A stretch of 64,000 nt of DNA from Acidilobus sp. 7A (GTDB lineage: Archaea; Thermoproteota; Thermoprotei_A; Sulfolobales; Acidilobaceae). The notes below the pieces were generated by a model. That model had not been told where the DNA came from. It searched no databases and saw nothing but the letters and a program-made list of their open reading frames with translations. This document shows, one piece after another, positions 1 to 64,000 of this stretch. Each line of letters starts with the position of its first letter. Within the stretch, counting starts at the first letter, position 1. The DNA is taken from assembly GCF_003431325.1 (NCBI RefSeq), contig NZ_CP010515.1, forward strand, positions 62,001 to 126,000. Reading direction: 5' to 3'. A program made the translations under genes and the position numbers.

Positions 1-556
1 TAAGGAGTTCTGGTAAAGGCAGTTTATGACGTCTGTCCGAGGCTAGGCAACATTGTTAACTCCCCAGTTTACAAGGAGAAGCCCCTGAGAACAATAAGGC
101 GCGGGTGACGGCCTGGGCAGCCTCGGCAGGGCTGAGGCCTTGCCGTGTGAGTGGCAGTTGAAGGCCAGGCCAAGGTCAGTCCCTATGAGCGTGAGCAGCT
201 CAGCCGGTAGCTCAGCCGAACTCCATCCTCGTAAAATGTCATCAGGTCCATTGAAAGGCAGTGGCGCTCGTGCAGCAAAGCTCGTTTTAGCCTCCTGGAG
301 CTAACGCAGCTGGGCGATGAGGCAGGCTTGAGGGCTGATAGCTGATGAAAAGACCGGGCTTCTGAGCCCCCTTGACTGCTCGTGACGCCCTGCTTACCTC
401 CTGACGCGCTCTAGCATGACTTTCGCGCCGCGACGATCACGACGAAGTTCACTCTTCACTGTCTGAGGCCCTCAGGTGCCCGCCGCGCTCAGCACGTACG
501 CCTCCTCAGCTAGCCTAAAATGTCGGGAAGACCTGTTCTTCGGGATGGGGACCCAC
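1..556. other. Gene-poor leading stretch with element debris
   Basis: I find no intact gene here. Bases 4-111 read as an open frame of about 35 codons on the plus strand with no start codon, so it may be the tail of a broken gene. Bases 327-450 are one copy of a diverged repeat described separately. The rest shows no convincing coding pattern. Confidence 0.5.
327..450. repeat. Diverged direct repeat, copy A (partner at 17176-17300)
   Basis: About 125 bases align in the same orientation with 17176-17300, with small indels. Shared blocks include TTGACTGC, TCCTGACGC and GACGAAGTT. On the minus strand both copies read like the end of the same coding frame: copy B gives a C-terminal ...PESVRR followed by a stop, and copy A is disrupted. 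A decayed transposase end is possible, but I do not recognise the family. Confidence 0.45.
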
Positions 557-1267
557 ATGGCCATTAGGGCGGTGACCTTCGACGTCTGGGACACGCTGCT
601 CAACCTGAAGGTTGCCAGGGAGTCCATGATATCGGCCGTGGCCAGGGAGACCGGCAGGCCTGAGGCGGAGGTGAGGGAGGCCGTCAGCGAGGCAGACAGG
701 GCCGTGAGGAAGGAGAGAAGGTTAAGGGGCCTGGGCGGCTCTGAGGCGGTCAGGGCCTCCGTCTCCATCCTTGCCTCACGCCTCGGCTACGGCGGCGACC
801 TCCTGGACGTCATAGATGGAGCCGTAGCGTCCCTTAGGCCAGAGGAGGTGGCGTTCAGCGACGCCGTTGATGCCGTCAGGGAGGTGAGGGGGCTCGGCCT
901 GAGGGTTGGAGTCCTGGGCAACACGCTCTTCTGGACCAGCTCAGCGACAAAGGCACTGCTCAGGGCCTCCTTCGGGGACGCCTTCGAGTTCACAGGCTTC
1001 GCCGACGAGATAGGGGCCTCAAAGCCCAGCCCCGAGGCCTTCAAGGCGGCCGCCAGGGGGCTGGGGGTTGATGTTGAGGAGATGGCCCACGTGGGCGACA
1101 GGGCCTCCGAGGACTTTGGAGGTGCGCTGGCAGCAGGCCTAAGGGCCGTCCTGGTGGCGAGGGGCAGGGTGAGGGAGGCAGCAGTCTTCGAGGCCCTGGG
1201 CTTTGCAGTAGTGCCTGACCTCAGGGGCCTGGGCGAGGTGCTGCGGAGGCTCGGGGCCAAGGGCTAG
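557..1267 (+). CDS. HAD-superfamily hydrolase
   Basis: Predicted haloacid-dehalogenase-type phosphohydrolase of about 236 residues. Motif I is TFDVWDTL near the N-terminus, with the first Asp as nucleophile. The lysine motif is GASKPSPEAF and the acidic motif IV is HVGDRASED, all in normal order and spacing. The open frame extends upstream to a GTG at 476, but homology begins at the ATG at 557. That start has GGGGA six bases upstream; another ATG lies at 545. The substrate cannot be told from sequence. It is followed by element debris, not by an operon partner. Confidence 0.85.
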   Translation: MAIRAVTFDVWDTLLNLKVARESMISAVARETGRPEAEVREAVSEADRAVRKERRLRGLGGSEAVRASVSILASRLGYGGDLLDVIDGAVASLRPEEVAFSDAVDAVREVRGLGLRVGVLGNTLFWTSSATKALLRASFGDAFEFTGFADEIGASKPSPEAFKAAARGLGVDVEEMAHVGDRASEDFGGALAAGLRAVLVARGRVREAAVFEALGFAVVPDLRGLGEVLRRLGAKG

Positions 1268-1386
1268 AACATTAAACCTTGGGGCCCCTCACCGAGGGGA
1301 CCAACGTGAGGGAGAGGGTCACCTCGAGTGAGGTCGACGTAGAGGTCGAGGTAGGCCAGTCAGCCGTGAGGAGGGCTGAGAGGCAG

Positions 1387-1663
1387 CTGACCTCCTCCCC
1401 GCCCTGAAGGGTAAGGGTTCCCTTAGGGCGGCTCACTGGTTCGCGGCTTACAGCCCTCACCTTCATCACCTCACGGCCGGCGGGCGCATATGCGCCCACC
1501 CCGCTCCGCTCGTCCAGCTGTAGGCCGCGGGCTGGGCCTTCAGCCCATTACCCCTACCCCTCGCCAGGGGTTGCCCCCATCCCCTGGGTCCCAGGGACTT
1601 GGGGATATGTAAGATGTTTATAGCAGCGTTCAGGTCGGCGTTTATGACCTTCCCTGTGCGGGG
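1387..1663 (-). mobile_element. TnpB-element right-end remnant (guide-RNA scaffold)
   Basis: Closely matches 5863-6140, the right end of the complete TnpB element, including the terminal CTGACCTCCTCC block and the end of the tnpB coding region. The match stops abruptly at 1663. The outer end interrupts a short plus-strand open frame starting with GTG near 1306. No clear left end is visible, though GTCACC near 1795 could be a decayed one. It is inactive as a transposon. The scaffold is intact, and the base run beyond the end (minus strand CTGCCTCTCAG) would be the guide if it is transcribed. Confidence 0.75.
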
Positions 1664-1979
1664 CGCTGCAGAGGCGGCCCCACTCGATGGAGCCTCTGCT
1701 GTAGGTGAGGGGGAATCGAGGCCGCCCTGAGAAGCAGGGAGTCATCACCGCGAGGTGGGGGTGCCCCATCTGCTAGGGCGGGACAGTTCACGAAGGCGGA
1801 AAGCGTCACCTTTTAGGGTAAGGGATGGACTGTCTCCTTTGAAATGGTTCAGGCCCCTCCCCCTCTAAACCATTCTCAGTCGCAAAGCAGCGCGCTAGAT
1901 CAACGAGAGCCTTAATAGGGTTTAATTGGCCCAATGGGCCCAGAACTTTTAATAGGCCCGAGGGACCCAGAAAATCTAT

Positions 1980-2046
1980 GGGCCGGGCTCAGCCTGGAAC
2001 GCCTCATCAGATTTCAGTTGCCACGCCGTACTTCATTGCCCGGCCC
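1980..2046 (-). ncRNA. Probable C/D-box sRNA, twin 1
   Basis: On the minus strand a 9-bp terminal stem (GGGCCGGGC with GCCCGGCCC) encloses box-like motifs in C/D order: a weak C box AATGAAGT, D' CTGA, C' TGATGA and D CTGA. D' and C' are separated by four bases, as in archaeal C/D RNAs. The guide spacers are about 12 and 11 bases. A TATA-like CTTAAAA lies 23 bases before GAGAGGGCC. The same layout recurs at 2505-2573 with different spacers. Such RNAs direct 2'-O-methylation with L7Ae, Nop5 and fibrillarin. The imperfect C box and unusually long stem lower confidence. Confidence 0.55.
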
Positions 2047-2235
2047 TCTCGTCTTTTACTTCAAACCATTTTAAGAGTGAGAGGTGGTTATGTCAAGTAG
2101 CGTACACAAGATCAAGGGCTCGGCTAGGTCGCTTCAGGGGCGCAGGCGACTATAGAGGACAGGGAGTACGGAGTGCTATGGCGGTCGTTAGGGTCCTGTG
2201 AGGATGTGAAATCCTACTCTTGACCGTTGGTAAAG

Positions 2236-2278
<43 letters not shown>

Positions 2279-2504
2279 AAAAGGTTGAAGTGAGTGTTAG
2301 AGACGCATGGCTTGGCTAGGTGAGAGAGCAAGGTGAAGAGCTCTGAGGTCAAGACAGATCGCACAATAATGACGCCCAGAGGGATATCATATAGGACTGC
2401 GGGACGAGCGACTGTGTAGTGTAAGAGTACGGAGAACAAATTTCTTCTAGCGACGGAGAGGACGCTAGAATCCCTTTTAACCACGCTAAGCCTCAGTAAG
2501 CAAG

Positions 2505-2573
2505 GGGCCGGGCTCAACAAAGTCTGGCCTCATCAGACTTCAGCCCCCAAGCCGTGTAATCGCAGCCCGGCCC
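2505..2573 (-). ncRNA. Probable C/D-box sRNA, twin 2
   Basis: Paralogue of the RNA at 1980-2046. It has the same GGGCCGGGC/GCCCGGCCC stem, and the same D'-C' core CTGA-AGTC-TGATGA against CTGA-AATC-TGATGA. The C box (GCGATTA) and D box (TTGA) are degenerate. The spacers differ from twin 1, so the two would have different targets. A TATA-like CCTAAAAG sits at the same distance (23 bases) before GAGAGGGCC. Conserved promoter, stem and boxes with changed spacers argue for functional guide RNAs and not a junk repeat. Confidence 0.5.
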
Positions 2574-2715
2574 TCTCACATTTTTACCTCCAGCCCTTTT
2601 AGGAGCACGTTCCGCGTATCACCGCAGCCGCGTCAACTGCGCGCAAGGCCAAGGGCCCAGCTGGGCGGCTCAAGGGTTAAAATCTCAGGCAACATCCCCA
2701 GGCCAGGTGTAGGGA

Positions 2716-3060
2716 TTGCCTGAGGCTGCCAAGAGGATAGACCTTGGTGACGGCGTGTGGCTTGAGGTGCTCTCAGAGAGGAGGAGCGACCTCCTAGGGC
2801 GCGTCGACGTTGAGGCCCTTGCCCACCACGAGCTCAAGTCGACGCCGGCAAGGGCATCAATAAGGGAGGCCCTGGCGAAGGCATACAACAAGGACCCTTC
2901 AGCCGTGTACGTGAAGACCATAAAGACCAGCTACGGCGTGGGAATATCTAAGGTGCACGCCCACATATATGACAGGCACGAGGACGCCCTGAAGTTCGAG
3001 CCCCAGTACGTGCTCGCAAGGCACGGCGAGGCGGAGAAGAAGCAGGCCAAGGGCAAGTGA
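2716..3060 (+). CDS. rps24e: Small-subunit ribosomal protein S24e
   Basis: Component of the archaeal 30S subunit, 114 residues, a normal length. It shows the family pattern of an early beta strand, VEALAHHELKSTPARASIRE in the middle, then KTSYGVG and HIYD, and a basic lysine-rich tail. The start is TTG at 2716, with no better in-frame codon. It heads a tight operon with S27ae 14 bases downstream, then Kae1, Bud32 and an ITPase. This translation and tRNA-modification grouping is seen in other archaea. Confidence 0.93.
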   Translation: MPEAAKRIDLGDGVWLEVLSERRSDLLGRVDVEALAHHELKSTPARASIREALAKAYNKDPSAVYVKTIKTSYGVGISKVHAHIYDRHEDALKFEPQYVLARHGEAEKKQAKGK

Positions 3061-3074
3061 GGGGGTGACAAGTG

Positions 3075-3257
3075 ATGGCAAAGCAGGTTAAGGCCCCTGT
3101 CCACCTGCTCTACGAGGTGGACTACAGCACCATGACTATAAAGCCTAAGAACAAGAAGTGCCCCAAGTGCGGCAACTACATGGCCCACCACCTTAAGCCC
3201 GTGGAGAGGTGGCACTGTGGGTACTGCGGCTACACGGAGTTCGTGGTCAAGGAGTGA
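3075..3257 (+). CDS. rps27ae: Small-subunit ribosomal protein S27ae
   Basis: Zinc-ribbon 30S protein of 60 residues. The ribbon has two Cys pairs, [10 protein letters not shown] and [10 protein letters not shown], about 18 residues apart, which is diagnostic. Translation most likely starts at ATG 3075, with GGGGTGA about seven bases upstream; the adjacent GTG at 3072 is the alternative. The stop lies inside the start region of the following Kae1 gene, so the two are translationally coupled. Confidence 0.93.
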
Positions 3258-4272
3258 CCTCATAGTCCTCGGCATAGAGTCCACAGCCCACACCTTCGGC
3301 GTGGGGGTCTCGAGGTGGACCCCCTCGGGCCCCCAGCTACTTAAGGACGCGAGGAGGAACTACGTTCCAAGGCAGGGGGGCATACTGCCCAGGGAGGTGG
3401 CCCAGTTCTTCAGCCAGGTGGCGGCTGAGGTCGTTGACGATGCCCTCTCCGCGAACTCGCTGACGCCGAAGGACATAGACGGGGTGGCCGTCGCCCTGGG
3501 CCCCGGCATGGGGCCGCAGCTGAGGGTTGGGGCAACCGTTGCGAGGGCCATGGCCTCATACCTCAGGGTGCCGCTCGTGCCAGTTAACCACGCCGTTGCC
3601 CACCTGGAGGTTGCCAGGCTGACGACGGGGCTCAGGGACCCGGTTATACTCTACGTCTCGGGCGGCAACACCGCGGTGACAACGTACGTGGACGGCAGGT
3701 ACAGGGTCTTCGGCGAGACCCTTGACGTGGCCCTTGGCAACCTGCTGGACACATTTGCAAGGGAGGTCAAGCTCGGCCCGCCGTACGTCGTGAACGGGAG
3801 CCACGTTGTTGATGCCTGCGCAGAGGGAGGGGAGATGATAGAGGGCTTCCCCTACGTTGTTAAGGGCCAGGACGTCTCCTACTCGGGCCTCCTCACGGCG
3901 GCCCTGAGGGCAGTTAAGAGGGGGGCCAGGCTGAGGGACGTGTGCTACAGCCTGAGGGAGGTGGCCTTCTCAGCTGCCGTTGAGGTGACAGAGAGGTGCC
4001 TCGCCCACACCGGCAAGAGGGAGGTGGTGCTCACAGGAGGGGTCGCAGCCAACAGGCTGCTTAACGAGAAGCTGGACACAATGGCGAGGCTCCACGGGGG
4101 CGTCTACAGGGGAGTGCCGGCCTACTACAGCGGGGACAACGGGGCCATGATATCGCTAGTGGGCCTCCTGGGCCTGATGAGCGGGGTCACCGTTGAGCCC
4201 AGCAGGGCCTTCATAAGCCAGAGGTGGAGGCTTGACGAGGTGGAGATACCGTGGTATGGGAGGCTCCTGTGA
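3217..4272 (+). CDS. kae1: KEOPS subunit Kae1, tRNA A37 threonylcarbamoyltransferase
   Basis: Catalytic subunit that transfers threonylcarbamoyl to A37 of ANN-decoding tRNAs. It is an ASKHA-fold ATPase with an iron site: NHAVAHLE supplies the metal-binding His pair, with [17 protein letters not shown] and LTGGVAAN following. Family proteins begin at about ...[15 protein letters not shown], which here falls at 3262. The only standard in-frame start is GTG 3217, deep inside rps27ae, while a good GGAGTGA ribosome site at 3251 precedes an ATA codon at 3262. The real start is therefore uncertain. The 3' end overlaps Bud32. Confidence 0.93.
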
Positions 4273-4949
4273 GCTGGGCCGAGGGGCTCGCGCTGGTCAA
4301 GAGGGGGGCTGAGTCAGAGATAAGGCTCGGGGACTTCATGGGGCTCAGGGCAATATACAAGCTGAGGGTCAGGAAGGCCTACATGGACCCTGCCCTGGAC
4401 TCCAGGCTCAGGGCCCAGAGGACGCTCAAGGAGGCCAAGGTGCTCTCCCTTGCCAGGGAGAGGGGGGTCAGGGTCCCGAGGCTTTACGCCGTGTTCCCCT
4501 CCATGGGGCTAATAGTGATGGAGTACGTGGAGGGCCCGACCCTTAAGGAGGTCGTGGGCTCCCCCGGCTGGCAGGCCCTCGCGGAGGACGCGGGCCTCCA
4601 GCTCGGCCTGCTCCATGCGGCGGGCATAGTCCACGGGGACTCCACTACATCAAACATGGTGGTCACGGGCGAGGGGGTGACCCTCATAGACTTTGGCCTA
4701 GCCGAGTTCTCCTCAAGGCTTGAGGACAGGGCAGTTGACGTGCACCTGCTCAAGGAGGCCGTCACCAGCACCCACCCGGGGCACGCGGGGGAGTTCATGG
4801 AGGCCTTCATGAGGGGCTACTCAAGGGCCCTGGGGGAGGCCGCCGCAGGGGAGGTTGAGGCGAGGGCCAGGGAGGTTGAGATGAGGGGCAGGTACGTTGC
4901 TGCCAGGAGGAGCGTTTGGCAGGCCGAGGCGGGCGAGGGTGGAGACTGA
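4269..4949 (+). CDS. bud32: KEOPS subunit Bud32, atypical RIO-like kinase/ATPase
   Basis: Small kinase-fold partner of Kae1 with about 226 residues. It has a lysine-rich beta strand early (AIYKLRVRKAY), the hinge IVMEYVEGPTLK, the catalytic loop GIVHGDSTTSNMV and the metal motif LIDFGLAEF. The basic C-terminal tail is typical of Bud32. GTG 4269 overlaps the Kae1 stop in a GTGA arrangement with GGGAGG upstream, so I prefer it to the earlier GTG at 4251. In crenarchaea Kae1 and Bud32 are often separate neighbours, as here. Confidence 0.92.
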   Translation: MSWAEGLALVKRGAESEIRLGDFMGLRAIYKLRVRKAYMDPALDSRLRAQRTLKEAKVLSLARERGVRVPRLYAVFPSMGLIVMEYVEGPTLKEVVGSPGWQALAEDAGLQLGLLHAAGIVHGDSTTSNMVVTGEGVTLIDFGLAEFSSRLEDRAVDVHLLKEAVTSTHPGHAGEFMEAFMRGYSRALGEAAAGEVEARAREVEMRGRYVAARRSVWQAEAGEGGD

Positions 4950-5520
4950 GCTTTACATAGTCACGGGCAACGCCGGCAAGCTCAGGGAGGCCCAGCTGAT
5001 CCTTGCGGAGTACGGCATAAGGCTGAGGCAGGTGCCCATAGAGAAGCTTGAGGTCCAAGATGACGACGTTGTCAGGATAGCTGAGGTCGCCGCCAGGGAC
5101 GCTTACTCAAGGCTCAGGGCCCCCCTCATAGTTGACGACACGGGCCTCTACGTTGAGGCGCTCAACGGCTTCCCGGGCCCCTACAGCAGCTACTTCCTCG
5201 AGAGGGTGGGCCTTAAGGGCCTGCTGAAGCTCATGGAGGGGGTCGCCAACAGGGGGGCGTGCTTCAGGACGGGCCTCGCCTACGCAGATGAAGGCGGCGT
5301 CAGGACCTTCGTCGGGGAGGCCTGCGGTACCATAGCTGAGGCCCCCAGGGGCTCGAACGGGTTCGGCTACGACCCGGTCTTCATACCTGAGGGGGAGACG
5401 AGGACCTTCGCTGAGATGAGCGTCGAGGAGAAGGACAGACTGTCTCACAGGGGCAGGGCGCTCAGGGCCTTCGCCGAGTGGTACTCTCAGCTCCTCCTCA
5501 GCCAGGGAGGGAAGACGTAG
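4939..5520 (+). CDS. XTP/dITP pyrophosphatase (HAM1/RdgB family)
   Basis: House-cleaning nucleotidase that hydrolyses dITP and XTP to monophosphates. It has about 193 residues from GTG 4939, overlapping the end of bud32 by 11 bases. Motifs in order are the nucleotide-binding YIVTGNAGKLREA, the metal site PLIVDDTGLYVEALNGFPGP, the specificity region GSNGFGYDPVFIPEG and SHRGRAL near the end. All key residues are present. It closes the S24e-KEOPS operon and overlaps the convergent small gene at 5487-5738. Confidence 0.93.
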   Translation: METELYIVTGNAGKLREAQLILAEYGIRLRQVPIEKLEVQDDDVVRIAEVAARDAYSRLRAPLIVDDTGLYVEALNGFPGPYSSYFLERVGLKGLLKLMEGVANRGACFRTGLAYADEGGVRTFVGEACGTIAEAPRGSNGFGYDPVFIPEGETRTFAEMSVEEKDRLSHRGRALRAFAEWYSQLLLSQGGKT

Positions 5521-5738
5521 ACGGAGGCGAAGGGCTCCCCCTGGCTGTACAGCGTGACGACGTAGCTCGACCACGAGTCGCCCCTCTCGAGCCTGCTGCA
5601 CAGCGCCCTGTCGGGGCACCTTGAGAGCCTCGAGAGCCTCACCTCCGCCTTAAGGCCGGGCCACAGCGTGACCTGCAGGTAGGCCCTGTAGGGCCCCCTG
5701 CCCTCAACCCCCTCCAGGGCCGCCAGCGGGAGCCTCAA
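5487..5738 (-). CDS. Hypothetical protein, 83 residues
   Basis: I do not recognise it. Codon use matches its neighbours (third-position G/C, AGG arginine), unlike a shadow frame. TTG at 5738 has GGTGGGGGGC just upstream, and a TATA-like TAATATAA lies further upstream near 5785. There is no signal peptide or membrane span. It contains beta-rich segments such as YLQVTLWPGLKAEVRL and SYVVTLYSQGEPFASVYV. The last 34 bases overlap the convergent ITPase gene. Confidence 0.55.
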   Translation of the reverse strand: MRLPLAALEGVEGRGPYRAYLQVTLWPGLKAEVRLSRLSRCPDRALCSRLERGDSWSSYVVTLYSQGEPFASVYVFPPWLRRS

Positions 5739-5842
5739 AGCCCCCCACCGTTATGTAACTGTATACGGGGAGGGTTATATTAGGGTTTCTTAATATAGAG
5801 AAAAGTCCGCTTTGGGCGTCGGATGCAGGGCTGCGGCTTTAG

Positions 5843-6130
5843 CCCGGGACCTCGCCGTGAGTCTGACCTCCTCCCCGCCCTGAAGGGTAAGGGTTCCCTT
5901 AGGGCGGCTCACTGGTTCGCGGCTTACAGCCCTCACCTTCATCACCTCACGGCTAGTGGGTGCGGTAAGCGCCCACCCCGCTCCGCTCGTCCAGCGGTAG
6001 GCCGCGGGCTGGGCCTTCAGCCCTTTACCCCTATCCCTCGCCAGGGGTTGCCCCATCCCCTGGGTCCCAGGGACTTGGGGATATGTAAGATGTTTATAGC
6101 AGCGTTCAGGTCGGCGTTTATGACCTTCCC
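5843..6130 (-). ncRNA. Predicted TnpB guide RNA (omega/reRNA) with 20-base guide
   Basis: In TnpB systems the guide RNA is transcribed across the end of tnpB and the right end, and its 3' guide is the sequence just outside the element. Here the 3' part of tnpB plus the 154-base non-coding right end (5863-6016) is strongly conserved among copies at 1387, 8777 and 12452. It is full of pairable segments, for example CCCCTGGGTCCCAGGG. The guide would be the minus-strand bases at 5862-5843, starting ACTCACGGCG. The 5' boundary is a guess. Confidence 0.5.
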
Positions 6131-7189
6131 TGTGCGGGGACACCTGAACAGGCCACGCCTAATTCGCCCACCCTCGTGGGCCTCCCCGCACAGGGAGCAG
6201 GTCCTGGAGGTGTTGGCCTCACTTACCTTAACAACTTTAATTCCCAGCTCCTCGCCTACCTCCTCAAGGCGCCTGATAACATAGCTGTAGTTCCAGAAGT
6301 TCACGGTGAGCTTGTTGCCGTGATCCCTAGAGATCTCTTTAGGGTAGCCTACGACAACTTCACCCACGCCCTTCCCCTTCAGCTCCTCCATTACCCTCCT
6401 GGCCATGCTATTTAACGCGTGCCTCAGGAACCTCCTCCTTTTGTCGTAGAGCAGCCTGAGCCCCCTGCTCCCCCTCTGCCCGTGCCTTGCCAGGACCTTC
6501 TGGGCCCTGGCTATCCTCTTGCTGTAACTCTCGTACTGGGAGAGGACGCCGCCGCCCTTGAAGAGGTACCAGGTGCCGTCCTCAACGTAAACCGTGGCTA
6601 AGTTAACGATCCCTAGGTCGATGGAGGCCCTAAGCCTGTCCTCTGTCCTCGCGTTGTTCTCAACTTCAACTGGAATAAAGGCGTACCAGGCCCTCCTGGC
6701 CTCGTCATAAAATATCTCCAGCCTGCCCTGCTTCCCACGCCACTTGAGCCTCCCCTTAAACCCCAGGGCCAGACCAAAGTCCTTGAGGTAAATGACCCTC
6801 CTGCCCTCGTCCACCTCATAGCGGTCGTTCCTAATCAAAACTGTCAGCCTGTACTTCCCGCCCTCGCCCTTCCAGTAGCCTGGAGGCCTCAGCCTGAGCC
6901 ACCTCGGCAGCCTCCCCTCCTTTTTCTCCTTAACTAAGGAGAAGAAGCCCCTCCAGGCCTCTGCGTTCTTCCTGGCGACCTGTTGCGCGTTAACCTTCAG
7001 CACGTGCTTGTACTTTTCATACACCTCTTTTTCTGTCCTGTTGAAATCTATCCTTCTCCCCTCCTTGAACTGCTGCGCCCTCAGCCAGTTCACCTCGTTC
7101 CAGCACTTAGCTGTGGCTATGGCAAGCTCCCTCAGCCTCTCACGCGTCCCCTTGTCAACTACCAGCTTGACCACGTTAGCTCTTCTCAT
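6017..7189 (-). CDS. tnpB: TnpB RNA-guided nuclease (IS605 OrfB family)
   Basis: A 390-residue TnpB. The order is an N-terminal helical region with KCWNEVNWLR, a beta-rich recognition part, the RuvC-I strand SIDLGIVNLATV with its catalytic Asp, then VVVGYPKEI at the RuvC-II position, a zinc-ribbon-like TCSLCGEAHEGGR...FRCPRTG, and RuvC-III INADLNAAINIL with its Asp. The RuvC-II strand lacks the usual Glu (Gly instead), and the second zinc pair has only one Cys. Both features occur in an archaeal TnpB subgroup as I remember it; an alternative Glu (VSEANTS) may serve. ATG 7189 overlaps the upstream RHH ORF. Confidence 0.92.
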   Translation of the reverse strand: MRRANVVKLVVDKGTRERLRELAIATAKCWNEVNWLRAQQFKEGRRIDFNRTEKEVYEKYKHVLKVNAQQVARKNAEAWRGFFSLVKEKKEGRLPRWLRLRPPGYWKGEGGKYRLTVLIRNDRYEVDEGRRVIYLKDFGLALGFKGRLKWRGKQGRLEIFYDEARRAWYAFIPVEVENNARTEDRLRASIDLGIVNLATVYVEDGTWYLFKGGGVLSQYESYSKRIARAQKVLARHGQRGSRGLRLLYDKRRRFLRHALNSMARRVMEELKGKGVGEVVVGYPKEISRDHGNKLTVNFWNYSYVIRRLEEVGEELGIKVVKVSEANTSRTCSLCGEAHEGGRIRRGLFRCPRTGKVINADLNAAINILHIPKSLGPRGWGNPWRGIGVKG

Positions 7190-7319
7190 GCCTACACCTC
7201 CTGTACTCCTCGATGAGCCTTGTTATCACGTCGTCGTAGGTCTCCCTGGGGTGAACCTTCAGCCTGTTCAGCTCCTCCTTTGTCTCCTTCCTGACCCTTA
7301 TGGGCTCAGTGACGGGCAC
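7176..7319 (-). CDS. Small ribbon-helix-helix-like protein inside the TnpB element
   Basis: A 47-residue protein starting at GTG 7319 and ending 14 bases inside tnpB. It has the pattern of a VapB/RHH antitoxin-type DNA-binding protein: a short beta strand EPIRVRKETKEELNRLK, then PRETYDDVITRLIEEYRR as the second helix. It lies within the mobile element and is translationally coupled to tnpB, so it may repress the element or regulate tnpB. The RHH assignment rests on pattern only. Confidence 0.6.
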   Translation of the reverse strand: MPVTEPIRVRKETKEELNRLKVHPRETYDDVITRLIEEYRRCRHEKS

Positions 7320-7406
7320 TCTCGCACCAACTACAGAAGTAGCAAACAGTAGCTTAAAAGCCTTAACCCCGCCCCTGGAAGGGGCGGGGCTTGCCTCTCG
7401 CTTCTG

Positions 7407-8602
7407 TCACTCTCTCAGCTCCCTCAGCGCCTCCCCCAGGGCCTCAACGTCCTCCTCCCTGTTGGGGAAGTGGACAGAGGCCCTCATCCCCCAGACCCCA
7501 GCGGCCCCCCTCGCCGTTATCACTACCCCTCTCGCTGCCAGCCTTCTCACGACGTCCTGGGCCTGCCTTATGCTGTCGCCCAGCCTGAAGAGCACTATGC
7601 CTGAGGCCTTCGACTGCTCGGGCGGGCTGAGCACGTCAGCCCTAAGGTCCTCAAGCGCCTCCACAAGGGCCCTCCTCAGCCTCATCACCTGGGCCTCCAC
7701 GCCCTCTATGCTCACCTCGTTTATCAGCGAGGCGGCCGAGGCGGCCGCCCTGAAGGGCATAACTGGTATGAAGCCGCCGTACTCGAACTTGAGGGGTGAG
7801 TCGGCCTTAAACGGGTCAACGTAGAACGGCGCCTTGTTGGGGTCGAGCCAGTAGGCGTCCCAGTCCCTCACGGGGGCGTTGGAGTACCCGGGCCTCGGGG
7901 GCTGGAGCTCCTCAACTGCCCTCCTGCTCACGCACATGCCGCCCAGGCCGAAGGGGGAGAGGAGCCACTTCTGCGTGCCGAAGGCCACGAAGTCCGCCCT
8001 GTCAAGGCCCCTCGGCCTCAGCGCCCCGGCCTGCTGAATGGCGTCAACTACCACGTAGGCCTCAGCCTCGTGGGCCACCTTGGCGAACTCCTCAACGTCA
8101 AGCCTCGCCCCGCTGACCCAGATGACTGAGCTCATCAGGAGGGCCCTGGTCCTCCTGTCAACAACCTCGTAGAGCCTCTCAGGCTCGTAGTCGCCGTCCT
8201 GGGACCTCACTACCCTGACCTCAACCCCCCTGGCCCTGAGCCTGTAGGCCTCCGCGTGAAAGAGGGGGAAGTCCATGTCAAGTATCACTGCGTTGTCCCC
8301 CCTCTGGAAGGGTATGGAGTCAACGGCCTCCTGCACCGCTGAGGTGGTGCTGGTGCCCGTGAAGACCACCTGCTCAGGGCTGCAGCCCAGGAGGGGGCGA
8401 GCTGGGCCCTGGCCTCCTCCTTGGCGGCCCCAACGGCCTCCGGGGAGGACGCGGCCTCGGGCGAGGACTCCACCGCGTCAAGAACTGACCTGACGGCGCC
8501 TACAGCCCTCAGGGGAGGGACGCCAACTGCCGCCCAGTTTAGGTAGTGCCTTGACCTCAGGGAGGGGAACTCGGCCTCGTACGTGGGGCTCACCGGGCTC
8601 AC
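7407..8602 (-). pseudogene. Class V aminotransferase (cysteine-desulfurase-like), frameshifted
   Basis: PLP-dependent fold-type I enzyme. The N-terminal part (8602 down to about 8396) contains RHYLNWAAVGVPP. The rest (from about 8395 down) has VFTGTSTTSAVQEAV, VVVDAIQQAG with the PLP-pairing Asp, and FGTQKWLLSPFG with the PLP lysine. The two parts are in different frames, joined at a run of five Cs near 8391-8396; one more C would restore a single protein of about 398 residues. This is either a true frameshift or a base-calling error. A degraded paralogue of its C-terminus lies at 49978-50390. The stop codon coincides with the TnpB-element target motif. Confidence 0.75.
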
Positions 8603-8679
8603 GTGCCATGGGGAAGCTAAAAGCTGCTACGTAAACGGGCGTTGAATGCCTCTTGCCTGTAGAGGGCGCCCGCTGTGAG

Positions 8680-9396
8680 CTCCTTGTCCAGGGCACTATA
8701 GTAGGCACGGCCGTGCTTGGGGTCGTGGGAAATTGCTCCTCGAGGCGCTAAGGCTTGCCCAGAGGTGGTCCCTCAGCTGACCTCCTCCCCGCCCTAAAGG
8801 GCGAGGGCTCCCTCAGGGTGGTTCATAGGTTTGCGGCTTACCGCCCTCACCTTCACAGCCTCATGGCTAGCGGGTTTTACCCCACCCCGCTCCGCTCGTC
8901 CAGCGGTAGGCCGCGGGCTGGGCCTTCAGCCCTTACCCCTACCCCTCGCCAGGGGTTGCCCTCGACCCCTCCCAGCTCCCAGGGACTCGGGGATATGCAG
9001 GGCCCCTATTGGGGCATCCCCTTGCGGGGACACCATTTGTTCTGTGCAACTTTAAGTGCTCAGAGGTTTTATGTTTTACCCCACCCTTCCAGGGGCGGGG
9101 CTTGCCTCTCGCTTCTGTCAGGCAGGGTAGCAGAGGTGCGGGCCAGCTGAGGGGCCTGGTACCCGTGGTAAGCGCAATGGTGGCACAGCCGAGCGTGAGG
9201 AGGCTCCACAAGGCCTCCCTCACGGCCCCCTCGCTCTGCCTGGCTAGAGGACCTGCTGGGCTCAAGCCAGGACCCGAAGGAGGCGGCTGTGCTGTCAAAG
9301 ATCGACGACGCCGTGAGGGACCTGATGATAGTCTTCTCCGCAATACTGTGCTCGGCGGTGCTCAGCGAGGACTACCTTCACGCAGAGGGCGCTTAG
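8680..9396 (+). pseudogene. PhoU-like regulator remnant interrupted by a miniature element
   Basis: Remains of a paralogue of the AbrB-PhoU gene at 22616. Before the insert, QGTIVGTAVLGVVGN then LLLEALRLAQRW match QGTVVGTALLGVVGN and the following helix, with one frameshift. After the insert, VAQPSVRRLH and KIDDAVRD...FSAILCSAVLSEDYL match the C-terminus. Removing 8777-9116 rejoins the reading frame across LRSGRVAEVRAS without loss or duplication. The N-terminal AbrB half is missing, and a stop plus a frameshift follow the insert, so this is a dead gene. Confidence 0.7.
8777..9116 (-). mobile_element. 340-base miniature TnpB element (MITE-like)
   Basis: Has the right end and scaffold of the TnpB element (CTGACCTCCTCC at 8777) and its left end (CTTGCCTCTCGCTTCT up to 9116). 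Almost all of tnpB is replaced by about 85 bases that include CCCCTATTGGGGCATCCCC. Exactly the same deletion junction is found in the copy at 12452-12794. The flanking motif on the sense strand is TGAC. It must be moved by proteins supplied in trans. Confidence 0.8.
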
Positions 9397-9521
9397 AACG
9401 GGGGCCTCGGCTCCTAGGGCTCAGGGCCCCTCTCGGGCGGCCCAGCCAGGTCGGCCGCCTGGGCTGACAGCACGCTTGCGCGTATTGCTTAGGAAAAGCG
9501 ACGCAGCTGGAGGGGCCGCAC

Positions 9522-10034
9522 TCAGCTGTAGTACACTATGGTGACTGTCGCTGTGGTGCTGCTGTTAGCGTTGTTCCCAATAGCTACCATCACCGTGCCT
9601 GGGGCCACTGGGAAGAACACTATGCCGCCCCTCCCAACCTGTATCTTGCCACTGTCATAAGTCCAGCCCCTATTAGGCGAGTGCCAGCTCGAGGGCGGGC
9701 TGTACGTGCCTGAGATCTCCACGTAGGTGTTTGATGGGGAAGAGACTATGACCTCTATGTACCCAGCGCATTGGATGTTAAAATTGAAGTCATAGGCTGA
9801 GCTAGGCGGCTCGCTTACCGTCTGATTGCTAACAAGGGTCGTCTCGTTCTCAAGGTGCAAGAGAAACTCCTCAAAGATCGCGCGGTTCCACCCCTCATAT
9901 GAATAATTAGCCCACCTTTGCACTGTTGACGCCGTAGAGCTGTAATCGTAGTAAAACCCTAGTGCTGACAAAGCAGCAATAGCGAATAACACCATAAAGG
10001 CTATGGCTACCCACTTCCAGGCAGAGGTCTCCAC
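9522..10034 (-). CDS. Secreted or membrane-anchored protein, N-terminal TM
   Basis: A 170-residue protein with one N-terminal transmembrane helix (WKWVAIAFMVLFAIAALSAL, about residues 6-25). The extracellular part is rich in Ser, Thr, Tyr and N-glycosylation sequons (NYS, NET, NQT, NSS). The C-terminal half is predicted beta: YIEVIVSS, YVEISGTY, GGIVFFPVAPGTVMVAIG, TATVTIVYY. No family is recognised. It resembles small archaeal cell-surface or pilin-like proteins, but no pilin peptidase site is evident. ATG start; monocistronic. Confidence 0.7.
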   Translation of the reverse strand: METSAWKWVAIAFMVLFAIAALSALGFYYDYSSTASTVQRWANYSYEGWNRAIFEEFLLHLENETTLVSNQTVSEPPSSAYDFNFNIQCAGYIEVIVSSPSNTYVEISGTYSPPSSWHSPNRGWTYDSGKIQVGRGGIVFFPVAPGTVMVAIGNNANSSTTATVTIVYYS

Positions 10035-10107
10035 CCCGCGTCCCCCGTTTTTACATCGGGCTCCTTCATATAAACGCTAAGCATAACGGGCCTGACGCAG
10101 GTCCTGT

Positions 10108-10133
10108 CGTTTTCCGTAAGCTTGTGTAAAACG
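10108..10133. repeat. Palindromic motif, copy 1
   Basis: CGTTTT-CCGTAAGCTTGTGT-AAAACG is an interrupted inverted repeat. It resembles motifs at 34654-34678 and 36194-36219, which share TTTTCNNNTAACCTTGTGT and AAAA. It lies in the 283-base gap between two secreted-protein genes. Function unknown; an operator or recombination site is possible. Confidence 0.35.
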
Positions 10134-10317
10134 AACTCAGCTCACGCGGTCCCTCGAGGGCGCGGCCTCGCTGAGGCCGTGTAACGCATTTACGTCCTGG
10201 AGGCCAGAGAAGAGCTAGGGACTGGAGGCCTCGGCCCCTTGCCTCGTGACGCAAGCCGTAAAAGAGTTGAGGGCCAGGACTAGGGAGGGTTGTTGTGGTG
10301 GTTACTGAGGTGAGACT

Positions 10318-10962
10318 GTGAACTTCAGGGTTCTGCTAGCTATCATCATTGTGGTCGCCGCCTTCGCCGGCCTTTATCTCGCGTTCACCTACAGGCAGCC
10401 CCAGCGCGTCCCAGGGGGCCTCACCAACGCCTCCGCCGCGGCCCAGAACTCCACTGTGCTGGGCTACGCGGAGAAGGTCCTGGCCGAGGCGAGGGAGCTC
10501 TACGAGAACGCAGTGGAGACGAACAGGAGCTACCTGGTAAGCGTGGACAACTTCTCCGAAGAGCTCATACTTAACTCCACGTTCATAAATGGCAGCGTTA
10601 TGGCCGTAGGCCACAGGCTGTACAAGTACGTTATCCTGCAGCTTTACTATCAGCCTGAGAACTTCAGCTACACCCCCCACGAGGTCCAGGTTGACGGCGT
10701 AAAGGCTGTCCTCCTCCCGAGGCCGGAGAACGTGACTTACACTGGCGGGCAGGAGTACCGCTACCTGGTGACCTACGAGGGCAGGACCTACAGCGTGACG
10801 CTGTTCTTTGTGGGCCCCATGTTCTCCAGCTACTACGTCTGGGCTTCAACCCAGCAGGTGGGAAACCTGTACGTCGTCCAGGTCTGGGCCTCAAGGGAGC
10901 TCAGCTGCGGAGGGTGCGGCAGCATACTTTGGCTTGTGCTCGCTAACGACACCCTGACGTAG
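10318..10962 (+). CDS. Membrane-anchored extracellular protein
   Basis: A 214-residue protein starting at GTG 10318. An N-terminal transmembrane anchor (VLLAIIIVVAAFAGLYLAF) is followed by a Ser/Asn-rich external domain with several sequons (NAS, NST, NRS, NFS). The C-terminal region is beta-rich and carries a CGGCG pair of cysteines near the end. I do not recognise the family. It is divergent from the anchored protein at 9522-10034 across a 283-base gap, so both could share regulation. Confidence 0.7.
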   Translation: MNFRVLLAIIIVVAAFAGLYLAFTYRQPQRVPGGLTNASAAAQNSTVLGYAEKVLAEARELYENAVETNRSYLVSVDNFSEELILNSTFINGSVMAVGHRLYKYVILQLYYQPENFSYTPHEVQVDGVKAVLLPRPENVTYTGGQEYRYLVTYEGRTYSVTLFFVGPMFSSYYVWASTQQVGNLYVVQVWASRELSCGGCGSILWLVLANDTLT

Positions 10963-11013
10963 CTGTGTGGCACAGCTGAGCTAACGCCCTGAGCACCCCT
11001 GTCGCTGAGCAGC

Positions 11014-11382
11014 TTACTCCATGGCTGGCCTGCCCTGGCCCCGCTCGGGCTCTATGACGACAGCTGTCCCATAGGCTATGATCTCGTCCATGTACTCGCT
11101 TATCTCGTTCGAGTCCAGCCAGAAGCTGATAACGGCGTTGGCCCCGAGCTCCCTGGCGTGCGCGGCCATCCTCTCTATGGCCTGCTGCCTCGCCTGCTCC
11201 GCCAGCTCCGTGAACTCCTTTATTTCTCCCCCGGCGAGAGCCCTGAGGCCGGCCAGGAACCTGCCTCCGAAGCCCCTTGACCTCACTGTCACCCCGAGGG
11301 CCACCCCGAGGACCCTGACGACCCTGTAGCCGGCCACGTAGGGAGCTGTAGTAACTATTATGTCGCCCTCCCTTATGGCCAT
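11014..11382 (-). CDS. UPF0145 (YbjQ-like) protein
   Basis: A 122-residue member of the UPF0145/YbjQ family, which forms pentameric dodecin-like assemblies; its role is not established. The matching pattern is IIVTTAPYVAGYRVVRVLGVALGVTV at the start, then an amphipathic helix EQARQQAIERMAAHARELGANAVISFWLDSN, then YGTAVVIEP at the end. ATG at 11382. A TATA-like TTTTAG lies about 40 bases upstream on the minus strand. Confidence 0.85.
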   Translation of the reverse strand: MAIREGDIIVTTAPYVAGYRVVRVLGVALGVTVRSRGFGGRFLAGLRALAGGEIKEFTELAEQARQQAIERMAAHARELGANAVISFWLDSNEISEYMDEIIAYGTAVVIEPERGQGRPAME

Positions 11383-11446
11383 GAGCTCACCGCGCTTCCA
11401 GCGTGGGCCCAGCTAAAAGCTGTTTTTCTCTACATGGGAAGGTCCC

Positions 11447-12863
11447 TCAGCCCCCGAATGCCTTCCCTATGAGGGGCTCAGAGGGGCAGTAGCCCCTGTC
11501 CGTCTTCACTATCCACGAGGAGTCCATGAGCTGGGTGAGGTAGTTGCTCAGCTCGGAGTCGCTGACCCTGGCCCCCTCGCTGGCCTCGAGGGCCCTCCTG
11601 ATCTCTGACCAGGCGGCGCACCTGGCTATAGTCCTCATTATTGCGAGGTACCTCTCCCTCGCCACGTACCTTGTCCTCAGGAAGCTCTCGAACTCCTCCC
11701 TTATGAGGCCAAGGGCCGTCCTCAGCGTCCTCTCAAGGGCCCTGCCGAGGTCCCTGCCCTGGCCGTAGTAGTAGCCGAAGTAGGTGAGCCAGCCCGGTAT
11801 GCCGCCAATCGCGTCGTAGACAGTGTCGTACTTCCTGAACTCCACCCCCAGCTCGCTGAGGCCTAGCCTGAGGAACTGCTCTGCCATCTCCCTGCTAAAC
11901 GGCTTGAGCTCCACCTCGTTCATTGCCCTCCCGTAGAGGGGCGACCTGGGGTCCTCTACGCCCAGGTACCTGTAGAGGAGGCCCATCTTTGAGCCGCTGA
12001 GCACAACCCTGACCCTCCTGAGGTTGTCAAAGGAGTAGGCGAGGGCGGGCAGCAGGTTGGCCCCCCTCATGTTTATGAGCTCCTGGGCCTCGTCAATAAC
12101 AAATACCACCCTGTCCTCTGCCCAGTCGTTGAGGGCCTCGAACAGCGACGATATGGTGACCCTCTTCCGCCCTCCCCACCTGAGCCTCACGCCGCCCCCC
12201 ATGACCTCAACCCCCTCGACCCTCCTGAGGAGCTCCAGGAGGCCGGGGAACCTGCTGGTGAGCCTGTTGACCTCCCTCTCGAGCTCGACCACGAGGTCCC
12301 TGTAGGAGGCGAAGCCCTTCTCCTCGAACTTCCTGAGGTCCACGTATATGTAGGGCAGGCCGAGCTCGTTAAGGGATATCATGATAACTGAGGACTTGCC
12401 AGTCCTCCTGAGGCCCAGCGCAAGTGTTATGGGGGACGAGAGCGACTTGACAAAACGAAAGGCAAGCCTCGCCCCTTCCAGGGGCGGGGTAAGGCATAAA
12501 GCCCCTGAGCACTTAAAGTTGCACGGGACAAATAGTGTCCCCGCAAGGGGATGCCCCAACAGGGGCCCTACATATCCCCAAGTCCCTGGGACCCAGGGGA
12601 TGGGGGCAACCCCTGGCGAGGGATAGGGGTAAAGGGCTGAAGGCCCAGCCCGCGGCCTACCGCTGGACGAGCGGAGCGGGGTGGGTGCTTACCGCACCCA
12701 CCAGCCGTGAGGTGATGAAGGTGAAGGCGGTAAGCCGCAAACCTATGAACCGCCCTGAGGGAGCCCTCGCCCTTTAGGGTGGGGAGGAGGTCAGCCTCTC
12801 TATCTCCGCCTCCCTGTCGAAGAAGTCCCTCCTAGAAGACTTAGGAGCGGGGTCAAACAGCAA
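11447..12863 (-). pseudogene. Archaeal AAA-type ATPase (Arch_ATPase) split by a miniature element
   Basis: Encodes an archaeal STAND-like ATPase. The N-terminal segment from TTG 12863 reads LFDPAPKSSRRDFFDREAE. After the insertion the frame resumes KSLSSPITLALG then Walker A GLRRTGKSS, Walker B VVFVIDEAQEL and sensor VVLSGSKMG, with a winged-helix-like C-terminus. The insertion at 12452-12794 lies between residue 23 and Walker A. Its removal, keeping TGAC, rejoins the frame as EIER-VKSL. The remaining open frame could start inside the element, but it lacks the conserved N-terminal RRDFFDRE motif. Confidence 0.85.
12452..12794 (+). mobile_element. 343-base miniature TnpB element inserted in an ATPase gene
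   Basis: Plus-strand orientation. The left end AAAACGAAAGGCAAGCC follows TTGAC at 12447-12451, and the right end GGGGAGGAGGTCAG finishes at 12794. It shares the internal deletion junction and most bases with 8777-9116, and its right half matches the full element at 5863. The following bases CCTCTCTATC would be its guide. No coding capacity. Confidence 0.85.
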
Positions 12864-12865
12864 GG

Positions 12866-12906
12866 CTTCTACCCCTGGAAGCTACTTCTACCCCTAGAAG
12901 TTATAA
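12866..12906 (-). promoter_or_regulatory. ATPase promoter with tandem palindromic operators
   Basis: On the minus strand TTATAA (12906-12901) is followed at once by CTTCTAGGGGTAGAAG (12900-12885, a perfect palindrome around GGGG). After three bases comes CTTCCAGGGGTAGAAG (12881-12866), and then the TTG start at 12863. Two 16-base palindromes 19 bases apart across the expected transcription start look like a repressor operator, or alternatively a pair of RNA hairpins in the leader. Confidence 0.6.
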
Positions 12907-13040
12907 GCGCCCTGCAGCGTAAGGCGGCTCGTTGCCCCTGAGGCTGTCGTGCCCTTAAAGGTGGACAACACTCTAGGGCGCTCTCAAAGACCTTCATGAT
13001 ACGCTCTGCGACGTGAGCTTCGGCCTAAGCTCTATGTTTT

Positions 13041-13080
13041 TGTAATTTAATATAAAATTACACTAAAGCCCACTTATATT
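13041..13080 (+). promoter_or_regulatory. Promoter region of the two-gene nuclease unit
   Basis: TGTAATTT-AATATA-AAATTACA (13041-13062) is an 8-bp-armed inverted repeat that contains a TATA-like core. CTTATATT at 13073-13080 is a second candidate TATA box about 45 bases before the GTG start at 13126. The inverted repeat could be an operator for a local regulator. Confidence 0.4.
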
Positions 13081-13125
13081 GGCGGCCCTCTCAGTATACA
13101 GGGACAGCTGACCCAGGGGATTAGA

Positions 13126-14388
13126 GTGGCTAGCTGCCAGTCCAGGTTTCCTAAGGTGAAGTACTGCGACGAGAGCTGGTGGCAGGACTTCTTCACCAAG
13201 GACCTGGCCGAGTTCTACGCCTCGCTCGAGGGGCTACTCAGTGCCAGGGATGCCTTAATTAACGAGCTTTCAGGGGACATGGCCCAGGTTCTTGCTGACC
13301 CACAGAGGAGGGACCTCGCGCTAAGGGTCCTGTTCGGAGGCCTTGACGAGGGCTGCCTTGAGAAGATAAGGCACTATCACCCTACATATGAGTGGGTTAA
13401 AGGTGTTGGCAGTATTGGCATAAGTAATGTTGATATTACGTCGTGTATCAGAGGTGGCAAGGCCGCGCACTTCTACAGGGAAGTGCTTGGGATAGGGCTT
13501 GCAGAACAGTTCGATGAGGATATGAAGATGCGCGGGGGACTCCTAAATCAATTAAAGACTATGAGCTTTGAGGAAATAAGTAAAGAAAAGCTAGGGATTT
13601 CAATAAAAGGGTATGATAAAACTATTATAATGAACGACTTATCTGAAATGAGGAAAATTGTTGGCAAAATCTACAACTACCTCAAGAAAAAGCAAGTTAT
13701 ACAGGTACAGCACGAGCAAGCGAATTATGGCCTGGATCTGGTCAAAGCCTTTGAGGACTTCCTAAATAAGAGCATCAAGCTACTGCCGCTCTACAACCCG
13801 TTCACGTTCTTCATACAGTCCTTACGCTCAACGCCAAGGCCTTACCTTAGCATCATGTACGGCGAGGAGCTGTTCAGCGACCCCGTCAGGAACTTAATGA
13901 GCAAATATGGTGTTGAGCTAACGAAGATATTAGACCCGGGCCTATACGTACAATCTAAGAACGACGAGCTAGCAATTATTGGACATAAAGATGGAAGCGT
14001 TGGTAAACTAATAGACGAGTTAGTGCAGAAAATCTATGATATAATATCTAAATTAAATAGTTATGGTTACCTTGTAAGTGATGAAGATGAATATAAGAAA
14101 TACGTCAAGGCGAAGTATAACGAAGAGATATCGGCAGGTTACACGCTTGAGAAGCTGATGACAGAAGCGGATTTTGACTACAAAAAGTACTGTCAAGGAA
14201 GGGATATTGCAGTTGAAAGAGGCGTCGTCAAGACATATGAGCAAGTATTTGAGAGAGGCGAGTTCAAGATACGTGATGAAACAACCATAGGATATGAAAG
14301 GTTCTTAGAATTGTTCTCGCCATTATTGTTCCTCGGCATTGCCTGGATTGAGGGTGGTGAACTACACGTCGCGTGCCTAGGTGGTTGA
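13126..14388 (+). CDS. Unknown 420-residue protein of a two-gene unit
   Basis: I do not recognise this protein. It is mostly helical with charged amphipathic stretches, no membrane spans and no clear nucleotide-binding motif. Aromatic-rich segments include YCDESWWQDFF near the N-terminus and YNPFTFFIQSL in the middle; the end is hydrophobic (LFSPLLFLGIAWIEGG). Base composition falls well below its surroundings from about 13380 to 14350, with AT-ending codons, which suggests recent acquisition. Its stop overlaps the next gene by eight bases, so the two are probably co-translated and work together. Start GTG 13126. Confidence 0.75.
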   Translation: MASCQSRFPKVKYCDESWWQDFFTKDLAEFYASLEGLLSARDALINELSGDMAQVLADPQRRDLALRVLFGGLDEGCLEKIRHYHPTYEWVKGVGSIGISNVDITSCIRGGKAAHFYREVLGIGLAEQFDEDMKMRGGLLNQLKTMSFEEISKEKLGISIKGYDKTIIMNDLSEMRKIVGKIYNYLKKKQVIQVQHEQANYGLDLVKAFEDFLNKSIKLLPLYNPFTFFIQSLRSTPRPYLSIMYGEELFSDPVRNLMSKYGVELTKILDPGLYVQSKNDELAIIGHKDGSVGKLIDELVQKIYDIISKLNSYGYLVSDEDEYKKYVKAKYNEEISAGYTLEKLMTEADFDYKKYCQGRDIAVERGVVKTYEQVFERGEFKIRDETTIGYERFLELFSPLLFLGIAWIEGGELHVACLGG

Positions 14389-16249
14389 TGTGGCTCAGGA
14401 GGCTGAGGTTGTTGAGAAGGAGCTTAAGGAGCTTCCTGAAGAAGGCTATATACTGTACATTCTTCGCGTCCGCCGCCCTAAGGGCCTGGGCACATTATCG
14501 ATACAGACAACACCAGGCAACGCAAGTTCCACTGCCATTAGTGAGGGCGAAGAGATCAGGATTAGGCTGGCCAGGGTTGGCGTCAGCTTTGAAAGGCCTG
14601 CTGACATCAAGCTCAGCCTTAACGCGGAGACGCCAAGCTTCTCAGCACCGAGGCAGTTACAGCTGGTGCCCGTTGTGGTTTCCTTCAACAGCGTTAGCCC
14701 AATATCGCTAAAGGTTGATGAGAGCGTTCCTGTCAATGTTGTGCCAAGAGCTAAGATATCGTTACAGCCAGTCACGGTCTCGTTCAGCAGGCCGAACGCT
14801 CTAAGCCTTCAGATTGACAGCAGCTATCACGTGCCGCAGAGGACCACCTACGAGCTTAAGCCGGTGTCAGTAACGTTTGCCCAGCCTGGGCAGGTGTCAC
14901 TTGGGAACGTCAGCGATGAGGTGCGCGGCCTTGGCGTTACCCCAGCAAGCGCCACAGGGAGCGCCACAGAGTCAGCGGCGGCGCCCAGCCCCTACGAGCT
15001 GAGTGAGGGCGAGATAGGCGAGGTCGAGAGCGCCGTTGACAGGGCCCTGTTCGGCCTGGGCAGGCTCATGCCCGACAGGCCCCTGCTAATTATTGCAAGG
15101 CACGCCAAGGGCTTTGACTACATAGAGTTCCTCAAGAGGGCCCTCAGGGAGGTCTATAGGGTCAGGGTCGGGGGCCTGCCGGAGCCAAAGCACGTGAGCA
15201 GCGTCACCGACCTACAGCTGCTCATACCCGTTGAGGTCGGCGCCGGGGGAAGGCTCTTCGTAATAGACCTGGTCAGCGGCGATCTGGGCGGGCTACTGAA
15301 AAAGGGTGAGGTCAAAGGATCCTTGCAGGTCACTCTCTGTAGGATCAGGGACAGGCTAAGGGAGCTGTTCTCCCAGGGCTACGGCTTTATAGTGATCTAC
15401 GGTGACCACTACGTACTTAGGGAGCTGTACTACGTACTCAGGATGCTGTTGTCCCAGGGCTACTGTGACCACTACGTAGACAGCCCTGTGAGCGGCGTCC
15501 AGGCCGAGGCCCCCCGCAAGGGCGCCCCTGAGAACTACCTGTTAACTACATGGAAATCGATAAGTCCTGAGACCTTAAAAGAGAGCCTCTACGTCCTGCT
15601 CGCTAACCTGATGTGGGGCAGGGTCAGCGAGCCGAAGATGGACTATGAGGACATAGGCAACTTCGACGGGCTCGTCGTCAGGCTTGAGGATGAGTACTGG
15701 AAGGCCCTCGAGGGCGCCCTTAAGGACTTCAACGTACAGGTCCTGGTCAGGCCCAGCGCTGAGGGCGATGAGGCAGGCCGCGAGTCCATGAGCCACTACC
15801 TGACCAAGGCCTTCGTTGTCAACTACCTGGTCAGCAGGCTGACAGAGGAGTTCAAGGGGAAGGGGGCCAGGGAGGACGAGGCGAGGCGGAAGGCGTTAGG
15901 CTGCGTCAGGACAGAGCACCAGCCGGGCGGCGCCAACGTCAGGTTCGACGTATATGTTAAAGATAAAGATGCTAACAGTGACTGCGGCTCCATGAGCGAC
16001 CTGGTAGTTGAGGTTGAGACTCTCTACGGCACGGGCACGGCGCTCCACAAGGTCCTGGACACGATAGAGAGCAGGGTAAACGCGGGCGCAAGCAGGCTCT
16101 GGGTCGTCGTGCCGAACCCTCAGGCCGTCATTTACCTGCCGCAGCTGCTTAGGCTCGAGAGGTACGCCAGGGAGCGCTTCAAGGGCAGGGAGATAAGGTT
16201 CTACACCCTTGACGTAAAGGACGGCGCCCCGTCAGGCTGGTTGAAGTAG
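14381..16249 (+). CDS. Beta-repeat protein with C-terminal PD-(D/E)XK-like nuclease domain
   Basis: A 622-residue protein. Residues about 65-185 hold three or four repeats of a beta unit of the form (L)xPVxVSFxxPxxLSLxID, likely a stacked-beta or binding module. After a low-complexity linker, residues about 210-400 form an alpha/beta region with PLLIIARHAKGFDYIEFL and FIVIYGDHYVLRELY. Near residues 530-570 RFDVYV followed by SDLVVEVETLYGTG and HKVLDTIESR fits a restriction-endonuclease-like core (Asp then Glu-x-Glu), followed by WVVVPNP. The nuclease call is pattern-based. The overlap with the upstream gene suggests a defence or mobile-element function. Confidence 0.75.
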   Translation: MVDVAQEAEVVEKELKELPEEGYILYILRVRRPKGLGTLSIQTTPGNASSTAISEGEEIRIRLARVGVSFERPADIKLSLNAETPSFSAPRQLQLVPVVVSFNSVSPISLKVDESVPVNVVPRAKISLQPVTVSFSRPNALSLQIDSSYHVPQRTTYELKPVSVTFAQPGQVSLGNVSDEVRGLGVTPASATGSATESAAAPSPYELSEGEIGEVESAVDRALFGLGRLMPDRPLLIIARHAKGFDYIEFLKRALREVYRVRVGGLPEPKHVSSVTDLQLLIPVEVGAGGRLFVIDLVSGDLGGLLKKGEVKGSLQVTLCRIRDRLRELFSQGYGFIVIYGDHYVLRELYYVLRMLLSQGYCDHYVDSPVSGVQAEAPRKGAPENYLLTTWKSISPETLKESLYVLLANLMWGRVSEPKMDYEDIGNFDGLVVRLEDEYWKALEGALKDFNVQVLVRPSAEGDEAGRESMSHYLTKAFVVNYLVSRLTEEFKGKGAREDEARRKALGCVRTEHQPGGANVRFDVYVKDKDANSDCGSMSDLVVEVETLYGTGTALHKVLDTIESRVNAGASRLWVVVPNPQAVIYLPQLLRLERYARERFKGREIRFYTLDVKDGAPSGWLK

Positions 16250-16400
16250 CGAGGAAGCTTCTGGACGAGTGGAGGAAGTTGAAGGGTGAGCCAGCGGGCG
16301 GCGCTGAGGAAGGCGTTACGCCAGCTCACTAACGTTCGCGTTTTCAGAGGTCGCTAACTTATAGGCCCTGGCCGGAGCTGTTTCAGTCATTGGTCAGAGC

Positions 16401-16589
16401 ATGGCTGAGGGCGTTGGCCTCGCCTTTGAGGTTAAGGTCCACAGGGGGAGGCGCATAACAATACCTAAGGCGGTCGCTGACCTGCTTGGCATAGAAGAGG
16501 GCTCTAGGCTCAGGCTTCACGTCGAGGGCGACAGGATAGTCCTGGAGCCGGTCAGGGACGCCCTCTGGTTCGCAATGCACGGGCCCTAA
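16401..16589 (+). CDS. AbrB/SpoVT-type transcription factor or antitoxin
   Basis: A 62-residue swapped-hairpin DNA-binding protein: KVHRGRRITIPKAVADLLGIEEGSRLRLHVEGDRIVLEPV matches the AbrB/MazE pattern closely. ATG 16401 is preceded by a TATA-like ACTTATAG at about 16356. No toxin gene follows directly, so it is either an orphan antitoxin or a regulator of the two-gene unit 150 bases upstream. Confidence 0.85.
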   Translation: MAEGVGLAFEVKVHRGRRITIPKAVADLLGIEEGSRLRLHVEGDRIVLEPVRDALWFAMHGP

Positions 16590-17925
16590 GACATAGGAAA
16601 CAGCTACGCCACCGCCAGAGGAAACTTCCTGAGGGCGTGAGGGTGCTGTGAGGCCGTTCCTGGGGTCATTGGCACGGCGCCGAGGGAGGGCGAGTTCAGG
16701 ATGATCTCCCGCAGCACCTTAACGACGCAAGGTTTATAGGCTCTCTTTTACCATACAAGGAGCCTAGGTAAATAAAATGAGCGGAGACATTGGCATCGGC
16801 ACGACTAGCGTGACTGGCTCAATTAGTATAACTGGCTCGAATACAACCGGCCCGATTAGCAGTATGACTTGCACTTATAATATTTATAATATTTATATAC
16901 ATATTTATATACAACAGCTGCTGTCTGTAGTAACCACCTCTGTTCCTTTAATTCTTTTGTCTGGAACTACCTCTGTTCCTTTGATCCCTCCCCAACCACA
17001 GCCATACCACTCGTCGTCCCCCTCAGCAGCATGGTTTGGTTCTTCGTAATCTTCTTGATGAACTTTACGACATCGTAATGATATCCCGTAAGGAATTCTC
17101 TTGGTCTAGTTCTAGTAAATAGTCTAGAGCCCTCTTTAGACAGAAAGGCGGCCTACATTTAGGCTATGAGGTGGGCTTAAGGGTTGATAGTCAATAATAA
17201 AGACTGGGCTGCTGAGTCCTGTCCTTGACTGCACGTCCTGCTTATCTCCTGACGCTCTCTGGCATGGCATTTGACACCGCAAGGGTCATGACGAAGTTTG
17301 GCCCGTTAACTATCCAGGGCCCTTAGATGTTGCTAGCGACGCTACCCAACACGTTGACCTCCTCAGGGGCTCAGCCCACAGAGCCTGCCGAGCAGAGCCG
17401 GTATATTCTCAACTGCCTGACAGCCCCATACAAGTCGCCGGTAATGCTCATGGCCATTATAACCTTACCTCTTTGTATGTCGGCGCCACGGTAAATGACC
17501 TCCTTATGTTGAGCTCCTTCACCACCTCCATCCTCAGCCTTAGGTCGGCCCGGGTCTTTATTGCCGTTCCAGTGACTTCGTCGTCTCACGAGGAGGTGCA
17601 CCGACCACTTATCGACAGCAGCGCGCCTAACACTCATGAGCAATAGACCCTGCGCCTTACCATGGGGTCTGTTGTCAAGGTGTCCATGCCTTTATCCTAT
17701 GACTAAGGCTCGCTCCTTGTTACTTCATGTTTATCCTGCTGCCCGTATAGCCTAAATCTATCTACACAGCGCTGCTAGGGATTATAATAAGGGTCCCCTT
17801 TAATCAAAATACTGATAAGGGTCGCTAGGATCGGCTTGGTATAGGTATTAACCCTCTTCTCTTGAGATAGCACTATGAAGTAAAAGCTGTGAAAAAGGCT
17901 GTTCTGTAGAACTTAAGCCTTCCTT
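16590..17925. other. Gene-poor stretch with decayed sequence
   Basis: No secure gene. A possible ORF from ATG 16777 to 17049 (90 codons) has a TATA-like box at 16733 and AGGAG at 16757. Its product is low-complexity (repeats of TTSVPLI; Tyr/Ile-rich part from an AT-rich run at 16875-16910), so I do not list it as a gene. 17176-17300 is the second copy of the repeat at 327. 17371-17643 reads open on the minus strand with protein-like segments in two frames, possibly a broken transposase. 17650-17925 shows nothing definite. Confidence 0.45.
17176..17300. repeat. Diverged direct repeat, copy B (partner at 327-450)
   Basis: Same-orientation match to 327-450. On the minus strand it encodes ...GPNFVMTLAVSNAMPESVRR and a stop, which may be the C-terminus of a decayed mobile-element protein. 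Confidence 0.45.
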
Positions 17926-19122
17926 TTATGGATCTATTTCCGGGCTCCATAATCTTTGAAATTCTTCACTTTTTATGTCTAGGTTATCTCGTACAAGCAA
18001 GTCATTGCCAAAGTAATCGCGTACCTTTAAGTGCTTCAACTCGCCTTCTAAGTTCAGCTCGTCTTTGGACCCCTCGCGCTCCTTCATTATAACTTCTAGA
18101 TCTTCCAAGGTCTTCGTCTCTTCTGTATAAACATATAAACGGAAGTAAAGCTTACGAGGACCGCTCCGCGTAAATACAGAGAAGCCATCGCTAAATGAAG
18201 TCTCCAATACTTCTTCCACTTTAATCCCTGGTCCAGGGAACAGCGGTAGGTTCGGCGTTCTTAGACCGAGCGAGTGGATATTAAAGAAAGTTACTTCGAA
18301 TAGATCTCTTTCTTTATTTGTGTAAAGGGAGTAATGACCCTTTAATTCTTCTTTCACATTAACCGAGGTAATCTCTACTGGTTGGTCATCGATTGTTTGC
18401 TTCTTGTAGATATATATCATTATTGCTATCTGTGTAGCAGGCTTAGACCCAATGTTTTTCAGCAAGATAGAGAACTTTGCGTTAGTAGATCCCACTTCGG
18501 AGGGTTCTAGCAGCGCTATCACAATAGGTTTCCTCTTTGACTCTATAACTTTATACACTTCTTCTATGGTCAACGGCCTTGTACTTGCGCCTTCTCGTAT
18601 ATAGGCTGATGTTTTATCTTCAAATTTGGGATAGTACAAGGCGTCGAAGCTCTTTTTAACGTATATCAGAATTAGCCATCCATCCTTGTTAAGAGCACAA
18701 TCGCTTCTACAGTTGAACACCTTAACGGTGAGGAGGGGAGGAAGGATCGCCCTTGGAATGCTCCCTAAGTGACTAGTAGATATGATACCCTGTATATGTT
18801 GTTCAACTTCACTTGCTTTCTTCCATTTTGAAGGCCATTCTGTACATACGACCCGCTCTTCTTTCCTACTAGGATCATTCACCCCTAAGGCTAGAAGCCC
18901 CTCTCCCTCTTGTGTATTGAGGAAACCAACCACAGCTCTGAGCACTTCTTTATCAACATCACCTTTATCATCAAACTTCCCCTTGAACTCTATATACTGA
19001 GTCTCGCTGATGACGCGTAGTTTTTCGAGAGCCTCTTGGCATGTAAGCTCTTCTATTTGCTTACCAAATAATGAGCTTATTAGACTCTGCTGCCCTCCTG
19101 GCGTTGAACGATTAAAACTCAT
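17926..19122 (-). CDS. AlbA_2 (Schlafen-like) domain protein, low G+C
   Basis: A 398-residue protein. Residues about 35-190 match the AlbA_2 domain of Schlafen-type proteins: ETQYIEFKGKFDD, then LRAVVGFLNTQEGEGLLALGVND, then AYIREGASTRPLT at the end. The C-terminal 200 residues are beta-rich and unassigned. AT-ending codons set it apart from its neighbours and point to transfer from another genome. AlbA_2 proteins occur as ATP-dependent regulators and in several antiviral systems. Here it stands alone, near the two-gene nuclease unit. The start is ATG 19122, before a TATA-like AT-rich region. Confidence 0.8.
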   Translation of the reverse strand: MSFNRSTPGGQQSLISSLFGKQIEELTCQEALEKLRVISETQYIEFKGKFDDKGDVDKEVLRAVVGFLNTQEGEGLLALGVNDPSRKEERVVCTEWPSKWKKASEVEQHIQGIISTSHLGSIPRAILPPLLTVKVFNCRSDCALNKDGWLILIYVKKSFDALYYPKFEDKTSAYIREGASTRPLTIEEVYKVIESKRKPIVIALLEPSEVGSTNAKFSILLKNIGSKPATQIAIMIYIYKKQTIDDQPVEITSVNVKEELKGHYSLYTNKERDLFEVTFFNIHSLGLRTPNLPLFPGPGIKVEEVLETSFSDGFSVFTRSGPRKLYFRLYVYTEETKTLEDLEVIMKEREGSKDELNLEGELKHLKVRDYFGNDLLVRDNLDIKSEEFQRLWSPEIDP

Positions 19123-19322
19123 ACCCTACGCCCTTTTTAAAGTGAATAACAAAAGCTTTAAGCTTAAGGTAAAATAGAAATGAAATAGAAATGATTATGA
19201 GTATATCTGTGAAGCGTCCGCACCTTAGGTATTGCTGAGCAGTTTCTGGACCATTCAAAGTAGACCAAGGTGGCCTACATAAGCTTTGAGGAGCTCGAGA
19301 GGGAGAGCGAGCAGGGCAAGCG

Positions 19323-19766
19323 TTAGCCGAAGGCCTTAACCCTCTCCCACGGCTCCACGTCGCCCTCCACCACGTAGAAGAGCGGGTGAACCTTGACATC
19401 AGCCTCGCCCTTCAGCGCCTCATACCTAGCCGGGTCCCTGGCCCTCAGCTTGTCCAGCAGGTGCTGGAACTCGTACCTGACCTGCCCTGACGTAACTGGG
19501 ACCCTCGGCAGGCCCGGGTCGTACCTCACTATCTTGCTTAAGTTAAAGTCGTAGCTCCTCCTCCGCCCCTCAAGGTAGACGTAGTAAAGGTAAGTGCCTA
19601 TGTAGAGCACTGGGTCGCTGGTCCTCCTGAACCTCTCTAGCTGGGGGTGCCTGGCATATCCCCTGGTGAGGCCCATGAGGACCTTCTGGGCCAGCAGGGC
19701 CTCCCTCCAGAGCGCCACCAGCCCCCTGGCGTCAAGGTAGCCTGGCGAGATGGACCAGAGCCTCAC
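19323..19766 (-). CDS. Pyrimidine-dimer DNA glycosylase family protein
   Basis: A 147-residue protein of the T4 endonuclease V-like family (Pyr_excise), which starts base excision at UV-induced pyrimidine dimers. The N-terminus MRLWSISPGYLDARGLVALWREALLAQ carries the family signature, followed by GYARHPQLERFR with the conserved His-Pro, and LYYVYLEGRRR. GTG 19766 overlaps the stop of the DUF364 gene in a GTGA arrangement, so the two are one transcription unit. Confidence 0.85.
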   Translation of the reverse strand: MRLWSISPGYLDARGLVALWREALLAQKVLMGLTRGYARHPQLERFRRTSDPVLYIGTYLYYVYLEGRRRSYDFNLSKIVRYDPGLPRVPVTSGQVRYEFQHLLDKLRARDPARYEALKGEADVKVHPLFYVVEGDVEPWERVKAFG

Positions 19767-20485
19767 GCTGTGGCACCCATCTGCACTGTGGCCTTCCTCA
19801 GGGCCCCTGCGTGTAGCAGCTCCCCGGCCCCTCCGCCAAGCGTTATTGTCCTGTAGGCCCTCTCCCTGTCGACGACCACGGAGCCCCCCAGCGCCCCCCT
19901 GAGGCCCTCGAAGGCCTCTGGCAGCATGGGCGTGGTGGGCCCGACCACGAGCAGCTGGGAGCCCCTGGCGAGCTCAGCTACCCTGTTTATGGTCTTGTTG
20001 ACCACCGTGACGCCCGTGGCCACTATGAGGTCCATCTGGGGCAGCATCTCCTCCTCGGCGTACCAGGGCAGCACGAGCTCGTCATCGTATGGCTTTATCT
20101 CAAAGACGTGGACCTCCGCGCCAGCCTCAAGCAGGCGCCTCACGTAAGGTCTTATGTAGCCCACCACGCCCACCCTGAGCCCCCTTGAAATCCTTACAAG
20201 GTCGAGGGGGTCAGCCTCCTGGCCGCCCGCGTTAACAGCTGCGTTTATCGCTGCGACCCCCACCGCGGCCCTCAGGGGGTCATATGAGAGGGCCAGCTGT
20301 ACTGCCTCCTCCGCTGAGGAGGGCGGCTCAAAGGACCCCCTGGCCCACTCCCAGTCGACGTAGGCCAGCCCGGCCCTGCCGTCGTCAAGCTCGACGTAGG
20401 CGTACTTGCCTATGGCGACCCTTCTAATGGACCTGCCCCTTGCCCTCTGGGCTGCCTCCTCGACAAGGGCCTTCACTATGTTCAA
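19763..20485 (-). CDS. DUF364 Rossmann-like protein, putative metal-chelation domain
   Basis: A 240-residue protein of the DUF364 type. The N-terminal half has RVAIGKYAYVELDDGRAGLAY. The C-terminal Rossmann-like half has RVGVVGYIRPYVRRLL, VHVFEIKPYDDELVLPWYAEEEMLP, DLIVATGVTVVNKTI and LLVVGPTTPMLP. The family has been linked to heavy-metal or molybdenum chemistry; the function is unproven. It overlaps the downstream glycosylase gene by four bases. The start is ATG 20485. Confidence 0.8.
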   Translation of the reverse strand: MNIVKALVEEAAQRARGRSIRRVAIGKYAYVELDDGRAGLAYVDWEWARGSFEPPSSAEEAVQLALSYDPLRAAVGVAAINAAVNAGGQEADPLDLVRISRGLRVGVVGYIRPYVRRLLEAGAEVHVFEIKPYDDELVLPWYAEEEMLPQMDLIVATGVTVVNKTINRVAELARGSQLLVVGPTTPMLPEAFEGLRGALGGSVVVDRERAYRTITLGGGAGELLHAGALRKATVQMGATA

Positions 20486-20531
20486 GGGTCCTCATAAAGG
20501 TACTGTGCCTGGGGATTAGAAAGCTGTTCCG

Positions 20532-20675
20532 TTACGCGCCCTCGGCGAATGCGCTGGAGAGGTACCAGTCGAGGCGCCCCTCGTCCTCAGCTGTGACCCT
20601 GAAGCTCATCCTCCTCCCTGCTGTCCTCCCCTCCTCAGCCCCCCTCTCCTCTACCCTTGCGCTCACTCCGCTCAC
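20532..20675 (-). CDS. Possible small protein, 47 residues
   Basis: A short open frame from GTG 20675, with a TATA-like TTTATTAG about 30 bases upstream (20701-20709). The product is charged (VEERGAEEGRTAGRR, then MSFRVTAEDEGRLDWYLSSAF). Codon use is compatible with a gene, and it fills the gap between DUF364 and the radical SAM gene. No family recognised. An internal ATG would give 25 residues. Confidence 0.35.
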   Translation of the reverse strand: MSGVSARVEERGAEEGRTAGRRMSFRVTAEDEGRLDWYLSSAFAEGA

Positions 20676-20738
20676 CCGTCTTGTCTATTGCTGACGAAGC
20701 CTAATAAAGGGGTGTCCCTGAGGCCCCCCGACAGACGT

Positions 20739-21803
20739 CTAAGTAACGCACTCCCTGAGGGCCTCCCCGGGGTCCTCAGACTCGGCCTCGCAGACGACCG
20801 GCTCCCTTGACTGGGTCGGGTAGGAGACCACCACCCTGGCCCTCTCGCCCTCCCTGAGCTCAACCGCGCCCCCGGGCCTGAAGTAGCCCAGCACCTCGCC
20901 GCCCTCGCTAATAACCTCGCCCCTGGCCACGGTGCCGTCTGGCAGGGGCAGCTCGTACCACCTCAGGTCCCTCATCGCTGTCCTCCTGAACCTGTTCCTG
21001 ACCTGCACGAGGTCCTTATAAGACACTGGGCAGAAGTGAACGGGCACCTTAACGTTCCCCTCAGCCCACCTGAGCACCTCAATCGCCGCCCTCAGGGCGC
21101 CCCTGACGGCCGCCTGCCTTGAGTCTGAGGGCCTCAGGCCCCTGAGCCTCAGGGCCTCCCTGTTCGGCTCAGCGAACTCCATCTCGTCCATGTTGACGAA
21201 GTGTCCCCCCACGGAGTCCACGAACCTTATGACCTCCTTCGCCCAGCCCTCCAGGCCGGGGGCTATGGGTATCTCAGCCCCTACCCTCATGCGCGTCAGC
21301 CTCACCGCGTACTCCACCCCCTTCAGGTAGTCGCCCCTCACGGGGTGGAACCTTATCTCGTCGAGGCCGGCCCTCCAGAGGGCGACAAGCGCGTCAGGGG
21401 TGGCGTACCTCCCGGGCGTGTAGAGGTGAATGTGGAACTCGGGCCCGAAGGCCGCCTTGAGCCCCCTTATTAGGCTGAGCGTGAGGGGGAGGTCAGCGAG
21501 GGGGTCGCCGCCCGTCACGCTCGCCCCAGTCGCGCCCTGCCTCTCCGCCTCCCTGACTATGTCATCAAGGCTGTGGGCCCTCTCGTCGTTGACGTAGATC
21601 ACGCTCCTGCCGAACCTGTCCCTGTCGACGGGGCAGTAGTAGCAGTTCTCATCGCAGACGCCAGTTATGAAGATGACTGCCTTCAGCCCAGCGTAGCAGA
21701 GCTCGCAGCCCCTGGCGAGCCTCCCTGTCAGCAGCCCCCTCTGCGGGTCCCCCAGCATCTTGCCTAGGCCTACTGCCGCCAGGCCCTTAAAATGTGCCAG
21801 CAC
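20739..21803 (-). CDS. Radical SAM protein
   Basis: A 354-residue radical SAM enzyme. The [4Fe-4S] motif is GVCDENCYYCPV (CxxxCxxC, about residues 49-56). It is followed by SAM-binding features SVTGGDPLADLP (the GGE-like motif has Asp instead of Glu), YTPGRYATPDALVAL, and IRFHPVRGDY. An additional CELCY pair upstream may bind another cofactor. The C-terminal 60 residues form an OB- or TRAM-like beta region. The substrate is unknown; it resembles archaeal pyruvate-formate-lyase-activase-related proteins. The start is GTG 21803. It is divergent from the ferritin-like gene across an AT-rich promoter. Confidence 0.85.
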   Translation of the reverse strand: MLAHFKGLAAVGLGKMLGDPQRGLLTGRLARGCELCYAGLKAVIFITGVCDENCYYCPVDRDRFGRSVIYVNDERAHSLDDIVREAERQGATGASVTGGDPLADLPLTLSLIRGLKAAFGPEFHIHLYTPGRYATPDALVALWRAGLDEIRFHPVRGDYLKGVEYAVRLTRMRVGAEIPIAPGLEGWAKEVIRFVDSVGGHFVNMDEMEFAEPNREALRLRGLRPSDSRQAAVRGALRAAIEVLRWAEGNVKVPVHFCPVSYKDLVQVRNRFRRTAMRDLRWYELPLPDGTVARGEVISEGGEVLGYFRPGGAVELREGERARVVVSYPTQSREPVVCEAESEDPGEALRECVT

Positions 21804-21922
21804 TTACGTAAAGACAATTATAAACTTAATAAGAAGCTAAATAATTATAAATTAAAATAAAAAGACACAATACATATAATTATGTCTGATCAAAGCGCTC
21901 CTAGAGGCGGGGCGGCAGCAAC
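21804..21922. promoter_or_regulatory. AT-rich divergent promoter
   Basis: A 119-base gap between divergent genes, strikingly AT-rich at 21810-21890. On the plus strand CATATAATT near 21873 is a TATA candidate for the ferritin-like gene. On the minus strand TTTATAATT near 21820 suits the radical SAM gene. Confidence 0.5.
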
Positions 21923-22393
21923 TTGGAGAGGGAGGAGCTGAGGCGCAGGCTGGAGGCGTGGGCCGAGGAGGAGAGGCTTTACGCCGAGAGGCTCGCGGAG
22001 AGCGCTGCAAAGGCCAGGAGCCCCCTGGTGAGGGCAGCCCTAACTGCAGTTGCCATGGACTCCCAGAAGCACCACGCCCTCCTCATTGAGGCCGCCAGGC
22101 TCCTGGAGGGCCCCCAGGCCCTGGGCGAGGGGGAGCTCGAGGCCTCCCTGGACGACATAAGGGGGCACGTGGAGGTTGAGGCCGAGGCGCTGAGGCTGTT
22201 CGAGGGCCTCGTCAGGGACCCGGCCGTGCAGCAGGACCCCCAGCTCTCCTTCATATTGAGGCTCGTGCTCAGGGACGAGAGGTTCCACCACGTGGTGCTC
22301 CACGACCTCTACCAGGCCCTGGCGAGGGGCAAGGTCCTGGGCCAGGGGGAGGAGTGGGAGGAGCTCTACAGAGAGCTGGACAGGTTCCTCTGA
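21923..22393 (+). CDS. Ferritin-like four-helix protein
   Basis: A 156-residue protein with two ExxH-type helix pairs: EEERLYAERLAE and AMDSQKHHALLIEAARLL in the first half, then GHVEVEAEALRLFE and LVLRDERFHHVVL in the second. This is the metal-ligand layout of ferritin-like or rubrerythrin-like diiron proteins. No rubredoxin domain is present. It may act in iron handling or oxidative stress. The TTG start at 21923 follows GGCGGGGCGG. It is divergent from the radical SAM gene. Confidence 0.75.
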   Translation: MEREELRRRLEAWAEEERLYAERLAESAAKARSPLVRAALTAVAMDSQKHHALLIEAARLLEGPQALGEGELEASLDDIRGHVEVEAEALRLFEGLVRDPAVQQDPQLSFILRLVLRDERFHHVVLHDLYQALARGKVLGQGEEWEELYRELDRFL

Positions 22394-22615
22394 GCCGGTG
22401 GGAGGCCGGCGGACGCTTAGGCTTGCCAGCTCAAGGGCTGTGCCCCTGGTTTGCCTTCAGGGAGCGCCCAAGGAGGACGTGGAGGAGGCCCTGAAGTACG
22501 CCCCGTGAGGCCCTCCTAGAATGTTTTTTAACAGAAACAATGTTCTCTTAAAATACAAAGCAAAGGTTAAAACTTCTAAGGCTCCTTTACAGAGTAGCAA
22601 GGACCAGTATATACG
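22394..22615. other. Intergenic region with gene remnant and PhoU promoter
   Basis: 22440-22508 reads as a coding tail, ...GAPKEDVEEALKYAP and stop, like the end of a DUF433-type antitoxin; the rest is gone. TTTTAAAATAC (22525-22560 region) and GGTTAAAAC are TATA candidates for the downstream regulator. Confidence 0.35.
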
Positions 22616-23590
22616 GTGTTGGCCTTGAACGTCACACCAAGGAAGCTCCAGAAGCTTGGCGCTTCGTCTCTCGTCGTGACGCTGCCGCACTCCTGGATAG
22701 AGGCCCACGGGCTCAAGGCCGGCGACACTGTCTACGTGGTTGACGAGGGCGACAGGCTCAGGATTGCGCCTGCGGCGAGCAACAGCAGCGGCACCTCCTA
22801 CGTCTTTGAGGCCTACAAGCTCGTGCTCCCCCAGCTGGTCTCCACGGCCCTCTCCTGCCTATACGTCAACGACATCAACGAGGCAGTGCTCGACCTGAGG
22901 GGCCTCGGCGCCGAGGCCCTCCAGTCCCTAAAGGAGACGGCCATGAGGCTCCTGGGCCTAGAGATACTTGAGGTGGAGAGGGAGAAGGCCGTCATGAAGG
23001 TAGTACTCGACGACTCAAAGACGGACCCGAAGCACGCCATAAAGGGCCTGGGCTCCGCCGTCTCCGGCATAGCTGAGCTCCTCAGGCAGGCGGCAGAGGG
23101 GGCCCAGGTGACTGAGGACAGGCTTCAGGTCGCATACAACGAGCTCTTCAAGTACCAGCACCTCATAATGAGGTACGTCGTCGGGGCCCTCGGGAGCGGC
23201 TCCGTGGAGCCGAACCTCCAGGGCACGGTCGTCGGCACTGCCCTGCTCGGCGTTGTCGGGAACGTGCTGCTTGACGCGGTAAGGATGGCGTTGAGGCTCG
23301 GCGTCAGGTCAAAGGCTGTGGCGGAGCTGGCCTCCCAGGTGAGGGACCTGGCGCCCCTCGTGGGGGCCCTGGTGGCGCAGCCGAGCGTCAGGAGGCTTCA
23401 CGAGATAGGGGTGAACTTCATGGCCCTCATGTCGAGCTCTGAGGGCTACATAAGGGAGGGCCAGTCGGCCCAGGAGGCGGCTATAGTGGCGAAGCTTGAC
23501 GACGCCATAAAGACCCTCTCCATAGTGTTCATGACGATACTCTGCGGCGCAGTGACGGGCGAGGAGTACCTGAGGCCGGCGACGGGCTGA
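22616..23590 (+). CDS. AbrB-PhoU phosphate-uptake-type regulator
   Basis: A 324-residue archaeal fusion. An N-terminal AbrB/SpoVT domain (RKLQKLGASSLVVTLPHSWIEAHGLKAGDTVYVV, about residues 8-42) is followed by two PhoU-like helical bundles. Such proteins are thought to control phosphate uptake or act as general transcription regulators. GTG 22616 starts at the TATATAC region; TTG 22619 is an alternative. A broken paralogue lies at 8680-9396, where a miniature element sits in the second PhoU repeat. Confidence 0.88.
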   Translation: MLALNVTPRKLQKLGASSLVVTLPHSWIEAHGLKAGDTVYVVDEGDRLRIAPAASNSSGTSYVFEAYKLVLPQLVSTALSCLYVNDINEAVLDLRGLGAEALQSLKETAMRLLGLEILEVEREKAVMKVVLDDSKTDPKHAIKGLGSAVSGIAELLRQAAEGAQVTEDRLQVAYNELFKYQHLIMRYVVGALGSGSVEPNLQGTVVGTALLGVVGNVLLDAVRMALRLGVRSKAVAELASQVRDLAPLVGALVAQPSVRRLHEIGVNFMALMSSSEGYIREGQSAQEAAIVAKLDDAIKTLSIVFMTILCGAVTGEEYLRPATG

Positions 23591-23956
23591 GGCAGGCCCC
23601 GCCCTACGTAGCTGTTTCAACTTTCATATAGTTTTACAAGTTGTCACCGCAATCAGCATATACAACAGGAGGTACGTAAACGAGCACTCAAGATGTGGGG
23701 CCCCTGGGGTGGCCCTGAACGCCCCCAAGCCCGATGAAATCCCGAGCGGGGCGCGGGGGAACAGGGATGAGGCGATGACCGTAAGGCATCATGAACCTGT
23801 ATGAGAGCTGAACCCCTCTGCCTCCCAGCCCATTAGGCCATGCCTTTTAAAGCCTTGGCATGCGGACCGGCCAAGGGATTACGCTCTGCGCCAGGTTACT
23901 CTTCCAAGGGCCGCCGCCATCCATGGGGGCTGGGGCGCGCGGCCCATCCTCTTGAC
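23591..23956. other. Intergenic region, no gene seen
   Basis: About 360 bases without a convincing ORF. 23835-23862 contains CATGCC...GGCATG, a small hairpin. 23730-23830 has several ATGA and CTGA motifs but no ordered C/D RNA. It ends at the minimal TnpB-family element. Confidence 0.4.
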
Positions 23957-24001
23957 AAAACGAAAGGCAGACCTCACCTTTTAAGGCGGGGAGGGGGTCA
24001 G
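23957..24001 (+). repeat. 45-base minimal TnpB-family element at a gene end
   Basis: After TTGAC (23952-23956) comes AAAACGAAAGGCAG (left end), a hairpin CCTCACCTTTTAAGG, then CGGGGAGGGGGTCAG (right end). It has only the two termini. Its last bases supply the TGA stop of the acyl-CoA dehydrogenase gene on the opposite strand, so the native C-terminus of that enzyme was altered by the insertion. Confidence 0.65.
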
Positions 24002-25158
24002 CCCGCCCTCACGCCCCTCACCCTGCCCAGCAGGCTCCTCGCAATGACCAGCCTCTGGACCTCGTTGGTGCCGTCCCCTATCTCCACCATCTTCACGTCC
24101 CTGTACACCCTCTCCACCAGGCTCTCCCTGCTGTACCCGAACCCACCCTCAACCTGCACCGCCATCCTCGCCACGTCGACCCCCCAGCTGGCGGCTGCGA
24201 GCTTCGCCATACTGCTCCACATTGGGTAGTCCGGGTCGCCTGCGTCTACCCTGCGGGCGGCCTCATATATCAGCTGCCTTATGGCCTCAACCCTCACCTT
24301 CATCTCTGCGAGCATGTACTGGACCATCTGGTGCTCCGCTATGGGGACCCCCATGCTCTCCCTCTGCTTTGCGTATGCAAGGGAGTCCTCGAAGGCGGCC
24401 TCCGCGAGCCCAAGGGCTGTTGCCGCGGTCACCACCCTGCCCTCGTTGAGTGCATCCATTACTATCTTGAAGCCCCCGTTCAGCTGCCCGACCATGTTTG
24501 ACTCGGGGACCCTGCAGTCCCTGAAAAGCACCTCGCTCGTCCCGCTCCCCCTGTAGCCCATCATGTCAAGCTTTGAGACCTCAACGCACGGCCCCCTGTC
24601 GACGACGAATATGGAGACCCCCCTGTGCCTGTCCTCGGGCCTGCCGGTCCTGGCTGCAACAAGGAAGAAGTCGGCGTAGGGGGAGTTAGTTATCCACGTC
24701 TTCCTGCCGCTTATGACGTACTCGTCCCCCTCCTTGACGGCTCTAGTAGTTATGGCAGCCGCGTCAGTGCCGCAGCAGGGCTCGCTCAGCGCGAAGGCCC
24801 CTATTGACCCCCTGGCGAGCCTCTCGAGGTACCTCCTCCTGAGCCCCTCGCCCGCGTAGTGAACCAGCGGGTAGGCGACCATTGTGCCTGAGACGGTTGC
24901 CATTATGGCCACTGCCCCCGAGGCCCTGGCCAGCTCCTCAACCACTATTACTGACTCAAGGGTGGAGAGGCCTGGGCCGCCGTAGTCCTGGGGCACCCTG
25001 AGGGCGAAGTAGCCCATGTCGGCCACCTGCTTTACCACGTCCTGCGGCACCGCGTTGTCCCTGTCTATGTCCCTCGCGACTGGCCTGATCACCTTCTCCG
25101 CGAACTCCCTGACGCTCGACCTGAGCAGCTCGAGGCTCTCGGACGCCACTGTATACAC
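23998..25158 (-). CDS. Acyl-CoA dehydrogenase
   Basis: A 386-residue flavoenzyme that oxidises acyl-CoA thioesters. It has the three-domain layout: helical N-terminus, FALSEPCCGTDAAAITTRA and WITNSPYADFFLVAA (FAD site), and QVEGGFGYSRESLVERVYRD. The usual catalytic position, Glu in (Y/G)EGTSEI, is Asp here (IGDGTNEVQRLVIARSL). This may alter activity or substrate. The start is GTG 25158. It is divergent from the peroxiredoxin gene. The end coincides with a minimal TnpB-family element. Confidence 0.9.
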   Translation of the reverse strand: MYTVASESLELLRSSVREFAEKVIRPVARDIDRDNAVPQDVVKQVADMGYFALRVPQDYGGPGLSTLESVIVVEELARASGAVAIMATVSGTMVAYPLVHYAGEGLRRRYLERLARGSIGAFALSEPCCGTDAAAITTRAVKEGDEYVISGRKTWITNSPYADFFLVAARTGRPEDRHRGVSIFVVDRGPCVEVSKLDMMGYRGSGTSEVLFRDCRVPESNMVGQLNGGFKIVMDALNEGRVVTAATALGLAEAAFEDSLAYAKQRESMGVPIAEHQMVQYMLAEMKVRVEAIRQLIYEAARRVDAGDPDYPMWSSMAKLAAASWGVDVARMAVQVEGGFGYSRESLVERVYRDVKMVEIGDGTNEVQRLVIARSLLGRVRGVRAG

Positions 25159-25273
25159 CTATTGCCTTGAGGGGGACAAAGTAAATAAGCTCGGGCACAT
25201 GCCCTCTATAAATTTCCAACCATACGTGTTCCGCTTTAAAAGGACCGCGTAGAAACGCATTTCGGTGAGAGGA

Positions 25274-25711
25274 GTGGTTCAGGTAGGCGACCCAGTCCCT
25301 GACCTTGAGCTTGAGACGACGGCGGGGAAGATAAGGCTGTCCCAGCTGAGGGGCACGAAGGTTGTGCTCTACTTCTTCCCAAAGGCCTTCACAACGGGCT
25401 GCACCAGGGAGCTGAGGAGGTTCGCGGAGCTCTACGACGAGTTCAGGAAGGCGGGGGCTGAGGTCATAGGGGTAAGCGTTGACAGCCTTGAGACCCAGAG
25501 GAAGTTCGCGGAGAAGCATGGAGCCAAGTTCCCGCTGGCGAGCGACGCGAGGAAGGAGGTCTCAAAGGCCTTCGGTGTCCTTAAGCTCATGACGGCCTCA
25601 AGGGTGACCTTCGTGATAGGCCCCGACGGCGTCATAAGGCATGTCATAAGCGGCCTCAGGAGGGCCGAGGAGCACGCCGACAGGGCACTGGAGGCAGTTA
25701 AGTCGCTCTGA
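25274..25711 (+). CDS. Peroxiredoxin, Bcp/PrxQ type
   Basis: Thiol peroxidase of about 145 residues that reduces hydroperoxides. VGDPVPDLEL opens the fold, VVLYFFPKAFTTGCTREL carries the peroxidatic Cys in the TxxC motif, and VIGVSVDSLETQRKFAEKH follows. No second Cys five residues on, so it is probably a 1-Cys type or resolves in trans. GTG 25274 has GGTGA seven bases upstream; GTG 25265 would add three residues. The upstream TTTAAAAGG is a TATA-like element. Confidence 0.9.
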   Translation: MVQVGDPVPDLELETTAGKIRLSQLRGTKVVLYFFPKAFTTGCTRELRRFAELYDEFRKAGAEVIGVSVDSLETQRKFAEKHGAKFPLASDARKEVSKAFGVLKLMTASRVTFVIGPDGVIRHVISGLRRAEEHADRALEAVKSL

Positions 25712-25819
25712 GGCTTGAGGCTCCGGCCCTAGTCTGCGTTTTTCTCAGTCGACACACCCCTTTTCCTTTCCGCCCTAGCGCTTTAACTTGTGGGGGCCCG
25801 GGGGTCCCTGGCGGCAGCC

Positions 25820-26578
25820 ATGTGCAGGATGCTGGCCTACAGCGGCAGCGGCGCGCTCCTGAGGGAGCTCTACGACGCCCTGGTGAAGGTCGCGAGCGCT
25901 GACCCCCTTGACGGCTACAAAGCCCACGGCGACGGCTGGGGCCTCCTTTTTCTAACGCCAAGGTCGCTCCTGCACTACGCCTCAGCAAGCCCAATATTCT
26001 CCGAGGGGCCGCCGGCGCTGCCCTCAGGGCCCCAGCTGACCATGATACATGCAAGGATGGCCTCAGCGGGGTCAGTTGACCTAGCTAGGGCCCACCCATT
26101 CGTTATAAGGGGCCAGAGGTCGATAGTGGCGCTAGCCCACAACGGCTCCGCCAGCCCGGAGGCAGTCCTCAGGGCGGCCAGGAGGCACGGCCTTGAACTC
26201 AGGCCGGGCCCGGGGACCTCGGACACTGAGCTGATGGCCCACCTGGTGGCTGGGGCCTGCGACCTCACTGGCAGGGAAGGCGTGGAGGCGTGCTACGCGG
26301 AGCTCATGGAGGCCTGCAAGACATCCCTCGACTCCCTCATACTGAGCGTCGACCTTGAGGGCATGGAGGCGGCTATGTGGGCTGTGCAGGCAGTCTGCGA
26401 CAGGGAGAGCGAGGAGTACTACAGGCTCCACGTCGCTGAGGGCGACGGCTTCAGGGCCGCGGCGTCTTCTAGCGTTGCACTTGTCACAGGCCGGCTGGGC
26501 TGGAGGCCGCTGAGCAAAGGCGACTTCGGCGTTGAGGAGGTGGGCACGCTGAGGCTTGACATCCTCCGCCAGCCTTAG
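25820..26578 (+). CDS. Class II (Ntn) glutamine amidotransferase-like protein
   Basis: About 252 residues. ATG 25820 is followed at once by Cys (MCRMLAYSG), the catalytic N-terminal nucleophile after Met removal. This supports the start over the GTG at 25790. Family motifs are HGDGWGLLFL, MIHARMASAG, HPFVIRGQRSIVALAHNGSA and TSDTELMAHLV, as in the YafJ/GATase_4 group. No synthase domain is fused, so the partner or substrate is unknown. Confidence 0.88.
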   Translation: MCRMLAYSGSGALLRELYDALVKVASADPLDGYKAHGDGWGLLFLTPRSLLHYASASPIFSEGPPALPSGPQLTMIHARMASAGSVDLARAHPFVIRGQRSIVALAHNGSASPEAVLRAARRHGLELRPGPGTSDTELMAHLVAGACDLTGREGVEACYAELMEACKTSLDSLILSVDLEGMEAAMWAVQAVCDRESEEYYRLHVAEGDGFRAAASSSVALVTGRLGWRPLSKGDFGVEEVGTLRLDILRQP

Positions 26579-26728
26579 CCTACAGCGGCAGCCGTTTGCA
26601 TCGGCGCCCTTCACAGTCAGGGCGAGCCGCCTTAGAGCACAATAAAATTTAATAACAAACGCGGGCAGGAAGTAGAGGCTAACTCGCTTAACGGCCGCGG
26701 GTCGCCGCCCGCGGCCCTGGGCCGCCAG

Positions 26729-28048
26729 GTGGGCGCAGAGTTGGAAAAGCCAAGGAGGCCAAACATAATAGTGCTCGTCATAGACACGCTCAGGGAGGAC
26801 CACGCTGACGGCCTGGAGGCGCTTAGGGACCTAGGCTTCATCAAGTATGAGAACGCCATAGCGCCATCCCCCTGGACCCTGCCAAGCCACGTGAGCATGG
26901 TGACCGGCCTGTACCCGAGCCAGCACGGGGTCCACGAGGCCTACGGCGTCTACGCAGGCACAATGATGGAGCTGTCGAGGCAGAGGATGAGCAAGCTCAA
27001 CAGGGGCATAATAGGGGAGCTTATGGAGGAGGGCTACAGCGCCTACATCATATCGGCCAACCCGCTGATATCCGCGGCCTACGGCTTCGGGGGAGTCACG
27101 GAGGGCCTCGTGGCTGACGGCCTCTGCAGGCGCCACAGCGAGTGCAGGGACTACGAGAGGCTAATTACAGCTCTGTCCAGGCGTGAGGGCTACCTGGGCG
27201 CCGCGGCGGAGCTCATAAGGGACGGGGAGCTCCGCCTCCTGCTCAGCGGCCTCAGGATGCTCACCAGGTCCAGGCTCAGGAGGCTGGCCGGGAGGCTAGG
27301 CCTCCACGATCCGACCATGGAGAAGGGCTCCCTGGCAATACTTGACTTCCTGAGGGGGAGATCCTTCACCGAGCCCTTCCTCATGCTGATAAACATAATG
27401 GAGGCGCACGGCCCCTATACAGTTAAGGACATGGATTTGAGGCTCACTGTCAGGGCCTTCCTTGAGGCCGTGTTCTTCAACAGGCTTGACGAGGAGGTCG
27501 CTAACCTCAACCGCCAGAGCTACCCCAAGCACGCGGCCTACGCCGCGAGGAGGGCCCTGGAGATAATTCATGCCCTCAAGGGCTACCTTGACAGGTCCCT
27601 CGTTATAGTGACGTCAGACCACGGCGAGCTCCTGGGTGACGGGGGCGTGCACCACGGCTACTTCCTCAAGGACGGGCTCCTCAGGGTGCCGCTCTGGGTG
27701 AGGTGGCCCAGCTGGGCCAGGCCCGTTAAGCAGGAGGGGGCCTTCGTGAGCCTTGCCCAGGTTCCCTCGATTGTGAGGGGCGCGGTAAACGGCGAAACGT
27801 TAAGCTTAGGCTCTGACGTCGTACTGGCCGAGAGCTTCGGATCCCCGAACAGACCTGAGAGTTTCTACAGGGAGGGCGAACTGCCGAGGGAGGCCCTAGA
27901 GAGGGCCTTCTCTCACAGGGTCAGGGTCTACTCCAGGCGCGGCTCAGCTACGTATAACGTCAGGGCTGGCGCGCTTGAGGAGGTGAGCGGGGACGCACAG
28001 GAGCTCACCAAGGTGGTCATGGAGGTCGTCAGCGGGCTGGCGCGCTAG
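26729..28048 (+). CDS. Sulfatase / alkaline-phosphatase-superfamily enzyme
   Basis: A 439-residue protein. NIIVLVIDTLREDH supplies the first metal Asp, and APSPWTLPSHVSMVTGLYPSQHG covers the nucleophile region with Thr where sulfatases have Cys or Ser. VTSDHGELLGDGGVHHGYFL holds the second metal site. Since the formylglycine Cys is absent, it may be a phospho- or phosphoglycerol-type transferase or hydrolase. It starts the glycan island and precedes glycosyltransferases, so a role on surface glycans or lipids is likely. GTG 26729, with TTG 26741 also possible; AT-rich TATA near 26645. Confidence 0.82.
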   Translation: MGAELEKPRRPNIIVLVIDTLREDHADGLEALRDLGFIKYENAIAPSPWTLPSHVSMVTGLYPSQHGVHEAYGVYAGTMMELSRQRMSKLNRGIIGELMEEGYSAYIISANPLISAAYGFGGVTEGLVADGLCRRHSECRDYERLITALSRREGYLGAAAELIRDGELRLLLSGLRMLTRSRLRRLAGRLGLHDPTMEKGSLAILDFLRGRSFTEPFLMLINIMEAHGPYTVKDMDLRLTVRAFLEAVFFNRLDEEVANLNRQSYPKHAAYAARRALEIIHALKGYLDRSLVIVTSDHGELLGDGGVHHGYFLKDGLLRVPLWVRWPSWARPVKQEGAFVSLAQVPSIVRGAVNGETLSLGSDVVLAESFGSPNRPESFYREGELPREALERAFSHRVRVYSRRGSATYNVRAGALEEVSGDAQELTKVVMEVVSGLAR

Positions 28049-28268
28049 CGAGGCCCTTGCCTAAGCCGGGGCCTTAGGGGACTCAATGCCTTGAGGCTGC
28101 CTCTGGGGGCCTTAATGGCGGCACCTATCGACGGTGGACCATATATAAGAGCTAAGGAAGGGCGGCGGCTCACTCAAAGTTAAAAGCTGGAACTCCTCCC
28201 GAACGCAGGGCCTCCATGCGCTGGATGGCGTAAGGCCGCCGCGGGAGGGGTGAAGCCAAGGTGAGACA

Positions 28269-29342
28269 ATGGACATAATTATGTTCGTCGACCCCGCTGA
28301 GGGCCTTCACGGCCCCCTGAGGCCCGCCTACCTTCTCGCAAGGGAGCTCAGGGGGCAGCACGACGTCACCTTCGTGACCCCGTCGCCTGAGACGGCGGAA
28401 GCAATAAGGTCAGCGGGCCTTAAGGCTGTGAGCTTCAACAGGAGGTACCTCCTCAGGGGGTCCCTCAGGACCCTTGAGGCCTGGCTGAGGGGCATAAGGT
28501 ACAGGGTTGAGAGGGACGGCAACAAAGACGACCCGGTCATAGTTAACTTCTCGCAGGCCTTCCTTGTGAACGCGGACATCTACTACGCCCAGGGGCCCAT
28601 AACGAGGGCCCTTGAAGACATGTACCCAGAGATGAGGCCCCTCTACAGGGCCATTTACAGGGCCCTCAGGAGGCCCTTCATACTTCACGACAGGAGGTTC
28701 AACAGGGGGCTGAGGGGGGCCTCAGGACTATTCATAGCGAACAGCTCCTTCACAAGGTCAATGTACGAGGCCTGGGGGATAAGGGTTGACGGCGTGATAT
28801 ACCCTCCCCTCGACACGGGCTTCTTCAGGCCAACAACCTCAAGGTCGTCGGGCGACTACGCGCTGACCTACGTGGGCAAGGAGACTGCCTTCTCGGTCTT
28901 AAAGAGGGTGGCCGACGCAGGGGTCAAGATAAGGGCCTTCGGCTCAAAGGTCTCCCACGTGCCTGACTACATAAGGAGGCACCCCAACATTGAGCTCCTT
29001 GGCCGCGTGAGCGACGAGGAGCTTGTGGAGCTCTACTCGAACGCCCTCTTCACCCTGTTCCCGTTCACGCACGAGCCCTTCGGCTACGTGCCGGTTGAGT
29101 CAATGGCCTGCGGCACCCCAGTGCTCACCTACGCAGCCCAGGGCCCCGGGGAGACAGTAATCCATGGGGCCACGGGCTGGCTGGCTAAGGACGAGGAGTC
29201 GCTTGTGAACATGGCTGTCAGGATATGGAGGGAGGGGTACCCGGGCAGCATGAGGGCAAGGAGCAGGGAGAGGGCTGAGCGGTTCGACACCAAGGTAATA
29301 GCTGATAAATGGCTTGATGTCCTGAGGAAGGTCAAGGGCTAA
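28269..29342 (+). CDS. Glycosyltransferase, family 4-like
   Basis: A 357-residue GT-B enzyme. The N-terminal acceptor domain begins MDIIMFVDPAEGLHGPLRPAY. The donor-binding C-terminal domain has YVGKETAFSVLKRV, NIELLGRVSDEELVELYSNA, and the EX7E-type motif in FTHEPFGYVPVESMACGTPVL. It probably adds hexose to a cell-surface glycan or lipid on the inner side of the membrane. ATG 28269 follows GGTGA. It is convergent with, and overlaps by 11 bases, the glycosyltransferase at 29332. Confidence 0.9.
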   Translation: MDIIMFVDPAEGLHGPLRPAYLLARELRGQHDVTFVTPSPETAEAIRSAGLKAVSFNRRYLLRGSLRTLEAWLRGIRYRVERDGNKDDPVIVNFSQAFLVNADIYYAQGPITRALEDMYPEMRPLYRAIYRALRRPFILHDRRFNRGLRGASGLFIANSSFTRSMYEAWGIRVDGVIYPPLDTGFFRPTTSRSSGDYALTYVGKETAFSVLKRVADAGVKIRAFGSKVSHVPDYIRRHPNIELLGRVSDEELVELYSNALFTLFPFTHEPFGYVPVESMACGTPVLTYAAQGPGETVIHGATGWLAKDEESLVNMAVRIWREGYPGSMRARSRERAERFDTKVIADKWLDVLRKVKG

Positions 29343-30390
29343 GGCCAGCAACCTCCTTGAACATCCTGACGTACTGGGGGACCACGACGTCCTCGCTGTA
29401 GCTCCTTACCACGGCCTCCCTGCCCCTCCTGCAGAGCTCAAGGTACCTCTCCCTGTCGCTGTAGAACATGTTGTAGAGGTCCACGAGCTGCCTCAGCGCG
29501 CCGTCGACGCCCCTGGCCAGGAGGAGGGGGAGGCCTGGGAGCCTGTGCGAGGGTATGTCTGAGGTTATGACCGGCGTGCCGCTTGCCAGGGCCTCAAGCA
29601 CTACAAGGCCGAAGGTGTCGGCCCTTGTGGGGTAAATCACGGCGTGGGCTGACGAGTAGAGGTTCACAAGCTCGTCCTCGGGCACGAAGCCGAGGCTCTC
29701 GACGCCGTCAGTCACGTCGCCCTCCCTGCCGCCGGTTGTCAGGAACCTTGCCTTGAGGCCGAGCCTCCCCCTCGCCTCCCTCGCTATGGCCGTGAAGAGG
29801 TCAAAGCCCTTCTCATATGCCCTCCTGCCCACGAAGAGCACCCTGAAGTCCTCGCCCTTCTCCCTAGTGGGCCTCCAGCGGCTAACGTCAAGGAAGGGGG
29901 GCAGGGCGTAGACCCTCCTGTGCCTCACGAAGTTGACAAGGTGGGGGTAGGCGTGGACCGCCTTGAAGCGCCTCAGCTCAAGGCGGGCGGCCCTGTGAAG
30001 GTAGTAGCTGTAGGCCCCCCAGGCGCCCAGCCTGTTAAGGAGGGCTGCCGGGCCTCCCCTGAAGAGCCCTTGGTCCTGGGCCTCGGGCAGGAGGAGGGGA
30101 GAGTGAATTGCTGCCACCTTAGGGGCCCTGACCCTCAGGAGGGCAAGCGAGGCCATGGGGAAGTAGGTCACGTAGGCGACGTCAGCGTCAGCCTCGGGGA
30201 GCAGGCTCTCCCTGTAGTCGACGGGGCCCAGGAGGCCCTTAACTTCAACGCCGCCGCGGCGGCCTATGGGGAGGGAGTAGATGGAGACGTTAAGGCCCTG
30301 CCCCGAGAGGGCCCTCGCAAGCCTTAATATGAAGGTCTCGCCGCCGCCCATGTAGGTGAGGCTGTGGTTGTGGATTAGCGCAACCCTCAT
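29332..30390 (-). CDS. Glycosyltransferase, family 4-like
   Basis: A 352-residue GT-B enzyme. MRVALIHNHSLTYMGGGETFILRLARAL is the N-terminal glycine-rich loop region, FRVLFVGRRAYEKGFDLF the start of the donor domain, and VESLGFVPEDELVNLYSSA then RADTFGLVVLEALASGTPVI the donor sugar motif. ATG 30390. The donor and acceptor are unknown. It is convergent with the preceding transferase gene. Confidence 0.9.
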   Translation of the reverse strand: MRVALIHNHSLTYMGGGETFILRLARALSGQGLNVSIYSLPIGRRGGVEVKGLLGPVDYRESLLPEADADVAYVTYFPMASLALLRVRAPKVAAIHSPLLLPEAQDQGLFRGGPAALLNRLGAWGAYSYYLHRAARLELRRFKAVHAYPHLVNFVRHRRVYALPPFLDVSRWRPTREKGEDFRVLFVGRRAYEKGFDLFTAIAREARGRLGLKARFLTTGGREGDVTDGVESLGFVPEDELVNLYSSAHAVIYPTRADTFGLVVLEALASGTPVITSDIPSHRLPGLPLLLARGVDGALRQLVDLYNMFYSDRERYLELCRRGREAVVRSYSEDVVVPQYVRMFKEVAGLSP

Positions 30391-30569
30391 CAGGGCCCTC
30401 AGCCAGGTCGCTGACAGAGCTGGCCAACTTTATGCGTAACACCAGCAGGTTAAACCCTCGGCATGGGCGCTAGCAGTGGGCGGGGCCTAAAGGACGTGAG
30501 GTGCAGGCCCTTGGAGTAGGCCTTATGGTAAGCCCTTGATTAACATCAGGGCCTGCCCCCTCGCTCGGC

Positions 30570-33500
30570 CTAGTCCGCTGGCCTTCTCCCGCGGGCCGCC
30601 AGGAAGGCTATGGCTAGAGCGAGCAGGGCGTAGGCGGGTATGTTGCCGTAGGCCGGTATCAGGTACCAGGGCACCCTTATGGGCGGGTACTCGCCCGGCA
30701 CGTAGGTGTTCACCCTTATCGTCAGGTTGCCAGGAACCGTCTCGCTCGCGTTAACCACAAGGGTCTCCCAGGCGGCCCTCTGCGTTACGTTAGCATCAAA
30801 GGCCAGGGCCTGCTGTGTTGGCCTCTGGGGGCTTATGGTTATAGTCCTGCCAAGCAGCGACACAGTTATGTTTGAGCTCACGTTAGTCGAGCTAGCTGGC
30901 CTGTTGGTCACAGCTATCAGGTTCATGGTGCAGTTCAGCTGCTTTACGAGGGCTGAGCCGTTGTAGAGCAGGGCCTTAGGCGCCCCAGGTATGTAGGTGC
31001 AGAGGGCCTGCCACGGCGTGGTAGGCATGTGAAGGATTACGTAATACGTGCCTGGCTCCAGCTTCGCCTTGGGGCTGGTGACTATTGGCGTCGCCCACGA
31101 GTGGGGCTCGCACCACCAGGGCTCCCCAAAGCCCGCGCTCCACAGGTAGCCGCTAGTGTTCGTTGGCACAGGTGACCTCGAGATCACCACCTGACCGCTC
31201 ACCAGGTTGTTAGGACCTGAGCCGAAGACAGTAAGGCTCTCTATAGTGGCAGTCTCATTGACTGTGACCGGCTGCACCAAGTACTCCGAGCTGTTCAGGA
31301 GGGCGAAGTAGCCTGGCAGGGTGCCGCATGCAGCGCCCTGGGGTTGCTGGAGCACCTGAGGCAGGTCACTGGTGACGTACTCTATGGTCTGCAGCGGCGT
31401 GTAATCGACGCTCACGCTGACCTTAACTGGCCCCTCAGGCAGAAGGGCCAGCGAGTACTGGTGGGAGCCCGGCGTTATGGGTAACAGCGTCTCCGTGGCC
31501 GTGTAGTTGAGGCTGTGGAACTTTATGAGCGGTATCGGCGGGCTGTCGGCAGGCATGTAATTGCTTATCGTAACCGAGAGCTCGCCGGACAAGGGCAGGC
31601 CCGAGCCCCGTTGACGCTAACCACGAGGGCCTCCTGGTAGGAGCTGCCCGTGAGGTTGGCCCAGTAGGTCAGCGGAAGCTCAAAGGGCCTCTGAGCAAAT
31701 AGTGTCACAGTCTTGTTCAGGACTACGGCAGTGCTGTTCTGTACAATTAACGATGTTGAGACGCTCGCGTTAGCTTTGGCGGCCTCCGCCGGCCTGTTGG
31801 TTACCATTATCAGGTTCATGGTGCAGTTCAGCTGCTTTAGCCCCGTGCCGTTGTAGAGCAGGGCCTTAGGCGCCCCAGGTATGTAGGTGCAGGCGACCTG
31901 CCATGGGTTAGTGGGCATGTTAACTATAACGTAGTAGGTGCCTGGCTTAAGCGTAAGGTTGGGCTCCAAGCTTATTGGCGTCGCCCACGTGCGAGGGCCG
32001 CACCACCACGGCTCCCCAAAGCTAGTGCTCCACAGGACCTTGGGCTTCAGGGCTGGAACCTCGGACGACGATATCATCACCTCACCGCTTGCGAGGTTGC
32101 TGGACCCTGACCCAAATATCGTGAGGGCCTCCACCGTCGTCGTCTCATTGATGGTTATCGGCTGTACTATGTAGTCACTGGAATTCAGCACTGCGAAATA
32201 GCCTGGCAGGGTGCCGCAGATGCCGCTCTGGGGCTGCTGGAGCAGCCATGATAAGTTGCTGGTGAGATACCCTATGTCCTGCAGCGGCGTATAACTGATG
32301 CTTAGGTTTACCGTCAAGGGCCCGCCCGGCAGAGTGGTTATGCTGTACTGGTGCTGACCGGGTGTCAGGGGCAATAGCGTGACTGTCGTCGTGTAGTTGA
32401 AGCCGTAAGGCCTCTGGAAGGGCCCAACAAGCAGCCAAGCGCCGTCGTTGAAAACATAGGGCAGGTAGTTGTTGAAGTTCGGGTAGTACGGGTACCCTGT
32501 TGGCACAAACGGCGAGTACACCTCGTACTTAGTGTAATTGTTCGGCCCGAAGAACGGCACCCCGCGCTCATTCCAGCCATACCTCGTTAACGAGAACCAG
32601 GGCACGGCCGTTGCCGGCACAGAGATGGAGGCGTTGGGCGGCACGTAGTAGTTCAGCTGGATGAGGGCCAGGTCATATGGCGTTGTCGTAGGTTGCAGGG
32701 GGTTCGGCAAGGGCTCGTGGAAGTAAAGGGCTGACAGGGGCGATAGACCGTTGAGGAGCAGCGTTGAAATGGTCACTGCGATGAAGACTGTGACCAGTAG
32801 CGCCCTCCTAATGCGCGGTCTGAACTTCCTTAGTGCCCATATGGCGGGCACTATGACGGCAGGCGCCACGAGGGCCGTGTAGTAGACCCAGATAACGTAG
32901 TAAAAGCCCCATGGGGTCTGCCACATCACGTAAAGCCACGGCAGCAGCAGGAGGCTCTGGGGCTCCACGAGGTTCAGGAAGAGGGTTGGCATCAGTAGGA
33001 ATACTGTGCTTTGGATCTTCGTGTGGAGGCCTGCCCTCACGTTGTTCATCAGGGACTCGAGGACGTTGGACAGGCTGAGCGCGGCTTGGTGACTTGACGA
33101 GGGGCTTGAGCTTGCGTGAGTAGTGAAGTGGAAGATGGCGTTGCCTATGGAGTCAGTTATTGATATCAGCGGGCCAGAGAGCGCTGAGCCCCATACGTTC
33201 CCGAAGATGTTTATAGCCCCATGGCTGAAGTAGTAGACCATCAGGAAGTCCCCGAAGAACCACGCGAGCGAGAAGGCAATGGTCTCAAGGCCCAGGGCGA
33301 CCCTCCCCTTGGCCTTAAGCCAGTCGAACTTGGTGGCCAGTATGTAAAGCCCTATGAAGAACCCTAGTATAGGCGAGAACTCTATTGTAGTCATCATAAG
33401 GGTCAGGGACAGCCAGTAGCTGAGCCTGTTGCCCGTGTAGAGGTTGTAGAGGGCGAGCGCGAAGAAGGGCGCGGTGAACACCACAACCTCGACGGCCTCA

Positions 33501-34105
33501 GTTAAGTACGTGGTGACCCACGGGAACAGGAGGTAGGCCAACGCCGTGAGCAGGACGTACCTCCTGTCGCCGAAGAGCCTCAGCCCGAGCTTGTACAGAG
33601 GTATAGCTGGCAGCGTCGCCAGCGCGACCTCTATGGTCACAAGGGTGACTATACTCGGGTATGTGAGGTAGAGGGGGTACAGCAAGAAGAGTATCGGCGA
33701 AGCGTGGTTAAAGAAGAACGTGGGCACGGCAAGGTTATCGAAGAGCCTGTGGTACAGCGCCGCAGACGCAAAGGACTGCATGTAGGTCGCAGTGTCAAGG
33801 CCTACCCCTAAGTTCAGCTGATAGTACTCGGTCATGGCGCTGTAAACTATGTAATAAACGGCCGCGAAGTAAATTATCATGAGGGCTCTGAAGTACTTGT
33901 CTGCGGCCGCGCGCTTTGCCACGTCCTTTATGTAGCCGCTGAGCATCATGAGCAGGCCTATCACTAACAGTATCGCTGACGCCCGCAGTACATCGAGGCT
34001 GTAGAGCTGAGGCACGTAGTTGGCGAAGCCGAGGGCCCAGACAACGTAGAACTGTAAAAACAGCGCGGCCCCTATAAGCCTCAGGTGCATCTCTTTGACC
34101 TTCAT
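30570..34105 (-). pseudogene. Giant DUF2079-like membrane protein, split by one frameshift
   Basis: Two consecutive frames (34105-31565, 846 codons; 31592-30570, 340 codons) make one protein of about 1170 residues if one base is added to a GGGG run near 31605. The first 450 residues are polytopic, with about ten membrane spans and DUF2079-type segments (DTATYMQSFASAALYHRLFD, FFFNHASPILFLLYPLYL). Then come two tandem copies of a roughly 270-residue external domain. They share TPGXHQYS, CGTLPGYFA, GEPWWC and YIPGAPKALLYNG and are rich in N-glycosylation sites. A last membrane span (AYALLALAIAFLAA) and RGRRPAD end it. It could be a glycosyltransferase-C-like or surface protein. Confidence 0.75.
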
Positions 34106-34303
34106 GACTGGCTGTGGCCTCGTCTCGCTAGCGGCCTGAGGGATTTAATTCGTTATCGCACTTAATTGTCAGGGTTCCAAGAGCTCGTCGAGCCCTGAAA
34201 GGGCCCTGGCCTCATGACCTGTGAGCTTGAAGGACGCTAACAGCTGTCATCTAAGCCTGCAGGCCCTTCATGCCCGCTTCTTGCAACCCTGGCCCATGCC
34301 GTG

Positions 34304-34898
34304 GGCCTAGCACGGTCGTGCTGAGCTCTCAGGCTAGCGGAGAGGTTGAGGAGTACGCAGGGCAGGAGGGGCAGGCCCTAGGCGGTCCGCGCGGACGTGT
34401 CGATGTTCGCTGTAATATCTACTCCGATTGAGCTACTGCCGCTGAGCGCCCTGCAGACACCGATGACGGTTCTCGAGACACCTAAGCGTCTAGTCAAGCG
34501 TCCGCAGGCACTCCTGGTAGCTGCATGGCCTTACAGGAGGGGCAGGTCACAAGGACTGTCAGGCCCTTACGGCCTGAGGGGCAAGCGGTGGCCTGGAGAC
34601 CGGGCCAGGACGTGGTCCTGAGCGGCCATGAGGCCCCTCCCATTACCGCTGCCCTTTTCACGTAACCTTGTGTGAAAAAACGCTGAGGGCTGGCACTTAC
34701 GGGGAGGCTGTCCCCGCGCCCTGGGCAGGCCGAGCGCAGCTGGGCCCTGCGTCATAGTATGGCCCAGCTTGTAGCCTCACCTAGCGTACAGGGGCCTGAC
34801 GCCTGCGTCCCTGGGACGCATCTTGGGGACGCGCGCCCAACCTGGGCCAGGTGCTCAGGGCACGCCGTTGGCCCTGGGACAAACCTGGGGACGCGCAA
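34304..34898 (+). repeat. Left arm of a 2.3-kb inverted-repeat element
   Basis: This arm starts GGCCTAGCACGGTCGTGC and aligns over nearly 600 bases with the reverse complement of 35985-36587, at roughly three-quarters identity with small indels. The outer boundary is sharp; flanks beyond 34304 and 36587 are unrelated. Both arms carry a palindromic TTTTC...GAAAA motif and repeated GGGAC/GTCCC blocks. No clear gene is conserved, though a short frame at 34397 is partly kept. Confidence 0.75.
34654..34678. repeat. Palindromic motif, copy 2
   Basis: CTTTTCACGTAACCTTGTG then TGAAAA: an interrupted inverted repeat within the left arm. It is related to 10108-10133 and to the right-arm copy. Confidence 0.4.
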
Positions 34899-35068
34899 GC
34901 ATAGGTCCGTATATTTAATTAAATTATAGGACACACACGCACAGGTCCTAAGGGACATATAGAAAAATAGGAAAAGAATTATAGGATAAAACACAAAACC
35001 TGAAAGTTCATGGAGGGCCTAGGGGCTAGCGTCAGCAGCTTCTCCCCAGGCAGTACAGTCCCTACCGC
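34899..35068. other. AT-rich stretch inside the inverted-repeat element
   Basis: 34905-34995 is very AT-rich in a G+C-rich setting (TATATTTAATTAAATTATAGG) with GGACAC/GTCC repeats on its edges. It could be a replication origin of the former element or simply a promoter for the gene at 35123. Confidence 0.4.
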
Positions 35069-35098
35069 TTTTCCCCAGAACCTTCTGGGGAAAGGTGC
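35069..35098. repeat. Hairpin repeat, copy 1 (CCCCAGAA-CC-TTCTGGGG)
   Basis: CTTTTCCCCAGAACCTTCTG plus GGGAAAGGTG: an 8-bp-armed perfect palindrome within a 30-base block. The block recurs in inverted orientation at 38467-38498. It lies 25 bases before the gene at 35123. It might be an operator, a terminator or a recombination site of the former element. Confidence 0.5.
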
Positions 35099-35122
35099 TT
35101 AACCCCTGGCAACCCCCAGGGC

Positions 35123-35620
35123 GTGGTGAGGGGCTTGGAGGGCCAGCCCAGGGTCATGGTTTGCCCGAGGTGCGGGCAGCCCATAAGCTACGTGGAGAGG
35201 CAGAGGCGCGGCAACCAGGTCTACTACTACGCCGTCCACTACGAGGGCTACGAGAGGGGGCCCGACGGCAGGGTTCGCAAGAGGGTCAGGAAGTGCTACC
35301 TTGGCCCTGCCGAGTACATAGAGGTCAGTAGGACGCACAGCGACCTAGGCCTAACCCTGAAGGGCCTCATGGAGGAGGGGAGGGAGAGGGACTACATGGA
35401 GGCGCTCGTGAAGTCCGTGAGGGATAGGATTAGGGGCGGCAGGCTGACGGCAGAGGGGGCCAGGGAGCTCGCTACCGCGCTCTCCCGCTTCAGCGAGGAG
35501 CTCAAGGAGCTCGCTAGGGAGCTGAGCGAGTATGCCGCAGAGGAGGCGGCCCATAAGGAGACAGCCAAGGAGGCCGTTAATGAGACGGTAGCCGCTAAGA
35601 AAGCGCTGAGCGGGCACTAA
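35123..35620 (+). CDS. Conserved crenarchaeal element-associated protein
   Basis: A 165-residue protein with an N-terminal CPRCG half zinc knuckle. Next comes QVYYYAVHYEGYERGPDGRV and RKCYLGPAEYIEVSRTH, a segment I know from many crenarchaeal hypothetical proteins near integrases. The second half is a long charged helix (ELATALSRFSEELKELAREL), likely coiled coil. GTG 35123, or ATG 35156 just before the Cys motif. It sits in the loop of the large inverted-repeat element and is its only clear gene. Function unknown; DNA binding is plausible. Confidence 0.75.
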   Translation: MVRGLEGQPRVMVCPRCGQPISYVERQRRGNQVYYYAVHYEGYERGPDGRVRKRVRKCYLGPAEYIEVSRTHSDLGLTLKGLMEEGRERDYMEALVKSVRDRIRGGRLTAEGARELATALSRFSEELKELARELSEYAAEEAAHKETAKEAVNETVAAKKALSGH

Positions 35621-35984
35621 CGCGTCAGGGATGACTTTAACGTAGTCCGCTGCGGACACCTGCCCTATTGAGGCCGATCCGCGCGCTGAGTCCTGCGGCC
35701 GGTCCTACAGTCCGTAGCCCCCACAGGGATTACAAGCCGCTCCATATGATGGGGCAAGGTTCAGCCGCGCAGGGCCTGCCGCGGGGGCTCGGACCCGCTC
35801 CTATACGTCGCTCGTGTCCCGACTTACCAACTTCGTCAGCATAGGCTGGGGACCTCGGCCCTTAGGCCTTCCCTCAATTTCCTTTTTTCCTGTTCAAGGG
35901 ACACAGGACACGTTAAGGGGACACTAGCGGTGTCCGCGGGACACTCCAGTGGTGTCCCCAGGGCCAAGGCGCCTGATTGGGCGT
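35621..35984. other. Loop region after the element gene
   Basis: No gene seen between the end of the 165-codon gene and the right arm. It contains GGACAC/GTGTCC repeats from about 35895 on that continue into the arm. Confidence 0.4.
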
Positions 35985-36587
35985 GTGTCCGAGAGACGTG
36001 TCCTAGGACAACGGCGTGCCCGAGCACTTGGCCCCTGTTGAGTCAGTGTCCCCAAGATGCGTCCCAGGGACACAGGGCGCTGGCCCTGTGCGCTGGACGA
36101 GGCTGCAAGCTGGGCCATATGATGGAGCAGGCCACGCTCGCGCTATGTCTGGCCGGCCCCAGGGACACCCTCCCATACGCGTTAGCCCTTGGTGTTTTCC
36201 ATACAAGGTTGTGTAAAAAAGCGACAGAGTAGGGAGAGGCCTCATGGCCGCTCAGGACCGCGTCCTGGCCCAGCCTCAAGGCCACCGCTCGCCCCTCCAG
36301 GCCGTAAGGGCCTGACCTCCTTTGCGAGCCTACGCGCCTGTAAGGCCATGCGGCTGGTCAGTCGTGCCTGCGGACATTTGGGGAGACACTTGACTAGACA
36401 CTTAGAGTGCCTCGAGAACAGTCATCGGTACCTGTATGACGCTCAGCGGCACTGGCTCGATCGGAGCGGATATTACAGCAGATACTGACATGACTGCGCG
36501 GACCGCACGCCTATGCCTGCCCCTCCTGCCCTGCGTACTCCTCAACCTCTCCGCTAGCCTGAGAGCTCAGCACGACCGTGCTAGGCC
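35985..36587 (-). repeat. Right arm of the 2.3-kb inverted-repeat element
   Basis: Reverse complement matches 34304-34898. The outer end at 36587 is marked by CACGACCGTGCTAGGCC. It contains the palindrome at 36194-36219. An FkbM gene begins about 100 bases beyond it. Confidence 0.75.
36194..36219. repeat. Palindromic motif, copy 3
   Basis: GTTTTCCATACAAGGTTGTG then TAAAAAA: the right-arm counterpart of 34654-34678 in opposite orientation. Confidence 0.4.
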
Positions 36588-36684
36588 GACAACATGAGTC
36601 CGAGTTACAAGACGTGGGCTCTGACAGGGCCTACAGACATAATAAGTTTTTAATTTAAGTTGACTTTATCTATGTTGAGCTGAG

Positions 36685-37782
36685 TTGCTGAGCCTGGCTG
36701 AGGCTAAGGAGAAGGCCCTGAAGGCGCTATCCGCCAGGAAGCTTATGGAGAGGGGCTGGCTCAGCGCCCTCGTGGGCTACTTAGCCAAAAGGGAGGAGCT
36801 GAGCGTTAGGCTGAAGTACATAGGTGACGTAAGGCTGCAAAGGGAGGAGTTTGAGATCTTGGCAATATTTACGTATTATGCCTCCAAGTGCTGGCCAGGG
36901 CTGCCTGAGGAGCTGGCTAGGACTTTTAGTAGCTCCCTTGAACCGAGAAGGGCCTTCTCTTTGCTATTGACAGGCCTTTCATTAGCTTCGAGTGCATGTA
37001 AACTACAAAGCTCTGGCAATAAGGTCTTAATTAACATGAGCCCAGAGTCCTTGACGCTGACCTCATGGACCCAGTCCAGCACCGTTTCAATTAACATGAG
37101 CCCAAAGAGGTTAAGTCTAGAGGTCAACGGCGTCTCTGCTGCTCTCAACCCTAATTGTGTAACCCGCTCTCTTTCCGACGTTTTTGTAGAGATCCAATAC
37201 GAGGTCCCTGAGGTGCTCTCCGGCCTCAGGGGCAAAGACATAATTGACGTGGGAGCCAACGTAGGTGACACGGCCCTCTACTTTGTCCTCAACGGGGCAA
37301 GGAAGGTGATAGCCGTTGAGCCCCTGCCCAACGTAGCCAAGTGCGCAGAGGAGAACGCGAGGCTAAACGGCGCGGCTGACAAGGTAAAGGTGATAAACGC
37401 GGCCCTTAGCGATGAGCCTGTGAGTATCCCATGCAATACTGATACGTTGTTGTCTGCCGGTTTCTCTACGCTTAAGGGCAACGGCCCATGTAAGGTGCCT
37501 GGCGTCACTTTAGGCTACCTCCTCAACATGGTTGAGGACCCATATCTGCTCAAGATGGACTGCGAGGGCTGCGAGGCGCAAGTAATACTTGGCCCCGAGA
37601 GGGAGAAGTTAAGGGCTTTCGAGCACATAATATTTGAGACGCATCCTCACATTACCAGCGTCAGCAACGAGAAGTTACTTGCCTCACTTAAGGAACTAGG
37701 TTTTGAGTGTAGGCTCCACAGAGTACTCTCTCAAAAGGTAGAACTTAACATCTATCACTGTAAGAACTCTAAGCCAAGGTAA
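36685..37782 (+). CDS. FkbM-family methyltransferase
   Basis: A 365-residue protein. The N-terminal 165 residues are helical and not assigned. The C-terminal SAM-dependent methyltransferase has IIDVGANVGDTALYFVLNG (motif I), VIAVEPLPNVAKCAEENARLNG (motif II), YLLKMDCEGCEAQVILG and HIIFETHPH. The family methylates hydroxyl groups, often on glycans. The TTG start at 36685 follows a TTTAATTTAAG TATA region. A frameshifted paralogue with the same N-terminal part lies at 48773-49803. Confidence 0.88.
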   Translation: MLSLAEAKEKALKALSARKLMERGWLSALVGYLAKREELSVRLKYIGDVRLQREEFEILAIFTYYASKCWPGLPEELARTFSSSLEPRRAFSLLLTGLSLASSACKLQSSGNKVLINMSPESLTLTSWTQSSTVSINMSPKRLSLEVNGVSAALNPNCVTRSLSDVFVEIQYEVPEVLSGLRGKDIIDVGANVGDTALYFVLNGARKVIAVEPLPNVAKCAEENARLNGAADKVKVINAALSDEPVSIPCNTDTLLSAGFSTLKGNGPCKVPGVTLGYLLNMVEDPYLLKMDCEGCEAQVILGPEREKLRAFEHIIFETHPHITSVSNEKLLASLKELGFECRLHRVLSQKVELNIYHCKNSKPR

Positions 37783-38204
37783 CTTAACAGAGCATTCTGA
37801 AGGATGCGTGGTAACAAGCCCCTAAGCTTTGGCTGAAGCTCTCCAGTCCTATAAGGAAAGCCGAAGGCTAGACACCTGGCCTGCTATCTGGCTCGTTCTC
37901 ACAACCCCTTAGGGGCTAGCCAGAAGCTAAGCCACAGCATGTCGTGGCCTTAGCGCTTCTTGCTATGGCCAGTCGCTAAATTATATAAGATGGGTTAAAT
38001 CGTTGATAACGTTATTTATTTGAACGCTTTACATTAACGGTCACGGCTACCTAGCCACGTCAGCTGCCAGTTGTCTCTAATACGCTGGGGGTACCTAAGC
38101 TCATGGACGTCAAGACAAAGCGAAGCTTCTATTAGGCCCATGCCACTCTAAGGCCGTCCTTCCCTTTATATGGCGTTGTAGAAGTTTGTTCCTCTTTGAT
38201 CCTA
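37783..38204. other. Intergenic region, no gene seen
   Basis: The first 20 bases (AACAGAGCATTCTGAAG) are shared with the sequence after the FkbM paralogue at 49803, so the duplication extended past the gene. CCCCTAAGC...AGGGGCTAGCC segments at 37820-37930 may form a weak hairpin. 37985-38040 is AT-rich. Confidence 0.4.
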
Positions 38205-38380
38205 AGCCCTTGCCAGCTCCCTAATCACCTAGTTAAGCCTCTCCTTGAACTTCTCATAGCTGAAGCCCTTGCCAGCTCCCTGGCCCTAGCCGAGAGCTCC
38301 CTTAGCCTCCCAAGGTCATCGAGCAGAGACCTAACTATGTGAGCCGCCTCCTCAACGCTCGTGTGGCTGACGCCTGAGGA
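38205..38380 (-). pseudogene. Glycosyltransferase C-terminal fragment
   Basis: Minus-strand frame VSHTSVEEAAHIVRSLLDD...RLRELSARARELA matches the last 60 residues of the family 4 glycosyltransferases at 41102 and 43961. A short duplication (CCCTTGCCAGCTCCC twice, at 38208 and 38265) breaks the end. The rest of the gene is missing, replaced on the other side by the integrase remnant. Confidence 0.65.
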
Positions 38381-38466
38381 GGTTAAGAGGCAGATAAGGG
38401 AGCTCCTGGAGGCGGTGAGGGAGTTCAAGAGGGCCCAGGCCTCACGTTAAGGCGCCATGAGCCTGA

Positions 38467-38498
38467 CCACCTTTCCCCAGAAGGTTCTGGGGAAAAGT
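38467..38498. repeat. Hairpin repeat, copy 2
   Basis: The reverse complement of this block matches 35069-35098 over about 30 bases (CCCCAGAACCTTCTGGGG core). It lies just downstream of the integrase remnant, in inverted orientation relative to copy 1. Confidence 0.5.
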
Positions 38499-38517
38499 GG
38501 TCAAGCGCTCTAGCGCT

Positions 38518-38800
38518 TCAGGTCCTCCTGAGGCCAGCGAGGACCTCCTCAGCTACCTTCACCTCAGTGTAGTGAAGGATGTGGTCAAGGGAGCTGTGGC
38601 CCATAATCTTGGCAACGATTGAGAGCGAGCGGCTGAGACTCAGCAGGTGCGCGATGAAGGCGTACCTGAGGCTGTGGGTGTTGAACTCATACGTCCTCCT
38701 ACAGTACGTCTTGACTGCCTGCTTTGGGCTCCTGAGGGCTGAGGCCTGGCGCAGGCGGCCTGAAGTAGCTGCCTCCTTCCTCAGCCCTCAGGGAGCACCA
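38518..38800 (-). pseudogene. Tyrosine recombinase (integrase) C-terminal remnant
   Basis: The minus strand encodes NTHSLRYAFIAHLLSLS, then IVAKIMGHSSLDHILHYTEV and AEEVLAGLRRT, then stop. These are the HxLR, GH(S/T) and catalytic Tyr motifs of the XerA/phage integrase family. The N-terminal core with the first catalytic Arg is not in the same frame. A short frame at 38781-38981 (ETYQRTLTPMKTMVLPEG) may be another piece. It marks the site as a former integrated plasmid or virus. Confidence 0.75.
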
Positions 38801-39058
38801 TGGTCTTCATGGGTGTGAGCGTCCTCTGGTACGTCTCCAGGAAGTCTAGGCCTGCGTCCCAGCCCTTCTCAGCGCGTAGCCCATAGCACTCTGCCGTTAC
38901 CTTAGGCTGCAGACTGTACCCATAATGACGCGGCCTGCCGCCTCGGCTCCTGGGCGTGTCCCTTGGCCAAGGCTGAGACACTTGAGGGAGACACCAAGGA
39001 GGTGTCTCCGTGAACCCAGCACGTTATAGCCTTCGGACTCCCTGCCGACGGAGGGCCC

Positions 39059-39538
39059 ATGGTAGTACGGAGCGTTGAGGAGCTGAGGAGGGTCCAGGAG
39101 GGCTGGAGGCTCACGAGGGACAGGAAGGGCTTCAAGATGAGGGGGCCAGGAGGGAGGTGGGAAAGGGTCTCAAGGGACCTTGAAGTCGTGGCTGCTGAGC
39201 TCTACGAGTCGCAGAGATCCGAGAGGGGTGGGAGGGCAAGGGCTGTGGGGGCTGCTCAAGGAGAGGGAGCGACAGTGCCTTGAGGAGCTTAGTAAGTGCT
39301 CTAACGCCTACAGGCCCCTGCTACTCAAGTCCATGAAGCTCATCCTGGAACTTTGGCAGCTGGCCAAGGGCTATGGGTAGAGCTCGCCAGCTCTGCCCAA
39401 GGAGGCAAGGGACTACCTCATGGCCTACGTGATCCCCAAGGCGCGGAGGCTTTTCATAGAGATCGCCAATGTGCTGAAGGAGAAGGAGGGCTTCGACGAA
39501 GATCTCCTGGCAGAGGCCCTCGTGCACACCGAGCTCTG
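39059..39538 (+). pseudogene. Broken element gene of unknown function
   Basis: Three coding-like segments in three frames: VRSVEELRRVQEGWRLTRDR..., then LLKERERQCLEELSKCSN...LELWQLAKGYG, then ARDYLMAYVIPKARRLFIEIANVL...VHTEL and stop. Together they would make one helical protein of about 155 residues with two frameshifts and a stop. It lies next to the integrase remnant, so it was probably part of the same integrated element. Confidence 0.5.
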
Positions 39539-39926
39539 AGCCCGCCAACTGCGGTCAGCCCTGAGGCCGGCCGAGGCCAGACCATGGGCAGCTTTAAATT
39601 TCATTTCGAAATTGCATAAATGCCTACTAGGCCGTAAGTAGCTTTCACTATAATCCGTGTAAAGCTCCAACCTGTAGCCAGGACCTGAGGTTAGGCTACT
39701 CTAGAGTTTTTGGCCTCCGCCAGTAAGGCGTAAGCCCCTAGCCCGTTTTCAGTTAAAAGTTGCGTGAGCGGCCTAGGCGGTGACTTATGGAAAGACTGCA
39801 TCCAATGTAAACCTTTCTAAATTCCTGGAGTCAAGCCAAGATTCTACCATAGCTTAGAGCCCGCTATGCTAACAGACATTATAAATACCGGCTAAGCGTT
39901 TTCTAACCAACGAGGTAGGCAGGACC
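39539..39926. other. Intergenic region, no gene seen
   Basis: No convincing coding sequence. CATTATAAATACC at 39878-39892 is a TATA box about 30 bases before the downstream glycosyltransferase. Confidence 0.45.
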
Positions 39927-40876
39927 GTGACAGTGATATCGGTCATCATGACAACATACAACGCGGAGAGGACTATAAGGAAGGCCTTAGAGGGCTTAAC
40001 GTCAGTCCTTAATGAGCTTGGGGCCGACTACGAGATCGTTGTCACAGACAACGAGTCAAGCGATAACACGGTAGAGGTTCTTAACGAGTTCGGCGCCAGG
40101 GTAAAGGTCATGAAGTGCACGAGAGGCCTGGGAAGGCGCGTGGCCGCCTCGATGAGCAGGGGCGACTACCTCCTTTTCTACGACGCCGACGCGTACGCCA
40201 ACAGAGAGCAGCTGTACAACTTCCTTTCAACGGTCATTAAAAGAGGGGTTGGGTTCTCGCTGGCCCACTCAGGCGTTTACATAGCCTCCAGGAGGTGCTA
40301 TAGCCTAACGGGCGGCTTCCCAGACCTCAACTTCGGCGAGGACTACCCGTTCTGGGCTCGGCCTTCACTTTCTGCAGGTCCCTCTACTACCCGGTCAGGG
40401 TCGCCTGCAACGCTCCGAGGCTTTACGCTGTGAGGGGCTACCGAGGCGAGCGCCGCTACACGAAGGGCCTCCTCCACTTCATCTTTAGGCAGCTCAAGAA
40501 CGAGGTCCACAGGCTGAGGGGCTGGGCCCTGTCCCCCTCAGAGGTAGCGCAAGTGGTCAGGGGAGGTGACCCTCTGATGATAGGCGGCCTCTTCCTGCTA
40601 GGCCCCCTTTCGAGCCTGATCGGGGACAGGGTCTCCAGGGGCTTCTCGAACGTGGAGCTCGTTTACCTGCAGGAGCTGAGGAACATGGGCAAAATAGAGG
40701 ACGTAAGCCCTGAGGGCAAGTACGTAGTCCAGGACATATATTTCGTGAGGGACTGGCGCAGTATCTTCGAGGAGTTCCTACGGAGGCTGAGGCCCTACGG
40801 GCCTGAGGTCATAGAGCACGATTACGCCAGGATAATTTATACGCAGCCCGACATAGTATCCTGTCCGCCACCTTAA
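39927..40876 (+). pseudogene. Family 2 glycosyltransferase, frameshifted
   Basis: The N-terminal GT-A domain has ISVIMTTYNAERTIRKALEGL, DYEIVVTDNESSDNT and LLFYDADAYANREQL, then GGFPDLNFGEDYPFW. The frame then slips near 40355 (TTCTGGGCTCGGCC) and resumes as CRSLYYPVRVACNAPRLYAVRGYRGE up to the end. A single-base change joins both parts into about 316 residues. The C-terminal half has a hydrophobic stretch (GGLFLLGPLSSLIG). It is either a real frameshift or a sequencing error. Confidence 0.72.
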
Positions 40877-41101
40877 GCCGTAAGCGCCCAGCGACAGAAC
40901 CATTGCTATGATGTGACTTAAATAACCCTTTTAGCAAGGCAGGGCGTTAGAGGCCTTATGAGGACTTCTAAGGTAATGTTAAAGGCGTAGTAAGAGCGTT
41001 TTTGATCGGCTTTAGCTAAGACCTAATAATCCTTGTGTGAAAAGCCCTTGCTGACAGTTGACTTTTAATAGCATAAGGCCCCCTTGTAGTTGGGGAAGCC
41101 C
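40877..41101. other. Intergenic region with half palindrome
   Basis: No gene. CCTTGTGTGAAAA at 41033-41045 repeats one half of the palindromic motif found at 10108, 34654 and 36194. ACTTTTAATAGC at 41060 is a TATA-like box for the downstream transferase. Confidence 0.4.
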
Positions 41102-42244
41102 ATGAGGATAGCGTTGGTCTACCCGCTCTTCGAGGGGGTTGGTGGGTCTGAGAGGCTAACCCTCGACATGTACAGGGCTCTGAGAGATCTCGGCTACGAG
41201 GTTGACCTCTATACTGCCCACTTGAACGAGGGCGCCTGGCAGGTGCTGACGGATGGCATGGATGACATACCGAGGCCAACTGTTCTCAGGGAGCCGCCTA
41301 TAAACAAGCTCTTCAACAGAGTGCTGATGCTCAGGGGACTCCTGACGGTATCATATCTGGGAAAGCACGCTAAAAATCTTAGACATCGCTATGACTTAAT
41401 CATTGAGACTGAGAGCAACGTACCACTCAAATGGGCTGACGTCTCTTACGTGCACTTCCCGACTGTCGACATTCTGAAGTTCTATTTGGAGCACCAGCAC
41501 AGGTTGCGCCTCTATGAGAGGGCCTACAACTCGCTTGTCATCTGGATGGCCAGGGCGCTCTCAGATGGCACTAGGCCCGTTATGACCAACAGCACCTGGA
41601 CAGCTAATTACATAAGGGAGGCATATAGAAACCAGAGAATATACATTGTTCACCCCCCGGTTAACGTGGAGGAGCTGTCGTCAATAGGCGGCGACAGGGG
41701 CAGGATAGTTCTGACGGTGAGCAGAATGGACTTGGGCAAGAAGGTTACTGAGATCCCAGAGATTGCAAGGCTCGTGCCTGAGGCGGTGTTCTACCTGGTC
41801 GGCAGCACCAGCGTATACTCGGGGCCTGCGATCAGGGAGCTGAAGAGGAGGGCTGAGGGGCTGGGCAACTTCCACCTTGAGACCGACGTGCCAAGGAAAA
41901 GGATAATTGAGCTGATGTCCCAGGCCTCAATATACCTTCACCCTCCCTTCGCCGAGCACTTCGGGGTAGCGATTGCTGAGGCCGCTGCAGCAGGCCTTGT
42001 GCCAGTGGTCTACAGGGACGGGGGTGGGTGGACTGACATAGCCTCAAGGGTGGACCAGGGGCTTGGGTACACGAGCGTTGAGGAGGCTGCCCACATAGTC
42101 AGGTCGTTACTTAACGACGCTGAGAGGCTTAAGGCGCTCTCAACGAGGGCGAGGGAGGTGGCGAAGGGGTTCAGCTACGAAAGGTTCAAGATAAGGCTTA
42201 GCGAGGTAATTAGCTCCCTGAGCCCAGACCTCTCAGCTAAATAG
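41102..42244 (+). CDS. Family 4 glycosyltransferase (copy 1 of an inverted pair)
   Basis: A 380-residue GT-B enzyme. It has MRIALVYPLFEGVGGSERLTLDM at the N-terminus, then VSYVHFPTVD and HPPVNVEELSSIGGDRGR. The donor-binding motif is HPPFAEHFGVAIAEAAAAGL. The layout resembles ALG11-type mannosyltransferases. I prefer ATG 41102 to TTG 41090. It is paralogous to the minus-strand gene at 43961; 41933-42087 is identical, base for base, to the reverse complement of 44118-44272. The flippase gene lies between the two copies. Confidence 0.9.
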   Translation: MRIALVYPLFEGVGGSERLTLDMYRALRDLGYEVDLYTAHLNEGAWQVLTDGMDDIPRPTVLREPPINKLFNRVLMLRGLLTVSYLGKHAKNLRHRYDLIIETESNVPLKWADVSYVHFPTVDILKFYLEHQHRLRLYERAYNSLVIWMARALSDGTRPVMTNSTWTANYIREAYRNQRIYIVHPPVNVEELSSIGGDRGRIVLTVSRMDLGKKVTEIPEIARLVPEAVFYLVGSTSVYSGPAIRELKRRAEGLGNFHLETDVPRKRIIELMSQASIYLHPPFAEHFGVAIAEAAAAGLVPVVYRDGGGWTDIASRVDQGLGYTSVEEAAHIVRSLLNDAERLKALSTRAREVAKGFSYERFKIRLSEVISSLSPDLSAK

Positions 42245-42296
42245 CGTAATCAGCCTGTGCGAGGTTACAGTTAATCATAGGCCCTTCTATGAGCTT

Positions 42297-43736
42297 TTAC
42301 TGCGCCCTCTGAGGATCTGGCATTGGAAGGCCGAGGAGGGACCAGGTCCTCGCCACGAGCCCTCTCAGGCTGGCTGGCGTCGCCTCAATGAGAGCTATGT
42401 AGTCGTCCGCCCTTAGAACCTTTAGAACCCTTAGCGAGGCTACCATGGCTATGCCGCCAAGGGCTATGTAGAGGGGCAGAAGGACTAAGCCAAAGCCTGT
42501 GGCAGCCTCAGCTGCAAGCGTGACCGCGAACGTTATAATGGCTGCCGAGATAGTCTTAGCGTACTCCCTAATGTCAATCTTCAGGAGGCCCAGCGACCTG
42601 GCCTTTGGGGCGGCCACGCCAAGGAAGCCAACAAGCCTCGCCAGGACATATGCGACAGCGGCGCCTGTAGCGAACCAACGCGCGATCAAAGGCGGGCTCA
42701 GCGCGGCTATGACGGCCGCAGACACTATGGCCTGGGTGCCAAGCGCCCTCGTGGCCTTCCTGGCCTGGAGGGCCTGGGTTATGGGCAGGTCGTAGTTCAT
42801 GGCGGCGTGGCCCACCATGAGGACGGCGAAGGCCTCCCAGTCGTGGACGAAGGCTGGGCCGAGGAGGAACTGTATCAGGGGCCTGCCGAGGGCAGCTATG
42901 AGGAAGAAGGGGGGCACCGTGAGCACCGTGACGTACCTTATTGCGGCCGCGACAGCCTCTCCGCTTAGGGAGCCACCCTCCTCGAACTTAACGAAGACGG
43001 GGTAAATGGCACCTGAAAGGGTGTTGTAAACAATGTTCTGAAGCATGACGGAGCCTATCATTATGATCGAGTAGGAGCCCACCTCAGCTAGGCCTATGTA
43101 CTTCAGGACGAAGAGCTTGTCGACGTTCTGAAACAGCGTCGCCATGAAGTAGCCTATGGCTATAGGGGCAGCAATAGAGAGGGCCGGAATCAGGGGGGCC
43201 TTGCTCCTGCCTCCGACTACAAAGTCCAAAGACCAATAGGTTCCTAAGGCTGCTGAGGCAGCGTCGCCAGCTACCCAGCCGGCTATTAGGCCTGCGGGGC
43301 CAAAGCCGGCAAAGAGGAGGGCAAGGCCCACGCTGTACCTAACTAATGCCCAGACGACCTGTGTAAGGCCCCACCTGCCGAACCTCGTGGAGGCCTGGAA
43401 GGCTACGTAGTAAACGTAGTTGTAGTAAGTATACGTTACTAGGTCAAGGGCCGTGAGCCTTAGCAGCCAGGCGTAGCGGGTCGTGCCATAATATAGCTCT
43501 GAGAGGGGCGATGCGAGGGCCCAGATGACCACGGCTGTGGCGACGCTAGAAACGAGAACTATCGCAAGGCCCCTAATGTATAGCCCCCTCGCCTCCTCAA
43601 GCCTGCCTGTCTGGTAGTAGCCTATGACGTACCTGCCTATGCCAAATATGGGCCACGTGAGAAGCGGCAGGAGCAGCGTGAAGAGGGTGCCAGCGGCTGC
43701 GTAGGCCCCAAGGCCTTTGAGGCTCAGGACCCTCAC
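42297..43736 (-). CDS. Polysaccharide flippase (MATE/Wzx-like)
   Basis: A 479-residue polytopic membrane protein with about 13 helices. It has the pattern of O-antigen/teichoic-acid exporters: VLSLKGLGAYAAAGTLFTLL, FGRWGLTQVVWALVRY, GYFMATLFQNVDKLFVLKYIGLAEVGSYSII. It would flip lipid-linked oligosaccharide made by the neighbouring transferases. The real protein probably begins further upstream: the same frame continues above 43736 as ATKLFSGYAVTLALQAAFYL, the normal first helix, but reaches no start codon. A GTG in another frame near 43848 suggests a frameshift around 43825. Confidence 0.88.
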   Translation of the reverse strand: MRVLSLKGLGAYAAAGTLFTLLLPLLTWPIFGIGRYVIGYYQTGRLEEARGLYIRGLAIVLVSSVATAVVIWALASPLSELYYGTTRYAWLLRLTALDLVTYTYYNYVYYVAFQASTRFGRWGLTQVVWALVRYSVGLALLFAGFGPAGLIAGWVAGDAASAALGTYWSLDFVVGGRSKAPLIPALSIAAPIAIGYFMATLFQNVDKLFVLKYIGLAEVGSYSIIMIGSVMLQNIVYNTLSGAIYPVFVKFEEGGSLSGEAVAAAIRYVTVLTVPPFFLIAALGRPLIQFLLGPAFVHDWEAFAVLMVGHAAMNYDLPITQALQARKATRALGTQAIVSAAVIAALSPPLIARWFATGAAVAYVLARLVGFLGVAAPKARSLGLLKIDIREYAKTISAAIITFAVTLAAEAATGFGLVLLPLYIALGGIAMVASLRVLKVLRADDYIALIEATPASLRGLVARTWSLLGLPMPDPQRAQ

Positions 43737-43960
43737 TATGATCAGGTAGAAGGCCGCCTGCAGGGCCAGGGTTACCGCGTAGCCGCTAAACAGCTTCGTG
43801 GCGCCGGCGAAGACCCTGGCCCTGTATGACGTACGGCTACTCCCACAGGCGATAGGCTATAGCGAGAATTAAAAAGACTTGAGGACCAGATCAAGGCGAG
43901 GGCTTTACTTTGTTTTAGGGTGCTGTTACCTCTTAACTTGCTACTAGGACTGTAAGACTT

Positions 43961-45100
43961 CTAACTCTTAGCTTTAGGTCCTGCCAGCTCCTTAATTACT
44001 TCATCAAGCCTCTCCTTAAACCTCTCGTAGCTGAACCCCTTGGCTACCTCCCTGGCCTTGGCCGATAGCTCCTTAAGCCTCCCAGGGTCGTTAAGCAGCG
44101 ACCTTATTATTGATGCGGCCTCCTCAACGCTCGTGTACCCAAGCCCCTGGTCCACCCTTGAGGCTATGTCAGTCCACCCACCCCCGTCCCTGTAGACCAC
44201 TGGCACAAGGCCTGCTGCAGCGGCCTCAGCAATCGCTACCCCGAAGTGCTCGGCGAAGGGAGGGTGAAGGTAAATTGAGGCCTGTGACATGAGCTCGAGG
44301 ATCCTCCTCCTTGGCACGTCGGTCTCAAGGTGGAAGTTGTTTAGACCCTCAGCCCTCTCCTTGAGGACCTCTAGAACGGGCCCTGAGTCAAGTCTTGTAG
44401 ATCCAACTAGGTAGAACTCGGCCTCAGGCACAAGCTTAGCCACCTCCGGGATCTCAGTAACATTCTTGCCCCAGTCTATTCTGCTCACAGTAAGAACTAT
44501 CCTGCCCCTGTCGCCGCCTATTGACGACAGCTCCTCCACGTTAACCGGGGGGTGAACGACGTAGACCCTCTTGCTACCGTATGTCTCCCTTATGTACTTA
44601 GCTGACCAGGTGCTGTTGGTCATCACAGGCTTAGTGTAATCCGCGAGCGCCCTGGCCATCCAGATGACAAGCGAGTTGTAGGCCCTCTCATAGAGGCGCA
44701 ACCTGTGCTGGTGCTCCAATAACTTCAGACTGTCGACAAGCGGGAAGTGCACGTAAGTGGCGTCTGCCCACCTGAACGGCACGCTAATCTGGGTCTCAAT
44801 AACTAGGTCGTAGTGGGGCCTGAGCCTCTCAACGGGTTCCTCTAGGCGCCAAGCAGCTAAGAGCATCCTAAGTAGCTGCGCTTTGCGAAAAATCTTACTG
44901 ATCATAGGTTCCCTGAGGATAATTGGCTCTGGAACATCACTCATGCCATTAGTTATTACATCCCAGGCTCTCTTATCAAAATAGGCCGTATAAAGATCAA
45001 CGTCATGGCCTAGATCCTTCAAGGCTCTGCGCATCTCTAGGAGTAGCCTCTCAGCTCCTCCGGCGCTGAAGAACACCGCGTGGATCAGCGCTACCCTCAC
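43961..45100 (-). CDS. Family 4 glycosyltransferase (copy 2 of an inverted pair)
   Basis: A 379-residue GT-B enzyme starting at ATG 45100 (MRVALIHAVFFSAGGAERLLLEM). It is strongly similar to 41102-42244 along its whole length, with the same HPPVNVEELSSIGGDRGR and HPPFAEHFGVAIAEAAAAGL. Two blocks are identical at DNA level: 155 bases near the donor site, and about 70 bases over HQHRLRLYERAYNSLVIWMA. The N-terminal acceptor halves differ more, so the two may act on different acceptors. Confidence 0.9.
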   Translation of the reverse strand: MRVALIHAVFFSAGGAERLLLEMRRALKDLGHDVDLYTAYFDKRAWDVITNGMSDVPEPIILREPMISKIFRKAQLLRMLLAAWRLEEPVERLRPHYDLVIETQISVPFRWADATYVHFPLVDSLKLLEHQHRLRLYERAYNSLVIWMARALADYTKPVMTNSTWSAKYIRETYGSKRVYVVHPPVNVEELSSIGGDRGRIVLTVSRIDWGKNVTEIPEVAKLVPEAEFYLVGSTRLDSGPVLEVLKERAEGLNNFHLETDVPRRRILELMSQASIYLHPPFAEHFGVAIAEAAAAGLVPVVYRDGGGWTDIASRVDQGLGYTSVEEAASIIRSLLNDPGRLKELSAKAREVAKGFSYERFKERLDEVIKELAGPKAKS

Positions 45101-45624
45101 TGCCTCTTCCAGGGCTAAGGCGTCGGTCCTTATTTAAAAAAGGTAACGTCAATAAGCACGTCAAGTCTTTCGATTCATTAAGCCTGACGCATTTGAGCTC
45201 CGAGTTTAACTCAAGAGTTAAAGTAAGCGGCAACTTGAAGAGGCTTCTCCTTGAAATATCTTCTACTCTATAAGGCTTAACGCCTTCTACCTTATTGTCC
45301 TTGAGTCCCTCTCCCGCGACACGCTCATAGTTGCTTACAACATAATTATGAAGTTCGACTATGCAGAGACAAGGGCGGTGATAAGGGTCAGGTCCCTTGA
45401 TATAAAGGGCCCTGTAAATGAGGCCTATGAGCTGCTCAGGGGCGGCGACTAGGATATGCTTGGCAGGGAAGGTATCGAGTCCTCAAAGGGGTTCCATGGG
45501 ACGATGTGGCCAGGGCCAAGTAAAGGGCTTTGGAGGGGATAGCGAATGAAGGGTGACGAGGGCTGAGGAGGAAGGCATATAACTTTTAATAGCTAAAATA
45601 GCTGCTAGGCCTTCAGAGGGCGGG
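45101..45624. other. Intergenic region with an orphan coding tail
   Basis: 45255-45451 reads open on the plus strand (LNAFYLIVLESLSRDTLIVA...AVIRVRSLDIKGPV and stop) with protein-like codon use but no start codon; it is probably a gene remnant. CTTTTAATAGC near 45590 is the likely TATA box for the glycosyltransferase at 45625. Confidence 0.4.
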
Positions 45625-46749
45625 TTGACGGGTCAGCCTTACATCTCAGTCATAGTTACTGCCTACAACAGGAGGAGGTACCTGCCGTTCGCCCTGAGGA
45701 GCCTAGAGGCCCAGATGCTTCCGAGGGATAGGTTTGAAGTAATCGTGGTTAAGAACTTCGAGGACAAGGAGTCTGATGACATAATCTTAAGGAACGGCTG
45801 GAAGGAGGTATATAACAATGACCTCTATCAGGGCAGGATGGTCCTGGCGAGCCTTGAGGAGTCGAGGGGCGAGGTGATAGCCTTTCTTGACGATGACGAC
45901 ATGTATGTCAACAATAGACTTGAGGAGGTCTACAAGGCCTTCACTTCGTTTAAGCGCCTTGTATACTTCCAAAACTCGCAGACGTTAATTGACGAAAATG
46001 GTAATGTGCTTGAGAGGCCCCCGCCTTCTCCCCTTATATCTAAGAACCTTGTCGGAGGAAGCCCTATAGTTGTTGATGTTGATAGGCTGCGCGGGCTCGC
46101 CAAAAGATATAACGTGAGCGTTGCTGACCTGGTACTTAAAGTAAGGGCTGGGGCTGACTTCAACAGCAGCTCACTGGCAGTTAGGAGGCCCGTCTTAGAG
46201 CCTCATGTCCAGCTGCTAAAGAGGCTTCCGATAAGCATAGATAGCTTCGTGTTCGTTAGCTCAGTAAAGGCCGGAGGCCTCATGTACTTCACTGACGAAA
46301 AGCTGACGCTATACAGGGTTCACGGGGCCAGTTTCTCCGCCAACTTCTCCATGCAGCTCGGCGACGTCAGGGCCGCTGAGCTCAGGGCGGCCCTGGGCTA
46401 CCTGAAGTTTGCGGTGGCCTACAGACTCATCAGTGAGGTGCTCGGGGACGACTGCAACTACTACGGCCTTCACTCCCTGTCGACCAGGGCCGGGCTTCAG
46501 ATGCTGCTCAGGCTCGGCCCTCTGCCATCCTGCCTCATGGTAAGCCTAAGGGACCTGGCCAGGGCGCTCAGGTGCTACCTGAGAGGCCCGTGGAGCCTCG
46601 CGGAGTCCGGCCTGCTACCGGCGCTCGTCTCCTTCGCCCTGTACCCCCTGTTCTCCTCCCCCCTGGGCGGGGCGCTCTACAGGCTGGGCCAGTCTGTTTA
46701 CAAGAGGGTTTACTACTCAAAGTACACCAAGCCCAGGCCAAGCTGGTGA
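45625..46749 (+). CDS. Family 2 glycosyltransferase
   Basis: A 374-residue GT-A enzyme. ISVIVTAYNRRRYLPFALRSLE is the nucleotide-binding start, FEVIVVKNFEDKESDD follows, and GEVIAFLDDDDMYVNNRLEE holds the DxD-type acidic motif. The C-terminal 100 residues contain hydrophobic helices. TTG start at 45625. Bases 45832-46319 are identical to 47402-47888 in the next transferase gene except for one deleted C there, a sign of recent gene conversion or duplication. Confidence 0.88.
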   Translation: MTGQPYISVIVTAYNRRRYLPFALRSLEAQMLPRDRFEVIVVKNFEDKESDDIILRNGWKEVYNNDLYQGRMVLASLEESRGEVIAFLDDDDMYVNNRLEEVYKAFTSFKRLVYFQNSQTLIDENGNVLERPPPSPLISKNLVGGSPIVVDVDRLRGLAKRYNVSVADLVLKVRAGADFNSSSLAVRRPVLEPHVQLLKRLPISIDSFVFVSSVKAGGLMYFTDEKLTLYRVHGASFSANFSMQLGDVRAAELRAALGYLKFAVAYRLISEVLGDDCNYYGLHSLSTRAGLQMLLRLGPLPSCLMVSLRDLARALRCYLRGPWSLAESGLLPALVSFALYPLFSSPLGGALYRLGQSVYKRVYYSKYTKPRPSW

Positions 46750-46835
46750 GGGTCGTCAAGGTGGTTGAGAAGCCGAGGGAGCCCATAAGCGACCTGGCCC
46801 TTGTGGGCGTCTACGGCTTCACCAGGGCCTTATAA
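46736..46835 (+). pseudogene. Sugar-nucleotidyltransferase fragment
   Basis: The frame after the glycosyltransferase stop encodes LVRVVKVVEKPREPISDLALVGVYGF, which matches the VEKP...S(N/D)LA(V/L)VG(I/V)Y signature of glucose-1-phosphate thymidylyltransferases (RmlA-like). Nothing before or after continues the gene. It hints that sugar-nucleotide synthesis genes once belonged to this island. Confidence 0.55.
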
Positions 46836-47197
46836 GTGTAGGCAGATGAACGCGGGAGAGTCAATAGTTGGGGTGAGAAGCTTGAACGCCGTAGAGGCTA
46901 TAAACGACTATCTTCACTTCAACCTTTTCGAGGCTCAGAGCTGTAGGCCTCTTGAGGCAGCTGAAGAGCGCTAAATATGTTTGCTTCAAGTCATCAAAAT
47001 AATGACAGCAAGTAAGGGCGTGCAGAGCGGCGGAGCACTTATATAAAGCTGACTAACTATATTACATTATTACATTTTAGCTTAAGATAATACGTACCGT
47101 TATTGACACCTTAAGCGCCTCGTCCTATATTAAGGAGAAGGAAGCATGTAAAGTTTATTAGCAACTTCTAGACCCTCGGCCATTAGGACAACATAAA
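46836..47197. other. Intergenic region with remnant and AT-rich promoter
   Basis: 46845-46975 has short coding-like pieces (RSLNAVEAINDYLHFNLFEA) without a gene. 47040-47100 is AT-rich with possible TATA boxes for the next gene. Confidence 0.4.
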
Positions 47198-48330
47198 TTG
47201 GACCAGCCCTACATCTCGGTCATAGTTACTGCCTACAACAGGAGGAGGTACCTTCCGTTCGCGCTGAGGAGCCTTGAGGCCCAGACGCTTCCGAGGGACA
47301 AATTTGAGGTAGTTGTCGTCAAGAACTTCGAGGACAAGGAGTCTGACAGTATAATATCAAGGAACGGCTGGAAGGACGTCTATAATGATGACTCCTACCA
47401 CGGCAGGATGGTCCTGGCGAGCCTTGAGGAGTCGAGGGGCGAGGTGATAGCCTTTCTTGACGATGACGACATGTATGTCAACAATAGACTTGAGGAGGTC
47501 TACAAGGCCTTCACTTCGTTTAAGCGCCTTGTATACTTCCAAAACTCGCAGACGTTAATTGACGAAAATGGTAATGTGCTTGAGAGGCCCCCGCCTTCTC
47601 CCCTTATATCTAAGAACCTTGTCGGAGGAAGCCCTATAGTTGTTGATGTTGATAGGCTGCGCGGGCTCGCCAAAAGATATAACGTGAGCGTTGCTGACCT
47701 GGTACTTAAAGTAAGGGCTGGGGCTGACTTCAACAGCAGCTCACTGGCAGTTAGGAGGCCGTCTTAGAGCCTCATGTCCAGCTGCTAAAGAGGCTTCCGA
47801 TAAGCATAGATAGCTTCGTGTTCGTTAGCTCAGTAAAGGCCGGAGGCCTCATGTACTTCACTGACGAAAAGCTGACGCTATACAGGGTACATGGGGAGAA
47901 CTGGTCCTACTACGCGGAAATAGCGAGAAGTGGAAGTAATGAAACACGCTTAAAGCGGGCCAGGCCTCTCATACAGGCAATCAAGACTTCTGGACTAATA
48001 GGTTCTATGCTACTCGATGGTAACATCAATAAATATCTATGTCTTGAGAGGCTAAATAGGGGAGCGCTACTACTTTTGCCGCTGCCGGAGCTTGGCACTC
48101 TGCCCCCGGAGCTGAGGCTGAGCCTGTCCGACGTTAAGTTGGCCCTAAGATGCTATAAGGTTGGAGCCGAGGACTTAGTTGATGTGGTCTTTGTCATGGG
48201 AAGCGCCCTTCTTAGCCCTCTCCTCGCATCGCCCAGAGGGAGGCTTGTCATAGGCAAGATAGTGGAGGGCATCGTCAAAGCCCTGACCACGAAAAGATCC
48301 CTAAAAAGAGAAAGAGAGAGTCTAAGATGA
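47198..48330 (+). pseudogene. Family 2 glycosyltransferase, frameshifted paralogue
   Basis: TTG start at 47198 and the same GT-A domain as 45625. The frame breaks at about 47758, where GGCCCGTC of the sister gene is GGCCGTC. It then continues in another frame (FVFVSSVKAGGLMYFTDEKLTLYRVHG) to 48330. The C-terminal part after 47888 is unlike the sister gene and ends DVVFVMGSALLSPLLASPRG with a basic tail. Since the surrounding 488 bases are otherwise identical to 45832-46319, the loss of one C is either very recent or an error. Confidence 0.75.
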
Positions 48331-48379
48331 AAGCAGTTGAACAGAGACATGGTGAACGTCTCGTAGCTGGCCAATATCT

Positions 48380-48687
48380 GGCCAATACTTTGTCCCTGAG
48401 GCCCTCCAGAGCCTTAAGGACAGGGACGTAATAGATTTGGGCAAACATTGACGACTCGGCCATATACTTTTGCGCGTCACGACGCCAGGAGGTTCATAGC
48501 CCTTGGGCCGCTGCCAAACGCAGCCAGCTGCGCTGAGGAGAACGTCAACATTAGCGGCCTCGCTGACGTAGCCTTTGTAATGGGAAACGCCCTTCTCAGC
48601 CACCTCCCTGTGTCGCCTAAAGGGAGAAGTATTATAGGCAGACTTGCAGAGGGCGTTCGTAAGAGCCTGAGAAGGCAAAAATCCTAA
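48380..48687 (+). pseudogene. Chimeric remnant of FkbM and glycosyltransferase genes
   Basis: The first part resembles the FkbM core in broken frames (VPEALQSLKDRDVIDLG, then FIALGPLPNAASCAEENVNISGL). It then passes straight into AFVMGNALLSHLPVSPKGRSIIG, which matches the end of the preceding glycosyltransferase (VFVMGSALLSPLLASPRG). The junction at about 48575 shows recombination between unrelated neighbours. Confidence 0.65.
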
Positions 48688-48772
48688 TAGAGGTAGTGAG
48701 CTTACAAGACAGCGTTAAGGTGAAGGCATTATACGTTTTAATCTTAGGTCATCCATGTTATACTGAGCTGAG

Positions 48773-49803
48773 TTGCTGAGCCCTGCCAAGGCTAAGGAGA
48801 AGGCCCTGAAGGCGCTATTCGCCAGGAAGCTTATAGAGAGGGGCTGGCTCAGCGCCCTCCTGGGCTACTTAGCTAAAAGGGACGAGCTGAAGGTTAGGCT
48901 GAAGTACATAGATGACGTAACGCTGCGGAGGACTGATTTCAAGGCGTTGGCCGCAAATGCGTATTACACCGCTAAGTGCTGTCCACAGCTGCCTACGGAG
49001 TTGGCTAAGGCGGCCGGCAGCCTCCTTAAGCCGCAGGAGGCCCTCTATTCACTGCTAACGGCCCTTTCATTGGCACCTTATGCGTGTAAGCTACAAAGGT
49101 TAGGCAAGAAGGTCTCAATTAACATAATTCCAGAGGGGGCAAGTCTAGAGGTTAACGGCATTTCTGTGGCCTTCAATTTCCATTGTGTAAGCTCCGCTTT
49201 CGCCGATGTTTTATAAAAGGCGACTACGAGGTCCCTGAGGTACTCTCAGGCCTCAAGGACAGGGACGTTATCGACGTGGGGGCTAACACAGGTGACACGG
49301 CCCTCTACTTCGTCCTCAACGGGGCAAGGAAGGTGATAGCCCTTGAGCCCCTGCCCAATGTGGCCAAGTGCGCAGAGGAGAACGCGAGGCTGAGCGGCGC
49401 TACCGACAAGGTAAATGTGATAAATGCAGCCCTTGGCGGTGGGCCTGTAAGTGTACCGTGCGACTATGACCTGTGGTCGTCTATTGGCTTCTCCACGCTC
49501 AGCACCAGTGGCCCCTGTAAGGTGCCAGGCGTCACTTTAAGTGACCTACTTGACATGATTGACGACCCATACCTGCTCAAGATGGACTGCGAGGGCTGCG
49601 AGGCCGAGGCTATACTTGGCCCCGAGAGGGAGAGGCTGAGGGCCTTTGAGCACATAATATTTGAGACGCATCCCTTCATCACTGGCGTCAGCAACGAGAA
49701 GCTACTTGCCTCACTTAAAGAGCTGGGGTTTGAGTGCAGGCTTCACATCACGCTTGAACCAAAGCTAGGTCAAAACATCTACCACTGTAAAACTTTAAGC
49801 TAA
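48773..49803 (+). pseudogene. FkbM-family methyltransferase, frameshifted paralogue
   Basis: Paralogue of 36685-37782 with the same helical N-terminus (KEKALKALFARKLIERGWLSAL) and methyltransferase core (VIDVGANTGDTALYFVLNGA, LLKMDCEGCEAEAILG). The frame breaks at 49205 in GTTTTATAAAA: one more T would restore DVFIKGDYEVPEVL. The 5' region (GAGCTGAGTTGCTGAGC) and 3' flank are shared with the other copy. Pseudogene or sequencing slip. Confidence 0.78.
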
Positions 49804-49977
49804 GACAGCCTAACAGAGCGTTCTGAAGATATGTGCTGCCATGAAGCTGAGCCAGGCCTCACAAACAATATGGTGTTGTCAGCCTCGATCCGCCTCTCAA
49901 GTCCCTGTAGTCGCTCTCCTAATAACTTAAAGCCCATAAGAGGGCCTTTACACAATACTATGTAACACAAGGCCTGC

Positions 49978-50390
49978 CTAGGCCCTCAGCCCCCTCAGCG
50001 CCTCCCCCAGCGCCTCTACGTCCTCCTCCCCGTTGGGGAAGTGGACAGAGGCCCTTATCCCCCAGACGCCCGCAGCACCCCTAGCCGGGACCATCACCTC
50101 CCTTGACCTCAGCCTCGTTGTAACAGCGTAGTTCTCCCTCAGGCCCCAGGGACCTTGAAGAGAACTGTACCGCTCGCCTTCCTGGCCTCCGGCGGCGACA
50201 GTACCTCAAGGCGCAGGTCCTCCAGCTCCTCGACCAGCGCCTTCCTGAGCCTCAGGACAACCTCCTCGGCCCTCTCAACCACAACCTCTTATCGGGGAGG
50301 CGCCGCCGCGCTCAAAAGGGCCCAGGGGAGCTCAACCGCTGTGAGCTGGAGATGCCTGCGTAGGCATAAACCCTAGCCCTTAACGGCCAG
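49978..50390 (-). pseudogene. Degraded class V aminotransferase C-terminal fragment
   Basis: The minus strand matches the last part of the aminotransferase at 7407: VHFPNGEEDVEALGEALRGLRA at the end, preceded by GVWGIRASVHF. Upstream the match continues in broken frames to about 50390. The PLP-binding part is absent. It is a decayed duplicate. Confidence 0.65.
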
Positions 50391-50593
50391 GCCCGCGCAG
50401 GGCCTTGATGACTTAGCTTCCCCCACAGCCCTCCGTTAATGCTCAGGGACATCCGTGAGCTGAAGGGCTGCGCGCCTGTGCGGCACAGGCTAGAGCGTTA
50501 GCTTAAGTGTAGCGGCCCTGCAGCGCCCTCAGGGCCCGCCTGCCATATAAAAGGACTGGGGGTCAGCGCCTGCCTGCAGGACGCACTAGGCAG
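50391..50593. other. Intergenic region, no gene seen
   Basis: No coding signal; short G+C-rich inverted stretches only. Confidence 0.4.
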
Positions 50594-50920
50594 CTAAGGG
50601 TCCTTCTGTATCTCCTGCACCCTCTTCCTTGCCTCCTCAAGCGCCATCGAGTCGCTCGGCTTCGTCGTCCTTGGGTCAAACGGGTACTGGCTCATGACAA
50701 GCTTGACGTCCCCCGTCTCAAGCTGAACGAACAGCTGGGGGAGCCACGCCATGCCGAGGTCGTCCTTATCCCCATACGATATGGCAAACACGTAGTCCTC
50801 CTTCCTGACCTCGAGCTCGACGTTCAGCTCCTTCGCTACCTGCTCCGCCAGGCTGCTCCAGCTCCTGTGCAGGGGGTGGAAGTCCTCCGTGTCAAGTATC
50901 ACCTTAACTATTTTGCCCAT
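50594..50920 (-). CDS. Conserved hypothetical protein, 108 residues
   Basis: A compact alpha/beta protein without signal or membrane span: IVKVILDTEDFHPLHRSWSSLAEQVAKELNVELEVRKEDYVFAISYG, then LPQLFVQLETGDVKLVMSQYPFDP. It looks thioredoxin-like in its strand-helix order but has no CxxC. The family is not recognised. ATG 50920. It is divergent from the alcohol dehydrogenase gene and may share its promoter region. Confidence 0.7.
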   Translation of the reverse strand: MGKIVKVILDTEDFHPLHRSWSSLAEQVAKELNVELEVRKEDYVFAISYGDKDDLGMAWLPQLFVQLETGDVKLVMSQYPFDPRTTKPSDSMALEEARKRVQEIQKDP

Positions 50921-51033
50921 CCCCTCTCGCCAGGCCCCAAGGCCCCCTCAGGGTTTTAAGTTGTACTTCCCTCCCCTTCAGCGCAAGGCGTTAAACCCGG
51001 GGAGGGAGGGGCAGAGGGGAGAACCACGCGCAG

Positions 51034-52074
51034 GTGGTGTCCGCAGTGAGGGCAGTCGTCTTTGAAAGGCACGGGGGCCCGGAGGTGCTTCACGAGGCAG
51101 AGCTTCCTGACCCAAGGCCTGCACCTGACGAGGTCGTCATAAGGGTCTCCCACACGTCCCTCAACAGGATAGACGCGCTTATCCGTAAAGGCTACCCTGG
51201 CATAAAGGTGAGGCTCCCCCACGTCCTGGGCTCAGACGTCTTCGGGGTCATAGAGGAGGTGGGAAACAACGTGACACACCTGAGGGAGGGGCAGGGGGTT
51301 ATACTCTCGCCGGTCCACGGCTGCGGCCACTGCAATTACTGCCTCAGCGGCAGGGAGAACATGTGCAGGCTGTGGTCCATGCTCGGCTTCCACGAGGACG
51401 GCTCCTACGCTGAGCTTGTGAAGGCGCCTGCCAGGGTCGCCCTCCCGGCTTCCGGCAGCCCGGAGGAGTTAGGCGCCCTGCCGCTGTCCCTGCTGACCGC
51501 CTACAGGGCGCTCGTCAGCGTAGGCAACGTCTCAAGGGGGCAGGACGTGCTCATATGGGGGGCGACGGGCGGCCTCGGCACGATAGCTGTGCAGGTTGCG
51601 AAGGCTTACGGGGCCAGGGTGATAGCCACCACTCGCAGCGAGGAGAAGGAGTGGGTCCTCAAGCAGGCCGGGGCCGACCTCATAGTTAACACGAGCGAGG
51701 AGGACGCAGTCTCAAGGGTCATGGAGTTCACCGACGGCAAGGGTGCCGACCTTGTTATCGACTACGTGGTGGGCACGACCCTCGACAGAAGCCTTGAGGC
51801 CCTAGCCGGTGGGGGCACCATAGTGGTCTTCGGCTACCTGGGCGGCCCTGTCAAGGAGCTCAACTGGAACAGGTTCTACCTCAAGCACGCAAGGGTGGTG
51901 GGCACCCACACGGGCAGCCCGTGGGAGATGGAGAGGGCCCTCGAGCTCCACAGGCAGGGCCTGGTGAGGCCGATCATAACGAGGAGGATGGGGCTCTCGC
52001 AGGCGGCCGAGGCCCACAGGGTAATGGAGGAGGGCTCCCTCGTGGGCAAGCTGTCGATGAAGGTCGACCTGTAA
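51034..52074 (+). CDS. Zinc-type alcohol dehydrogenase / quinone oxidoreductase (MDR)
   Basis: A 346-residue medium-chain dehydrogenase. The structural zinc lobe GCGHCNYCLSGRENMC has all four Cys. The Rossmann motif is WGATGGLGTIAVQVAKAYGARVIAT. The catalytic zinc Cys of true alcohol dehydrogenases is replaced (HTSLNRIDALIRKG), as in quinone reductases, so zinc-free NADPH oxidoreductase chemistry is possible. GTG 51034. The stop TAA is formed where a short TnpB-family element begins. Confidence 0.9.
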   Translation: MVSAVRAVVFERHGGPEVLHEAELPDPRPAPDEVVIRVSHTSLNRIDALIRKGYPGIKVRLPHVLGSDVFGVIEEVGNNVTHLREGQGVILSPVHGCGHCNYCLSGRENMCRLWSMLGFHEDGSYAELVKAPARVALPASGSPEELGALPLSLLTAYRALVSVGNVSRGQDVLIWGATGGLGTIAVQVAKAYGARVIATTRSEEKEWVLKQAGADLIVNTSEEDAVSRVMEFTDGKGADLVIDYVVGTTLDRSLEALAGGGTIVVFGYLGGPVKELNWNRFYLKHARVVGTHTGSPWEMERALELHRQGLVRPIITRRMGLSQAAEAHRVMEEGSLVGKLSMKVDL

Positions 52075-52150
52075 AAGCGAAAGGCGGTAAGCCGCGAACC
52101 AGTGAGCCGCCCTGAGGGGCCCTCGCTCTTTAGGGTGGGGAGGAGGTCAG
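52074..52150 (+). repeat. 77-base TnpB-family miniature at the adh 3' end
   Basis: The left end AAAGCGAAAGGCGGTAAGCCG follows CTGTA. The right end has the terminal hairpin and GGGGAGGAGGTCAG to 52150. It matches about 70 bases of the right end of the 12452 element. It lacks the large internal scaffold. Confidence 0.65.
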
Positions 52151-52228
52151 AGGGCGGCCCAGGCACCCATAGAGTAAGGGAACGGCGCCTAAGCGGGACG
52201 AGTCGAGGGCCTCCATGGCACCCCTTGC

Positions 52229-52675
52229 CTACGCCAGCGCCTTTATCATGAGTACGCCGTCCTCCCTGCCCGCGTAGTACCCAGGCAGCCTCGCCGCGGG
52301 CCTGTAACCCAGCTTAAGGTAGAGGGCCTGCGCCGCCCCGTTTGAGGCGCTGACCTCGAGCCTTATGACGACCGCCCCCTCCTCCCTGAGAAGCCTCTCG
52401 GCCTCAAGCATAAGGGCCGTCCCCACGCCCCTCCTCCTGTAGGCTTTCCTCACGGCGAGGGAGGCCACGTGCCCGACCCCCCTGCCCTCCATGTAGCCGA
52501 TCACGTAGCCTACTATGATATCGCCCTCCTCTGCGACTATCGTGAAGGAGCCCCTGAGCGACATGAGGTACCTGAAGGTCTCAGCCGAGTACCTCTGCCC
52601 CGCAGGGAACGACTCCTCCTCCACCTCGAGGAGCTGCCTTAAGTCCCCGTCACTGTAGGGCCTCAGGCGCGCCAC
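52229..52675 (-). CDS. GNAT-family N-acetyltransferase (RimI-like)
   Basis: A 148-residue acetyl-CoA-dependent N-acetyltransferase. VGHVASLAVRKAYRRRGVGTALMLEAERLL is the acetyl-CoA pyrophosphate-binding motif A. LEVSASNGAAQALYLKLGYRPA is the Asn/Tyr motif of RimI/Ard1-type N-terminal protein acetyltransferases. ATG 52675. It is divergent from nothing close and lies just before the end of the giant protease gene. Confidence 0.9.
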   Translation of the reverse strand: MARLRPYSDGDLRQLLEVEEESFPAGQRYSAETFRYLMSLRGSFTIVAEEGDIIVGYVIGYMEGRGVGHVASLAVRKAYRRRGVGTALMLEAERLLREEGAVVIRLEVSASNGAAQALYLKLGYRPAARLPGYYAGREDGVLMIKALA

Positions 52676-52708
52676 GGCCCTCTGCCCCAGCTGCGGCGCA
52701 CTAAAGCG

Positions 52709-55700
52709 CTACTGCGCCTCCCTCCCCGAGGGCCTCCTCAGCAGCCCTGGGACGACGGCGTAGGCAGCGAGCGCAAGGCCAGCGAGGGAGAGCCCAAGGG
52801 CAGCGTAGGCGTACCTCTGCAGGGCCGCCTGCCTGCCCGAGAGCTCCTCCACCTGGCTGCCCGTGAACGTGGAGAGCCCCGTCACCCTCGCTGACAGCTC
52901 GCTGACGTTGCCCTCCAGCCAGGCGCCCAGCTGCATAACCCTGCCCTGCGTCCCGTTGACCTCAGCCCCCTGCAGCCTGAGCTCGCCGCTCAGCGAGCTG
53001 ATGTTCTCCCTGATCACGCTGAGCTCTGCGCTCACACCCTCAAGGCCCTGAGACAGCGAGCTCACGCTTTCCTCCAGCCCCGACACGTTCCTGTAGACCC
53101 CCTCAAGGCTCTCGTTGACCTCCGCCGGGATCGCCTTGACGTAGCTCACGGCGCTCACGGCCTCGGAGTAGAGCTCCCTGGCGTACGCCACCGACGCGTT
53201 GACGGCGTAGCTGAGGCCCGTCAGGTTGGACCTGAGGGAGCTGGACAGCTGCCAGAGCGAGGTTAGGTTGTAGGCGATGTCCTCGACCTGCAGCTGCAGC
53301 GCGCCCACCTGCCCGCTTAGGCTGCTGAAGTCCCTGCCCAGCTCCGCCGAGAGGCCGCTTACGTTCCCCTCTAGCTCCTGCACGTAGTCAGCCAGCTGGG
53401 CCTCAAGCCTCGCCGCGACGACCTGCACGTAGTAGGGCTCCTCAACCACCACCCTTGAGCCCGGGCCCACAGACACGCTCGTCACGTTTGACTGCAGCAG
53501 GTAGACCGTGGAGTTGACCAGCACTAGGTTCAGCGCCGTGACCCCTACGAGGGTGACGTTTGACCTGACCAGCACCAGGGTGCCGTTGACCAGGGAGTCC
53601 ACGACCTCGGCGGCGCTGTTCACCATGTAGTCCGTGCCGGCGAACACGTCGTCGTACAGCCCCCCGCTGAAGGTAACGTTGACGTCGTAGAAGTACGAGC
53701 TGACGGGCGAGAACTGGCCCTGGGCCAGGTCCCTGTCGCTGTAATATGTGACGGGGAGCTGGGTGACAGCTGCAGTAACCGGGGCGAGCACCTCCTCCTG
53801 CGACATGCCAGAGAGCACCACCTCCCATGAGGTCGGCGGGGCCCAGCCCCCGGCCAGGCTGCCGCTCCCGTTGGTCCACGGCAGCACTATGGTCGCCTCC
53901 CAGGCGCCGCTCGAAGAGTTGAAGGAAAGAGGCACCTGCACCTCCGAGAGGGGGCCGTAGAGCCCGGGGTACGCCGCAGGGAACGCGGTGACCGAGAAGG
54001 CCCCTGACCTCACGGGCGTGCCGTTGGGGTACGTTATAAGCGCCCTGACCTCAACCCCCTGCCCCTCCATAGAGTAGGCGGGCACGAGGAGCTCAGCGGC
54101 AAGGGGCTGGTCAACGTATATGAAGCCGTAGTACTGGCCGCTCACGTTGCCGAGCTCAACGGAGTCGTAGGAGGCAGTAACCTCAACGGCGTAGAGGCCC
54201 CTGCCCAGGAAGCCTGGCAGCCTGACGCAGCCCAGGTAGGCCCCAGCGCTGCTGTTGTAGAAGAGCTGCGCTGAGTAGATGTATGATAGCAGGCCGCTGT
54301 GGTTCGCAATTATGTAGACTGTCAGGTTGTCCCCGCGCTCCAGCCTGCCGGCAAGCCCTGGGTAGCCGTGGGCCTGCGCGGGCGCCCTTACCGTGGCCTC
54401 GACGTACATGCAGCCCCCGGGGGCGAAGGAGTAGCCCCCAATGACCTGCGGGTGGTAGCTCACGTTGAGCCCGAGGCCGACCTCTAGAGGGACGACGCCG
54501 TATGCTGGAGGCTTCGCCACGAGAGCCTCAAAGCCGGGAGAGCTGAGGCTGAGCGTTACAGTGCCGTTTGGCCCTACAAGGTAGCCCGCGACGGGCGCGT
54601 AGCTGTTGTTAAAGAACTCGTAGCGGTACAGCCCAAGGCTGAACCTCCCCGTGGCCGGGGTCCCGTTGAGCTCGGTGATGTTGTACTCGAGGGCCGTGGC
54701 GCCGAGGTAGGGCTCCCCAGGCGTCACGTTGAGGTCGCTCATGAAGTAGCCTATGAAGGCCTCGTACTCGTACGCCCCCCAGGTGTAGTTCGCGCACGCC
54801 CTCACCTCAATCATTGCGAGGCCTGAGGCGTTTGAGGGCACCCTGAGGGAGGCGCTCCACGCCCCGTCGCTGTACTCCATCGGTACGCCCTCGACCACCC
54901 CCTGCAGCGCAGTCTCAAGGTAGAGCATCGCGCAGCCGCTCGACACGGCGCGCCCCTGGTATGTGATCACAGCCTCAACGTGGACCTCCTGGCCGGGCAG
55001 CAGGTCAGGGCCCTGGGAGCTCAGGGAGGTCACGTTAACGAGTATCATGGGGGCCCTCGGCCCTATCACGGAGAGGAGCCTCTCGCCCCTCAGCCAGTAG
55101 GCCGCCTCGCCAGCGTTTATGGCGCCGAGGCCTGTGACGGCGTTGTAGCCGCTGCCCACCACCCACGGGAAGCTGTAGCCCAGGGAGGCCTGCATTAGGG
55201 CTGACCTGGTCGAGCTGCTGCAGCACCCTCCCCTGTACATCATGTAGAGCGCGGGGGCCGCGAGGCCGAGCCTGTGGCCCACGGCCTGCTCTATCACAGC
55301 CAGCTCCCCTGCAACTATGGAGGCGGCGACGCTGGTGCCGCCTGCGATCACCTCATGGCCGGAGGCGTTTATCACGGGGACCCCAGTCGCCGGGCTCGCG
55401 TCGGCCGAGACGTCGGGCACCTCCCTGCCGCCTACCTTCCCGGCGGCCAGGGCCTGCCACCACGGCATCGGCTCAACGCCGCTCGCGCCGCCAGCCGTGC
55501 CAGTGCTGCCTGTGGCCGACCAGGCCGCCAGGGAGGTGTAGTTCCCAAGGAAGGTCGTCAGCCCTCCCACGGAGAGCACCCAGGGCGACGACGCTGGGTA
55601 CCCGAGGGCCCCCAGCGGCCCAAAGCTTGAGAGCCCCCCATTGTCCCCAGCCGCCGCGACGAAGGTGATGCCCTCGGCCGCCCCGAGAGCGTAGTATATG

Positions 55701-56641
55701 TCAGAGAGGTAGACGTTGTAGAAGAACCAGGAGTAGCCAGCGTAGCCGATCAGCCCCTCCGGGAAGTTGAAGGTCTGGAGGACCACGGCAGTCTCGTTAA
55801 GCTGGTCTACCTCAGCCACAGCGGCTGAGAGGGGGAGGCCGGGGTAAAGGGAGATGAGGACCAGGCCGGAGCCGGGGGCCACGGCGTGGACCACCTCAGC
55901 GTCCGCCTCCACCTCGTTGGACCAGCCCGTGTAGACGCCGAGGCTTGGGTTGTAGGGGCCCACGCTGGCAAAGGAGACCCTCGCAGGGGGGAGGTCGAAG
56001 GCCTCGTCGTAGTAGCCCAGGGCCTGCCCGAGGTACGGGTCGCCGTAGTATGCGATGATTCCCACCTGGACCCCTGAGCCCGTGACGCCTTCCTCGAGGA
56101 GGGGGGTGACGTTGTATGCCTCCTGCAGCTCCCTGGGGGTGAGGGGGGACGAGGGCCTCCCTATCAGCCCGTCAGGGCTCGGGCTCAGGTTTGACGAGAA
56201 GACGAGGCCGAGGCCCGGCACGTAAGCGGAGTAGACGTAGAAGGGCTGCCCATCATAGCTGCCGTAGACCGGGTACCCCCCGAAGGCCTGGGGAAGCTGG
56301 GAGGAGAGGCCCTCAAACACTATCAGGGAGCCCTCTATGACGCCCATCACCCTGAGGCCCCTTGACTCGAGGTAGCCCTCTGCCTGGGCCACCTGAGAGG
56401 GGGGAGGCAGCGCCTGGGAGAGGACGGACGAGTTCATGAAGTGGCCGTACAGAGGGGAGCCAGGGGTGCTGGCCTCCTCGGCGTAGAGGAAGACGAGGGG
56501 CAGGTCCCTGAGCGGCACGTAGAGGACCCCTATCACGGGCGTCCCCTGCGCTGACGTGGCCGGCAGCTCAGGCAGGGTCACAAGGACGAGGGCTATTGCT
56601 ATGGCAGCGCCCAGGACGCGGCGAGCCTCCAAGCCCTGCAC
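52709..56641 (-). CDS. S53 (sedolisin/kumamolisin) protease on a coiled-coil membrane stalk
   Basis: A 1310-residue secreted endopeptidase active at acid pH by family. It has a signal peptide (VLGAAIAIALVLVTLPELPATSAQ), then a propeptide with VLYVPLRDL and YVPGLGL. The catalytic domain, from about residue 185, has EVEADAE near 245 (catalytic Glu and Asp), SAAAGDNG-like FVAAAGDNGG, and GGTSVAAS near 440 (catalytic Ser). Several beta domains with many N-glycosylation sites follow. Residues about 1080-1275 form heptad-rich coiled coil. A C-terminal transmembrane helix (AYAALGLSLAGLALAAYAVV) and a basic tail close the protein. It resembles stalk-borne S-layer proteases. ATG 56641. Confidence 0.9.
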   Translation of the reverse strand: MQGLEARRVLGAAIAIALVLVTLPELPATSAQGTPVIGVLYVPLRDLPLVFLYAEEASTPGSPLYGHFMNSSVLSQALPPPSQVAQAEGYLESRGLRVMGVIEGSLIVFEGLSSQLPQAFGGYPVYGSYDGQPFYVYSAYVPGLGLVFSSNLSPSPDGLIGRPSSPLTPRELQEAYNVTPLLEEGVTGSGVQVGIIAYYGDPYLGQALGYYDEAFDLPPARVSFASVGPYNPSLGVYTGWSNEVEADAEVVHAVAPGSGLVLISLYPGLPLSAAVAEVDQLNETAVVLQTFNFPEGLIGYAGYSWFFYNVYLSDIYYALGAAEGITFVAAAGDNGGLSSFGPLGALGYPASSPWVLSVGGLTTFLGNYTSLAAWSATGSTGTAGGASGVEPMPWWQALAAGKVGGREVPDVSADASPATGVPVINASGHEVIAGGTSVAASIVAGELAVIEQAVGHRLGLAAPALYMMYRGGCCSSSTRSALMQASLGYSFPWVVGSGYNAVTGLGAINAGEAAYWLRGERLLSVIGPRAPMILVNVTSLSSQGPDLLPGQEVHVEAVITYQGRAVSSGCAMLYLETALQGVVEGVPMEYSDGAWSASLRVPSNASGLAMIEVRACANYTWGAYEYEAFIGYFMSDLNVTPGEPYLGATALEYNITELNGTPATGRFSLGLYRYEFFNNSYAPVAGYLVGPNGTVTLSLSSPGFEALVAKPPAYGVVPLEVGLGLNVSYHPQVIGGYSFAPGGCMYVEATVRAPAQAHGYPGLAGRLERGDNLTVYIIANHSGLLSYIYSAQLFYNSSAGAYLGCVRLPGFLGRGLYAVEVTASYDSVELGNVSGQYYGFIYVDQPLAAELLVPAYSMEGQGVEVRALITYPNGTPVRSGAFSVTAFPAAYPGLYGPLSEVQVPLSFNSSSGAWEATIVLPWTNGSGSLAGGWAPPTSWEVVLSGMSQEEVLAPVTAAVTQLPVTYYSDRDLAQGQFSPVSSYFYDVNVTFSGGLYDDVFAGTDYMVNSAAEVVDSLVNGTLVLVRSNVTLVGVTALNLVLVNSTVYLLQSNVTSVSVGPGSRVVVEEPYYVQVVAARLEAQLADYVQELEGNVSGLSAELGRDFSSLSGQVGALQLQVEDIAYNLTSLWQLSSSLRSNLTGLSYAVNASVAYARELYSEAVSAVSYVKAIPAEVNESLEGVYRNVSGLEESVSSLSQGLEGVSAELSVIRENISSLSGELRLQGAEVNGTQGRVMQLGAWLEGNVSELSARVTGLSTFTGSQVEELSGRQAALQRYAYAALGLSLAGLALAAYAVVPGLLRRPSGREAQ

Positions 56642-56721
56642 CGCTGCCCTGATGGGCTTGGAGCGTAATAAGGAGTTGAGTTAAGGGCCCGCTGATCTCC
56701 TAGCCTTGCCCGCGGCCCAGG

Positions 56722-57144
56722 TTAATACCGGGAGGGGCTGCCCTCGCGCCTCCCCTGCTCGTCAATCATCGGGAGCGCCACTGTCCTCCCTGACCTCAGG
56801 GCGGAGTAGGCCATGGCAGTTATCGCTATGTTGACCACGGCAACTATTATGGTCAGGGCCTCAGACGCCAGGCCCGGCGGCCAGATAACCATGAGGGCAG
56901 CTATGACGACGTTGAAGATTACGCTTACCGTCAACATCGACTTGCCGTAGCTGCCCAGCGCAAGGCCGAGGGAGGCCCCCATGCCTATTAGGATAAATAT
57001 TAGGGCGCCCAGGAAGGCGTAGAAGCCAGTTATGAGGGAGGGGGTCCTGACGGCGAGGGCGACTATGAAGAACAGAACCGCCACTACCAGGTCAAACACA
57101 AGGGCCCCCACCATGAGGTAGGTGGAGTACCTCAAGGCCGACAC
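56722..57144 (-). CDS. Four-helix membrane protein, unknown
   Basis: A 140-residue integral membrane protein with four predicted helices: YLMVGALVFDLVVAVLFFIVALAV, ITGFYAFLGALIFILIGMGASL, MLTVSVIFNVVIAALMVIW and LTIIVAVVNIAITAMAYSAL. A short charged C-terminus (IDEQGRREGSPSRY) follows. No family recognised. It lies just upstream of the S53 protease gene in the same direction (81-base gap), so they may be co-transcribed. Confidence 0.75.
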   Translation of the reverse strand: MSALRYSTYLMVGALVFDLVVAVLFFIVALAVRTPSLITGFYAFLGALIFILIGMGASLGLALGSYGKSMLTVSVIFNVVIAALMVIWPPGLASEALTIIVAVVNIAITAMAYSALRSGRTVALPMIDEQGRREGSPSRY

Positions 57145-57182
57145 CGGGCCTATACCTGTTTAAGGAAATTTACGCCTTGCGC

Positions 57183-57869
57183 CTAGAGCAGTTCAAGGAG
57201 GTCCCTGTACCTGCTCAGCGCCTCGTCCCCCTCCGACAGCCTGAGCCACGAGAGCCAGGTGACGGCCACGGGGCTCACCCCGTGGGAGTCCCTCAGCGCC
57301 TCCAGCAGGCCTATGAACTCGGCGTCGCCATCGGGCACGTCAACCCCCGCCCCCCTCGCGAGGGAGGCGACGTACCTCTTGACGACCCTGTCCGGCATGG
57401 CAGTGTCGACGCCCCCCATCATCCTGAGGTACTGATACGTTATCAGGCCCACGCCCTTAACCGAGCCGACTGGGTCAGACCTCCAGCCCTCGAGCCTTGA
57501 GGAGGAGGCCCACGACCTCAGCCTCTCCCTGTCGTCCCTCCCATAGCGCAGCAGGGCCCCCGCGACCCCCCTGGCCACGGACCACGACCTCCTGTTGGCC
57601 CAGTACCTCAGCAGTAGGCCGTCATCAGCTGATGCCAGGGATTCAAGGCTGCTCACCCTCCCGGTGTCGACGAGCTCCTCCTTGAACCTCAGCACCCTGG
57701 GCACCACGGCTGTGAAGTAGCCGAGGCCCGCTGAGGTGATCGCAGCGTCAACCACCATCAGCACGACGCTGCCGCCCCACCTCATTGATGAGAGGCAGCG
57801 CCTGGCGAACTCCTCCGCCCTGGGCTCCGCCTCAAGCTCCCTCCTCAGCAGCCTTGCAAGGGCCTCCAA
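57183..57869 (-). CDS. HhH-GPD-like DNA glycosylase
   Basis: A 228-residue helical protein. The helix-hairpin-helix is DPVGSVKGVGLITYQYLRMMGG, and the catalytic Asp region is VDTAMPDRVVKRYVASLA, as in the endonuclease III superfamily. The HhH lysine common to bifunctional enzymes is not at its usual place, so it may be a monofunctional glycosylase or a divergent homologue. No iron-sulfur cluster cysteines. The substrate base is unknown. Confidence 0.7.
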   Translation of the reverse strand: MEALARLLRRELEAEPRAEEFARRCLSSMRWGGSVVLMVVDAAITSAGLGYFTAVVPRVLRFKEELVDTGRVSSLESLASADDGLLLRYWANRRSWSVARGVAGALLRYGRDDRERLRSWASSSRLEGWRSDPVGSVKGVGLITYQYLRMMGGVDTAMPDRVVKRYVASLARGAGVDVPDGDAEFIGLLEALRDSHGVSPVAVTWLSWLRLSEGDEALSRYRDLLELL

Positions 57870-57938
57870 TGGGCTCCCCAGGGGGCGCTGGCGCGCGGAG
57901 AGAAAAGGCTGGAGAGGGGGTATGAGGGGCTCCTTGCT

Positions 57939-59009
57939 TTAGGCGGCCTGAGCTATCGCCGCTACGGCTGAGGGCTCCTTGACCCTCACAGCTACTGTCT
58001 CCCAGAGGGCGAACCTGTGGGAGCCCTCGATGAGGCCGACGTAGTCGACCCTTGAGTCTGAGCCTACGGCTATGTCAACGACGTCGGCTTCAGGGGGCAC
58101 CAGCAGCGCCACGTCGTCCTTGGCGCCCGGGGAGACGACAACGCTCACGAGGCGCGACGCCCTGCTGAGCTCGTCGAGGCCCGAGGGGTCTATGACTGAG
58201 GCCAGCGCGGCCCTTGCAGACGGCGATATTATGAGCAGGTACGAGGGGGCCCTGACCTTTAGCTGGCTTAACGCCTTAGCCACGAGGGAGGTGAAGGAGC
58301 CTGGGGAGGCCCAGCTGCCTGAAACCCTGACCCCCGCGGACGCCTCAAGGGACCTCACCACGAGGGCCTCCTCCGCAAGCGCCAGGTCCCTCGCGGCCCT
58401 GAGCGCGGACGAGGGCCTGAGCGGCAGGGAGGCCCTGCGCGAGTAGTCTATGAGGTCCTGCGTTACCTCGAAGTAGGCCGAAAGCCTTGAGAGGGGCAGG
58501 GGCTGGGCTGATGCCTTAACAGCGTCCCCCTCTGTGAGGGAGTCTGAGGGGACAGCGAGCACCCCCTGGCCCACCTGGCTCACGGGGAGAGCCTGCCTGA
58601 GGGGCCTGGCCCTGCCCAGCTCCTCTCTTACCGCCGAGAGGAGGGAGGAGGCCTCGTCCCCCGAGAGGGGGCCTAAGGCCTGGCCCTGCTGGGCCGGGTC
58701 GCTGTTGTCCCCTCCCTGGGCCTTCAGCTCCCCGGCTACCTCGGCGGAGCCGGCCTCAAGCTCCCTCACCTGCTCTGGGTCGAGCCTCCTGAGGAGCTCA
58801 AGGAACTCGCCGAAGTGCGTCTTCTCCTCCCTTGCAACGTCAAGGAGGACCTTCTTGACGGAGTCGTCGCCTATAGCGTCGGCAAGCTGCTGGTAGAGGT
58901 TTATGGCGTCAAGCTCCGCTATCACTGCAAGCCTCACGGCCTGGGCGACCCCGCTGCCCTCCACCTTCTGGGAGGGCTCCGTTGGGTTCCTCGAGAGCAA
59001 GAAGCTCAC
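57939..59009 (-). CDS. Encapsulin with fused N-terminal ferritin-like domain
   Basis: A 356-residue fusion. Residues about 20-90 form a ferritin-like helix pair with metal ligands (RLAVIAELDAINLYQQLAD and DVAREEKTHFGEFLELL). After a Gly/Gln linker, residues about 115-356 match the HK97-fold encapsulin shell (DLALAEEALVVRSLEASAGV, YLLIISPSARAALASV, VDYVGLIEGSHRFALWETVAVRV). The same fusion is known from Pyrococcus furiosus, whose shells store iron. GTG 59009 lies close behind TTATTAAC, which suggests a nearly leaderless mRNA. It is divergent from the amidohydrolase gene. Confidence 0.88.
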   Translation of the reverse strand: MSFLLSRNPTEPSQKVEGSGVAQAVRLAVIAELDAINLYQQLADAIGDDSVKKVLLDVAREEKTHFGEFLELLRRLDPEQVRELEAGSAEVAGELKAQGGDNSDPAQQGQALGPLSGDEASSLLSAVREELGRARPLRQALPVSQVGQGVLAVPSDSLTEGDAVKASAQPLPLSRLSAYFEVTQDLIDYSRRASLPLRPSSALRAARDLALAEEALVVRSLEASAGVRVSGSWASPGSFTSLVAKALSQLKVRAPSYLLIISPSARAALASVIDPSGLDELSRASRLVSVVVSPGAKDDVALLVPPEADVVDIAVGSDSRVDYVGLIEGSHRFALWETVAVRVKEPSAVAAIAQAA

Positions 59010-59190
59010 CTCGTTTTAGGGCGCCTCCAAGTTAATAACCCTGCGTGCCGCCTGTCCATGACAAGCTTAACGCCGCGCCCAGGTAGGGCGGCCGATGAGG
59101 CTGAAGGCCATCTGCTGACCCACGATGAGCCGCGCAGGCGCCGAGGCCAGGCTTAAATCTTTCCCACGCCCTTCACGCGAGGTGCTCAGC

Positions 59191-60465
59191 TTGTCGAGCG
59201 GCCAGAGGGCCCTAGCCCTTTATGACGGCCTCATATTTGACTCAACCGGAAGGCAGCCCTTCAGGGGCACGGTCATAGTCAGGGGCGGCGAGATAGCTGA
59301 CGTGGGCACGAGGGGGGAGGTGGGAGTCCCAGACGACGCGGATGTCATAGACCTCAGGGGAGCGTTCCTCATGCCTGGCCTCATCGACGCCCACACGCAC
59401 ATAATGGGCTCGAGGAGCGGCAGGGTAGAGGAGGACCTGCTGACCCCGATAGGCGTCTTCTTCGCCAGGGCAGTGAGGGACCTGGAGGCGCTGGCTGAAG
59501 CCGGCTTCACAACAGCTGTTGACGCAGGCAGCATAGTTGCCCTTCACCTGAGGGACGCCGTTGCCGAGGGCACGGTCAGGGGCCCAAGGGTTGTTGCTGC
59601 TGGCCCCGTGCTCTCCCAGACCTTTGGGCACGCGGACGTCCACTACCTCCCGGCTGAGTGGGTCGACTACAGGACCACGAGGAAGCTGACCCCCTTCGCC
59701 TCCCTCCTATGCGACGGCGAGGCGGAGTGCAGGAAGGCCGCGAGGTACGCCATGAGGGAGGGGGCCGACTTCATAAAGGTCATGGCGTCGGGAGGGGTAC
59801 TGAGCCAGAGGGACAGGCCCGAGTACAGGGGCTTCACCCTGGAGGAGCTCAAGGCCATAGTTGACGAGGCCAGGGCCGCCAACAGGTGGGTGCACGCGCA
59901 CGCGGAGGGCAAGGTAGGCATAGTCAACGCGGCGAGGGCTGGAGTAAAGGTAGTCGCGCACTGCGACCTCATGGACGAGGAGGCGGCCGAGGAGGTGCTG
60001 AAGGCAGGGGCGACGTGCGTGCCGACCTTCGCAGTTGACTACGCGCTGCTGAGGGAGGGGCAGAGGCTTGGCGTGCCTGAGTGGGGCATGAAAAAGATCG
60101 CTGAGCTCGCGGACATACACGTCGAGAACATAAGGAGGGCCCACAGGATGGGAGTCAGGCTCGCCACGGGCACGGACTTCTCCGGAGGGGTGGGGAGGCA
60201 CGGGGAGAACGCCGAGGAAATTGCACTCTTCGTTGAGAAGGTTGGCATGACACCTCAGGACGCCCTGATTGCCGCGACCAGGAACGCTGCCTACGCGGCC
60301 GGGCTTGAGGGGAGGGCGGGGGTCATAGCTAAGGGCGCGCTGGCCGACATAATTGCCGTTGATGGCGACCCGCTTGAGAACGTCAGGGCGCTGACTGACA
60401 GGTCAAAGGTTAAGCTCGTGATAAGGGGAGGCGAGGTGCTGAAGGACCTGCTGAGGCAGGGCTGA
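59191..60465 (+). CDS. Metal-dependent amidohydrolase (imidazolonepropionase/prolidase-like)
   Basis: About 425 residues. LMPGLIDAHTHIMG holds the HxH metal site, DFIKVMASGGV the carboxylated Lys, WVHAHAEG and VVAHCDL the further His ligands, and LATGTDFSGG the catalytic Asp. The end carries NAAYAAGLEGRAGVIAKGALADIIAVDGDP. Related enzymes cleave prolyl or acyl dipeptides; the substrate is unknown. TTG 59191 has GAGGTG eight bases upstream and TTAAATC as TATA at 59152; the frame is open to 59125. Confidence 0.88.
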   Translation: MSSGQRALALYDGLIFDSTGRQPFRGTVIVRGGEIADVGTRGEVGVPDDADVIDLRGAFLMPGLIDAHTHIMGSRSGRVEEDLLTPIGVFFARAVRDLEALAEAGFTTAVDAGSIVALHLRDAVAEGTVRGPRVVAAGPVLSQTFGHADVHYLPAEWVDYRTTRKLTPFASLLCDGEAECRKAARYAMREGADFIKVMASGGVLSQRDRPEYRGFTLEELKAIVDEARAANRWVHAHAEGKVGIVNAARAGVKVVAHCDLMDEEAAEEVLKAGATCVPTFAVDYALLREGQRLGVPEWGMKKIAELADIHVENIRRAHRMGVRLATGTDFSGGVGRHGENAEEIALFVEKVGMTPQDALIAATRNAAYAAGLEGRAGVIAKGALADIIAVDGDPLENVRALTDRSKVKLVIRGGEVLKDLLRQG

Positions 60466-60807
<342 letters not shown>

Positions 60808-60853
60808 GTCACGCGGCCTCAGCGAGGGCGCTTAATGTGAAAGCCTTAAGTAT

Positions 60854-63800
60854 GTGAACGTCATTAAAAGCGCGGCGATCCGTTTGAAGCATGCCTTTGT
60901 TAGGTGGTCGCCCCTGCTTCTCGTTCTTCTCTTCGCGTTGGCCATGGTGCCAGCCCCGCCGTTGCCAAGGCCCAGGCAGGCCCAACGCCCTCAGCCGTGG
61001 CGCCGCAGCCCCTGCCAGGCTACAGGTACGTCGGCGGCATGAGCAGGGACGCCGTTGTCCTCGGAGTGCTCTACGTGCCCCTCAGGAACGCCCAGCTCAT
61101 ATACTACTACGCCCAGGCGGTTAGCACGCCCGGCTCGCCGCTCTACCACAGGTTCCTGACGCCGCAGCAGGTCCAGGAGCTGTTCTACCCGACCCAGCGG
61201 TTCGAGGAGGCTGAGTCCTACCTGGCGTCCCACGGCCTCAGGGTGCTCTACACGGCGGCCGACTCCATCATAGTCTTCGAGGGCACGGTGAAGGACGTTG
61301 AGAGCGCCCTGGGGGTGAAGGTAGGCATGTTCAGCAACGGCTCGCTGTCATATTATGCCGTAACCTCCTACAGCGGCAACGCCCTCGGCCTCGTGCCCTA
61401 CGTCTCAAACGTGACCGCCGTGATATTCAGGTCGCCGCCCCTCATACACATAGTTAAGCCTGACCTCAGGGGCCAGCAGGTCGTCACGTCCCTCACGGCC
61501 TACTCGCTGCCGGACGTCGTAAGGGCTTACAACGTCACGCCGCTCTACTCCATGGGGTACTACGGACAGAACGTCAGCGTTGGCATCCTGGACTTCTACG
61601 GCGACCCTATCGTCGCCCAGGCCCTGGCCTACTTCGACCAGGTCTACGGCCTGCCCCCTGCCAACCTGACAGTGGTGCCGATAGGGCCCTATGACCCCAA
61701 CCTGGGCCTTGTGACAGGCTGGAATGTTGAGATAGAGCTCGACGTTGAGTCTGTGCAGAGCGCTGCGCCTAGAGCGCATATAGTGCTCTATGCTGCTAAC
61801 GGCGCACTGCCCCTCGTGGTGCCAATAGCAACCATAGACCAGCTCGATCAGGTCTCTGTAGTGAGCCAGAGCTTCGGAATTTACGAGTCCGAGTTCTCCT
61901 ACTATGGCTTCAGCTTCTACCTCTACAACATATACCTGACAGACATGTACTACGCGCTTGGGACTGCAGAGGGCATAACGTTCCTTGCGGGCAGTGGCGA
62001 CGGCGGAGGCATGGGGTACAGCGCCGGCCCACTGGGGGGCGTGAACTACCCTGCCTCCTCGCCCTGGGTGCTCGCAGTGGGCGGCACTACCACCTACCTC
62101 ACTTTCTACCCCAACGGGACGCCGAGCTCCTCATACTCCACTGCGTGGTCAGCAGCCGGCTTCGTGCCTTTCTTCTTCAACTTCGGCGGCAGCACGGGAG
62201 GCTACTCATACTTTGAGCCCATGCCGTGGTGGCAGGAGGGCGTGGCGCCAACGCCTCCCCAGGGCTTCCCCTACGGCAGGGCGATCCCGGACGTCTCAGC
62301 CAACGCCAACATATTCCCAGGCATATATCAGATAACATATGGTAACGAGACCATAATAGATGGCGGCACCAGCGAGGCGTCGCCGCTGACGGCTGGCCTC
62401 CTGGCCCTCATAGAGTCCTACCTAAACCAAAGGCTCGGCCTGCTGTCCCCAACCCTCTACGCGCTGTATAAGAACCCGTCGGCGAGGGGCGCGTTCATAC
62501 CGGTAACCTTCGGCTACAACATACCCTGGTTCTCAAACAGCGGCTATAACCTGGTCACAGGCCTCGGCTCCATAAACGTTGGCGTGCTCGCCCACGAGCT
62601 GAGCAATCAGGCCCTTGTAAGCAACCATATGCCGTCCCTCAGCGTCAGCGTCGTCGTGAACGGCGTTAGCATGGTGAACCAGGCCGAGGCCTACCAGCCG
62701 CTTGAGTTACTGCCGGGGGAGAGCGCGACTATAGAGGCCAACATAACCTACAGCAACGGCAGCGAGGTCACGAACGGTGACTTCAAGGCGGAGCTTGTGA
62801 CGCCCGAGGGCGTTATGCTGACGAAGCAGATGACCTACGTGCAGTCCCTCGGGCTCTGGCAGGCCAACATAACGGTGCCTGAAAACTGCAGCGGCACAAC
62901 GTACGTGCAGGTCAACGGGACCTCAGCAGGACGCTGGGGCATAGGCTTCACGGAGGCCTTCAGCGGCTACTTCGTCACGGTGGCCTGGCCGGTGAGCGAC
63001 TCGCCATGGGACCCGTCCCTAGGCCTTCCTCTCTACTTCAATGTGACTGAGCTAAACGGGTCTCCAGCGCCAAGCTCAACAGAGTACGAGATGGTTATAA
63101 GCTACTATAACTTCCTCGATAACACCTACAGCGCCTATAACGAATACGTGTTCACAGGGCCACTTATTAACACCATGTTATACTTCAACGCGCCTGCAGG
63201 CTACGTAGCTATAGAGTTCACGCCGCCCGCCTTTGGCTTGGTGCCCGTGTTCTTCGGTGACTGTCTGCAGAACTTCGAACTGTTCCCTGAGGTCCTGTCT
63301 ATGCCAGGAGTCGTCGCGCCCGGTCAGTACATATTTGTGGAAGGCCTCGTCTATCCGCCCATTGAGACCGAGTCTTACCAGTCGCTAAGCCTCGGCACGT
63401 CGCTCTTTAATGCCATAGAGGTAGGCTCAAACGTGACCGCTGAGCTCGTCTCGCTGTCGGGGAAGGCCGTGTCTAGCGCCCAGATAACCTTCAACCCCAA
63501 CGTGGGCCTCTACACAGGCCTCCTGCAGGTGCCCGAAAACATAAGCCCAGGCTACTACTGGGTCGTGCTTGAGGCCAACTACAGCTCCTACACCCTTGCA
63601 AGCAGCAACATAAGTCCCAGCTACGTGGAGGGCATCGGCGTTGGCATGGTCTACGTGGGCGCCCCGCTCAACGTCAAGGTCTGGGTCTCGCCAGGAAGCC
63701 CGGCCCAGGGCCAGTCTATCACAATATATGCCAACATAACCTACGGCAACGGGACCCCAGTCAAGTACGGCCAGTTCTCAGCCGTGCTGGTGCCCGAGGC

Positions 63801-64000
63801 AGACCTTGGAGCCTTCGAGGGCCTAGCGCTCTCAGGCGTCAACGTGCCGCTCTACTACAACTCAAGCCTGGGCCTGTGGGTCGGCAGCGCCACGACGCCC
63901 TCGCCATTCTCGCCAGGCTCAACGGCCTTCTCGGGGCTGTACGCAGGTGAGCCCTGGGCTGTGGTCGTGACCGGCAACGCCTTCAATGGCGTGCCCGCGG
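60854..64000 (+). CDS. Second S53 (sedolisin-type) protease, partial at window end
   Basis: Paralogue of the 52709-56641 protease. GTG 60854 begins a signal peptide (VRWSPLLLVLLFALAMVPA). At about 60953 the frame slips by one base; the main frame then reads SPAVAKAQAG and on through VLGVLYVPLRNAQLIYYY. The catalytic motifs are intact: GWNVEIELDVES (Glu/Asp), FLAGSGDGGG, and IIDGGTSEASPLTAGLL with the nucleophile Ser and the Pro that the first protease lacks. Beta domains with sequons continue past 64000. Either the slip kills secretion or it is a base-calling error. Confidence 0.82.

What the first reader, a model, noticed from the sequence alone, without database searches (positions are those of the whole stretch)
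5843..7405. TnpB guide-RNA scaffold family with eight copies and different guides
Right ends at 1387, 2236, 5863, 8777, 12794, 24001, 52150 and 60764 all finish in GAGGTCAG or a close variant, each followed by a different sequence. In TnpB biology that outside sequence is the guide. The three long partial copies keep the whole scaffold though they lack tnpB, so they could supply guide RNAs in trans to the one TnpB here.
Basis: partly seen in the sequence, partly recalled or inferred. Interest (0 to 1): 0.75.

Follow-up and report, generated by a model that had tools for sequence, protein, structure and literature searches.

The report
TnpB guide-RNA copies lacking the nuclease
In a heat- and acid-loving archaeon, one RNA-guided DNA-cutting gene (TnpB) sits among shrunken copies of its own mobile element; about ten of these keep the folded guide-RNA part without the gene and could steer the cutter to other sites, whereas the many tiny 39-45-letter copies are leftovers too short to do so.

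Summary
All eight right ends exist at the stated coordinates and each is followed by different DNA, but they are not eight scaffold copies. Four (E1, E3, E4, E5) carry the full ~225-nt scaffold; E7 keeps 78 nt; E6 is a 45-nt terminal-only remnant of the same element (target TGAC). E2 and E8 are 39-nt terminal-only remnants of a second TnpB element (target TTAC). Genome-wide there are 65 such right ends (E<=1e-4), 11 with the long scaffold, and one intact cognate TnpB. Its RuvC triad is complete in the rearranged form (D191/E324/D360). Precise empty sites in sister genomes prove insertion without target duplication. The sister genome holds E5's predicted target intact: TTGAC plus 24/24 guide bases, in two copies. 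The scaffold shows strong compensatory base changes, also among tnpB-less copies. No TnpA (Y1) gene was found in any of four genus genomes. Best reading: IS1341-type elements and their PATE/"ghost" derivatives. Trans guide supply by the long copies is plausible, untested, and has precedents (Fanzor ghost omegaRNAs; archaeal PATEs). The micro-elements cannot plausibly act as guides.

The parts
5863..7405 (-). E3: complete IS1341-type (tnpB-only) element; right end at 5863, left end at 7405
   Evidence: Element boundaries recur at another site in G001 (G001:C2, 93% over 5863-7411); left-end hairpin shared with E4 and E5
7406..7409 (-). TGAC target/TAM flanking the left end of E3
   Evidence: Sequence; same TGAC/TTGAC/CGAC at E4, E5 and other copies
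6017..7189 (-). tnpB, 390 aa; RuvC D191, alternative E324, D360
   Evidence: PF01385 and PF07282; NF040570 guided_TnpB 164.5 bits, cut-off 100; triad conserved in relatives
5863..6087 (-). guide-RNA (reRNA/omegaRNA) scaffold, overlapping the last ~23 codons of tnpB
   Evidence: Covariation: 18 of 53 pairs changed on both sides, 0/500 shuffles reach it
5843..5862 (-). predicted guide of E3 (ACTCACGGCGAGGTCCCGGG)
   Evidence: Position just outside the right end; inference from TnpB biology
1387..1663 (-). E1: partial copy with full scaffold and the 3' end of tnpB; left part lost
   Evidence: 89-97% match to E3 and G001 copies; an element also sits at this site in G001 with the same guide, 1 difference in 30
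1367..1386 (-). predicted guide of E1
   Evidence: conserved in G001
8777..9116 (-). E4: 340-bp tnpB-less element (PATE) with both ends and full scaffold
   Evidence: Precisely absent from G001
8757..8776 (-). predicted guide of E4; 24/24 bases intact at the empty site in G001, flanked by CGAC
12452..12794 (+). E5: 343-bp tnpB-less element (PATE) with both ends and full scaffold; interrupts an ATPase gene
   Evidence: Precisely absent from G001; joined flanks give one ORF
12795..12814 (+). predicted guide of E5; TTGAC plus 24/24 bases intact in two copies in G001
23957..24001 (+). E6: 45-nt terminal-only element, TGAC family (left end fused to right end through one hairpin)
52073..52150 (+). 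E7: 78-nt internally deleted element: left-end stub plus the last part of the scaffold
2236..2274 (-). E2: 39-nt terminal-only element of the TTAC family
   Evidence: Precisely absent from G001:C1:364859-365012; left end matches longer TTAC-family elements
60764..60802 (-). E8: 39-nt terminal-only element of the TTAC family
1664..1791 (+). orphan right end of a third IS605-type family (ends TTCAC), abutting E1
   Evidence: At least five copies in G007, diverging just past this point

Best explanation
The locus is an IS200/IS605-superfamily, IS1341-type (tnpB-only) insertion sequence with its non-autonomous derivatives. Shown: the element inserts 3' of TGAC without target duplication. Its right end is the 3' boundary of a ~225-nt structured guide-RNA scaffold that overlaps the end of tnpB, so each insertion places the old target sequence next to the scaffold as a guide. 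Deletion of the core gave ~340-bp copies (PATEs) that keep both ends and the full scaffold. Recombination between the near-identical left and right hairpins is the likely origin of the 45-nt (TGAC family) and 39-nt (TTAC family) terminal-only remnants. Inferred: the long tnpB-less copies (E1, E4, E5 and about seven elsewhere in the genome) are transcribed, bind the single intact TnpB in trans, and direct it to cut the empty allele. That would restore or spread the copy by homologous repair. The terminal-only remnants lack the scaffold and give no guide.
For: TnpB family membership and full RuvC triad D191/E324/D360 in the alternative-glutamate arrangement, with the TnpB/Cas12f fold in the model. 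Exact empty sites for E4 and E5 in G001 and for the micro-elements E2 and 12682 in G001 and G003. E5's TAM plus 24-nt guide intact in G001, twice. Scaffold covariation in 22 copies: 18 pairs changed on both sides vs 8.8 expected, 67 cells vs 27, 0/500 shuffles, slid controls far lower. Among 10 tnpB-less copies: 96.1% of cells paired, 17 double-changed cells vs 7.5, 0/500. One intact cognate TnpB and 11 long scaffolds. Guides have no convincing second match in the host genome, as expected for a tolerated nuclease. An archaeal TnpB accepts reRNA from a second plasmid (PMC11043419); Fanzor 'ghost' omegaRNAs are active with the nuclease supplied in trans (PMC10432273).
Against: No transcript data. 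Long scaffolds persist in G002 and G019, where no cognate TnpB was found, so TnpB is not needed to keep them for some time. G001's tnpB is frameshifted. The copies are young and related, so part of the covariation may have arisen while tnpB was still present or been spread by gene conversion; in helix 2 some copies are mismatched recombinants. The second zinc-finger CxxC is CxxT. No TnpA was found in the genus, so the source of mobility is unexplained.
Confidence: 0.6

Rival explanations
1. The tnpB-less copies are only decaying transposon remnants (PATEs/MITEs). Their scaffold sequence is a passenger, conserved because the copies are young and because the terminal hairpins serve ssDNA transposition; nothing is loaded into TnpB.
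For: Terminal-only and internally deleted copies dominate. Scaffolds occur without cognate TnpB in G002 and G019. G001's tnpB is broken. Archaeal PATEs were described as degenerate elements (PMC3119063).
Against: Compensatory changes in internal helices far from the ends, kept among tnpB-less copies; indels in the former tnpB-coding part of the scaffold while pairing is kept; E5 has no broken pair.
Confidence: 0.35
2. The short right ends act as DNA or RNA signals, such as REP-like repeats or transcription terminators between convergent genes, rather than as transposon remnants.
For: E6, E7 and E8 lie at the 3' ends of genes, between or close to convergent genes.
Against: Precise empty sites for 39-nt copies in sister genomes; constant lengths (17 copies of 39 nt, 4 of 40 nt, 6 of 45 nt) with a fixed target tetranucleotide; full-length left ends of the same kind exist.
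Confidence: 0.06
3. The TnpB has become a nuclease-dead RNA-guided repressor (TldR-like) that uses the standalone guides to silence genes.
For: The canonical RuvC-II glutamate is replaced (VVVGYPKE).
Against: An invariant glutamate sits six residues before the zinc finger (E324), as in alternative-E TnpBs and Fanzors. The protein still lies in a mobile element with exact ends. Guides have no second host target.
Confidence: 0.04

Closest known systems
PATEs of Haloquadratum walsbyi (palindrome-associated transposable elements; PMC3119063)
   Same: tnpB-less archaeal derivatives of IS605-type elements with near-terminal palindromes and no target duplication; core deletion between the two palindromes leaving tiny terminal-only copies; recent insertions although no intact TnpA explains them
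   Different: Here terminal-only copies are 39 and 45 bp instead of 52 bp. The ~340-bp copies are shown to keep a covarying guide-RNA scaffold, and the 2011 work predates the guide-RNA role
'Ghost' omegaRNA loci of SpuFz1 Fanzor (PMC10432273)
   Same: Many loci with the guide-RNA scaffold and element ends but without the nuclease gene; proposed to serve the nuclease in trans; Fanzors also have the alternative glutamate
   Different: Eukaryotic and tested in human cells; here archaeal, untested, and E5 is paired with an intact empty target in a sister species
SisTnpB7 of Saccharolobus islandicus (PMC11043419)
   Same: Archaeal IS605 TnpB, scaffold overlapping the tnpB end, guide outside the right end, works with reRNA from a second plasmid
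   Different: TAM TTTAA and right end TTCAC against TGAC and GGTCAG here; a different TnpB
TnpB of ISDra2 (PMC8612924)
   Same: RNA-guided TnpB whose guide is the flank of the right end
   Different: Canonical RuvC-II glutamate and resident TnpA in ISDra2 (family knowledge); here alternative glutamate and no TnpA

Membership tests
RNA-guided TnpB (OMEGA) nuclease | TnpB family profile | tested here: met
   NF040570 164.5 bits, cut-off 100; PF01385, PF07282; fold match to TnpB and Cas12f structures
RNA-guided TnpB (OMEGA) nuclease | Complete RuvC D-E-D triad | tested here: met
   D191, E324 (ExxxxxxCxxC position described in PMC10711439) and D360, conserved in relatives; the canonical E position is G
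RNA-guided TnpB (OMEGA) nuclease | C-terminal zinc finger with two CxxC | tested here: inconclusive
   First CxxC present (C331-C334), second is CxxT
RNA-guided TnpB (OMEGA) nuclease | Structured scaffold ending at the right end, guide outside | tested here: met
   Covariation; guide equals the intact target in the sister genome
RNA-guided TnpB (OMEGA) nuclease | Scaffold RNA expressed and used for cutting | not testable with these tools
   No transcriptome or biochemistry available
IS200/IS605 superfamily, IS1341-type | Insertion 3' of a fixed short target, no target duplication, subterminal hairpins at both ends | tested here: met
   Empty sites; hairpins
IS200/IS605, autonomous | Y1 transposase TnpA | tested here: not met
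   No PF01797 in the own genome or three congeners; 3 of 40 order genomes have one
PATE | No transposase gene, near-terminal palindromes, no target duplication, terminal-only forms | tested here: met
   E4, E5; 39- and 45-nt copies
Ghost/standalone omegaRNA | Intact scaffold without nuclease gene | tested here: met
   E1, E4, E5 with 0-2 broken pairs of 53
Ghost/standalone omegaRNA | Active with the nuclease in trans | not testable with these tools
   Needs an assay
TldR (nuclease-dead TnpB repressor) | Degraded RuvC triad | tested here: not met
   Triad retained in alternative form

The most novel reading that the evidence does not exclude
One alternative-glutamate TnpB serves a dispersed set of about ten standalone guide RNAs in trans. 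Their scaffolds are under selection for RNA structure, so tnpB-less elements are retained or homed at their sites by a shared nuclease, in a genus with no detectable TnpA.
Probability: 0.4. Interest if true: 0.7.

Novelty: new member of a known kind. Interest (0 to 1): 0.45.

Why it matters
It gives a natural archaeal test bed for whether tnpB-less transposon copies use a shared nuclease. It supplies a matched pair of alleles: E5 in one species, and its intact TAM-flanked target in a sister species. It also repeats, in a second archaeal group, the old puzzle that such elements have moved recently where no TnpA gene is found, and it shows how full elements collapse to 39-45-bp remnants through their own hairpins.

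Tried and rejected
Eight equal scaffold copies: rejected, only four carry it. Dead TnpB: at first suspected because the canonical RuvC-II glutamate is missing, rejected after finding conserved E324 in the alternative position. Known RNA family: no Rfam match in the window at gathering thresholds. Self-targeting guides: 15 guides against the whole genome gave only their own loci; the best other match was 17 bases without the guide start. Empty site for E3 itself: only one flank matched in G001, unresolved. Scaffold decay in TnpB-less genomes compared with the own genome: suggestive only (4.25 vs 2.3 broken pairs, p=0.07, four copies). Folding of E3 alone is only weakly better than shuffles (z -2.1), so the case rests on covariation. 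The structure model has low confidence near the active site (pTM 0.50), so no distances were measured.

Full report
CHECK OF THE OBSERVATION. A covariance model of the right-end hairpin finds exactly these eight strongly in the window and 65 in the 1,539,049-bp genome at E<=1e-4 (the scorer looks at the best 150 candidates only). The model was trained on these ends, so the independent evidence is the 14-mer count against its reversed control, 165 vs 39, and BLAST with the E3 scaffold. Every end is followed by a different sequence.

WHAT THE EIGHT ARE. E3 (5863-7405, minus strand) is a complete element with tnpB. E1 (1387-1663) is a 3' fragment of the same element. E4 (8777-9116) and E5 (12452-12794) are ~340-bp copies with both ends and no tnpB. 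E7 (52073-52150) keeps a left-end stub and the last part of the scaffold. E6 (23957-24001) is TGAC followed by a 45-nt fusion of left and right ends through one hairpin. E2 and E8 are TTAC followed by 39 nt. The TTAC left end is that of a second element of ~1.4 kb with a different TnpB (NF040570 126 bits) and a small upstream zinc-ribbon ORF. Copies in the own genome at 325, 386 and 561 kb carry frameshifts. So the eight are four scaffold copies, one truncated copy and three terminal-only remnants from two families that share the last ~30 nt.

EMPTY SITES. In congener G001 the flanks of E5 are contiguous: GCGACTTGAC|CCTCTCTATC. The 24 bases after TTGAC are identical to E5's predicted guide, and this site occurs twice there. 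The flanks of E4 are contiguous too: CTCGAC|CTGAGGGACC, 24/24 guide bases. The 39-nt E2 is absent from G001, and the 40-nt copy at 12682 is absent from G003. There is no target duplication. E5 interrupts an ATPase gene; joining the flanks gives a single 363-codon frame.

THE NUCLEASE. The 390-aa protein passes the NCBIfam guided_TnpB cut-off and matches Cas12f in sequence and TnpB/Cas12f in fold. The canonical RuvC-II glutamate is glycine (VVVGYP), but D191, E324 and D360 are conserved in relatives. E324 stands six residues before the first zinc-finger cysteine, the alternative position described for Fanzors and some TnpBs (PMC10711439). The second CxxC is CxxT. It is the only intact cognate TnpB in the genome.

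THE SCAFFOLD. The ~225-nt region from ACATATCCCC to GGTCAG aligns across Acidilobus-group copies and tnpB loci of other archaea. In a 53-pair structure derived from this alignment, 95.2% of cells pair, 18 pairs have changes on both sides (shuffled mean 8.8), and 67 cells do (27.4), with 0/500 shuffles reaching these values; slid controls pair at 38-50%. Among ten copies without tnpB: 96.1% paired, 8 double-changed pairs (4.3), 17 cells (7.5; 0/500). One clean example is GGGCUG...CAGCCC against GGGCCG...CGGCCC. Caveats: copies are related, the structure was derived from the same set, and helix 2 has recombinant mismatches. AT-rich promoter-like boxes follow the left-end hairpin in E3 and in the ~340-bp copies; this is inference only.

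MOBILITY. No Y1 transposase is found in the own genome or in three congeners, and only in 3 of 40 genomes of the order. Right-end counts are 65, 18, 7 and 0 in the four congeners. The contig length of G003 (1,496,453) suggests Acidilobus saccharovorans, from memory, so the window is probably from an Acidilobus relative. The left and right hairpins are nearly identical, so deletion between them yields the constant 39- or 45-nt remnants. This is what was described for Haloquadratum PATEs, with 52-bp terminal-only forms and recent insertions despite broken TnpA genes (PMC3119063).

FUNCTION. Guides of 15 elements have no convincing second target in the host genome. For an archaeal TnpB, reRNA from a second plasmid works and about 176 nt are needed (PMC11043419). 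Fanzor ghost omegaRNAs are active with the nuclease supplied in trans (PMC10432273). By analogy the long tnpB-less copies could guide TnpB to the empty allele and help retain or spread themselves; the 39-78-nt copies could not. Expression, loading and cutting are not shown. The persistence of scaffolds in G002 and G019, where no cognate TnpB was found, weakens the case for strong dependence.

VERDICT. It is a new member of a known kind, with an unusually good natural allele pair for a direct test.

Noticed in passing
window 1664-1791 (+); L299-L303: Orphan right end of a third IS605-type family ending in TTCAC, abutting truncated E1; at least five copies in G007, each with different sequence beyond it.
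   Followed up: partly
window 1981-2055 and 2507-2578 (+): Two copies of a ~70-nt unit with a 9-base terminal stem GGGCCGGGC/GCCCGGCCC, conserved CATCAGAYTTCAG inside and a T-run after it; looks like a small RNA or terminator repeat, no Rfam match.
   Followed up: partly
window 23957-24001: E6's right end provides the stop codon (TGA at 23998-24000) of the acyl-CoA dehydrogenase gene on the minus strand.
   Followed up: partly
window 12452-12794; L118: E5 interrupts an ATPase_2/MCM_C gene. G001 has tandem copies of this gene region with two intact E5 target sites.
   Followed up: partly
L119 (G001:C2:128064-129219): The only close TnpB relative in the sister genome is split by a frameshift around residue 110.
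   Followed up: yes
G000:C1:561299-562712, 386334-387749, 324011-325427: TTAC-family elements with a divergent TnpB and a small upstream zinc-ribbon ORF (CPYCGYVWDYKGKK...CPNC) of unknown role.
   Followed up: partly
G000:C1:256096 (-): A right end fused directly to the internal region of the 340-bp element: another internal-deletion form.
   Followed up: no
window 41486-42212 and 43993-44719: A 727-nt inverted repeat, 87% complementary, 1780 nt apart.
   Followed up: no
window 45634-46327 and 47204-47896: Direct repeat spaced 1570 nt with segments of 91-99% identity: a recent tandem duplication.
   Followed up: no

What the first reader, a model, noticed from the sequence alone, without database searches (positions are those of the whole stretch)
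13041..16249. Candidate new two-gene system with a PD-(D/E)XK-like nuclease
Two overlapping genes of unknown family lie between mobile elements. The first has foreign base composition. The second joins beta repeats to a restriction-endonuclease-like core (SDLVVEVET). A palindromic promoter precedes them; an AbrB gene follows, and a split ATPase with its own operator lies upstream. This is a plausible antiviral or mobile-element module.
Basis: partly seen in the sequence, partly recalled or inferred. Interest (0 to 1): 0.75.

Follow-up and report, generated by a model that had tools for sequence, protein, structure and literature searches.

The report
Archaeal two-gene nuclease module, undescribed
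Two overlapping genes of unknown family in a hot-spring archaeon are a conserved pair, a DNA-cutting-type protein plus a fast-changing helical partner, that has moved between distantly related archaea and probably fights viruses or other invading DNA, although that has never been tested.

Summary
Gene A (13126-14388, 420 aa) and gene B (14381-16249, 622 aa) overlap by 8 bp, match no Pfam, NCBIfam or PDB family (PADLOC: no usable hit), and follow a conserved palindrome at a TATA-like box. They are a real module: A sits directly upstream of B in 37 distinct archaeal loci, their divergences are correlated (r = 0.78), and each occurs in about 10% of 398 Thermoproteota genomes, mostly the same ones. 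The pair is horizontally transferred: this copy's B lies inside a Thermoproteaceae clade. B is a short beta-repeat region, an alpha/beta domain without a Walker A motif, and a C-terminal PD-(D/E)XK-type domain. Here the motif is E-x-E; Sulfolobaceae relatives carry canonical D-x-K at that position. A has no fold match. Its residues 91-200 evolve at dN/dS about 1.4, against 0.3 in its core and 0.4 in B. I found no copy on viruses and one distant relative on a haloarchaeal plasmid. Best reading: an archaeal anti-mobile-element nuclease module in which A recognises or controls and B cuts. The defence role is inference.

The parts
13041..13062 (.). 22-bp near-perfect palindrome TGTAATTTAATATAAAATTACA, operator candidate of the A-B operon
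   Evidence: inverted repeat; unique in genome; conserved upstream of two A copies in G001
13073..13080 (+). TATA-like box (cTTATATT) about 50 bp before the start codon of A
   Evidence: sequence; conserved in G001; consensus match only
13126..14388 (+). gene A, 420 aa, mostly helical protein of unknown family, proposed recognition/control partner
   Evidence: pLDDT 77.6, pTM 0.78; no PDB fold match
13396..13725 (+). hypervariable segment 1 of A (residues 91-200), dN/dS about 1.4 against the G001 ortholog
14101..14340 (+). hypervariable segment 2 of A (residues 326-405), dN/dS about 0.7
14381..16249 (+). gene B, 622 aa, overlaps A by 8 bp
14564..14965 (+). variable-number beta-repeat region of B (four units here, five in G001)
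   Evidence: low confidence in the structure model
15044..15745 (+). middle alpha/beta domain of B; no Walker A motif
15752..16222 (+). PD-(D/E)XK-type domain of B: E468, H472, K476 (helix 1), E512, D523, E544-x-E546-T547
16401..16589 (+). AbrB/MazE-like DNA-binding protein, 62 aa; next to B in this genus only, probably not a conserved part
12447..12795 (.). 350-bp repeat, many copies in the genome, shares its end with a TnpB gene; splits the ATPase
11447..12863 (-). archaeal ATPase_2 + winged-helix gene upstream of A, split by the repeat; neighbour, not a conserved part

Best explanation
A and B form a self-contained, horizontally transferred archaeal conflict module. Shown: the two genes are conserved as an adjacent, usually overlapping pair and diverge together; B ends in a PD-(D/E)XK-type domain whose motif residues are kept. 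Inferred: B is a Mg-dependent DNA nuclease; A, a helical protein with conserved scaffold segments and fast-evolving segments, binds B (possibly through B's beta repeats) and senses or selects the foreign target, or holds B inactive until infection; the palindrome keeps the overlapping genes under tight repression. The most likely role is degradation of invading DNA (virus or plasmid), either directed or as suicide of the infected cell.
For: 37 distinct loci with A directly before B, 32 of them with a gap between -97 and +26 bp. Profile scan of 398 Thermoproteota genomes: B in 37, A in 38, largely the same genomes. Mirror-tree r = 0.78, highest of 2000 permutations 0.27 (the permutations do not remove shared species history). 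Horizontal transfer: this B groups with Caldivirga, Vulcanisaeta-size and Pyrobaculum-size genomes (SH-aLRT 98-99), and Alkanophaga B is sister to G053 of family f7, the Pyrodictiaceae by named members. B motif E..HxxxK..E..D..ExET conserved, D/ExK in ten members; predicted helix-strand-strand-strand-helix-strand order at pLDDT mostly above 85. A segment 91-200 dN/dS 1.43 (95% 0.8-3.1) against core 0.31 (0.14-0.65) and B 0.38. Extra tandem A copies in G001 and G260. Neighbours: Schlafen AlbA_2 next to B in Lokiarchaeota and near it here, HATPase-Sacsin-NOV_C in G049, HerA-like ATPase with a NurA-looking gene in Caldivirga and Vulcanisaeta, proteasome-like Ntn hydrolase after B at four loci, PLD nuclease operon on a haloarchaeal plasmid.
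Against: No virus-challenge or nuclease assay exists. Foldseek gives no significant nuclease match for B, and profile searches of the PDB are empty. In this copy Lys546 is Glu, so activity must rest on Lys476 or on an E-x-E site. Lone B (Pyrodictiaceae, in synteny beside an ABC transporter) and lone A (Aeropyrum, Desulfurococcales) suggest non-defence use. Many pair loci have housekeeping neighbours (glucosidase, arginyl-tRNA synthetase, oxidoreductases). The PADLOC hits among neighbours have no background to compare with. The dN/dS interval for segment 1 includes 1.
Confidence: 0.5

Rival explanations
1. A toxin-antitoxin (addiction) pair: B is a toxic nuclease, A its cognate inhibitor encoded just before it, with autoregulation through the palindrome or through the AbrB protein.
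For: Tight overlapping two-gene operon with A first, palindrome at the promoter, rapid co-divergence of the pair, patchy transfer, extra copies of A that could protect against several Bs. It grades into the defence reading.
Against: Both proteins are large (420 and 622 aa) for a classical pair; no match to a known toxin or antitoxin family; almost no copies on plasmids; lone B persists without a neighbouring A in Pyrodictiaceae, although those genomes hold a lone A elsewhere.
Confidence: 0.22
2. A chromosomal DNA-processing (repair or recombination) nuclease with an accessory subunit that happens to be transferred often; the lone, syntenic copies are the ancestral housekeeping form.
For: Lone B in one conserved locus in Pyrodictiaceae and lone A in conserved loci of Pyrodictiaceae and Desulfurococcales; three Pyrodictiaceae genomes keep both halves, unlinked. 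HerA/NurA-like genes beside some pairs.
Against: About 90% of Thermoproteota genomes lack it; two other genomes of the same genus have no B; paralogous multi-copy loci; fast-evolving segments in A.
Confidence: 0.15
3. The pair is cargo or machinery of a mobile element, for example a TnsA-like transposition nuclease with its partner.
For: Mobile-element surroundings here (TnpB, 350-bp repeats); multiple copies in some genomes; plasmid homologue near an integrase.
Against: No recombinase co-conserved with the pair; neighbours differ from genome to genome; no copies found in viral contigs or phage records. Element ends were not searched for systematically.
Confidence: 0.08

Closest known systems
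PD-(D/E)XK nuclease superfamily (restriction endonucleases, Hjc, CoiA, TnsA and others)
   Same: Predicted order helix-strand-strand-strand-helix-strand; acid in helix 1, Asp in the second strand, (D/E)x(K/E) in the third; Sulfolobaceae members keep D-x-K exactly. Replacement of the Lys by an acid and migration of the Lys are documented in the superfamily (PMC1189080).
   Different: No sequence or significant fold match to any solved or curated member; the window copy has E-x-E-T with an invariant HxxxK in helix 1.
CoiA family (PF06054), the only family recalled with a similar layout
   Same: From PMC1189080: a PD-ExQ variant with a conserved Arg at a swapped-Lys position, formally like ExE plus a displaced Lys here.
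   Different: Not detected by Pfam profiles; no partner like A; membership not tested beyond that.
Two-gene nuclease defence systems in which one protein recognises or regulates and the other cuts (for example ATPase-nuclease pairs, PMC11291478)
   Same: Two-gene operon with a nuclease-type effector and an unrelated partner.
   Different: No NTPase motif in A or B; no family in PADLOC matches A, and B gives only one chance-level hit.
Archaeal ATPase_2/DUF234 proteins
   Same: Archaeal, with a PD-(D/E)XK-type C-terminal domain (recalled) after an alpha/beta domain.
   Different: No Walker A in B; profile-profile comparison with DUF234 finds nothing.

Membership tests
PD-(D/E)XK nuclease superfamily | core topology alpha-beta-beta-beta-alpha-beta | tested here: met
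   Predicted secondary structure H470-493, E509-513, E522-526, E541-545, H554-567, E572-576 at pLDDT mostly above 85; a prediction, not a solved structure
PD-(D/E)XK nuclease superfamily | active-site motif D...(D/E)xK | tested here: met
   D523 in 50 of 52 rows; D/E544-x-K546 in ten homologues, E-x-E in 40 including the window copy. Met for the family; in the window copy the Lys position is Glu
PD-(D/E)XK nuclease superfamily | significant profile or fold match to a known member | tested here: not met
   Pfam, PDB profile and Foldseek searches found none; many accepted members also fail such searches, so membership rests on motif and topology and stays a prediction
PD-(D/E)XK nuclease superfamily | metal-dependent DNA cleavage | not testable with these tools
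   needs purified protein
CoiA family PF06054 | Pfam CoiA profile match | tested here: not met
   Not among Pfam hits for the A1 members or ten further proteins
Known anti-phage systems in PADLOC-DB 2.0.0 | component matches a system profile | tested here: not met
   13 B and 10 A members scanned; best hit E 0.51
Antiviral defence system (functional class) | protects against virus or plasmid | not testable with these tools
   no experiment; indirect signs only
Antiviral defence system (functional class) | patchy, horizontally transferred distribution | tested here: met
   37-38 of 398 Thermoproteota genomes; tree placement across orders and phyla
Antiviral defence system (functional class) | statistical enrichment in defence islands | tested here: inconclusive
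   Defence-type neighbours at several loci but no background rate measured
Type II toxin-antitoxin pair | toxic B neutralised by A | not testable with these tools
   needs expression
DUF234 (PF03008) archaeal ATPase-nuclease family | profile similarity of the nuclease domain | tested here: not met
   hhalign probability 0.4%

The most novel reading that the evidence does not exclude
An archaea-specific innate immune system in which A, a protein of a fold not matched in the PDB, is a fast-evolving recognition subunit that licenses a PD-(D/E)XK nuclease, with optional third components (a proteasome-like protease, a metalloprotease-like protein, Schlafen or winged-helix proteins) as modular signalling or effector parts.
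Probability: 0.3. Interest if true: 0.85.

Novelty: new variant of a known kind. Interest (0 to 1): 0.6.

Why it matters
A recent survey of 7,747 archaeal genomes (PMC12988326) calls archaeal immunity underexplored, with about a third of genomes showing nothing beyond CRISPR and restriction-modification, and Thermoproteota low in known systems. A conserved, transferable two-gene nuclease module present in about a tenth of Thermoproteota genomes and absent from the family libraries searched is a concrete candidate for that gap. One copy lies in a genome whose length equals that of Sulfolobus acidocaldarius, a species with a known virus set and genetics (both recalled), and carries the canonical D-x-K motif, so the idea is directly testable.

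Tried and rejected
Pfam, NCBIfam and PADLOC scans and PDB sequence and profile searches of A and B: no usable hit. Scans of viral contigs with both profiles: none. B in phage records: none. Plasmids: B one distant haloarchaeal hit, A none. Foldseek of A: no match better than E 1.5. Foldseek of B: weak AAA+ hits (E 0.0035, TM about 0.15) to its middle part, not believed because there is no Walker A and the scores are poor; viral library nothing. Profile comparison with DUF234: nothing. PADLOC scan of 150 neighbours: hits to AriA, GajA/OLD, MTase and others, kept only as weak evidence because there is no background. Rfam and tRNA scans of the window: nothing. Literature: no paper found on the pair; guessed locus tags gave nothing relevant.

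Full report
Observation. The window is bases 62001-126000 of a single-contig 1.54-Mb genome. Gene A (13126-14388) and gene B (14381-16249) overlap by 8 bp. A 22-bp palindrome (13041-13062) lies just before a TATA-like box; it is the only such site in the genome within two mismatches and is kept upstream of two A copies in relative G001. The AbrB-like gene, the split ATPase and its operator-like tandem palindromes are all there. The ATPase is broken by a 350-bp repeat with many genomic copies and is intact in G001. A's low GC lies in its central and 3' parts and is shared by the orthologs in G001, so it is a trait of those segments rather than a mark of recent import into this strain.

The pair is a module. 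Protein and profile searches of relatives and of named genomes, followed by neighbourhood extraction, found A immediately before B in 37 distinct loci, 32 of them with a gap between -97 and +26 bp. They span Acidilobus, Pyrodictiaceae, Sulfolobaceae, Thermoproteaceae (Caldivirga, and genomes whose lengths match Vulcanisaeta distributa (length stated in PMC3035369) and, recalled, Pyrobaculum islandicum), an Archaeoglobaceae MAG, Alkanophaga, a Thermococcus MAG and other archaeal MAGs. A Lokiarchaeota MAG has B with a different gene before it, related to the small third gene of two other loci, and a Halorussus plasmid carries the B core fused to about 1000 further residues. In 398 Thermoproteota genomes B is found in 37 and A in 38, largely the same ones. 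Pairwise identities of A and B correlate across 30 pairs (r = 0.78; highest of 2000 permutations 0.27); shared species history contributes to that number. The two scans of genome contigs, which also holds bacteria, returned only archaeal relatives.

It moves. The window's B sits inside a Thermoproteaceae clade (SH-aLRT 98-99) although its own genus belongs to another order; Alkanophaga B is sister to that of G053, a genome of family f7 (Pyrodictiaceae by named members). Of the three other genomes of the genus searched, only G001 has the pair; G003 and G002 have no B. Copy number varies: G001 has three tandem A genes before one B, a second B end on another contig, and a third, divergent and frameshifted pair; G260 has two A before one B and a second pair.

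Anatomy of B. Residues 66-195 contain four 31-33-residue beta repeats (V-x-V-x-F-x(3-4)-P-x-x-[IV]-x-L...), five in G001; related repeats can be seen in other linked Bs, while the lone Bs have short N-termini. Residues about 222-455 form an alpha/beta domain without a Walker A motif; Foldseek offers only weak AAA+ similarity. The C-terminal domain is predicted at good confidence with the order helix, three strands, helix, strand. The near-invariant residues are E468, H472, K476, E512, D523, E544, E546 and T547. At 544-546 forty of 52 rows read E-x-E and ten read D/E-x-K, nearly all from Sulfolobaceae-type genomes. That column therefore is the (D/E)xK motif, and the window copy is a Lys-to-Glu variant with a conserved Lys in helix 1. 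Replacement by an acidic residue and migration of the Lys are described for this superfamily (PMC1189080). No direct match to a known nuclease was found, so the assignment rests on motif and topology.

Anatomy of A. A is predicted as a mostly helical protein with a small C-terminal sheet (pLDDT 77.6, pTM 0.78) and has no PDB neighbour. Against the G001 ortholog, conserved segments (residues 61-90, 211-300) alternate with variable ones (91-200, 326-405). dN/dS is 1.43 (bootstrap 0.8-3.1) in 91-200, 0.31 (0.14-0.65) in 201-325 and 0.38 across B. The interval includes 1, so diversifying selection is suggested, not shown.

Neighbours. Recurrent or telling ones are: a Schlafen AlbA_2 gene right after B in Lokiarchaeota and 1.7 kb after B here; a HATPase-Sacsin-NOV_C protein after B in G049; a HerA-like ATPase with a NurA-looking gene (my reading of its DGS motif) and a HExxH protein in Caldivirga and Vulcanisaeta; a winged-helix protein before A in Thermoproteaceae; a PLD-nuclease operon on the Halorussus plasmid; and a proteasome-like Ntn hydrolase after B at four loci, in a subfamily present in only 12 of 398 genomes. 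Other pair loci have ordinary neighbours, and no background rate for defence genes could be computed.

Lone copies. Pyrodictiaceae carry a B without A in one syntenic locus beside an ABC transporter and an L13e gene, and in three genomes also a lone A elsewhere; Aeropyrum-size genomes and genus g16 carry lone A in their own conserved loci.

Mechanism. The best-supported reading is a nuclease module in which A, the variable partner, recognises or restrains, and B cuts. Whether the outcome is defence, addiction or repair is not decided by sequence. I put about 0.5 on anti-mobile-element defence, 0.22 on toxin-antitoxin, 0.15 on chromosomal DNA processing and 0.08 on mobile-element machinery.

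Novelty. No Pfam, NCBIfam or PADLOC family covers A or B, and no paper found describes the pair. The kind (two-gene nuclease module) is known; the family is new.

Noticed in passing
window 12447-12795, 8776-9120, 6017-7189: The 350-bp repeat that splits the ATPase shares the sequence coding the C-terminus of a TnpB gene at 6017-7189 (HIPKSLGPRGWG...); it looks like a non-autonomous derivative of a TnpB-bearing insertion sequence, with many copies in the genome and 15 PF07282 matches.
   Followed up: partly
window 12861-12909: Two tandem palindromes (GCTTCTACCCCTGGAAGC, ACTTCTACCCCTAGAAGT) lie between a TATA-like box and the TTG start of the disrupted ATPase, consistent with autoregulation by its winged helix.
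   Followed up: no
window 17926-19122: AT-rich Schlafen AlbA_2 gene (PF04326, E 1e-11) inserted between the AbrB gene and the conserved flank; absent at the same place in G001.
   Followed up: partly
L218:2236-11062: Halorussus pelagicus plasmid operon: 629-aa protein, 792-aa PLD-nuclease protein and a 1403-aa protein ending in a complete B core (FEIETLYGTG), near an integrase; a possible haloarchaeal version of the system.
   Followed up: partly
L181:2944-3762, L183:9913-10734, L097:11094-11873, L086:3094-3891: Rare proteasome-beta-like Ntn hydrolases (MT start, SSDS and RKVYPI motifs) directly after B in four distant loci; G457 has a degraded copy next to an A remnant.
   Followed up: partly
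L062:3547-7032: Three tandem A genes in G001; N-terminal segments nearly alike (dS 0.15-0.22) but core segments far apart (dS above 1), a mosaic suggesting recombination or gene conversion.
   Followed up: partly
L082:3268-8750, L180:3337-8311: HerA-like ATPase, NurA-looking gene and a 73-aa ORF next to A-B in Caldivirga and Vulcanisaeta, with a HExxH protein also nearby in both; a possible larger defence cassette.
   Followed up: partly
L066, L068, L069, L071, L073, L075; L192-L194: Pyrodictiaceae keep lone B and, in three genomes, lone A at separate, conserved chromosomal loci: a possible domesticated form of the pair.
   Followed up: partly
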